Shown piece after piece: positions 1-33,273 of a stretch of DNA of 33,273 nt (position 1 is the stretch's first letter; the number at the start of each line of letters is the position of its first letter). The DNA is from Deltaproteobacteria bacterium. Its GTDB lineage: Bacteria; Desulfobacterota; Desulfobaccia; Desulfobaccales; 0-14-0-80-60-11. The notes beneath the pieces are model-generated. The model searched no databases, was not told where the DNA came from, and saw nothing but the letters and a program-made list of their open reading frames with translations. The DNA lies in the NCBI GenBank assembly GCA_026388765.1, contig JAPLJC010000160.1, positions 1-33,273 of the forward strand, written 5' to 3'. Both the position numbers and the translations under genes were made by a program.

Positions 1-296
1 GGCCCCGCCCGTTCATAAACCTCCCCGAAGACCAGGACCTCGACGCTGCCGGCCAGGTCCTCCACCGTGAGAATAGCAAGGCGGCCGCCTTTCTTGCCGA
101 TCTTCTCCTTCAGGGAGGTAACCACCACGCCCAGGGCCACCTCCTGGGAATCGGGGATCTCGGCCAGGTCGGCGGTGGTGACCTTAACCCGGGCCTTGAG
201 GAGGGCGCGGTGGGCGTCCAGGGGATGGCGGGAGAGGTAGACCCCCAGGGCCTCCTTTTCGCGGGCCAGTGTGACGGATTTATCCCAGGGCTCCGC
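1..296 (-). pseudogene. dnaE: DnaE C-terminal (OB-fold) segment downstream of the TAG, cut by the window edge
   Basis: Reading on in the same frame past the TAG at 297-299 gives AEPWDKSVTLAREKEALG, then YLSRHPLDAH, and later LAILTVEDLAGSVEVLVF. These match the linker and OB-fold of bacterial DnaE. There is no frame change, no other stop and no plausible restart codon with a ribosome site. The segment is therefore the continuation of the same gene, separated by a single codon. CAG or GAG to TAG is one substitution. The OB-fold binds single-stranded DNA and the region beyond it, outside the window, binds tau and the clamp in characterised DnaE proteins. Its loss would be expected to be severe in an essential gene. 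Confidence 0.85.
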
Positions 297-3083
297 CTAC
301 GGAAGCCAGTCGTCGTCGTTTAAGGACAAGGTCAGGCCGCCGAACATGGAAATTTGTTTGTTGGCCTGCTTGAGCTTCAAGTTTTGGGTCTTTTCCAGGG
401 CTTCGTCCAGGCCGGCCATGAGGCGGGAGCGCCGGGGCTGCAAGGGGTCGAAGGCCCCTGCCTGGATCAGGGACTCCAGGACCTTGCGGTTCACCTTGTT
501 GAGGCTGATGCGTTCCAGAAAATCCCGGAAGCTCTCGAACCGGCCCGGGCCCCGGGCCTCCAGGATCTCCTGGATGGCCCCCAGGCCGACGTTTTTCACC
601 CCGGACAGGCCGTAGCGCACCTTGCCCTCTTCTACGGTAAAATCGCGGTCGCTCCGGTTGATATCCGGCGGCAGCAGTTCGATCCCCTGGTCCCGGGCCT
701 CCATGATATGTTTCGCCAGGGCCGTGGTGTTGTTGATTTCGCTGTTTAAGACCGCAGCCAAAAATTCCAGGGGATAGTGGGCCTTGAGATAGGCGGTCTG
801 ATAAGCCACCAGGGCATAGGCGGCGCTGTGGGACTTGTTGAAGCCATAGCCGGCGAATTTCTCGATCAGATTGAAGAGTTCTGTGGCCCTGGCCTTGGCC
901 ACCCCCCGGGTTACCGCGCCGGAGACAAACCGGTCCCGCTGGGCCGCCATCACCACCGGATCTTTCTTGCCCATGGCCCGGCGCAAAAGATCGGCTTCCG
1001 CCAGGGAGAAGCCCGACACCACCGCGGCGATCTGCATCACCTGTTCCTGATAGAGGATTACCCCGTAAGTCTCCCTGAGGGTGGGCTCCAATTGGGGCAA
1101 GAAATACTCCACCCGGGCCTCGCCGTGCTTGCGCCGGACATAATCGTCGTGCATGCCGGTTTCCATGGGGCCTGGCCGGTAGAGGGCCACCAGGGCGATG
1201 ATGTCCTCAAAGACGGTGGGCTTCAAGCGCACCATCAGGGCGCGCATCCCTTGACTCTCCAACTGGAAGACTCCGGCGGTGTTGGCGGCCTGCAGCAGCT
1301 GGAAGGTGGCGGCATCATTAAGCGGGATGGTGTGAATATCGAAATCGGCCAGGTGATTCTTTCTGATCAGCCGCACCGCCTGGTCGATGACCGTCAGGGT
1401 CCGCAGGCCCAGGAAGTCGAACTTCACCAGGCCCACCTTCTCCACCCCCTTCATGTCGAACTGGGTGACCAACTCACCCTTGTTGCCTTTGTAGAGAGGC
1501 AGGTATTCGATCAGGGGGCGGTCGGCGATGACCACCGCCGAGGCGTGGGTGGAGGCGTGCCGGGGCAGCCCCTCCAGAACCGCGGCGACATCCAGCACCT
1601 CTTTAACCGCGGGGTTGTTGTCCCGGAGCTCCCGGAGCCGCGGTTCCATCTGCAGGGACTGCTCCAGGGTGACGTTCAATTTTTCCGGCACCAGCTTGGC
1701 GATCCTGTCCACTTCCGCATAAGGTACTTCCAGGGCCCGGCCCACGTCCCGGATCACCTGGCGGGTCTTCATGCTGCCGAAGGTGGTAATGTGCGCCACG
1801 TTCTGCCAGCCGTAGGTCCGGGAGACGTAGTCGATGATCTCGCCCCGGCGCTCGTAGCAGAAGTCCACGTCGATATCCGGCGGGCTGACGCGCTCGGGGT
1901 TAAGGAAGCGTTCAAAGAAAAGGCCGTAGGCCAGGGGGTCCAGATCGGTGATCCTTAGGGCATAGGCTACCAGGCTCCCGGCGGCGGAGCCCCGGCCGGG
2001 TCCCACGGGGATCCGCTGTTGCCGGGCGTAATTGATGATATCCGCCACCACCAGAAAATAGCCGGCAAACCCCATCTTCACCAGGATGTCGATCTCGTAT
2101 TCCAGGCGCTGCCAGTAGGCCTCCTCAGCCTGGCGGGGATGGCCGGCGGGGGACCCCAAACGGGCCTTGAGCCCTTCCCGGGCCCGCTCGGCCATGAGGG
2201 ACTCCATGCTCTGGCCCGCGGCCTGGTGGTAGACCGGGAAGCGGTAAGTGCCCAGGTCCAGGGTAACGTCGCAGCGGGCCGCGATCTCCCCGGAAGCGGC
2301 CAGGGCCGCCGGGTGCGGGATGGACCGGGCCATCTCTGCCGGGCTCTTGAAATAGAGCTGGTCGGTCTGAAACTTCATGCGGCCGGCGCTGTTCACGGTC
2401 CGGCCCGTCTGGATGCAAAGCAGCGCATCCTGGGCCTTGGCGTCTTCGGGCTTGAGGTAATGCACGTCATTGGTGGCCACCAGAGGAATCCCCCAGCGGG
2501 GCGCCAGCTCGATCAGGGCTTCATTCACCTTGAGCTGCTCCGGCAATTCGTTCGCCTGCACCTCCAGGTAGAAGCGCCCGGGGAAGATCTCGGCGTATTC
2601 CCGGGCCGCGGCCTCGGCCCCTTCGGGGTCGTCGTTGACCAGGCGCTGGGCCACCTTGCCGTGTAGACAGGCGGACAGGGCGATCAGGCCGCCGTTCAAC
2701 TCTTGCAGGAGCTCCAGATCCACCCGGGGGCGGTAGTAAAAACCCTCCAGGTGGGCCCGGGTCACCAGCTGGATGAGGTTTTTGTAACCCTGGTTATTTT
2801 CCGCCAGCACCACCAGGTGGTTATTATCCCCTTTGCCGCCCTTGCGGTCCTGGCGGGAGCCTGGGGCCACGTAGAGCTCGCAGCCGAGAATCGGCTTGAT
2901 TCCCGCGGCGTTGGCCTTCTGATAAAAATCCAGGACCCCGAAGAGCGAGCCGTGGTCGGTGATGGCCACCGCGCCCATCTCGAAGGCCGCCGCCTGGACC
3001 AACAGGTCCTTGACGCGGGCGGCCCCGTCCAGCAGGCTGTAGGCGGTATGCACGTGCAGATGGACGAACTGGGACTCGGACAT
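297..3083 (-). CDS. dnaE: DNA polymerase III subunit alpha, ends at an in-frame TAG
   Basis: This is the catalytic subunit of the replicative DNA polymerase III. The 928 residues contain the N-terminal PHP domain (HLHVHTAYSLLDGA near residue 8), the polymerase palm with the PDIDVDF acidic motif near residue 400, fingers and thumb, and the helix-hairpin-helix region (GLSGVKNVG). The start is the ATG at 3083, with an AGGGAG ribosome site three bases upstream. Family members are usually about 1150 residues. Here the frame ends in TAG at 297-299, just before the OB-fold and tau-binding tail, yet the same frame continues as recognisable DnaE sequence down to position 1. Identity is certain; whether the protein is truncated, read through or affected by a sequence error cannot be told from the sequence. 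Confidence 0.96.
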   Translation of the reverse strand: MSESQFVHLHVHTAYSLLDGAARVKDLLVQAAAFEMGAVAITDHGSLFGVLDFYQKANAAGIKPILGCELYVAPGSRQDRKGGKGDNNHLVVLAENNQGYKNLIQLVTRAHLEGFYYRPRVDLELLQELNGGLIALSACLHGKVAQRLVNDDPEGAEAAAREYAEIFPGRFYLEVQANELPEQLKVNEALIELAPRWGIPLVATNDVHYLKPEDAKAQDALLCIQTGRTVNSAGRMKFQTDQLYFKSPAEMARSIPHPAALAASGEIAARCDVTLDLGTYRFPVYHQAAGQSMESLMAERAREGLKARLGSPAGHPRQAEEAYWQRLEYEIDILVKMGFAGYFLVVADIINYARQQRIPVGPGRGSAAGSLVAYALRITDLDPLAYGLFFERFLNPERVSPPDIDVDFCYERRGEIIDYVSRTYGWQNVAHITTFGSMKTRQVIRDVGRALEVPYAEVDRIAKLVPEKLNVTLEQSLQMEPRLRELRDNNPAVKEVLDVAAVLEGLPRHASTHASAVVIADRPLIEYLPLYKGNKGELVTQFDMKGVEKVGLVKFDFLGLRTLTVIDQAVRLIRKNHLADFDIHTIPLNDAATFQLLQAANTAGVFQLESQGMRALMVRLKPTVFEDIIALVALYRPGPMETGMHDDYVRRKHGEARVEYFLPQLEPTLRETYGVILYQEQVMQIAAVVSGFSLAEADLLRRAMGKKDPVVMAAQRDRFVSGAVTRGVAKARATELFNLIEKFAGYGFNKSHSAAYALVAYQTAYLKAHYPLEFLAAVLNSEINNTTALAKHIMEARDQGIELLPPDINRSDRDFTVEEGKVRYGLSGVKNVGLGAIQEILEARGPGRFESFRDFLERISLNKVNRKVLESLIQAGAFDPLQPRRSRLMAGLDEALEKTQNLKLKQANKQISMFGGLTLSLNDDDWLP

Positions 3084-3107
3084 AGGCTCCCTGTCTAAAA
3101 ACTTAAC

Positions 3108-3137
3108 CTTATAGAATTATAACCAAAAATATGTAAA
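3108..3137 (-). promoter_or_regulatory. Possible dnaE promoter
   Basis: On the minus strand, TTTACA (3132-3137) lies 18 bases from TATAAG (3108-3113). A further TATAAT lies at 3116-3121. The region is AT-rich and directly precedes dnaE. This is a consensus match by eye only. Confidence 0.35.
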
Positions 3138-3202
3138 AGAGGGAATTTGGTTTCTGTTTACCAAGCACTACGATGCTTTACGTTCTGCCGGGCTGGAGAC
3201 AT

Positions 3203-3280
3203 GTAGGGTGCGCCCTGCGCACCCATAATGGTGGCACAGGTTTCCAACCTGTGCCTCACAGGCCGGAGGCCTGTGCCACT
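3203..3280. repeat. Two small intergenic palindromes
   Basis: GTAGGGTGCGC/GCGCACCC forms a hairpin at 3203-3224. A second unit at 3231-3280 contains GCACAGG..CCTGTGC and CACAGGCC..GGCCTGTG. The second unit belongs to the same GGTGGCACAGG family seen inside the hicA insertion and at 22490-22541 and 11934-11980. It lies between the convergent-side end of hicB and the dnaE promoter region. No gene is seen here. Confidence 0.7.
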
Positions 3281-3344
3281 AATTCAGGGTTCCGGCCATC
3301 ATACCTCGAATAGCCGGCCCGGGGCAAGGAGGAAGTGGGAAGGA

Positions 3345-3728
3345 TTAACTGGCCTTATCCGCCGGCTTTTTCACTCGGCGCCGCGCCCCTTCCTTCCGCC
3401 CCAGAGCCTCGGCCAGGACCGCGGTCACCAGGGTGTTCATGCTCACGCCTTCTTGTCTGGCCCTGGCCACCAGGCGGGCATGGAGACTTTTGGGTAGGCG
3501 TTGCACAAACTTGCCGCTCGGCCCCTCCCCCGGCTTGGGAATGGGGTCGCCCCATTTCTCTGCCGCTCGAAGCCAGGCGGCTTCGGCGTCCGCCCCGTTG
3601 CCGATGGCCTCCTCAACGGTCTCGCCATCGGACATACAGCCAGGCAAATCGGGAAAGGTGATGAGATAACCATCGCCCTCTTCAGCGGCCAAGGTGCGAA
3701 TTTCAAAGGGATATTTGGGCAATGCCAT
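3345..3728 (-). CDS. hicB: HicB-family antitoxin
   Basis: This 127-residue protein has the HicB fold: an N-terminal partial RNase H-like domain (YLITFPDLPGCMSDGETVEEA) and a C-terminal ribbon-helix-helix DNA-binding segment (KFVQRLPKSLHARLVARA, then EGVSMNTLVTAVLAEAL). HicB neutralises HicA and represses its own operon. The ATG at 3728 lies two bases past the ancestral hicA stop (TAG at 3731-3733), the normal hicA-hicB coupling. Because of the element inserted in hicA, an open frame now runs from the hicA start at 4166 straight into hicB, giving a potential 273-residue HicA-linker-HicB fusion. HicB itself looks intact, ending in TAA. Confidence 0.85.
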   Translation of the reverse strand: MALPKYPFEIRTLAAEEGDGYLITFPDLPGCMSDGETVEEAIGNGADAEAAWLRAAEKWGDPIPKPGEGPSGKFVQRLPKSLHARLVARARQEGVSMNTLVTAVLAEALGRKEGARRRVKKPADKAS

Positions 3729-3730
3729 GA

Positions 3731-4166
3731 CTAGTTCCTTCGAACCCGGTCCACGAGTTCCACAAATTTTTTTATATTTTTTATATAAAAAACCTCTGCG
3801 AAAAGCCTTTTTGTCATCCTGAGCGAAGCGAAGGATCTCAGCTTTTGGTGGCACAGGCTTTCTAGCCTGTGCTGGAATGGGCACAGCCTGGAAAGGCTGT
3901 GCTACCAAACCGAGATTCTTCGGTCGCTTCACTCCCTCAGAATGACAGTTGAAAGGACTTTCGCAGAGGTCTCTATAAGGAGGTTTGATGGGCCTAGAGG
4001 CGGGAACGCTCAGATGCTCCCCCTCAGGATGACGGAAAACCACATGACTCGTGCCTTCATGATCCCAAAGGATCCCGTAACGATCAGCCAGACCTTTCAA
4101 ATCCTCGATCCGCCAGTCCCGGGGATTCCGCCGCATCTTCGCCAAGGTTTTGTCCGCCTGAACCAT
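3731..4166 (-). pseudogene. hicA: HicA-family mRNA interferase, split by a MITE-like insertion
   Basis: HicA is a small double-stranded-RNA-binding-fold mRNA endonuclease whose catalytic histidine sits in a G-T/S-S-H motif, here GTSHVVFRHPEGE. Residues 1-64 are normal up to RPIKPPY. The sequence then enters a palindromic element (3789-3973). Beyond the element, in another frame, lies the missing C-terminus YIKNIKKFVELVDRVRRN followed by TAG (3731-3733). Removing 190 bases (the element plus one copy of the 5-bp target duplication) restores an 81-residue HicA, the usual size for the family. The insertion shifts frame so that hicA now reads through into hicB. Whether the fused product keeps toxicity is unknown. 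Confidence 0.8.
3784..3978. mobile_element. 185-bp MITE-like palindromic element with 5-bp target duplication
   Basis: The element spans about 3789-3973. Its ends are inverted repeats: ACCTCTGCGAAAAG on the left, and CTTTCGCAGAGGT on the right. Inside are nested inverted pairs: GTCATCCTGAGCGAAGCGAA facing the opposed TCGCTTCACTCCCTCAGAA, and GGTGGCACAGGCTTT facing AAAGGCTGTGCTACC. The whole unit is one large imperfect palindrome without a transposase gene. TATAA occurs on both flanks (3784-3788 and 3974-3978), consistent with a target duplication. Excision of 190 bases restores hicA. A related, more degenerate copy lies at 22564-22735. A transposase would have to act in trans. Confidence 0.75.
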
Positions 4167-4171
4167 ATTTT

Positions 4172-4199
4172 ATGATACTATATTTAGTATTGATGTCAA
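4172..4199 (-). promoter_or_regulatory. hicAB promoter with overlapping palindromic operator
   Basis: On the minus strand, TTGACA (4194-4199) is 16 bases from TATCAT (4172-4177). A perfect inverted repeat ATACTA-N4-TAGTAT (4175-4190) fills the spacer and overlaps the -10 box. That is the expected layout for autorepression by the HicB ribbon-helix-helix domain. The first ATG (4166) is only five bases past the -10 box, so the transcript may be leaderless or start at the internal Met11. Confidence 0.6.
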
Positions 4200-4290
4200 G
4201 GAGAAGAAACTTCTCCTAACGCCTCGGATAAAGACTCTAGGCGCTATAATCCCATGGTTGTAAGAAGTTGCTCTTTGAGAAAAGGCTTCC

Positions 4291-4320
4291 TTGACAATCC
4301 CGGCCCCAAGATAATAATAT
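4291..4320 (+). promoter_or_regulatory. Likely promoter of the CpoB-like lipoprotein gene
   Basis: TTGACA (4291-4296) and TAATAT (4315-4320) are 18 bases apart, about 90 bases before the start codon. This is a good consensus match by eye. Confidence 0.5.
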
Positions 4321-4410
4321 GAAACATTTGGAAATTTCCGTAATCTCTGGCGGTTTGTTGACGGCACCTGACGAAAATATCTCGTTATCCCCGAGGGAGG
4401 GAGGAAGAAC

Positions 4411-5175
4411 ATGAGGCAAACAGAGGGCATCCGGTATCTGGCGGTAGTGCTGCTGGTCCTGTTCCTGGCTGGCTGTTCCGAGACTTACGCCTATCTCCCT
4501 TCCGTGGGCAAGCCGGCCCCGGCCCCGGGGACTGAGGCCCCGCCGGCGCCGGCGACCGAACCCGCCCCGGCAATGGAAACTCCGGCTCCCAGGCCGGACC
4601 TGAACCAGCAGGTCCAGAGCCTGGAGGCCCGGGTGCAGCAAATGGAGAACCGGCTGGCGCAGATGGAAACCCGGCCCTCCGCTCCCAGCGCCCCGGCGGT
4701 GAAGGCCAAGGAGCGCCCCAGCGCGACCCCGGCGCCGGCGCCGGCGCCGACCGCCTCTACCGATAAGGTCTATGCGGAGGGGCTGCGCCTCTACCAGGCC
4801 AAAAAATTCGCCCCGGCCCGGACCAAGTTCTCCCAGTATCTGAAAGAGCAGCCCAAAGGCCCCAAGGCCCCGGAGGCCCGCTATCACCTGGCCGACAGCT
4901 TTTATCAAGAGGGTAAATACCAGGAGGCCGCGGTGGAATTCAATAAACTGGCCAGCCAGTCCCCCAAGAGCATCCTGGCCCCCGCCGCCATGTTGCGCCA
5001 GGCCCTGGCCTATCAGAATTTGCATCAGACCGCCTCTTATCGCAGCACCTTGACTAAACTGGTCCAGGCCTACCCCAAGAGCCCCGAGGCCAAGGAGGCG
5101 GGAAAATGGCTGAAGGAAGGCAAAAAGGAGGCTCCCGCCAAGGCCCCGGTGAAGACCGCACCCAAACCGGAGTAA
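4411..5175 (+). CDS. CpoB/YbgF-like outer-membrane-anchored TPR lipoprotein
   Basis: The 254-residue protein begins with a lipoprotein signal peptide ending in the lipobox LAGC (Cys22). A Pro/Ala-rich linker follows, then a short coiled-coil stretch (QQVQSLEARVQQMENRLAQM) and a second Pro/Ala-rich linker. The C-terminal part holds three TPR-like units (YAEGLRLYQAKKFAPARTKF, YHLADSFYQEGKYQEAAVEF and a third). Signal, coiled coil, TPR is the order in CpoB/YbgF, which in E. coli links Tol-Pal to peptidoglycan synthesis. No tol or pal gene is adjacent, so the specific role is inferred. GGAGG lies six bases before the ATG. It is followed by a PpiD-like chaperone gene, fitting an envelope theme. 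Confidence 0.75.
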   Translation: MRQTEGIRYLAVVLLVLFLAGCSETYAYLPSVGKPAPAPGTEAPPAPATEPAPAMETPAPRPDLNQQVQSLEARVQQMENRLAQMETRPSAPSAPAVKAKERPSATPAPAPAPTASTDKVYAEGLRLYQAKKFAPARTKFSQYLKEQPKGPKAPEARYHLADSFYQEGKYQEAAVEFNKLASQSPKSILAPAAMLRQALAYQNLHQTASYRSTLTKLVQAYPKSPEAKEAGKWLKEGKKEAPAKAPVKTAPKPE

Positions 5176-5301
5176 CGGAAAAAACCTGGCCGGTCCTTTT
5201 AAAGGATGACTTTCGGCTATCGACGTCTTAAGTTTTGATTGATAAGCTTCAGCCACAGCAAAGGCGATCAGCTCATTCAAGGCCTTACCTCCAGATAGAT
5301 G

Positions 5302-5366
5302 TCATTCTGAACGAAGCGCAGAATCTCGAGGTTTATCTTTATCTCGTTCCCCAGCTCTGCTGGGGG
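5302..5366. repeat. Partial TCATTCTGA-type repeat plus CCCCAGC hairpin
   Basis: Positions 5302-5331 match one arm of the palindromic element in hicA (TCATTCTGAACGAAGCG, then AGAATCTC). Positions 5349-5365 form a CCCAGC/GCTGGG hairpin resembling the GTTCCCAAG hairpin at 11757. This gap (5176-5407) has no convincing gene. A minus-strand open stretch reading ALNELIAFAVAEAYQS around 5250 could be a gene remnant, but it is not recognised. Confidence 0.5.
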
Positions 5367-5407
5367 ATTATTACTTAGCGGCAAAGTTGCCGATGGATTA
5401 ACTCAAC

Positions 5408-7288
5408 ATGCTGAAATTTATTCGGAAATATTCGCGGTCTTGGTTTATCTGGCTGTTTCTCGGGGCCATCATCGCGGTCTTTGTCTTATGGGGGGTCGGC
5501 GGCTTTGAGTCGCGCCGCTTCCAGGAAGTAGCCACAGTCAACGGCCAGCCCATCCTGGTCACCGCCTACCAGCGGCAATTTACGGAAATGGTGAAGCAGT
5601 ACCAGGAGCAGAACCGGGGCGAATTGACCGAAGAGATGGTCAAGGCCATGCGCCTCAAGGAAGCAGCCCTGAACCGCTTGATTGATGAAGCCCTCATTAT
5701 CCAGGCGGGGGAGCGCCTGGGGCTCCAGGTGACCGATGCCGAACTGCGGCAGCAGATCCAGAGCTATCCTTTCTTCCAGAGGGACGGCAAGTTTGATGAA
5801 AAGACTTATTTCATCCTGCTGTCCCGGAATCATCTGAATAGCGCCGACTTCGAGGAACAGGAGCGCCAGCGTCTCCAGCTGAAGAAGATCGTCGAAGAAC
5901 TGGGGTCCCTGGCCAAGGTTTCCGACGCCGAAATGCGGGAGATGTTTCGCCTGGGCAAAGAGGCGGTCAAGGTCAGCTACCTTGCTGTCACTCCGGATAA
6001 GTTCATGGCCAAACAGCACCCCAGTGAGGCCGACATCTCCCGCTATTACCAGGACCACCAGGCGGAGTTTAACCTGCCCTCCAAGGCCCGGGTGAGCTAT
6101 TTTATTTTCCGCACCCAGGATTTCCAGGATAAGGTAAAAATCTCCCCCGCCGAAGTGGAAGGCATCATCAAGGAACACCCGAGCGAATACTCTCGCCCCA
6201 AGGTGATTCGCGTCCGCCAGATACTTCTGGCCCTGCCGCCCAAAGCCGACCCCAAGGAGCGGGAACGCCTGAGCCAGCAGGCCCAGGAGATTCTCGGGAA
6301 ATTGCGGGGTGGGGAAGACTTCGCCCAGCTGGCCAAGGGCCAATCCCAGGACCCGGGCAGCAAAGGCAAGGGCGGGGACCTGGGCTATGTCCAACGGGGC
6401 CAGCATCCCCCGGAATGGGAGCGGGCCGCCTTTGCCCTGAAACCCGGGGAAGTGGGCCGGGCCGACACTCCCCAGGGCATCTATGTGCTCAAGGTGGAGG
6501 AAGTCAAGGAAACCGAGCCAATGCCGGACGCCGAAACCAAGGTGACCCAGCGCCTCAAGCAGGAGCGAGCCAGAACCATGGCCCAGGAGGCGGCGAGAGA
6601 GGCCCGTACGGCCCTGTCGCAAGGGACGGCAGCGGAGGTGGCCAAGAAGTATGGCGTCAGTCTGAAAGAAACCCCCTTAATTGGCCTACAGGATCAGGTC
6701 CCGGACCTGGGCCCGGCGCCGGCCTTCAACCAGGCGGCCTTGCAGCTCAAACCCGGGGAGACGAGCCGGGTGGCGGACCTCCCCAACGGCTTCGCGGTCA
6801 TGAAGTCCCTGGAATACCAGGCGGAACACGTGCCGCCCCTGGAGCAGATCAAGGATAAGGTGGCCCAGCAGGTGAAGAAGCAAGGGGCCCTGAAGGAGGC
6901 GGATCAGGAGGCGACCCGATTGGCCGACCGCCTCAAGAAGGGGGAAACCCTGGCTCAGGTGGCGGCTGCGTCTGGCCTGCCCGTGAAAGAGAGCAATTTT
7001 TTTACCCGGTTTGAGGGCCTGGAAGGCCAGCGACAGGCCGAGGCCTTGACCAGCGCCGCCTTTCTCCTGTCGAAAGAACGCCCCTATCCCGACAGCCCGC
7101 TCCTTTGGCAGGAGAAGTACTATATCTTGGCCTTCAAGGAACGGCGGCCTGCCGATATGGCCGAGTTCCAGAAGGAGCGGGAAAAGATGCTGAGCCAATT
7201 CCTCGAGCAAAAAAAGCAGGAGCTGATTTATGCCTGGCTGGACGCCGAGCGGCGCCAGGCCAAGATTAAGGTTTATGAGTTGCCTTGA
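5408..7288 (+). CDS. ppiD: PpiD-like membrane-anchored periplasmic chaperone / peptidyl-prolyl isomerase
   Basis: The 626-residue protein has an N-terminal membrane anchor (WFIWLFLGAIIAVFVLWGV, about residues 12-31) with a large periplasmic part. A SurA/PpiD N-terminal chaperone region (about 35-240) is followed by a parvulin-type rotamase domain (about 265-365, VIRVRQILLALPP through GGDLGYVQRGQHPPEWE to a final GIYVLKVEE). A second, degenerate parvulin-like segment and a helical tail complete it. PpiD assists folding of proteins leaving the Sec translocon. Length and architecture match the family (E. coli PpiD is about 620 residues). No good ribosome site is seen, but the ATG directly precedes the anchor. 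It ends in TGA. Confidence 0.85.
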   Translation: MLKFIRKYSRSWFIWLFLGAIIAVFVLWGVGGFESRRFQEVATVNGQPILVTAYQRQFTEMVKQYQEQNRGELTEEMVKAMRLKEAALNRLIDEALIIQAGERLGLQVTDAELRQQIQSYPFFQRDGKFDEKTYFILLSRNHLNSADFEEQERQRLQLKKIVEELGSLAKVSDAEMREMFRLGKEAVKVSYLAVTPDKFMAKQHPSEADISRYYQDHQAEFNLPSKARVSYFIFRTQDFQDKVKISPAEVEGIIKEHPSEYSRPKVIRVRQILLALPPKADPKERERLSQQAQEILGKLRGGEDFAQLAKGQSQDPGSKGKGGDLGYVQRGQHPPEWERAAFALKPGEVGRADTPQGIYVLKVEEVKETEPMPDAETKVTQRLKQERARTMAQEAAREARTALSQGTAAEVAKKYGVSLKETPLIGLQDQVPDLGPAPAFNQAALQLKPGETSRVADLPNGFAVMKSLEYQAEHVPPLEQIKDKVAQQVKKQGALKEADQEATRLADRLKKGETLAQVAAASGLPVKESNFFTRFEGLEGQRQAEALTSAAFLLSKERPYPDSPLLWQEKYYILAFKERRPADMAEFQKEREKMLSQFLEQKKQELIYAWLDAERRQAKIKVYELP

Positions 7289-7360
7289 GCAGCTCTCCGA
7301 ATGACCTTACCAGGTTGGACTCTCTAGATAAATTCGCGCTGGTACGAGGACACAGTAGCA

Positions 7361-8281
7361 ATGGAAGCCAAACAGTTTAGCAAAACCGCTATGGGCACGG
7401 CCTTTATGCGCGCTTACCATGCCACCCACGACCATCCCAAAATCTTCGATGATTTCCTGGCGCATCGCCTGATAACGGAGGTAGAACACCGGCACATGGA
7501 AGCGCGCCAAATCGAGTTGTTCCAGCGGCTTGATCCGGCCCGGGCCGCGTTATGCCCTGATCAGGCGAGCGCCCTGGCGTGCTGGATGCAGACCTGGGCT
7601 CCTCCTCCCATCGCCCTCGGCCGGGCGCGCTATGCGGAAGACATCCTGGAGCAGGCCGTACAACAGCAGCAAGTGAAGCAGTATGTGATCCTCGGGGCCG
7701 GGATGGATACCTTTGCCTTGAGGCGCCCGGATTTGCTGGAGCGGCTGCAGGTATTCGAGGTCGACCATCCCGCCACCCAGGCCCATAAGCGCCGTCGCCT
7801 CCTGGAAATAGGCCAGGAGCCTCCGGCCCAACTCCATTTCGTGCCGGTGGATTTCAGTCGGGAGAACCTGGCCGACGCCCTGAGGCGCTCAGCGTATGAC
7901 CCGCAGACTCCAAGTTTCTTTAGTTGGCTGGGCGTCACCTATTATCTGACCCGCGCCGCGGGGTTCGCCACGTTGCGCGCCATCGCCGAGGTTGCTCCTG
8001 CGGGTAGCGCGGTCATCTTCGATTATCTGGATACCGACGCCTTTGTCCCCGAGAGAGTGGCTAAACGCGTGCAAATTATGATGGATAACGTGCGGCGGCT
8101 GGGAGAACCGATGATAACCGGCTTTGACCCGGCCACGCTCGCGGCGGACCTTGCAGCCATTGGCTTAAGTCTCCACGAGGATCTGGGCCCCGCCGACATC
8201 GAAGCGCGTTTCTTTGCGGGGCGCCCGGATGACTATCATGCCTCTGAGCATGCCCGCTTTGCCTGGGCGGTGGTCGCCTAA
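7361..8281 (+). CDS. Class I SAM-dependent methyltransferase, TIGR00027 / LCM-like family
   Basis: The 306-residue cytoplasmic protein carries the family signature: an SAM-binding loop VILGAGMDTFALR (about residues 108-120), FEVDHPATQAHKRRRL (about 132-147) with the acidic residue that binds the SAM ribose, the motif PSFFSWLGVTYYLTR, and VIFDYLD. This pattern is typical of TIGR00027 proteins, which resemble leucine carboxyl methyltransferases; several belong to secondary-metabolite pathways, but substrates are mostly unknown. A GAGGA lies about ten bases before the ATG. Neighbours do not reveal the substrate. It ends in TAA. Confidence 0.8.
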   Translation: MEAKQFSKTAMGTAFMRAYHATHDHPKIFDDFLAHRLITEVEHRHMEARQIELFQRLDPARAALCPDQASALACWMQTWAPPPIALGRARYAEDILEQAVQQQQVKQYVILGAGMDTFALRRPDLLERLQVFEVDHPATQAHKRRRLLEIGQEPPAQLHFVPVDFSRENLADALRRSAYDPQTPSFFSWLGVTYYLTRAAGFATLRAIAEVAPAGSAVIFDYLDTDAFVPERVAKRVQIMMDNVRRLGEPMITGFDPATLAADLAAIGLSLHEDLGPADIEARFFAGRPDDYHASEHARFAWAVVA

Positions 8282-8521
8282 AAGGCCCCACCTGGCGGGA
8301 AGAGCGGTAAAAAACATGGTTGGTCTGTCAGCGAGGATCTGGTCCCTTTTCCCAGGAGCGCGGGAAATATCTGGCGGCGCCCGGCCCTGGTTGTGATAAA
8401 ATTTCACCAGAGCCCTTGGGAATAGTCAAATTGCCGTCCAGCCCGGCAGCCTGGGCGTCTTGCCTGTGCCGGCGCCGGCCCAAGCCGGCAGCTACATAAG
8501 CCTGCCCTGAGAGGAGGAGAC

Positions 8522-9268
8522 ATGCTTCAAGGTATAGTTAGCACCCTGTCCAGCGCTTATGTCGAAATCATAATTTTATTCTTCCTGCTTATCGCCTTTG
8601 TCATGCATCGCCGGGACCCGCGCCTGGTGGTTTCAGGCATCCGCATAGTACGGACCCTGTTGGTGGTTTTGATTTTCTTTTATTTCATGTTCATCTGGGC
8701 CAGCACCGTACAGCCGACGCTGCGCAGCATCAGCGTTTTCGGGATGTTTCTGGTCAACCTCTTCATGCTTTACAATCTGGTTCTTGCCAGATTGGAGCGG
8801 CCGTACCGGGACGCCCTGGGGCTGATCACCAAGGAGCCGGAAAAACATGAGCTGATCCATAATGTCTGGCACACGGGCAAGAGATTTTATTATCTGCGTT
8901 ATGCCTGGTCCTCCCTGTTCAGCGGTGCGAACCCCTTGCATTACCTGCACGACCTGGCCACCGAAAGGGTTCGGGACGACATCAAGGACATCCTACGGCA
9001 TTACGGCGTGGAGCAAAAAATGATCACCGTGCCGGTGATGGCGGGCTTTTTAAAGAGCCAGATCGCCTGCGACCAAACCATGCCGGCGGACTTTAAGGAC
9101 GTGATGGTAAAGGCCATCGACGATTTCTCCCAGCACCCCTGGATTCAGGAACGGGGCAATGAATTTCTGCGGCTGGCCACGGAAAGGCCCGAGGACTTAC
9201 ACTTTCCCGAATGGATGGCTAGCTTTGATGCCTGCGTCAAAACTTACAAATCCAAAGAGCCTGTTTGA
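8522..9268 (+). CDS. Unknown membrane protein with soluble C-terminal domain
   Basis: This 248-residue protein is not recognised. Three hydrophobic helices are visible: about residues 12-30 (VEIIILFFLLIAFVM), 44-63 (LLVVLIFFYFMFIWA) and 70-88 (SVFGMFLVNLFMLYNLVL). A hydrophilic, mostly helical C-terminal domain of about 155 residues follows, rich in charged and aromatic residues (HNVWHTGKRFYYLRYAWSSL). A very strong ribosome site (GAGGAGGAG) lies just before the ATG, suggesting good expression. The M24 peptidase gene begins about 80 bases downstream, so the two are probably co-transcribed. It ends in TGA. Confidence 0.75.
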   Translation: MLQGIVSTLSSAYVEIIILFFLLIAFVMHRRDPRLVVSGIRIVRTLLVVLIFFYFMFIWASTVQPTLRSISVFGMFLVNLFMLYNLVLARLERPYRDALGLITKEPEKHELIHNVWHTGKRFYYLRYAWSSLFSGANPLHYLHDLATERVRDDIKDILRHYGVEQKMITVPVMAGFLKSQIACDQTMPADFKDVMVKAIDDFSQHPWIQERGNEFLRLATERPEDLHFPEWMASFDACVKTYKSKEPV

Positions 9269-9345
9269 AACTATTGGACCCTGCCAGGATTTCTGCTGCC
9301 AGTTGCGCCGTCGGTAAGCCGGGTGCTGCTTTACCGGCCGGAGGA

Positions 9346-10539
9346 ATGATGGAACCGGTGTCGATTACGGAAATTACTTCCCGGGTTGCGGCCCTGCAAC
9401 GGGCCCTGGCCGAACATAACTTCGACCTGGCCCTGGTCCACCAGGGCGCCGACCTGTTCTACTATACGGGTACGCTGGTGGACGGCTTCCTGGCGCTGTC
9501 GCCCCAGGTCAGTCCCGTGCTCCTGGTGCGCCGGCCCCAGGGCCGGGCCGAGGCGGCCCCGCCCGCCTGGCCCCAAGTTTTTTATAAGGATATCAAGGAA
9601 CTACCGGCTATCCTGGAGCGCGCCGGGCTCAAGCCCAAGGGGGCGGTGGGCCTGGAACTGGACGTCATGCCCGCCGCGATGTATCAAAGGCTGCAGGAGA
9701 AACTCTTCCCGCAGCAGTCCATTCTGGATGTCTCTCCCCTGATCCGGCGCCAACGCATGGTCAAGAGCCCCTTTGAAATTGAGCAACTGCGCCGGGCCGC
9801 GGCCATCATCGATCGGGCCTATGAGCAGGTGCCGGAAATAATCAAGCCGGGAATTTCTGAACTGGAGCTCTCCGCCGCCCTGGAATATCGGCTCCGGCTC
9901 CTGGGCCATCAGGGACTGGTCCGGGTGCGCAACTGGGACCTGGATCTTTTTTATGGGCACGTCCTCTCCGGGACCGCGGGACTGCACCCCGCCTATACCG
10001 ACACCCCCAGTGGCGGTCTGGGCTTCAGCCCCGCCTTTCCCCAGGGGCCGTCGTTGAAGAAGCTGGCCGCGGGTGAGCCCATCAGCATCGACCTGGTCGC
10101 CTGCGTCAACGGCTACCTGGTGGACATGACTCGGATGTACGCCCTCGGGTCCCTGCCGGATCGGGCCTGGCAAGCCTGGGGACTGGTGCAGGAACTGCAC
10201 CAGACCTTTCAGCAGGAGGCCCGGCCGGGAGTAACGCCTGGCCAACTCTTTCACCGCCTGTGGGACCTGGTCCGGGCCCGTGGGTTGCAAGACTGTTTCA
10301 TGGGTACGGGCCCCGACCGGGTGAACTTTCTGGGCCACGGGGTGGGGCTGGAGCTGGACGAATTTCCCTTCATCAGCGCCCGCTTTCCCTATCCCCTGGC
10401 GGAGAACGTAGTGCTGGCCTTCGAGCCCAAGTTCTTCCTGCCGGAGATCGGCATGGTGGGCCTGGAGGATACCGGGGTCATCACCTATGCCGGGGTGGAG
10501 TGGCTCACCCGCAGCCCCCGGGATCTCATGATTATTTGA
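9346..10539 (+). CDS. M24-family metallopeptidase (Xaa-Pro aminopeptidase/dipeptidase-like)
   Basis: The protein has an N-terminal creatinase-like domain (about 1-135) and a C-terminal pita-bread metallopeptidase domain. All five family metal ligands are visible: Asp in SIDLVACVNG, Asp in LVDMTRMY, His in FLGHGVGLELDE, Glu in LAFEPKF and Glu in GLEDTGVIT. It probably cleaves Xaa-Pro bonds in peptides in the cytoplasm using a dinuclear metal centre. The open frame extends upstream to a TTG at 9265 overlapping the previous stop, but the ATG pair at 9346/9349 follows a GGAGGA site and starts where homologues do. It ends in TGA. A short hairpin (CGGTAAGC/GCTTTACCG) lies just before the ribosome site. 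Confidence 0.85.
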   Translation: MMEPVSITEITSRVAALQRALAEHNFDLALVHQGADLFYYTGTLVDGFLALSPQVSPVLLVRRPQGRAEAAPPAWPQVFYKDIKELPAILERAGLKPKGAVGLELDVMPAAMYQRLQEKLFPQQSILDVSPLIRRQRMVKSPFEIEQLRRAAAIIDRAYEQVPEIIKPGISELELSAALEYRLRLLGHQGLVRVRNWDLDLFYGHVLSGTAGLHPAYTDTPSGGLGFSPAFPQGPSLKKLAAGEPISIDLVACVNGYLVDMTRMYALGSLPDRAWQAWGLVQELHQTFQQEARPGVTPGQLFHRLWDLVRARGLQDCFMGTGPDRVNFLGHGVGLELDEFPFISARFPYPLAENVVLAFEPKFFLPEIGMVGLEDTGVITYAGVEWLTRSPRDLMII

Positions 10540-10601
10540 ACCTCTGGATCAAATCATTTGCAGGGGGGCAATATTCCCTTGACCACCAAAGCACTTAAGT
10601 G

Positions 10602-10630
10602 TTAACAAATTAGTTATAATAATGTATTAT
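10602..10630 (+). promoter_or_regulatory. Likely promoter of the polysaccharide deacetylase gene
   Basis: TTAACA (10602-10607) and TATTAT (10625-10630) have 17-base spacing within an AT-rich pocket. A palindrome CACTTAAGTG (10592-10601) abuts the -35 box and could be an operator. Confidence 0.5.
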
Positions 10631-10672
10631 TTATGGGAGTATGATCCGGGAAGATCGGAAGAGAGGTATTTA

Positions 10673-10693
10673 ATGAGAGGAACCCGGCATTAA
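10673..10693 (+). CDS. Possible six-codon leader peptide (MRGTRH)
   Basis: GAGAGG (10661-10666) sits six bases before an ATG that opens a six-codon frame ending in TAA. The deacetylase ATG follows five bases after this stop and lacks a well-placed ribosome site of its own. The arrangement suggests translational coupling, but such tiny frames also arise by chance. Confidence 0.3.
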   Translation: MRGTRH

Positions 10694-10698
10694 CTGAG

Positions 10699-11502
10699 AT
10701 GAACCTCAAAAAATATTTCATCCCCCTAACAGCCCTTTTCCTATTGGCGGCCTGGCCGCTGTCGATCGCGGCGGCAGAGCCGGGAATTATTTGGGGCGGA
10801 CCCCCACAGGTGAAGCAGGTGGCCCTCACCTTCGATGACGGCCCCTCGCCCCGCTGTACTGCGAAAATTCTGTCCTTGCTGAAGCAATATCAAGCCCGTG
10901 GGACTTTCTTCGTCCTGGGGGCCCACGTGGAACGCTATCCCTGGCTGGTGCAGGCCGCCATCCGGGATGGCAACGAGGTGGGCAACCACAGTTTCGCTCA
11001 TCCCCGCCTCACCAAGAGCAGTGAGCTTTCCCGGGAACAAGAATTGGAGCGCACCGCCCTGGACCTGGAGATGTTGGGGTATCGCCCGGACCATCTCCTG
11101 TTTCGCCCGCCGTTCAGCGCCTATGACGGCCGGCTGGTGGCTTACCTGGCCCACACCCATCGGCAGATGGTGTTGTGGGGCATCGACTCCGGCGACTGGC
11201 GCGGCCTGCCGCCGGCGGAGATTGTCCACAATGTCCTCGACCGGGTGCGTCCCGGGGCCATCATCATTTTTCATGACTGCGATGAAAAGGAGCAGGCAGA
11301 CCGGCGCCCCACCGTGGAGGCCTTGAAGGTAATCCTGCCGGCCTTAAAGGCGGCCGGCTACCGGATGGTCACGGTTTCGGAACTCGTGGCTGGGGGTGAT
11401 GCCACGAAGCGCTCTTCGAGCCAATCGGAGTCGCTCCTGAAACAACCGGTCAAACCGCGCCTCGATCCCGCCGGGAAGAAAACTATTTCCGGTTCGTTAT
11501 GA
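10699..11502 (+). CDS. Secreted polysaccharide deacetylase (CE4 / NodB domain)
   Basis: The 267-residue protein has a Sec-type signal peptide (about residues 1-26, ending SIAAAEP). A single NodB homology domain follows with all CE4 motifs: TFDDGPS (44-50, catalytic Asp46 and metal Asp47), HSFAH (His97 and His101, metal ligands), RPPFS (136-140), DSGDW (163-167) and IIFHD (His192). The enzyme removes N-acetyl groups from cell-surface or extracellular polysaccharide such as peptidoglycan or chitin-like polymers; the exact substrate cannot be told. The last about 40 residues are a low-complexity Ser/Lys-rich tail. It appears to have its own promoter and ends in TGA. Confidence 0.88.
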   Translation: MNLKKYFIPLTALFLLAAWPLSIAAAEPGIIWGGPPQVKQVALTFDDGPSPRCTAKILSLLKQYQARGTFFVLGAHVERYPWLVQAAIRDGNEVGNHSFAHPRLTKSSELSREQELERTALDLEMLGYRPDHLLFRPPFSAYDGRLVAYLAHTHRQMVLWGIDSGDWRGLPPAEIVHNVLDRVRPGAIIIFHDCDEKEQADRRPTVEALKVILPALKAAGYRMVTVSELVAGGDATKRSSSQSESLLKQPVKPRLDPAGKKTISGSL

Positions 11503-11676
11503 TAATGCGCGGCCTCATCTCGGCGCTGATATCCATAATCATTGATTCTTCTCGCCTAGTTACCAAATAATCCCAATAAGTTAGATCACTAGTTGCCGAT
11601 CTGCGCGCGGCCGTCGCGCCTCCTCCTGACGAAATCCTTTAAGAAAAATCAATAACTAGCCGAATTAAGGAAATAT

Positions 11677-11717
11677 CCTTGCCAGCGGCTACCTTTTCCT
11701 CAAACCCTCTGGCAAGG
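11677..11717. repeat. Perfect nine-base inverted repeat with long loop
   Basis: CCTTGCCAG (11677-11685) pairs with CTGGCAAGG (11709-11717). No T-run follows, so it is not an obvious terminator. Function unknown. Confidence 0.5.
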
Positions 11718-11756
11718 CCTTGGCGTCCGGCAAAGAAACTGATCTGCCGTTAATTC

Positions 11757-11780
11757 GTTCCCAAGATCCTACTTGGGAAC
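11757..11780. repeat. GTTCCCAAG interspersed hairpin
   Basis: Perfect nine-base stem GTTCCCAAG/CTTGGGAAC with a six-base loop. Similar hairpins are known to me as dispersed repeats in several bacterial genomes. A weaker relative is at 5349-5365. Confidence 0.55.
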
Positions 11781-11933
11781 ACCAATTTGCCTCAAGCTCT
11801 GTTTGGGCAACATGCCGTCATAAAATGAAAATTTTTCTGCCACTCAGTCCTGCAAAGCAGCATTGCCTGAAAGTTGACTCCCTGGTTTGGGAACCGGAAA
11901 CGGGCCATGACTATCTGTTTGGAAATCTTTTCT

Positions 11934-11980
11934 GGCACCGGCTTTCCAGCCGGTGCCGGGGCAGGCTGAAGCCTGCGGCT
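11934..11980. repeat. GGCACCGGC tandem hairpins
   Basis: GGCACCGGC/GCCGGTGCC is followed by GCAGGC/GCCTGCGGCT. The order and core (CTTTCCAGCC, then AAGCCTGCGGCT) match the copy at 22490-22541. Confidence 0.65.
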
Positions 11981-12083
11981 CCATTTTCCATTTGAACCGT
12001 CAAGGCCAAATACTTGCCGAGATTAATGCGGAGGAAGCTCGTTCAGGGATGCAGCCCGCTCCTCAAAAACGAACGATAAAATC

Positions 12084-15000
12084 GTGATGTGGAAAATTAA
12101 TTATAAAATCATTCTGGTCGCCCTTCTCTTTGGCGCCCTTGCCTGGATGGCCGATGTCATATTCGATCTCTTTTCCCAACCTTACAAACCATTCCTGAAT
12201 CTGTTGCTCTTCGATCGCTCTCCTCATGAATTATATGAGCGCCTGCTCCTCTCGATTTTCGTCACAGTTTCCGTCGTCGTCGTTCCCTTGAAAACCGTTT
12301 CACTTCACCGGAAAACCAAGGAAGCCCTCTGGAAAGGCGAGCGCCTCTTAACAAATATTATGGACAGCATCCAAGATGGCTTGATCATCAAAGACCGCGA
12401 GTTCAATATCGTCCGGATCAACCAGGTAGCGGCCCGCTGGTACGACTACGCCATGCCCCTGGTGGGTCGCAAGTGTTACGAAGCTCTCAAGGGACTTGAG
12501 TCGCCCTGCCCTGACTGTCCCGCCGTCAGGGCCATGGAGTCAGGGAAAGCCGCCCACGAGGTCGTGCCCAAGCCGGGACCCGGTGGGCAAGAGGTAGGCT
12601 GGCTGGACCTCTATGCCTATCCCTTGGTGGATGCGGCGACGGGGGAAAGGAACGGCGTCGTCGAATTTGCCCGGGATATCACGCAAAGCCGGCAAACGCA
12701 GGAGGCCTTACAGGAGAGTGAAACCAGATACCGGATGCTGGTAAATAATATTCCGGCCGTGGTTTTCAAAGGTTATGGGGATTGGCGCGTCCAATTTGTC
12801 GACAACAAGATCGAGGAATTGACCGGATACCCCCAAGACGAATTTAACTCCGGCCGGATGAAATGGCGTGACCTGATCCTGCCGGAAGACCTGGAGGGGG
12901 CGCAAAGGCTATTCGTTCAGGCCTTAAAAACCACCCGGTCCTATACCAGAGAGTACCGCATCAGGCGGAAGGATGGCGGGGTCATCTGGATTCAGGCCCG
13001 GGGCCAGATAATTTGTGATCTCGCCGGGAAGATTGAATATGTTAGCGGAGTCTTTTTCGACATCACCGAGTCCAAGCAGGCCGAAGAGGCGGTAGCGCGG
13101 CTCGCCTCCTTCCCGCAATTAAACCCGGACCCCGTCCTGGAACTGGATTCTTCTTCCGGCCGCATCACTTATTGCAACCCTGCGGCCATTCAGGCTTTGG
13201 AAAAATTGGAGGTTTCGGAGGGACCACAGGCCTTTTTACCCCCGGACATGGACCAAATCCTGAAAACCCCCGAGGAAGAAAATGTGAGCCGGTTCTATCG
13301 GGAAGTGCAGATAAAGGATGCGGTGTTTGCAGAAAACATCGAATTTGTGCCGCAATATAATGTAATCCGCATTCGCGCCTTCGACATCACCGAGCACAAA
13401 CGGGCGGAGGACGCCCTGCGGAAAAGCCAGGCCAGCCTGGCGGAGGCGCAGCGTCTGGCCCATCTAGGAAATTGGGAATGGCAGATCCCGAGCAACGAAG
13501 TCATCTGGTCTGATGAGGTTTACCGCATCCTGGGGCTGCCGCTCGGGAAACTTGTGCCGTCTTTCGAGACCTATCTGACCGTCGTACATCCTGATGACCG
13601 CCTCCTGGCGAAAAAAGCCTTTAGCAACGTTTTGTACAATGACAGGCTTTATAGAATCGTGCATCGGATCATCAGGCCCGATGGCTCGCAGCGTTTTATC
13701 TATGCCCAGGGAGAGGTCTTTTTCGACGATTCCCGCCAGGCCGTCAGGATGATGGGCACGATTCAGGACATCACCGAGAGCAAGCTGGCTCAGGAGAGAT
13801 TGGCGGAAAGCGAAACGCGCTACCGGCTCCTGGCGGAACACGTCACCGACGTCATCTGGACCATGGATTTGCAAATGAACCTCACCTTTGTCAGCCCCTC
13901 CCTCCAGTGGCTCACCGGTTACGACGCCGGGGAGTGCCTGGGTTTATCCCTGGAGCGGATGCTTACCCCTGCTTCTCAGGAGTTGGCCCGAAACAAGCTG
14001 CAAGCAGAGCTGGCTCTGGAGGGGGATTTTAGGGACCCGGGTAGATCGGTGACCCTGGAATTGGAGCTGCTTCACCAAGACGGCTCCACCGTTTGGGCCG
14101 AAGTCAAGGCCTCCTTATTGCGGGATGACCAGGGGCGGCCGGTGGGCATCCTGGGGGTGACCAGGGACATTTCGGCCCGGCGGCAGCTGGAGGCGCAGTT
14201 GCAGCAAGCGCAGAAAATGGAGGTGGTGGGTCGTCTGGCCGGGGGCGTGGCCCATGATTTCAATAATCTGCTCACCGCCATCCTGGGCTACAGTGAGATC
14301 TTGCTGGCCAACCTCGACGTTCAGGATCCGACTCACCAGGACGCCATGGAAATCAAAAAAGCCGGGGAACGGGCCGCACTGCTGACCCGACAGCTCCTGG
14401 CCTTCAGCCGCCGCCAGGTGCTGCAGCCCAAATCCCTGCTGCTCAACCTGGTGGTCGAGAATCTTGCCAAGATGCTCAAACCGCTCATTGGCGAAGATAT
14501 CGCGCTGGAGCTCATTTCCGGCCCCGATTTAGGCAGGGTGATGGTCGACCCGGGCCAGATTGAGCAAGTCATCCTGAACCTCACGGTGAATGCCAGGGAT
14601 GCCATGCCCCGGGGCGGCAAGCTCACCATTCAGACGGCCAATGTGGCACTGGATGAAGCCTACACCCAGGGACATGCCGAGGTGCGGCCCGGCCGCTATG
14701 TGCTGCTGGCGGTGACCGACACCGGGTGTGGCATGGATACCGCCACCCGATCCCATATCTTCGAACCCTTCTTCACCACCAAAGAAATGGGCAAAGGCAC
14801 CGGCCTGGGTCTGTCCATGGTCTATGGCATCGTCCATCAAAGCCACGGCCACATCTGGGTCTATTCCGAGCCCGGTCAAGGGTCCACCTTCAAGATCTAT
14901 CTCCCCAGGGTGACGGCCAAGGCCGAATCCGCCTTGCCTGGTCGAGTCGCCGAGGCGATTCCCCAGGGCCATGAGACCATCTTGCTGGTGGAAGACGATG

Positions 15001-15338
15001 ACGGCGTGCGGCAGATAGCCGGCCGGATTCTCAGACGGAGCGGCTACCAGGTCCTGGAGGCCCGGGATGGCCGCCAGGCCCTGCAAATCTGCCGGGAGCA
15101 CCGGGGTGACATTCACCTGGTGTTGACCGACCTGGTAATGCCCGGGATCAATGGACGTGATTTGGTGCTTCGCCTGGCCTCCCTCCGTCCGGGGATCAAG
15201 GTGGTTTTTATGTCCGGATATGCCGAAGACTATGCTTTTGAGCAAGATGGGTTAGACACGGGCCTCGGGTTCATCCAAAAACCCTTCGAAGCCCAGGTTC
15301 TGACCCGCAAAATCTGGGAACAGCTACGCTCCTCCTGA
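12084..15338 (+). CDS. Multi-PAS hybrid histidine kinase with C-terminal receiver
   Basis: The 1084-residue protein has two N-terminal membrane helices (about 9-25 and 55-70). Five PAS-like domains follow: about 85-205 (with a cysteine motif SPCPDCPAVRA), 214-336, 338-440, 447-570 and 578-710. The kinase core has the H-box AGGVAHDFNNLL (His724), N-box NLTVNARDAMP, G1 DTGCGM, F-box FEPFFTTKE and G2 GTGLGLSMV. A receiver domain follows with VEDDD, the phospho-acceptor Asp1016 in VLTDLVMPG, and the IQKPF lysine. It is a complete sensor with its own receiver; no separate response regulator lies nearby, so output probably passes through a remote partner or phosphorelay. Start is GTG 12084 or ATG 12087, with a weak ribosome site. 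It ends in TGA. Confidence 0.9.
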   Translation: MMWKINYKIILVALLFGALAWMADVIFDLFSQPYKPFLNLLLFDRSPHELYERLLLSIFVTVSVVVVPLKTVSLHRKTKEALWKGERLLTNIMDSIQDGLIIKDREFNIVRINQVAARWYDYAMPLVGRKCYEALKGLESPCPDCPAVRAMESGKAAHEVVPKPGPGGQEVGWLDLYAYPLVDAATGERNGVVEFARDITQSRQTQEALQESETRYRMLVNNIPAVVFKGYGDWRVQFVDNKIEELTGYPQDEFNSGRMKWRDLILPEDLEGAQRLFVQALKTTRSYTREYRIRRKDGGVIWIQARGQIICDLAGKIEYVSGVFFDITESKQAEEAVARLASFPQLNPDPVLELDSSSGRITYCNPAAIQALEKLEVSEGPQAFLPPDMDQILKTPEEENVSRFYREVQIKDAVFAENIEFVPQYNVIRIRAFDITEHKRAEDALRKSQASLAEAQRLAHLGNWEWQIPSNEVIWSDEVYRILGLPLGKLVPSFETYLTVVHPDDRLLAKKAFSNVLYNDRLYRIVHRIIRPDGSQRFIYAQGEVFFDDSRQAVRMMGTIQDITESKLAQERLAESETRYRLLAEHVTDVIWTMDLQMNLTFVSPSLQWLTGYDAGECLGLSLERMLTPASQELARNKLQAELALEGDFRDPGRSVTLELELLHQDGSTVWAEVKASLLRDDQGRPVGILGVTRDISARRQLEAQLQQAQKMEVVGRLAGGVAHDFNNLLTAILGYSEILLANLDVQDPTHQDAMEIKKAGERAALLTRQLLAFSRRQVLQPKSLLLNLVVENLAKMLKPLIGEDIALELISGPDLGRVMVDPGQIEQVILNLTVNARDAMPRGGKLTIQTANVALDEAYTQGHAEVRPGRYVLLAVTDTGCGMDTATRSHIFEPFFTTKEMGKGTGLGLSMVYGIVHQSHGHIWVYSEPGQGSTFKIYLPRVTAKAESALPGRVAEAIPQGHETILLVEDDDGVRQIAGRILRRSGYQVLEARDGRQALQICREHRGDIHLVLTDLVMPGINGRDLVLRLASLRPGIKVVFMSGYAEDYAFEQDGLDTGLGFIQKPFEAQVLTRKIWEQLRSS

Positions 15339-15603
15339 TGGAGATGACTCTCCGCGGCCCTTCCCCTATCGACTTTCCGCCAGCCGCAAGCCTTGGCCCG
15401 CTAAAGTTTCCCGACCCGGGCTAAATGGACCTCCAGCCGCATTGCTATGGCCCCGCTGATGAGTTAATATTATCTAGAAGTTTTTCGAATCGTTTCCATA
15501 CCCGGCACCGCGTTACCAGAGGCTGCCCGGTGACGGCGGTCCGGCTCGCCCTACCGGCCTGCACCCGGCGGCTTTAAGGGGCGGCCTGGAGGATTTAGCC
15601 AAC

Positions 15604-16476
15604 GTGACCACGATGTCCTTCCTGGAACATCTGGAGGAACTGCGCAAGCGCCTTATTGTCTCCCTCTTCGCCCTGGTAATCGGCATGGCGATTGCGTGGC
15701 CCCTGGTGCCCACGGTCCAGAAATATATCACCCGGCCTCTGAACGAGCCATCCATCACCCAACAATGGTACTACTCCCTGGAAACCTTCCTGCTCCGGAA
15801 ATTTCCTGATGCCGCCAAGGATTTTGGCCTGGAGAAGCCGGAGATGCCCAAGATCACGCCCCATAAATTGAACTACATGGCCCCGCTGGAGCCTTTTTTC
15901 GTCCAGATGAAGATCTCCATGATCACCGGTCTGGCCCTGGCCTTTCCCATGATCCTCTACCAGTTGTGGCTCTTTTTCGCTCCGGCCCTTTACCCCAAGG
16001 AAAGAAAGATCATCCTCCTCTTCATTCCCATCGGTACGGTGGCCTTTTTCCTGGGAGACCTATTTTTCCTCAATCTGGTCTGGCCGCTGATCATCTCCTT
16101 TTCCCTGCGGTATGAAAGTGAATTCCTCTTCTCCATGCTCAATCTGACCCATTTTGTTAACTTCTGCGTGCGCCTGCTGCTGTTGTTCGGCTTGATTTTT
16201 GAGTTGCCCCTGATCTTGATCATCCTGGCTCGCACCGGGATCGTGGAGGTGGATTTCCTGCGCCGGCAGCGGAAGCTGGCCCTTTTGCTCAGCGCCGTGG
16301 TGGCCGCCTTCCATGCCGACGTACTGACCATGATGGCCATCGCCATTCCTATTTATCTCATGTACGAACTCTCTATTCTGGGGGTCCGTCTGTTTGGCCG
16401 GCCCGGCCCGGTGGAGGATACGGCAGCAGAATCGGTCCCGGCGGAAACGGGACTCGGCCCCCCCTCGGCCTCCTGA
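15604..16476 (+). CDS. tatC: Sec-independent protein translocase subunit TatC
   Basis: TatC is the twin-arginine signal receptor in the inner membrane. The 290-residue protein opens with the conserved SFLEHLEELRKRL cytoplasmic motif and has six membrane helices. It includes FFVQMKISMITGLALAFP at the first periplasmic loop/helix 2 boundary, and LLFGLIFELPLILIIL. The first periplasmic loop is longer than in E. coli TatC, with about 35 extra residues around YYSLETFLLRKFPDAAK. The start is GTG, with GGAGGA about ten bases upstream; an in-frame ATG three codons on is an alternative. No tatA or tatB is adjacent in the window. The 265 bases upstream hold no gene. It ends in TGA. Confidence 0.93.
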   Translation: MTTMSFLEHLEELRKRLIVSLFALVIGMAIAWPLVPTVQKYITRPLNEPSITQQWYYSLETFLLRKFPDAAKDFGLEKPEMPKITPHKLNYMAPLEPFFVQMKISMITGLALAFPMILYQLWLFFAPALYPKERKIILLFIPIGTVAFFLGDLFFLNLVWPLIISFSLRYESEFLFSMLNLTHFVNFCVRLLLLFGLIFELPLILIILARTGIVEVDFLRRQRKLALLLSAVVAAFHADVLTMMAIAIPIYLMYELSILGVRLFGRPGPVEDTAAESVPAETGLGPPSAS

Positions 16477-16508
16477 GGCCTTCTCAGCGTAACAATGCTC
16501 TGGTGGGG

Positions 16509-16556
16509 CGGGGCTCCGTGTCCGCCCAATGTCGGCGGCCGGAGACGGACGCCCCT
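16509..16556. repeat. Imperfect GC-rich inverted repeat between tatC and plsB
   Basis: GGGGCTCCGTGTCCG on the left pairs with CGGAGACGGACGCCCC on the right, with mismatches. It may also act as a weak tatC terminator structure. Confidence 0.4.
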
Positions 16557-16579
16557 CCTGACCATCGGTACCATTTTGG

Positions 16580-16609
16580 TTGACAGAATCGGGGACTTGT
16601 CGATATATA
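16580..16609 (+). promoter_or_regulatory. Likely plsB promoter
   Basis: TTGACA (16580-16585) and TATATA (16604-16609) are 18 bases apart, just upstream of plsB. Strong consensus match by eye. Confidence 0.55.
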
Positions 16610-16645
16610 GAACGCTTAGCAGCATGGTAATCAAAAGGTTTCCGC

Positions 16646-19324
16646 ATGGCCAGTGAGATTAAAGAACCGGGCAGTAACGCCCCGACCGAACCCGAAAAAC
16701 CCAGAAGTTGGCTGGGCCGGCTGTTAAGCCGCGTCGCCGGCTGGCTGGGCGGGCAGGAATACCACTACGCCGGGTATCTTCCCAGCACTCCCGGTTTTTT
16801 ATTGCGCTATACCCTGGACCCCTTTTTTTCCCGGGTTACCGTTAATCCCCGGCACCTGGAGCGTCTCCAGGAACTGTCCCAAAAAGGCGCGGTGGTCTAT
16901 GCCCTGAAGTATCGCAGCCACCTGGATTTTCTCTTTTTTAACCGTCGCTACCAGAAGCTCGGGGTCCTGGCCCCGGAGGTGGCCTTCGATCTCAACCTGT
17001 GGATGTGGCAGCCCTTCTCCCATCTGGTGCAGATCATCTCCGCCACCCTCAATCATTTTACCCGCCGCCGGGCCTGGCCCAATCCCTTCCAAGACGGCTA
17101 CTTTTTGAAGACCCTTCAGGATCGGCGCGGCTCCCTCCTGTTCCTGGTGGACCAGGTGGGCTTCCGGCAGCGGTTCCTCAAGCCCAGAGAAGACCCCATC
17201 CGCCACCTCCTGGAACTCCAGGCACAGTTGGACTTCCCCATCTTCCTGGTGCCCCAGATGGTGATCTATGAGAAGGCGCCACTGCGGGAAGACAGAGGCT
17301 TGCTGCAACTATTTTTCGGCGACGTGGAAAATCCCGGGAAGTTGCGAAAGCTGGTCCTCTGTTTCTTCAAGTCCAAGCGGGCCGTGGTGGAAGTGGCCGA
17401 GCCCGTTAATCTCCAGGAAGCCCTGGCCGTGGCCCCCCAGGATGGCCGCCTGCGGGAGATGGCCCAGGATATTCGTCGGGAGCTGATCCAACGCATCGAC
17501 CTCAAGCGCCGGATGATTACCGGGCCGGTGATCAAATCCCGGGAGGAGGTCATGGAACTAACCCTCACCGACCCTACCCTCACCCGGGCCATGGAGCACC
17601 TGGCCGAAACCGAAAAGAAAAAGCTCTATAAAATCAAGAAGGACGCCCAGGACTATTTCTGGGAGATCTCGGCGGATTGGAACCAGTTTTGCATCAGTGG
17701 GATGATCCATGTCGTCACCTGGTTGTCGAAGCACCTCTTCGACGGCATCGCCTTCGATACCGAAGGGTTTGAGCGGGTTAGGGAGGCGGGCCAGCGGGGC
17801 AGTCTCATCTTCGTTCCCTGCCATAAAAGCCACCTGGACTACCTCATCCTCAACAACCTGATTTACCAGCACCACATGCACCCGCCCCGCATTGCCGCGG
17901 GCAAAAACCTGTCATTCTGGCCTTTGGGTCCCATATTCCGGGGTTCCGGGGCCTTTTTCATCCGCCGCCGCTTCCTGGGGGGCAAACTTTATGCCGAGGT
18001 GCTCTACACCTATATCAAGACCCTCATCAGCAGCGGCTACAACCTCGAGTTTTTCATCGAAGGAGGCCGGAGCCGCACCGGGAAGCTGGTGCTCCCCAAA
18101 CTGGGCCTCTTGAACATGATCCTCCGGGCCTATGAGGAAAAGGCCGCGCCCGATCTCCTGTTTGTCCCCACCTTCATCGGCTATGACCAGGTGCTGGAAG
18201 AAAAGGCCTACCTTAAGGAATTGGGCGGGCGGGCCAAGGAGACCGAATCCGTGGGCCAACTGATGAAGGCCCGTAAATTTTTGCGGAAACGCTACGGCCG
18301 GGCCTATATCCAATTCAGCGAGCCCATCTCCTTAAAAGACTACCTGGGGCAGGCGCCGGATCAGGGGTTGCGCAATAACGCCCAGAATCTGGCCTACCGT
18401 ATCATTCAGTCAATCAACGACATTTCCGTGGTCACCCCCTTCTCCCTGGCCTGCGCCGCGCTGCTCACCTACCCGCGCAAGGGCGTCTATCGCCGGGAAT
18501 TGCTGCAAATCATCCAGGTGCTCCACGACTACCTCCAGACCCGGGGCGTCCCCCGGGCCGATTCTCTGGATAACCTCCCCCTGGCCGTGGAAGAAACCTT
18601 GACCCTGTGCGAGGCTCGCAAGCTCATCACTCCCATCGAGAAGGAAGAGGGCCTCACCGACGAACTGGGTTTGGGCGGCTACAGCATCGACGAAGCCAAA
18701 CGGCCCTTGCTGGAATATTACAAGAATAATATCATCCATTTTTTCCTGCCGGCCTCCCTGGTTTCCCTGGCCATCCTGGCCCGCCAGGGGTTTGAGTTCG
18801 ACCGGGAGCAAATCCTGGCCGACTTCGACTTCCTCAAGGACTTTTTCAAAAACGAATTCATCTTCGACACCACTGATCCCCAAGCCCAAGTAGACGAGAT
18901 CCTGGAATATTTCGGTTCCCGAGGCGTGGTCGTCAAACTTGACTCCCAGACAGCCTCCTATACCCTGTCGGCCTCCGGCCTCAAGGAACTGGCCTACTTC
19001 GCCAACCTCCTATACAACTACTTCGAATCATACTGGATCGTCTTTCGCTCCATCAAATACCTGCAAAAGAAACACCGCAGCGAACGGGAATTCCTCAAGC
19101 GTTGCCAGTCCATCGGTCAGAAACTTTTCAAGATGGGTGAAGTGGAGCGGGCCGAATCCCTGTCCGAATCCACCTTCCAAAACGCCCTGAAGCTCTTCGG
19201 GGAAAAGGGCATAGTCCTCAAAAAAGCCCCTGAAGGCAAAGGGGCCACCACCTTCAGCCGCCCCACCGACGAAGACGCCAAAGAATACTACGGCCGCCAA
19301 CTGGCGCGGTTTTTGCGAAGGTAG
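16646..19324 (+). CDS. plsB: Glycerol-3-phosphate 1-O-acyltransferase PlsB
   Basis: PlsB transfers an acyl chain to position 1 of glycerol-3-phosphate, the first step of phospholipid synthesis, at the inner membrane. The 892-residue protein has the active acyltransferase block: HKSHLD (His393-Asp398), the IAAGKNLSFWPLGPIFRGSG block, FFIEGGRSRTGK (Gly473 onward) and FVPTFIGYDQVLEE. The N-terminal 300 residues form a degenerate copy of the same domain, with YRSHLD (Tyr89 in place of the catalytic His) and FLVPQMVIYEKAPLRED. Such an inactive N-terminal copy is, as I recall, also present in E. coli PlsB. The C-terminal about 350 residues match the PlsB tail. It has its own promoter and ends in TAG. 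Confidence 0.9.
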   Translation: MASEIKEPGSNAPTEPEKPRSWLGRLLSRVAGWLGGQEYHYAGYLPSTPGFLLRYTLDPFFSRVTVNPRHLERLQELSQKGAVVYALKYRSHLDFLFFNRRYQKLGVLAPEVAFDLNLWMWQPFSHLVQIISATLNHFTRRRAWPNPFQDGYFLKTLQDRRGSLLFLVDQVGFRQRFLKPREDPIRHLLELQAQLDFPIFLVPQMVIYEKAPLREDRGLLQLFFGDVENPGKLRKLVLCFFKSKRAVVEVAEPVNLQEALAVAPQDGRLREMAQDIRRELIQRIDLKRRMITGPVIKSREEVMELTLTDPTLTRAMEHLAETEKKKLYKIKKDAQDYFWEISADWNQFCISGMIHVVTWLSKHLFDGIAFDTEGFERVREAGQRGSLIFVPCHKSHLDYLILNNLIYQHHMHPPRIAAGKNLSFWPLGPIFRGSGAFFIRRRFLGGKLYAEVLYTYIKTLISSGYNLEFFIEGGRSRTGKLVLPKLGLLNMILRAYEEKAAPDLLFVPTFIGYDQVLEEKAYLKELGGRAKETESVGQLMKARKFLRKRYGRAYIQFSEPISLKDYLGQAPDQGLRNNAQNLAYRIIQSINDISVVTPFSLACAALLTYPRKGVYRRELLQIIQVLHDYLQTRGVPRADSLDNLPLAVEETLTLCEARKLITPIEKEEGLTDELGLGGYSIDEAKRPLLEYYKNNIIHFFLPASLVSLAILARQGFEFDREQILADFDFLKDFFKNEFIFDTTDPQAQVDEILEYFGSRGVVVKLDSQTASYTLSASGLKELAYFANLLYNYFESYWIVFRSIKYLQKKHRSEREFLKRCQSIGQKLFKMGEVERAESLSESTFQNALKLFGEKGIVLKKAPEGKGATTFSRPTDEDAKEYYGRQLARFLRR

Positions 19325-19396
19325 AGGGAAAATAAATTTAGGGGAGGGCCAGGGTTTTTTGCCAGCTGTCTCTGCCCTCCCCCAAACCCCCGCATA

Positions 19397-19427
19397 AAAA
19401 GGGGCGACCCGCTGGGTCGCCCCTTTT
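19397..19427. terminator. Strong bidirectional terminator between plsB and the SBBP gene
   Basis: AAAAGGGGCGACCC (19397-19410), loop GCT, GGGTCGCCCCTTTT (19414-19427) is a perfect 14-base stem flanked by A- and T-runs, so it can serve both convergent genes. Its core GGGGCGACCCGCTGGGTCGC also occurs in the repeat at 31431-31493. Confidence 0.9.
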
Positions 19428-19450
19428 ATTTTCTAAATTCTTTCTCCGCC

Positions 19451-21592
19451 TCAATCAGGATTATTGAGCATATCCAAGGTAGGATAGGCATTGATGGTCG
19501 TCCTGAGCTTGACCACAAAGGCATCCACCCCGCCATTATAATGGGAATAAATGGGACTCTCGAGGGGGAAGTCGCTTGACCCGGTATATCCGGTGACATA
19601 GACATTGCCCAGCCTATCCAGGGCGATGCCGTTGCCCCATTCACTACTCAGGCCGCCGATACAGGTGGAATAGAGGATGAGGTCGCCGTTCCGGTTGATT
19701 TTGGTCACGAAGACGTCATCAAAACTGGTCCAGGGCGTGCCGTTTTTAACGGGGAAATTGCCCGAGTCGGTTTTCCCGGTGATGTAGGCGTTGCCGAACC
19801 GGTCCACGGCGATGCCGTTACCCCTCTCGGTAAACCAACCCGGCAGATAGGTGGAGTACACCAGGTCGGTGCCGGCCGGGTTGATTTTGCTCACAAAGGC
19901 TTCGGTGCCGGCCACATAACCATAGATCGGGTTTTTGGTGGGAAAATAGGAGGAAGAAGTGGAACCGGTGACATAGGCACTGCCGCTCTTATCCACGGCG
20001 ATCCCCAGGGCCGTGCCGCCCGCCAGGGTCTTGGTATAAGCCACCGCCGGGGGGGAGCCGCTGGTGTTAGTCAATTTCGTGACAAAGGCTTGAGAGCTGG
20101 GAGGGAGAAGATCGGGGCCGAAGATCAGAGTGCCACCCGCCACATAGGCATTGTTGTCTTTATCCACTGCCACGCCATAGCCGGTTTTCATGCCCTCACC
20201 CCCCAGGTAAGATGAGAAAGTCAGGCCATTATCACCCTGGCCCGGGGAGAACTTGGCCATAAAGCAGTCTTGCTCGCCTTTATAAGTACTGGTACCTGAT
20301 AGCCAATTGTAAATGGGAAAATTCGCCGAAGCGGTCTCCCCGGTGATATAGGCGTTACCGGCCGCGTCCAGGGCGATCCCATGCGCCAGGTCATAACCGC
20401 TGCCCCCCAGGTAGGTGGAGTAGAGCAGGCCGGAACCGTCGGCCTTGATCTTGGTGACAAAGGCGTCCCGGCCGCCGCCGCCAAACGTTCCTTGAAAGGC
20501 ATTCTGCAAGGGGAAATTGGCGGAATCAGTGTAACCCGTCACCCAGATATTCTGGGCGCTGTCCACCGCAATGCCCGTGCCGCCATCGTGGCCGTTGCCC
20601 CCCAGGAACAACGAGAAGACCAGGCCGGTGCCGGCGGCATTGATCTTGGTCACGAAGGCGTCTTCTGGCCCCAGCAGGGCCGAAAGCGGTTTAGAGGGGA
20701 AGTCGGCGGATTGGGTCACCCCCGTAACGTAGGCATTACCCTCCTGATCCACCGCGATGGCGTTGCCCGCATCCTGGTTGGCGCCTCCCAGAAAAGTGGA
20801 ATAAACCAAGACCGGGTCGATGATCAGGGGATGAGTCCGATCATAGGACGCCACCTGAAAGCCGTAGCGCCAATGCCCAGCCACCCGGGCCACCTGGAAG
20901 CGACCGTCCCGGGATAGCCGCCGGCCGGCAATTTCTTGATAAATCAGGGGCTTCTTTTGGATTAGCTCTCCGCCGTCCGGCAGGGTGATGGCCAGATCCC
21001 CCGTCGCGGTCAGCGCCAGTTTCTTGATGCCTGAATACTGGAATTGCACCCGGCCGGGGTCAGCTCCCGGCTTGACGATGATGTCGTACTCCATCTGGCG
21101 GCCGGTGCCATAAAACTTTAGATCGATGCCGGGATAGGCCTCCCGATAGAGCACCGCCCGGTAAGTCGGCAGGTTGGTGTGCCATTTCTTGGGGTCGTTG
21201 CCGAGAAAGTAATGAACCTTGCCTTCCTGGGGCTCCAGGGCAGTCAACTCCGCCCCCCGGCGCAGCCCCAGGGGAGTGAGCCGGATAACCGCCCCGGCGC
21301 CGGCAGTCCCCTTTCCTTTCCGCAGATAGAGGTAGATTCCTTCCGGGGTGAAGGTGAAGGTCTGGGGGCCACCCTGGCTGTAGTACTTTACCTGGGCCGG
21401 CGCTTGTCCTCGGTTGGCGATAAAGCTGAGCGGCAGTCGAGCGTAGTTTTCCTGAATCCGAGGTTTTTCACCCTGGGACCAATCATCGGCTGAGGTCGCA
21501 GCGGTAGTTGCCGGAGAAAAAAACCAGGCGCTCGACAGGAGCGCCCCTACGGTGACCAAGAGTTTCCCGGTGGACAGACTTTGAGTCCTCAT
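19451..21592 (-). CDS. Secreted SBBP-repeat beta-propeller protein
   Basis: The 713-residue protein starts at the ATG at 21592, preceded by an AGGAGG site and followed by a signal peptide (STGKLLVTVGALLSSAWFF, cleavage near TAATS). A first domain (LPLSFIANRGQAP through about residue 270) matches the DUF7948-like region that often precedes these repeats. Seven SBBP repeats follow, each with the pattern YSTxLGG, GIAVDxxGNAYVTGxT, FP and DAFVTKIN, consistent with a seven-bladed propeller. Such proteins are exported or surface-exposed; a binding role is likely but no enzyme motif is seen. A structured leader precedes the start. An upstream extension to 21673 is open but lacks a ribosome site. It ends in TGA. 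Confidence 0.85.
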   Translation of the reverse strand: MRTQSLSTGKLLVTVGALLSSAWFFSPATTAATSADDWSQGEKPRIQENYARLPLSFIANRGQAPAQVKYYSQGGPQTFTFTPEGIYLYLRKGKGTAGAGAVIRLTPLGLRRGAELTALEPQEGKVHYFLGNDPKKWHTNLPTYRAVLYREAYPGIDLKFYGTGRQMEYDIIVKPGADPGRVQFQYSGIKKLALTATGDLAITLPDGGELIQKKPLIYQEIAGRRLSRDGRFQVARVAGHWRYGFQVASYDRTHPLIIDPVLVYSTFLGGANQDAGNAIAVDQEGNAYVTGVTQSADFPSKPLSALLGPEDAFVTKINAAGTGLVFSLFLGGNGHDGGTGIAVDSAQNIWVTGYTDSANFPLQNAFQGTFGGGGRDAFVTKIKADGSGLLYSTYLGGSGYDLAHGIALDAAGNAYITGETASANFPIYNWLSGTSTYKGEQDCFMAKFSPGQGDNGLTFSSYLGGEGMKTGYGVAVDKDNNAYVAGGTLIFGPDLLPPSSQAFVTKLTNTSGSPPAVAYTKTLAGGTALGIAVDKSGSAYVTGSTSSSYFPTKNPIYGYVAGTEAFVSKINPAGTDLVYSTYLPGWFTERGNGIAVDRFGNAYITGKTDSGNFPVKNGTPWTSFDDVFVTKINRNGDLILYSTCIGGLSSEWGNGIALDRLGNVYVTGYTGSSDFPLESPIYSHYNGGVDAFVVKLRTTINAYPTLDMLNNPD

Positions 21593-21660
21593 AACCCCTC
21601 CTGGGGTAACCTCACGGGGGAAAGCCCCTGAGCAGAAAAGTTGGTTCTCCAACCGTCGTG
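21593..21660 (-). promoter_or_regulatory. Structured 5' leader of the SBBP gene
   Basis: In the minus-strand transcript, three hairpins are visible in order: GTTGG-AGAA-CCAAC, GGGG-CTTT-CCCC and ACCCC-AGGA-GGGGT. The last holds part of the AGGAGG ribosome site in its loop and stem, just before the ATG. A TATAAT lies further upstream. No known riboswitch class is recognised. Confidence 0.4.
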
Positions 21661-21879
21661 TGAAAATTCTCAAGCCTTTATAAGTTGATTATAATCACTA
21701 CTTTTAATTAGTCATTTAAATTTTAAAATTTAGATGGGCGGGGCCTTCGGCCTTCATTTCCGTCTCAGGCGGCACGTGACCGCCAAATGACCTTCTTTTG
21801 TTACCATTATTTTGAGGTTGCTGAAAGGATGCGCTCAGAAGCCTGGCGGTGGGCTACTTCCGGTCTCTCCTGCGGATTT

Positions 21880-22353
21880 TTAAGCTGCGATTTTCAGGGC
21901 CGTCCAGAGCAGAGCCACGGCCTCCTGGGCGGTGGTGGCCCGTTGCAGGTTGCGCAGGTCCCAGTCGGCCATCAGGGCCACCACCGGTTTGCCCAGTTTG
22001 AGGGCGATGGCCGCTTCCGAGATGGTGCCGTAGTCGCCATCCACCGCAATGACGCCGTCGGCGCTGTGGGCGATGAGGATGTTGCGGGCGTGGCCCAGGT
22101 TGGTGGCGATACTGTAAGTCAGGTAGGGGTTGGCCCGGCTGCGATCCGCCTCCGGGAGAATTCCCAGGCTGACCCCGCCGGCCTCCGAGGCCCCCTGGGC
22201 CGCGGCGGCCATCACTCCGCCCAAACCACCGCAGAGCAGCACCGCACCCTTACGGGCCACCTCCCGGCCCACCTCCCGGGCCAGGGCGGCGACCTCCGGG
22301 GTAGCCTGACTGCCGCCGATGACCGCCACGTAAACCATAGCACTAGAACCCAT
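21880..22353 (-). CDS. TIGR00725 / LOG-like Rossmann-fold protein
   Basis: The 157-residue protein has the LOG/DprA-like (SLOG) nucleotide-binding pattern: VAVIGGSQATPE near the N-terminus, GAVLLCGGLGGVMAAAAQGA, NPYLTYSIATNLGHARN and ADGVIAVDGDYGTISE, ending in ALKLGKPVVAL. Related LOG proteins release cytokinin-like bases from nucleotides, but TIGR00725 members are not assigned a reaction, and the PGGxGTxxE motif of true LOG is replaced by DGDYGTISE. A second start at Met6 (MVYVAVIGG) is possible and would be closer to family starts. It ends in TAA. No operon partner is evident; the SBBP gene starts 287 bases downstream. Confidence 0.8.
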   Translation of the reverse strand: MGSSAMVYVAVIGGSQATPEVAALAREVGREVARKGAVLLCGGLGGVMAAAAQGASEAGGVSLGILPEADRSRANPYLTYSIATNLGHARNILIAHSADGVIAVDGDYGTISEAAIALKLGKPVVALMADWDLRNLQRATTAQEAVALLWTALKIAA

Positions 22354-22416
22354 TTCAAAACCTCTCTGAGGTGCTAACTAGATTCTTCATCAGGCAAAAG
22401 CCGGAACCGCCATTTT

Positions 22417-22473
22417 AAGTCCCCCTTCTCTAAAGGGGGATTATTAAGCGCTTATTAATCCCCTTGCCTCCCC
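22417..22473. repeat. CCCCCTT-type intergenic repeat
   Basis: CCCCCTTCTCTAAAGGGGG hairpin followed by TTATTAAGCGCTTATTAATC and CCC. The same order (C-run hairpin, then CGCTTA-containing linker, then CCCC) appears at 28603-28682; a relative is at 31330-31418. Confidence 0.6.
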
Positions 22474-22489
22474 CACTTCGCAATTAATT

Positions 22490-22541
22490 GGTAGCACAGG
22501 CTTTCCAGCCTGTGCAGGCGCAGGCTAAAGCCTGCGGCTAC
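22490..22541. repeat. GCACAGG tandem hairpins
   Basis: GCACAGGCTTTCCAGCCTG followed by GCAGGCTAAAGCCTGCGGCT. Same family as 11934-11980 and 3231-3280. Confidence 0.65.
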
Positions 22542-22563
22542 CCGGATAATGGCAAGCAACCTG

Positions 22564-22735
22564 AGACCTGTGCGAAAGCCCCCTCAGTTGTCATTCTGAG
22601 GAAGCGAAGCGACCGAAGAATCTCGCTTTTTGGTAACACGGCCTTTCCAGGCTGTGCCGAAAATTCTCCACAGGTTAGAAACCTGTGCCACCGAAATGCG
22701 ATATCTTTCGCTGCGCGCATGATGACAACTGCGAA
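22564..22735. mobile_element. Degenerate second copy of the composite palindromic element
   Basis: It starts GAGACCTGTGCGAAAG, nearly identical to the hicA element end GAGACCTCTGCGAAAG. It then repeats its internal order: GTTGTCATTCTGAGGAAGCG, GAAGAATCTCG, a GGTAACACGGCCTTTCC hairpin arm, a CACAGG..CCTGTGCCACC hairpin and a final ATGATGACAAC. The far end is poorly conserved and no target duplication is visible. Confidence 0.55.
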
Positions 22736-22843
22736 TGGGGTTAGGAAAATATTTTAGTTATTATAAAATAAAGGCAAGGGAAAGAAGCGGCTAAAATGTT
22801 AAATTAATTGCAGGCAAGAATTTCTGCCTCCCAACTCTCTATC

Positions 22844-23932
22844 ATGCACTCTCGGTCCTGCAGGTTCACGTTCTTTCTGGCCCTGGGGCTCACCTTCCTG
22901 GTGGCCGCCTGCGCTACCGCGCCCTTCACCGGCCGGCGCCAGGTGCTCATGGTGCCCGAAAGCAGCGAAATCGCCGCGGGCTCCAAGACCTTCGAGGAAT
23001 TACAGAGCCGCTACCCCCGGTCCGGAGACCCGGCCATCAACGCTATGGTATTCCGGGTGGGCAGCCGTATCGCCGCCGCCGCCAAGCGTCCCGACTACCA
23101 CTGGGAATTCGTCGTCCTGGTCAACGACCGGGAGGCCAACGCCTTCTGCCTCCCCGGGGGCAAGGTGGGCATCTTCACCGGGCTCTTGAAGTTCACCCAG
23201 GATGAGGCGGGGCTGGCCACGGTGATCTCCCACGAGGCGGCCCACGCCCTGGCCCGCCACGCCGGTGAGCGGCAGAGCCAGGCCATGCTGGCCCAGATGG
23301 GCGGCCTGGGACTTGGCCTGGGGATGGGCGGGGTGGGCGGCCTGGCCGGGCAGGCCATTGGCGAAGGTTATAGCATGGGGATCAGGTACGGCGTCTTGAT
23401 GCCCTACAGCCGCGCCCAGGAGATAGAGGCGGATAAGATCGGCCTCATCCTCATGGCCAAGGCGGGCTATGACCCGGCTCTGGCCCTCGACTTCTGGCGG
23501 CGGATGATGACCGACGAAGACACCAGGCTACGTCCGCCGCAATTCCTCTCCACCCATCCCAGGGACCACAGCCGGATGCAGGCCATGGTGGATTTCCTGC
23601 CCGAGGCCGAAACGTATTACCTCCCGGTGGTGGACACGCCACCGCCGCCAGCCCCCCCGGAATTGATGCCTCCGGGTCCCATCCAGCCCGCGCCCCCGCA
23701 GGTTCCGGAGCAGCCAGCCACTCCTCTGCCCCCTCCCGCTCCGGCCCCAAAGGCCCCCGAAGCCGCGCCCGCCCCGGCCCCGCCCGCCGAGCCTGCCCCG
23801 GAAGCCGCCCCGGCCCCCAAGTCGGCGCCCAAACCTGATCCAGACTTCGATGACCTGGAATTGAAACCCATGGATAACCGGAGCCAGCCGGCATCCCCGC
23901 CCGGCGGGCAGTGGGTGCGGCCGGCAGAATAA
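22844..23932 (+). CDS. M48-family metalloprotease lipoprotein
   Basis: The 362-residue protein begins with a lipoprotein signal peptide whose lipobox is VAAC (Cys23). The M48 peptidase domain follows (about 45-260) with the zinc motif HEAAH (His130-His134) and the third-ligand region EIEADKIGL (about Glu195). A conserved STHPRDHSR is typical of BepA/LoiP-type periplasmic M48 enzymes, which degrade or fold outer-membrane proteins. The last about 95 residues are a Pro/Ala-rich low-complexity tail, unusual in length. A TTG at 22808 would extend the N-terminus, but the ATG at 22844 puts the signal peptide at the very start. It ends in TAA; a hairpin terminator follows at 24074. Confidence 0.85.
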   Translation: MHSRSCRFTFFLALGLTFLVAACATAPFTGRRQVLMVPESSEIAAGSKTFEELQSRYPRSGDPAINAMVFRVGSRIAAAAKRPDYHWEFVVLVNDREANAFCLPGGKVGIFTGLLKFTQDEAGLATVISHEAAHALARHAGERQSQAMLAQMGGLGLGLGMGGVGGLAGQAIGEGYSMGIRYGVLMPYSRAQEIEADKIGLILMAKAGYDPALALDFWRRMMTDEDTRLRPPQFLSTHPRDHSRMQAMVDFLPEAETYYLPVVDTPPPPAPPELMPPGPIQPAPPQVPEQPATPLPPPAPAPKAPEAAPAPAPPAEPAPEAAPAPKSAPKPDPDFDDLELKPMDNRSQPASPPGGQWVRPAE

Positions 23933-23951
23933 ACCTGTTTAGGAAATTTTC

Positions 23952-24039
23952 GTAGGGGCGAATCTTGTATTCGCCCCATTATGGTTGCGTCTCGCTTGTT
24001 ATGGCAAGCATTAAGGGCGAACACAAGGTTCGCCCCTAC
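23952..24039. repeat. GTAGGGGCGA nested palindromic element, copy 1
   Basis: Outer arms GTAGGGGCGAA and TTCGCCCCTAC enclose inner hairpins, with a core containing GCGTCTCGCT and TTATGG. Copy 2 at 32636-32703 has the same arms and core. Confidence 0.7.
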
Positions 24040-24073
24040 GGGACAACCGGCAGGAATGAGAAAAGAACCAGGT

Positions 24074-24104
24074 CCGGGGGCAACGCTCCCGGCCCTATCT
24101 TTTT
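24074..24104 (+). terminator. Probable terminator of the M48 gene
   Basis: CCGGGGGC (24074-24081), loop AAC, CPaired with GCTCCCGG (24085-24092), followed by a T-rich run at 24097-24104. It lies 142 bases after the stop. Confidence 0.55.
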
Positions 24105-24195
24105 ACATATGGGGATTGGGGGAGGGGTTTGGGGAGTTTTTTGTAAGAGTAAGGGCCCTCGACCCTTAGCCCCCTCCCCAAGGTCTTCGCTCTCT

Positions 24196-26115
24196 CTACA
24201 CCCCCTCCCGCAATCTTCTCGTCTCGCCGACCCGCACGGTGGTCCGGGCGGTGTCGAAGTATTCCAGCAGGGGGATGGTGAATTTGCGGGAGGTTTGGGT
24301 GAGGTCCTTGAACTGGACGACGGTGATCTCTTTATTTTTCTTGAGGAAGTCCACCAGTTGAGCCTTGATCTGGTCGATGGCCTCCTGGTGAAAATAGAGG
24401 TCTTCCTTGACCTTGACCAGGCGGCCCTGGTTCACCAGCACGGTGAGGAGCTGCTTGACTTTGTCCGGCGTGACCGCAAGATCGGCGGCAGCTTCCTTGA
24501 GGGTGGGGGGCGACAATTGGCCCCGCTTATAGAGGGCGGCCAGGCGGCTGACGTGCTCCTCCTGGTCCACGCCCAGGGTGACCCGGTGGGATGCGAGGCG
24601 CACCAGGTCCTTTTCCAGGACGATCTGCTTCTTTTGCACCAGGTCATTGAGCAGCTGGTTGAAGAGGCGCACCTCCAGCCGGGCGGGCAACTGGGTGCGC
24701 AGCTCTTCCTTGGAGAGCCCCGGTTTCATAGGGTTCTTGCGGTGGTAGGCGGACAAATTGCCGCTGATCTCCTGTTTCAGCTCCCGGGCGGTGGCCGTGA
24801 GGATGTACCTCTCTTTTTCCGGGTCGTAGTTGATGGCCTGACCTTGTTTGATGAGGCTGTTCAGGAGCGCCGTCAGGTCGCCGGGGTCCCAGGGCAGGAG
24901 GGCTTCGAGTTCGCTGCGGGAGCGGCCGGCGGCCCCGGCCTCTTCCAGGTAGAGGGGCAGGATCTGTTCGGGAGCGCCTTTCTCCAGGGTCGCCAATTTG
25001 GCCAGCAGCGCCTCCTGTCGCCGCCGGTGACGGGGCGGGTTGACGTGCAGGGTTTGCCCGCCGCCCCAGGTGAAGGCCGGCGAGATGCAGCGGATCACCA
25101 GGCGGTCGCCGGGCTTCAGGGCCAGGGGCTCGCGCAGGAAGAACTGGACGTAGCCGGAGGCCCCCGGGGCCAGCTCATCGGCGTCCAGCAGTAACGGCAT
25201 GGCGATGCTCTCGCTGGTGCCGGTGTGGAGGCGCACCGCGGCGCGGTGCTTCAGAGGCCGGGGGGCGCTGGGCAGAATCTCCAAAAAGGCGTCCAGGCGC
25301 CGGGAAGGCAGCAGGGCCCCCGGGGGCGCCACCACCATGCCCCGCTCCACCTCTTCCTTTTCCAGGCCCTGGAGGTTAACTGCGGTGCGGTTGCCGGCCA
25401 GGGCCTCTGCCACCGACTGGCCATGGACCTGGAGGCCCCTTACCTTCGCCTTGAACTCGGGGGGATAGACCGCCACCGCTTCCCCCACCTTAAGGCGGCC
25501 GGAGATGGCGGTGCCGGTGACCACCGTGCCGAAGCCTTTGATGGTAAAGACCCGGTCGATGGGCAGCCGGAAGATGCCCCTGAAGGGTTTCGGCGGGACC
25601 TGCTCGGCCAGCTCCGCCAGGGTGGCCAGGAGATGCTCCTTCCCCGCCTGGGTCACGGCGGAAAAGCGTTCGATGGGCGCCCCCTCCAGGAAGGTGCCCA
25701 GGAGGGCCTCCCGGACTTCCTCCTCCACCAGTTCCAGCCAGTCCTCCTCCACCAGGTCGGTTTTGGTGAGGACCACCAGGCCCTGCTTGACCTGGAGGAG
25801 TTGGCAGATCTCCAGGTGCTCCCGGGTCTGGGGCATGACGCCTTCGTCGGCGGCGATGACCAGGGCCACCAGGTCCATGCCGGTGGCGCCGGCCACCATA
25901 TGGCGCACGAAGCGCTCGTGGCCCGGGACGTCGACGATGCCCAGGTGGCGGCCGGTGGGCAGGACGAGGTCGGCAAACCCCAGTTCAATGGTGATGCCCC
26001 GGAGTTTTTCCTCTTTCAGGCGGTCCGGGTCGACCCCGGTTAAGGCCTTGATGAGCGAGCTCTTGCCGTGGTCGATATGGCCGGCGGTGCCTAAGATGAT
26101 GGGAGCAGAGGACAT
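24196..26115 (-). CDS. selB: Selenocysteine-specific elongation factor SelB
   Basis: SelB is the GTPase that delivers Sec-tRNA to UGA codons followed by a SECIS element. The 639-residue protein has the SelB-type G domain: [39 protein letters not shown] and TKTD. EF-Tu-like beta-barrel domains follow ([19 protein letters not shown]), and then the C-terminal winged-helix repeats (from about residue 370) that bind the SECIS hairpin. Length matches the family. The organism can therefore be expected to make selenoproteins; selA and selC are not in the window. The ATG at 26115 directly abuts a heptamer repeat and has no clear ribosome site. It ends in TAG. Confidence 0.95.
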
Positions 26116-26116
26116 A

Positions 26117-26129
26117 GTCAGTTGCCAGT
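26117..26129. repeat. Left arm of a 13-bp inverted repeat flanking the AT-rich gene
   Basis: GTCAGTTGCCAGT is the exact reverse complement of 26993-27005. On the minus strand it reads as heptamers ACTGACC, ACTGGCA, ACTGACT running up to the selB ATG. Confidence 0.7.
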
Positions 26130-26160
26130 GGTCAGTTTTTAGCAGTTAGTTTCAGATATA

Positions 26161-26179
26161 GGGCGGCCTTTGGCCGCCC
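26161..26179. terminator. GGGCGGCC hairpin after the AT-rich gene
   Basis: GGGCGGCC-TTT-GGCCGCCC is a perfect eight-base stem just past the stop of the minus-strand AT-rich gene. No U-run is obvious, so terminator function is tentative. Confidence 0.4.
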
Positions 26180-26190
26180 TAATTGGGCTA

Positions 26191-26928
26191 TCAAAGTCTA
26201 ACAGTATGTTTCATAAAGGAAGAGGTAATCTCGAATATAAACTCTATTTCTTGTTCAATAACAGCATCATCATGCTTTACATAAGAGTTCTGGTATTGGC
26301 AATAATAATCCACTAATTTCTTAAACATATTAGTGAGTTCTTTTGAGCAACCTTTCTCTTTTAAATGTCTTCCCAAATATTCAATCTGGTTCTCCAGGGA
26401 TTTATTATTGTTTAGAATGACCTTTAGTAGTAGTTCAAGGGAAAGACGTAGATCGTCCAAAATATTTCTAGTAAACAGCTTATTTTCAAATTTTGTTAAA
26501 GCTTCTTGGTATAACTTCAACGAATCCTGATATTCTTCTAGCCAATGCCTTGTCTCCTCAATGAGGCTTTCATTAATTTCAGCTGCTGCATTAGCGCCTG
26601 CGAACTGAGAAAACCTCGAAATTAGTTTTATCTTGAGGTCCCTCACGTTATGATTGTCTTTAAAACGCTCTAATCCGCATAATTCCTTTATGATTTTATA
26701 TTGTTGCTTGGCGGAGAAAACATTTAAATTATCAAGTAAAGCAGTCCTGTTGTTAGGCGCATCGAATGGGTATGCCGCGTGTGGAATATCAACATCGAAC
26801 TCAACCGCGTAGCCTGTGGAATACTTAATTATTTCAGATGCAGTAAGTCCTTCGGATGTTTCTCCAAGGACAGAAGCCGCGTAAATAATGAAGACACTTG
26901 GGAGTGAGTTAGGATCGATCAGACTCAT
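26191..26928 (-). CDS. AT-rich accessory gene, possible Abi/HEPN-type defence protein
   Basis: The 245-residue protein starts at the ATG at 26928. It is clearly richer in A+T than all neighbours, with Asn/Lys/Ile-rich codon use, indicating transfer. The N-terminal about 90 residues (AASVLGETSEGLTASEIIKY, DVDIPHAAYPF, TALLDNLNVFS, IIKELCGLERF) resemble, from memory, N-terminal domains of AbiJ-like proteins. The helical C-terminal half (LRLSLELLLKVILNNN, then VKHDDAVIEQEIEFIFEITS) resembles a HEPN-like domain. Neither match can be confirmed here. Extension to 27021 would be translated from heptamer repeat sequence and is unlikely. It sits between rng and selB inside a 13-bp inverted repeat. Confidence 0.65.
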   Translation of the reverse strand: MSLIDPNSLPSVFIIYAASVLGETSEGLTASEIIKYSTGYAVEFDVDIPHAAYPFDAPNNRTALLDNLNVFSAKQQYKIIKELCGLERFKDNHNVRDLKIKLISRFSQFAGANAAAEINESLIEETRHWLEEYQDSLKLYQEALTKFENKLFTRNILDDLRLSLELLLKVILNNNKSLENQIEYLGRHLKEKGCSKELTNMFKKLVDYYCQYQNSYVKHDDAVIEQEIEFIFEITSSFMKHTVRL

Positions 26929-26992
26929 TTTTAATAATCCATAAATTAACGACCAATTCTCAAGATAGCATAAATTTAAGTAAAAATCTTTT

Positions 26993-27023
26993 ACTGGCAA
27001 CTGACAACTGGGAACTGGCAACT
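26993..27023. repeat. Heptamer tandem repeat and right arm of the inverted repeat
   Basis: Units ACTGGCA, ACTGACA, ACTGGGA, ACTGGCA, ACT run head to tail. The first 13 bases (ACTGGCAACTGAC) mirror 26117-26129. The array overlaps the rng stop codon at 27022-27024. Confidence 0.75.
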
Positions 27024-28530
27024 ACTTCGCCGGCAGTTCCCGGGTCAGTTCGTAATAATCCCGGGGAAAAAGAGGCTCTTCGGCAATCTCCACCTGGACC
27101 CGGTGCCCCTCGGCCAGCCGGGCCAGCAGGGGTTGACCTTCCTGTTGCAGAATGGCGGCCACCAGGGGGTGGACCGACAAGGTTAGGCGGCAGCCGGGAA
27201 ATTCCTGGGCCTCAGCGGTCAGGCGCCGCATCAGGTCGCAGGCCAGAATCAGGGGGCTCAAGACCTCCCCGGTGCCGTTGCAGCAGGTGCACGGCTCCGT
27301 CACCGCCTTTTCCAGGGTGTCCCGCGACCTCTGCCGGGTCATCTCCAGGAGTCCCAGGGTCGAGATGGGTAGAATCGTGGTTTTGGCCCGATCCCGGCTG
27401 ACCATTTCCAGAAAGGCCTGGTAGACCTGGTCTCGGTGAGAGGCCTGGTCCATGTCGATAAAATCGATGACGATAAGCCCGCCGATATTACGCAACCGCA
27501 ATTGCCGGGCAATCTCCCGGGCCGCTTCCAGGTTGGTCTGCAGGATGGTCTCAGCCAGGTCGTGGCGCCCGACAAACCGCCCGGTATTAACGTCGACGGT
27601 GGTGAGGGCCTCGGTGGTATCGAAGAACAGGTGGCCGCCGCTCTTGAGCCAGACCTTGGAGGCCAAAAGTCTCTTCCAGTCGATCTCCAGACCGAAATGG
27701 CTGAAAAGGGGCTCCGGATCGGCATAAAGCTCCACCCGGTGCTTATCATAGGGGTTCAGTGATTCCAGGTAGTCCTGGATCTTTTCGAAGGCCACCGGGT
27801 CATCGACCAGGACCCGATCGATCTCCGGATAGAAGAGTTCCCGGACGACCCGCAGGGAGGTATCCAGTTCCTGATGGAGCAACGCTGGGGCCGAAACCGA
27901 GCCCTTCTTGTGGAGAATCCGTTGCCAGCGGGACATCAGCAGATCCCGTTCCCGGAGGAGTCTCTCCCGGCTTTGGCCGCGGCTGGCGGTGCGGGCGATG
28001 AAGCCCCCCTCCGGGAGCTGCAAATCCTCCAACAAGGTGCGCAGGCGCTGGCGCTCGGCTTCGTCGGTGATGCGCCGGGAGATTCCCAGATGGGGTAGGG
28101 TGGGAGTAAACACCAGATAATGGCCCGCCAGGGAGAGGTTGGTGGTGAGGCGGGCCCCTTTGGTCCCCAGCGGCCCGCGTAACACCTGCACCAGGACCTC
28201 CTGGCCGTCGTGCAGGAGGTCCTCGATGGGAGCCGGGGGCGATTTGGCGCGTGAGGCTTCCCCCGGCTCATCCTTGAGCCACAAGCTGTAAAATTCGTCC
28301 TCCCGGGCGCTGACGTCCTCGCCAAACAGATAGGCGGGCCGCTCCAGGCCGATATTGACGAAGGCCGCAGCCATGCCCGGCAGGATCCGGATCACCCGTC
28401 CCTTATAAATATTGCCGGTGGGGCCGTTCCGAGTCCGGCTCTCCAGATAAAACTCCGCCAGCCGCCCGTCTTCCACCAGGGCCACCCGGACATCACAATC
28501 CGCCACACTGATGAGCAATGAGTTGGACAT
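27022..28530 (-). CDS. rng: Ribonuclease G/E family endoribonuclease
   Basis: RNase G/E cleaves single-stranded AU-rich RNA in rRNA maturation and mRNA decay. The 502-residue protein has an S1 domain (NIYKGRVIRILPGMAAAFVN, about 40-130). The RNase H-like and DNase I-like catalytic regions follow, with Asp313 (TVDVNTGR) and Asp356 (IDFIDM), 43 residues apart as in E. coli RNase E. The zinc-link motif CTCC (Cys414 and Cys417) comes next. The long C-terminal scaffold of RNase E is absent, so it is RNase G-like. It follows the radical SAM gene on the same strand, a pairing seen in related bacteria. It ends in TAG inside the heptamer array. No clear ribosome site. Confidence 0.92.
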   Translation of the reverse strand: MSNSLLISVADCDVRVALVEDGRLAEFYLESRTRNGPTGNIYKGRVIRILPGMAAAFVNIGLERPAYLFGEDVSAREDEFYSLWLKDEPGEASRAKSPPAPIEDLLHDGQEVLVQVLRGPLGTKGARLTTNLSLAGHYLVFTPTLPHLGISRRITDEAERQRLRTLLEDLQLPEGGFIARTASRGQSRERLLRERDLLMSRWQRILHKKGSVSAPALLHQELDTSLRVVRELFYPEIDRVLVDDPVAFEKIQDYLESLNPYDKHRVELYADPEPLFSHFGLEIDWKRLLASKVWLKSGGHLFFDTTEALTTVDVNTGRFVGRHDLAETILQTNLEAAREIARQLRLRNIGGLIVIDFIDMDQASHRDQVYQAFLEMVSRDRAKTTILPISTLGLLEMTRQRSRDTLEKAVTEPCTCCNGTGEVLSPLILACDLMRRLTAEAQEFPGCRLTLSVHPLVAAILQQEGQPLLARLAEGHRVQVEIAEEPLFPRDYYELTRELPAK

Positions 28531-28602
28531 GGGAAATGAGTTAAGGAAGGCGGTTAGTGTAGCGTTTCATAATTGCTCTGACATTTACAGCCGCGATTTT
28601 TT

Positions 28603-28682
28603 CCCCCCTTTTCTAAAGGGGGGCAGGGGGGATTAAATAACCGCTTAATAATCCCCCTAAATCCCCCTTTAGGAAAGGGGGA
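28603..28682. repeat. CCCCCTTT-type intergenic repeat between the radical SAM gene and rng
   Basis: Two hairpins, CCCCCCTTTTCTAAAGGGGG and CCCCCTTTAGGAAAGGGGG, are separated by a linker containing CGCTTAATAATCC. They could end or process the radical SAM transcript before rng. Confidence 0.65.
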
Positions 28683-28782
28683 CTTTAAAAACGACGTCCA
28701 ATTTGGGCTCAATAAATGTCATACAATGGTTGAATCGCCACATCGGGCCAAAGGCCCCCGGCCCTCCCCTCAATTCTCCTTA

Positions 28783-31263
28783 TTAAAAACTCCGCAATTT
28801 CAAAATCTGCAAATCCCGGCTTTGGTCTTCGTTCAGGTTGAAGATATGGGTCATGGCGTCCGCCGCCCTGACGTTGTCACGCTCCCGGAGGCGCAGGTGC
28901 AGCTCCAGGTGCAGGGCGTCCACCACCGTAAGTTTGGCCACCAGTTGCCGCAGGTCCACGGTCCGGTCTTTTTCCCGGCGCCGCCTGGTCACCAGAAATT
29001 CTTTCTGGGCCCAAAAAGTCTCGACGGCCTGGCTAAAAAAGACGGGCTCCGGGCTGGCCACCCGGTAGACCGCCATTTCCAGGCGGGGTGGGGCCAGCCG
29101 CTTGGACAGACCGACGGCGGACAGGATCTTGAGACCGGGGGGCAAGACCCGGTTCAAGGTTTGCACCAGGATGGCGGGCTCCAAACTTGAGGCCAATTCC
29201 ACATCCAGGATTTCCTCCAGAGACTCCACCCCCACCGGCAGGGCGCCGTGGAACGACACCCGGGGCAGGGGATGGAAACCGGCGCTGAAAATTAGCGGCA
29301 GCCCGGAACGGCGCAGGCTGCGGTACAGGGTGGAAACCAACTCCAGGTGGCCCAGCCAGCGGGCCTGGTCCAGTTTGACATAGGTCAGGCGGTACCTCAC
29401 CGGAGACGGCGCCGCCGCCTCAACGGCGGCATGCGGCCCCGGCGGGGCTGCGGGAGGGCGGTCGAGCCGGAGAACAATGGTCTCGTCGTCGCAAACGCCG
29501 CAGTCCTGGCAGCCGGCCTGACGGCAGTCAGGGGTCTCCAGCCCCTGGGAGGCTCGCTGCCGCTCCGCCAGCAGAAACTCCCGGCTGACCCCGCTGTGCA
29601 GGTGATCCCAGGGCAAAACTTCATCCGGGTGGCGTTCCCGCAAATAGAAATCCGGGTCCACCCCGGTTTCCTGGAAGGCCTGGCGCCAGGGCTCCAGGCG
29701 CAGGTGCTCGCTCCAGGCGTCCAGGCGGCAGCCCAGCCGATGCGCCGCCAGCAGCACCGGAGCCAGGCGCCGGTCCCCCCGGGAAAAGATGCCCTCCAAC
29801 CAGGTCTGGGCCGCAGAGTTCCATTTCGCCTGGACCTGCCGCGAGCGCAGCCCGTCCTTGACCTCGTGAAGAAACTGCCGGCATTCTTCCAGGTTCGCCT
29901 GCCGCTCCCACTGGAACGGGGTGTGTGATTTGGGGATGAAGCTCCCCAGGCTGACGTTGAGCCGGACCCGGGAGGAGCCGGTTTGGAGAATTTGCCGCGC
30001 CAGGGTGGGAATGGCCTCCCGGTCCGCCTTGGTCTCGGTGGGCAGGCCCAGCATGAAATAGAGCTTGAGCAGTTGCCAGCCCGCCGCGAAGGCTTGCCGG
30101 GCCGAGGACAGGATGACCTCTTCCGGCAGGTTCTTATTGATCACCCGGCGCAGGCGCTCGGAGCCTGCCTCCGGGGCCAGGGTCAAACCGGTCCGTCGGA
30201 CCCGCTTAAGCTGCGCCATGATCTCCGGGGTCAGGGTGTCGGCTCGCAGCGACGGCAGCGAGATGGACACCTTGTGCTGCGACCCCCGGTCCATGAGCTC
30301 CGTGAGCAGCCAGGTGAGGGAGCCATAGTCCCCGGCGCTCAGAGTCAAAAGCGACAGCTCCTCATAGCCCGTGGCGGCCAGGGCCGCTTCCGTCCAGGAA
30401 AGGAGTTGGGCGGCCTGGCGCTCCCGGGCCGGGCGGTAAATCATGCCCGCCTGGCAGTAGCGGCAGCCCCGGGTGCAGCCCCGGCCGATCTCCACGTTGA
30501 GGCGGTCATGGACGATCTGGCAAAAGGGCACCAGGACCCGGGGCGAAACCACCACCTGGTTGAGGTCGCCCAGGACCCGCTTGTTAATGACGGTGCGGCC
30601 CCCCTCGGGGATGATTTCCCGAAGCTGGCCCCGTTCGTCGAACTCCATGGCAAACAGAGCCGGGACGTAGACGCCCTCCAATTCTTCCAGGGCCTGCCAG
30701 AGTTCTTGGCGGCTGCCGCCGTGGCGCTTCCAGGCCGTGACCACCGCGGCCAGTTCCAACACCACCTCTTCCCCATCCCCCAGCACTACGGCGTCCAGGA
30801 AGGGGGCCACCGGCTCAGGGTTGAAGCAGGTGGGGCCGCCGGCCACCACCACCGGGTCGCCGGGACCACGCTCCGCCGCCAGCAGAGGCACGCCCCCCAG
30901 TTCCAGCATGTTCAGGAAGTTGGTGTAGCTCAGCTCGTATTGCAGGCTCACCCCCAAGAGGTCGAATTGCGACAAGGGGGTGCCTGACTCCAGGCTGGTA
31001 AGGGGCTGGCCGCTGGCGCGCAGTTCCGCCTCCAGGTCCGGGGCCGGGGCGTAGGCCCGCTCGGCCCAGATGGTCTCTTCCCGGTTGAGGATGCCGTAAA
31101 GCAGGCCCAGCCCCAGGTGGGACATGCCCACTTCGTAGAGGTCCGGAAAGAGCAGGGCCATCCTCAGAGAGATGGCTCGAGGGTCTTTAAGGACGGCGTT
31201 GATCTCTCCGCCCAGATAACGGGAGGGGCGTTGGACGCGGCTGAGATAGGTTGGCTCGGACAA
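28783..31263 (-). CDS. TIGR03960-type B12-binding-like radical SAM protein fused to a DUF2344 domain
   Basis: The 826-residue protein has an N-terminal B12-binding-like region (MALLFPDLYEVGMSHLGLGL). A radical SAM domain follows, with the CTRGCRYC cluster motif (Cys263, Cys267, Cys270) and SLPSLRADTLTPEI. A conserved cysteine group CRQAGCQDCGVCDDE lies near residues 585-600. The C-terminal DUF2344/TIGR03936 domain starts near residue 620 (VRYRLTYVKLDQARWLGHLE). The two halves are separate proteins in some bacteria and fused here. The reaction is unknown; the steady link with rng suggests an RNA- or tRNA-related role, which is inference. The only in-frame start is TTG at 31263, without a good ribosome site. 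It ends in TAA. Confidence 0.88.
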   Translation of the reverse strand: MSEPTYLSRVQRPSRYLGGEINAVLKDPRAISLRMALLFPDLYEVGMSHLGLGLLYGILNREETIWAERAYAPAPDLEAELRASGQPLTSLESGTPLSQFDLLGVSLQYELSYTNFLNMLELGGVPLLAAERGPGDPVVVAGGPTCFNPEPVAPFLDAVVLGDGEEVVLELAAVVTAWKRHGGSRQELWQALEELEGVYVPALFAMEFDERGQLREIIPEGGRTVINKRVLGDLNQVVVSPRVLVPFCQIVHDRLNVEIGRGCTRGCRYCQAGMIYRPARERQAAQLLSWTEAALAATGYEELSLLTLSAGDYGSLTWLLTELMDRGSQHKVSISLPSLRADTLTPEIMAQLKRVRRTGLTLAPEAGSERLRRVINKNLPEEVILSSARQAFAAGWQLLKLYFMLGLPTETKADREAIPTLARQILQTGSSRVRLNVSLGSFIPKSHTPFQWERQANLEECRQFLHEVKDGLRSRQVQAKWNSAAQTWLEGIFSRGDRRLAPVLLAAHRLGCRLDAWSEHLRLEPWRQAFQETGVDPDFYLRERHPDEVLPWDHLHSGVSREFLLAERQRASQGLETPDCRQAGCQDCGVCDDETIVLRLDRPPAAPPGPHAAVEAAAPSPVRYRLTYVKLDQARWLGHLELVSTLYRSLRRSGLPLIFSAGFHPLPRVSFHGALPVGVESLEEILDVELASSLEPAILVQTLNRVLPPGLKILSAVGLSKRLAPPRLEMAVYRVASPEPVFFSQAVETFWAQKEFLVTRRRREKDRTVDLRQLVAKLTVVDALHLELHLRLRERDNVRAADAMTHIFNLNEDQSRDLQILKLRSF

Positions 31264-31329
31264 GGTTTTGATTTATCAATCAGAACATGAAATCAGTTGC
31301 TTACCGATAACACGGTCCTGGGTATAAAT

Positions 31330-31418
31330 TCCCCCTATCCCCCCTTTTTCAAAGTAGAGGAACTTAGCGAAACGATTTAAAAAGTCCCCCTTTGAAAAAG
31401 GGGGATTTAGGGGGATTT
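31330..31418. repeat. CCCCCTTT-type intergenic repeat upstream of the radical SAM gene
   Basis: CCCCCTATCCCCCCTTTTTC pairs with GAAAAAGGGGGATTTAGGGG about 60 bases on, with a nested CCCCCTTTGAAAAAGGGGG hairpin. Same family as 28603-28682. Confidence 0.65.
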
Positions 31419-31430
31419 TCATTTGGCCTC

Positions 31431-31493
31431 GTAGGGGCGACCCGCTGGGTCGCCCGCCTTCAGAAATTAATGGTGCGTAGGACGCACCCTACG
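31431..31493. repeat. GTAGGGGCGA / GTAGGACGCACC palindromes downstream of hisA
   Basis: GGGGCGACCCGCTGGGTCGC, identical to the core of the terminator at 19397-19427, is followed by GGTGCG..CGCACC and closed by CCTAC. The outer arms GTAGGG and CCCTAC pair. Confidence 0.65.
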
Positions 31494-31521
31494 CTTACTT
31501 ATCTGCGTTAATCAGCGGTTT

Positions 31522-32250
31522 TCAATCTTTCTGCGCCAGCTTGATGGCTTCGGCCAAATCCAGGCTGCCGTCGTATAAGGCCCGGCCGGTGATCACGCCC
31601 ACCACGCCAACGGCTTCAAGAGGCAAGAGGGCCTCGATGTCGGCGATGGTGCTGACCCCGCCCGAGGCGATCACCGGTATCTCCACGGCCTCGGCCAGGG
31701 CCCGGGTGGCGCCGATATTGACGCCCCGCTTCACCCCGTCCCGGGAGATGTCGGTGTAGATCAGGGCGGCGGGCTTAAAGGGCTCCAGGGCCTGGGCCAC
31801 TTCCAGGGCGGTCTTGCGGCTGGTCTCGGTCCAGCCCTCCACCGCCAGCAGGCCGTCTTTGGCGTCCAGGCCGAGGGCGATCTTGCCGGGGAACTCGGCG
31901 CAGGCACGTTTCGCCAGGTCCGGGTCTTTCAAGACCACGGTGCCCAGTATCAGGCGGTCCAGCCCCAGGTCGAGATAAGCCTTGATGGTGTCCAGGGTGC
32001 GGAGGCCACCCCCTAGTTCGATGGGAATATTGAGGGCCTGGCGCAGCTTACGGATGGCCTCCAGATTTTTGGGGCTGCCGGAAAAAGCGCCGTCCAGGTC
32101 CACCAGGTGGAGCCACCTGGCCCCGGCCGCCTGCCACTTCAGGCCCGTGGCCACCGGATCGTCGGAGAAGACCGTCATCTCCTCGGCCCGCCCCTGGCGC
32201 AGGCGCACGCATTGGCCGCCTCTGAGGTCGATCGCCGGAATAATTAACAT
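31522..32250 (-). CDS. hisA: HisA, phosphoribosylformimino-5-aminoimidazole carboxamide ribotide isomerase
   Basis: HisA opens the ribose ring of ProFAR to PRFAR in histidine synthesis, using a (beta-alpha)8 barrel. The 242-residue protein has the N-terminal catalytic Asp8 (LIIPAIDLRGG), the phosphate-binding GGGLRTLD loop, the second catalytic Asp in IYTDISRDG, and VIASGGVSTIADI plus GVITGRALYDG near the end. The ATG at 32250 gives the family's normal length; the open frame upstream to 32352 adds 34 unconserved residues and is rejected. No other his gene lies in the window. It ends in TGA. Confidence 0.93.
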   Translation of the reverse strand: MLIIPAIDLRGGQCVRLRQGRAEEMTVFSDDPVATGLKWQAAGARWLHLVDLDGAFSGSPKNLEAIRKLRQALNIPIELGGGLRTLDTIKAYLDLGLDRLILGTVVLKDPDLAKRACAEFPGKIALGLDAKDGLLAVEGWTETSRKTALEVAQALEPFKPAALIYTDISRDGVKRGVNIGATRALAEAVEIPVIASGGVSTIADIEALLPLEAVGVVGVITGRALYDGSLDLAEAIKLAQKD

Positions 32251-32391
32251 AATTAATAAGTTTAACCCAAAGCCCACCGGACTGCCAATCTCTGGAGCCG
32301 GATATTTCACCTGAAAAGAAAATGTCCTTGAAGTTCTGGGGTTGAGCATCAATAATATTTGTAGTTCAGCTGTCGTGCAGAAGGTTGAAAG

Positions 32392-32604
32392 ATGTCCGAT
32401 CTGGCCCGTTTTCTCATCATCCTTGGCGTCCTCCTGGTGGTCGTGGGGCTGGCGCTGCTTTTGCTCCCCAAGATTCCGGGCTTAGGCAGGCTGCCCGGGG
32501 ACATCGTCATCAAGCGGGAGAATTTCACCTTCTATTTCCCCCTGGGGACCTCCATCCTCATCAGCGTCATCCTGAGCCTGATTTTCTGGCTGTTTAGGCG
32601 ATAA
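32392..32604 (+). CDS. DUF2905 small membrane protein
   Basis: The 70-residue protein has two membrane helices (about 6-26, FLIILGVLLVVVGLALLLLP, and about 49-67) around a conserved loop IPGLGRLPGDIVIKRENF that defines DUF2905. Function is unknown. It is divergent from hisA across 141 bases. AAGG lies upstream of the ATG. It ends in TAA. Confidence 0.88.
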   Translation: MSDLARFLIILGVLLVVVGLALLLLPKIPGLGRLPGDIVIKRENFTFYFPLGTSILISVILSLIFWLFRR

Positions 32605-32635
32605 TTTCCTAAAGATTCAAAACCTTTTTCCCAGT

Positions 32636-32703
32636 GTAGGGGCGAACCTTGTGTTCGCCCTGCGTCTCGCTGTTTATGGAGCGAACACAAGGGTCGCCCC
32701 TAC
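32636..32703. repeat. GTAGGGGCGA nested palindromic element, copy 2
   Basis: Arms GTAGGGGCGAAC and GTCGCCCCTAC, inner CCTTGTG..GAACACAAGG, and core GCGTCTCGCTGTTTATGG. Matches copy 1 at 23952-24039 in arms and core but is 20 bases shorter. Confidence 0.7.
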
Positions 32704-32796
32704 GACTGCGAGGCGGCTTCCCCCTGGACAAAGGGAACCAAGTGCCATATCTTATAGGAGGCAGGGCCTACTTGAGGGCCATGTCTGCCGAATGCC

Positions 32797-32824
32797 TTGC
32801 AAATTTTCCCTGGGAAAGTATACT
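32797..32824 (+). promoter_or_regulatory. Likely galT promoter
   Basis: TTGCAA (32797-32802) and TATACT (32819-32824) with 16-base spacing, 90 bases before the start codon. Confidence 0.45.
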
Positions 32825-32913
32825 GTGGGGCATCCCCAGGTCCCCGGAGACTGAGGTCGAGAGGGCCGCGAGCCCCCTTCCCATGAGCCGGCGGGGGCTT
32901 GGAGGTTGGATAG

Positions 32914-33273
32914 ATGCCGGAACTGCGCAAAGACCCCATTATCGGCCGCTGGGTAATCATCTCCACCGAACGCGGCAAGCGCCCCCATGACTTCCTGGTC
33001 GAACCGGAAGTGACCAAGGGCGGGTTCTGCCCCTTCGACCCGGGCAACGAACATACCACGCCGCCGGAGATCCTGGCCTACCGGGAGCCGGGCACCGAGC
33101 CCAACACCCCGGGCTGGCTCCTCCGGGTGGTGAACAACAAGTTCCCGGCCCTGGCCAAGGAAGGGCAGTTGGAACGCCGGGGCGAAGGCATGTTCGACCA
33201 GATGAACGGCATCGGGGCCCACGAAGTCATCATCGAAAGCCCCGACCACCAGATCACTCTGGCCACCATTCCC
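32914..33273 (+). CDS. galT: Galactose-1-phosphate uridylyltransferase, 5' part
   Basis: The frame stays open to the window edge, giving the first 120 residues. MPELRKDPIIGRWVIISTER, RPHDF, CPFDPGNEHTTPPE, NNKFPAL and GAHEVIIESPDH are characteristic of GalT, which exchanges UMP between UDP-glucose and galactose-1-phosphate in the Leloir pathway. The catalytic HPH motif lies beyond the edge. The usual zinc motif CxxC reads CPFD (Cys39, Asp42) here. GGAGG lies eight bases before the ATG. Family identity is secure, but a related ADP-glucose or sulfo-sugar nucleotidyltransferase cannot be excluded without the rest. Confidence 0.85.
   Translation, partial: MPELRKDPIIGRWVIISTERGKRPHDFLVEPEVTKGGFCPFDPGNEHTTPPEILAYREPGTEPNTPGWLLRVVNNKFPALAKEGQLERRGEGMFDQMNGIGAHEVIIESPDHQITLATIP

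What the first reader, a model, noticed from the sequence alone, without database searches (positions are those of the whole stretch)
3345..4166. MITE-like insertion turns a HicA-HicB pair into one reading frame
A 185-bp palindromic element with a TATAA duplication sits in hicA. Removing 190 bases restores an 81-residue HicA with its TAG two bases before the hicB ATG. With the insertion, the frame runs open through the element and into hicB in frame, predicting HicA(1-64)-linker-HicB of 273 residues. A toxin tethered to its antitoxin by a transposon-derived linker would be a neat route to toxin inactivation or to a new regulator.
Basis: partly seen in the sequence, partly recalled or inferred. 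Interest (0 to 1): 0.68.

Follow-up and report, generated by a model that had tools for sequence, protein, structure and literature searches.

The report
Mobile-repeat insertion breaks HicA toxin gene
A short mobile DNA repeat has landed in a bacterial toxin gene, removed the toxin's last helix and, by a common accident of frame, left an open reading frame that runs on into the neighbouring intact antitoxin gene; most likely this is an ordinary disabling insertion and not a new kind of fused regulator.

Summary
A 185-bp palindromic repeat (3789-3973), flanked by TATAA duplications, sits in hicA after codon 64. The frame stays open through it into hicB, giving 273 codons. The repeat is a MITE with at least 16 near-full-length copies in this genome. 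Of 80 HicB relatives, 45 have a cleanly parsed intact HicA of 68-89 residues ending at or near the hicB ATG; none carries the 273-codon frame.

The tethered-pair reading is weaker. The lost part is the C-terminal helix, not a strand. hicB keeps its own Shine-Dalgarno and ATG, and the promoter-operator is intact. The element's frame is open in every close copy checked, and the copy in L002 reads into an unrelated downstream gene in the same way, so the fused frame needs no selection. The RNA hairpin (-105 kcal/mol) ends in six U and may reduce hicB transcription. Natural HicA-HicB-RHH fusions (Class 11, PMC10865869) and in-frame MITE fusions (PMC10969869) are already known.

[quoted passage not shown] Similar hicA losses occur in several relatives.

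The parts
4172..4199 (-). Promoter-like site of hicA: TTGACA, 16 nt, TATCAT (11 of 12)
   Evidence: strong consensus match only
4174..4191 (-). Palindromic operator AATACTAAATATAGTATC (GATACT-N6-AGTATC type) overlapping the promoter; predicted HicB binding site
   Evidence: at most 2 mismatches in 25 of 46 loci, shuffles mean 0.5, max 2; sequences
3975..4166 (-). hicA remnant, codons 1-64; keeps every residue invariant in 24 aligned HicA sequences, including His41 (alignment numbering)
   Evidence: 72% identical to L064 HicA
3974..3978 (.). TATAA target-site duplication, copy 1
3789..3973 (.). 185-bp MITE with terminal inverted repeats (ACCTCTGCGAAA...); open frame on both strands
3784..3788 (.). 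TATAA target-site duplication, copy 2
3787..3977 (-). RNA hairpin of the element followed by six U: terminator-like on the hicAB strand
   Evidence: -105.4 kcal/mol, z -12; termination itself is inference
3731..3788 (-). 3' end of hicA, out of frame after the insertion; own frame encodes IKNIKKFVELVDRVRRN then TAG
3736..3740 (-). Shine-Dalgarno AAGGA, 7 nt before the hicB ATG
3345..3728 (-). hicB, 127 residues, HicB-like domain plus ribbon-helix-helix
   Evidence: PF15919 3.4e-10, PF05534 1.5e-9; relatives up to 70% identical
3345..4166 (-). Composite 273-codon open frame HicA(1-64)-MITE linker-HicB

Best explanation
A non-autonomous MITE transposed into hicA of a class 4-type hicAB operon (HicB with an RHH domain), duplicated TATAA, and removed the C-terminal helix of HicA from the reading frame. 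Shown: the insertion, the duplications, the multi-copy element, the intact form in relatives, the preserved promoter-operator and the preserved hicB with its own ribosome site. Inferred: HicA is inactive; hicB is still translated mainly from its own start and acts as an orphan repressor of its own promoter; the 273-residue fusion is at most a read-through by-product without toxin function, made because this MITE subfamily carries an open frame on each strand and 190 bp happens to bring hicB into frame.
For: At least 16 near-full-length copies in the genome and perfect 5-bp duplications at several copies. 45 relatives have a complete HicA adjacent to or overlapping hicB, none with the insertion. 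The lost residues form helix 62-79 in the modelled relative, whose best fold matches, although weak, are solved HicA proteins 1whz and 6g26. hicB has its own Shine-Dalgarno, as in most relatives. In all close copies analysed, one frame per strand is open; the copy in L002 also reads in frame into an unrelated gene whose likely own start lies about 30 codons further on. Loss of hicA with hicB kept recurs in L070, L095, L126, L127 and others.
Against: No expression data. HicA residues 1-64 keep all conserved positions, so residual activity cannot be excluded. No genome of the same genus was found among those searched, so neither selection on hicB nor persistence of the fused frame could be measured. 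If the hairpin terminates transcription, hicB itself may be silent.
Confidence: 0.8

Rival explanations
1. The 273-residue HicA'-linker-HicB fusion is the main product and works as a tethered, Class 11-like regulator bound to the hicAB operator.
For: No stop codon between hicA ATG and hicB. Promoter and operator intact. Natural HicA-HicB-RHH fusions exist (PMC10865869). In L095 and L127 deletions have also put hicB in frame with the hicA start.
Against: The HicA helix is lost; linker predicted largely disordered (pLDDT below 50 over residues 58-98 and most of 124-142). hicB keeps its own start. The frame is a general property of the MITE and also runs into an unrelated gene.
Confidence: 0.08
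2. The element acts as a transcription terminator or polar insertion, so hicB is also silenced and the whole locus is a decaying pseudo-operon.
For: Very stable hairpin directly followed by six U on the hicAB strand. The consensus scan shows no second promoter between element and hicB.
Against: hicB has no stop or frameshift and matches relatives up to 70%. The very long stem is not a typical intrinsic terminator and the scan did not list it. Not exclusive with toxin inactivation.
Confidence: 0.25
3. Assembly artefact: contigs were mis-joined at a multi-copy repeat.
For: The record is a fragmented draft (263 contigs) and some copies of this element lie at or near contig ends (L007, L010, L015).
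Against: Perfect 5-bp duplication on both sides, and the two flanks encode consecutive parts of one HicA, then hicB in normal spacing. A wrong join would not be expected to give this.
Confidence: 0.03

Closest known systems
hicAB Class 4 toxin-antitoxin operons (HicB with C-terminal RHH), Gerdes 2024, PMC10865869
   Same: Gene order, HicB domains, tight hicA-hicB spacing, palindromic operator in the promoter
   Different: hicA interrupted after codon 64 by a MITE; C-terminal helix lost
Class 11 monocistronic fused HicAB (HicA-HicB-RHH/HTH), PMC10865869
   Same: One open frame with the domain order HicA, HicB, RHH
   Different: HicA domain incomplete, linker is a mobile repeat, separate hicB start kept, no relative with the same frame
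Rickettsia palindromic elements and other intragenic MITEs giving in-frame fusions (reviewed in PMC10969869)
   Same: Short palindromic multi-copy element with an open frame, sitting in a gene and keeping the frame open
   Different: Here it destroys the end of the host gene and joins two genes; no relation by sequence was tested
Insertional inactivation by MITEs, e.g. the mcy cluster of Anabaena (PMC10969869)
   Same: Gene disabled by a short non-autonomous element
   Different: Target is a toxin-antitoxin gene with its antitoxin kept

Membership tests
MITE | Short element with terminal inverted repeats and no transposase gene | tested here: met
   185 bp, 19-nt arms 89% complementary
MITE | Target-site duplication | tested here: met
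   TATAA here; AGGTA, AAGTT, AACTT, AAATT, ATGGC at other copies
MITE | Multiple copies | tested here: met
   at least 16 near-full-length copies in this genome; the same terminal sequence in 17 of 22 genomes of the family
MITE | Autonomous parent with matching ends | tested here: inconclusive
   No transposase-bearing element with these ends found; the long pair looked at (L161) carries a lipoprotein-like gene; the list was cut
hicAB Class 4 | HicB-like domain with C-terminal RHH | tested here: met
   PF15919 and PF05534 above cut-offs
hicAB Class 4 | Complete HicA dsRBD fold (helix-3 strands-helix) | tested here: not met
   C-terminal helix not in frame
hicAB Class 4 | Palindromic operator in the hicA promoter | tested here: met
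   binding itself not tested
Class 11 fused HicAB | Single open frame HicA-HicB-DNA-binding domain | tested here: met
   273 codons
Class 11 fused HicAB | Canonical HicA domain | tested here: not met
   residues after 64 replaced by MITE translation
Class 11 fused HicAB | Fusion conserved in related genomes | tested here: not met
   80 HicB relatives, none with this fusion
Rickettsia palindromic elements | Conserved open frame in the palindrome | tested here: met
   one open frame per strand in the close copies analysed
Rickettsia palindromic elements | Sequence relation to RPE families | not tested
   no RPE sequences compared

The most novel reading that the evidence does not exclude
A MITE has created a living HicA'-linker-HicB fusion that is expressed as one protein and acts as a non-toxic regulator, showing a one-step route from bicistronic hicAB to a Class 11-like monocistronic form.
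Probability: 0.07. Interest if true: 0.55.

Novelty: new member of a known kind. Interest (0 to 1): 0.27.

Why it matters
It is a clean example of how a toxin-antitoxin pair is defused: the toxin is cut by a mobile repeat while antitoxin, start site and operator stay. With the deletion cases in relatives (L095, L126, L127) it suggests that toxin loss with antitoxin retention recurs in this HicB lineage, which could be counted across genomes. It also warns that long open frames through this MITE family are expected by-products and not evidence of fusion proteins.

Tried and rejected
Profile search of PDB sequences with 24 HicA relatives found nothing at E 0.01; fold search gave only weak hits, but the top three are HicA proteins. 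Mixed alignments of the fusion with separate HicA and HicB rows misplaced rows, so the fusion was folded with HicB rows only; the low confidence of its HicA part is therefore not evidence. The best HicB hit among searched phylum relatives (G036) is itself degraded and lacks hicA. The long element pair in G010 carries no transposase. Assembly error was considered and rejected on the duplication and flank continuity.

Full report
Observation. The minus-strand frame 4166-3345 is open for 273 codons. Codons 1-64 are the start of HicA. The next 61 or so codons come from a 185-bp palindromic element (3789-3973) flanked by TATAA (3784-3788, 3974-3978). The frame then runs out of frame through the end of hicA and enters hicB at its ATG (3728) in frame. 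The downstream flank in its own frame gives IKNIKKFVELVDRVRRN and TAG two bases before the hicB ATG. The two flanks were compared with relatives separately and were not joined.

The element. It has at least 16 near-full-length copies in the 3.7-Mb draft genome, the best other copy 97% identical. Ends read near GAGACCTCTGCGAAA, and several copies have perfect 5-bp duplications. The same end sequence occurs in 17 of 22 genomes of the family. No transposase-bearing parent was found. As RNA on the hicAB strand it folds at -105 kcal/mol (z -12) and ends in six U.

Empty sites. A scan of GTDB contigs gave 80 HicB relatives at 55-70% identity. A HicA-like frame lies directly upstream in 68 of them, some of these partial or truncated. 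In 45 loci the pair could be parsed cleanly: HicA of 68-89 residues, most often overlapping the hicB ATG by 4 bases, with hicB in the +2 frame in 28. The window HicA fragment keeps every residue invariant in 24 aligned sequences and is 72% identical to the nearest. In several family members the dnaE and lipoprotein genes stand next to each other without hicAB, and no HicB hit lies on those dnaE contigs, so hicAB is probably an accessory insertion at this place.

What is lost. The modelled relative has helices 3-13 and 20-30, strands 33-35, 41-45 and 51-55, and helix 62-79. The insertion after residue 64 removes nearly the whole last helix. In modelled HicAB complexes of Classes 5 and 6 the HicB sheet aligns with helix 2 of HicA (PMC10865869). 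A tethered toxin-antitoxin pair would therefore lack a main contact.

Is the fused frame special? In every close copy analysed the element has exactly one open frame on each strand. The minus-frame peptide is nearly the same in all. The copy in L002 appears to sit between genes, and its open frame also reads in frame into a downstream gene, whose likely own start lies about 30 codons further on. With one open frame in three, and hicB +2 to hicA in most relatives, a 190-bp insertion joins the two frames often. This is an argument by counting; no simulation was made. hicB keeps AAGGA seven bases before its ATG, so it can be translated alone.

Regulation. A GATACT-N6-AGTATC palindrome overlaps the hicA promoter in the window and in relatives: 25 of 46 loci with at most two mismatches, against 0.5 expected from shuffles. 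It is the likely HicB operator. Binding is inference.

Parallels. In L095 (Geomonas anaerohicana) about 28 hicA codons are joined in frame to hicB by a deletion. In L127 about five hicA codons lead directly into hicB. L126 and L070 keep only a stub. Toxin loss with antitoxin kept therefore recurs. In L095 and L127 hicB seems to depend on the hicA start; in the window it does not.

Known background. Natural monocistronic HicA-HicB-RHH proteins are Class 11 of Gerdes 2024 (PMC10865869). In-frame MITE fusions, foremost the Rickettsia palindromic elements, and MITE inactivation of genes are reviewed in PMC10969869. The case combines two known things.

Verdict. The description is right. The interpretation as toxin inactivation is likely. 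The interpretation as a new tethered regulator is possible but unsupported.

Noticed in passing
window 297-3083 (-), codon 299-297: dnaE stops at an in-frame TAG after 928 codons, although the frame continues open as DnaE-like sequence to the contig end; dnaE frames in the family are 1140-1279 codons. Real mutation, recoding or sequence error is not known.
   Followed up: partly
window 22488-22728: A second, more diverged copy of the same MITE family (about 81%) plus a fragment lies in this window.
   Followed up: no
window 3229-3283: A small palindrome GTGGCACAGG...CCTGTGCCAC downstream of hicB resembles the core of the MITE, which may be a composite of two repeats.
   Followed up: no
L161 (G010:C177:3466-4595): A pair of MITE ends 1.1 kb apart encloses a lipoprotein-like gene, as if the MITE had captured a cargo gene.
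   Followed up: partly
L095, L126, L127 upstream of hicB: Independent deletions leave only the hicA start joined to or leading into hicB, with operator-like sequence kept in L126 and L127.
   Followed up: partly
window 3765-3788: A 9-bp tandem TATAAAAAA beside the insertion adds three codons to the hicA tail compared with the aligned relatives; it may be linked to the insertion event.
   Followed up: no
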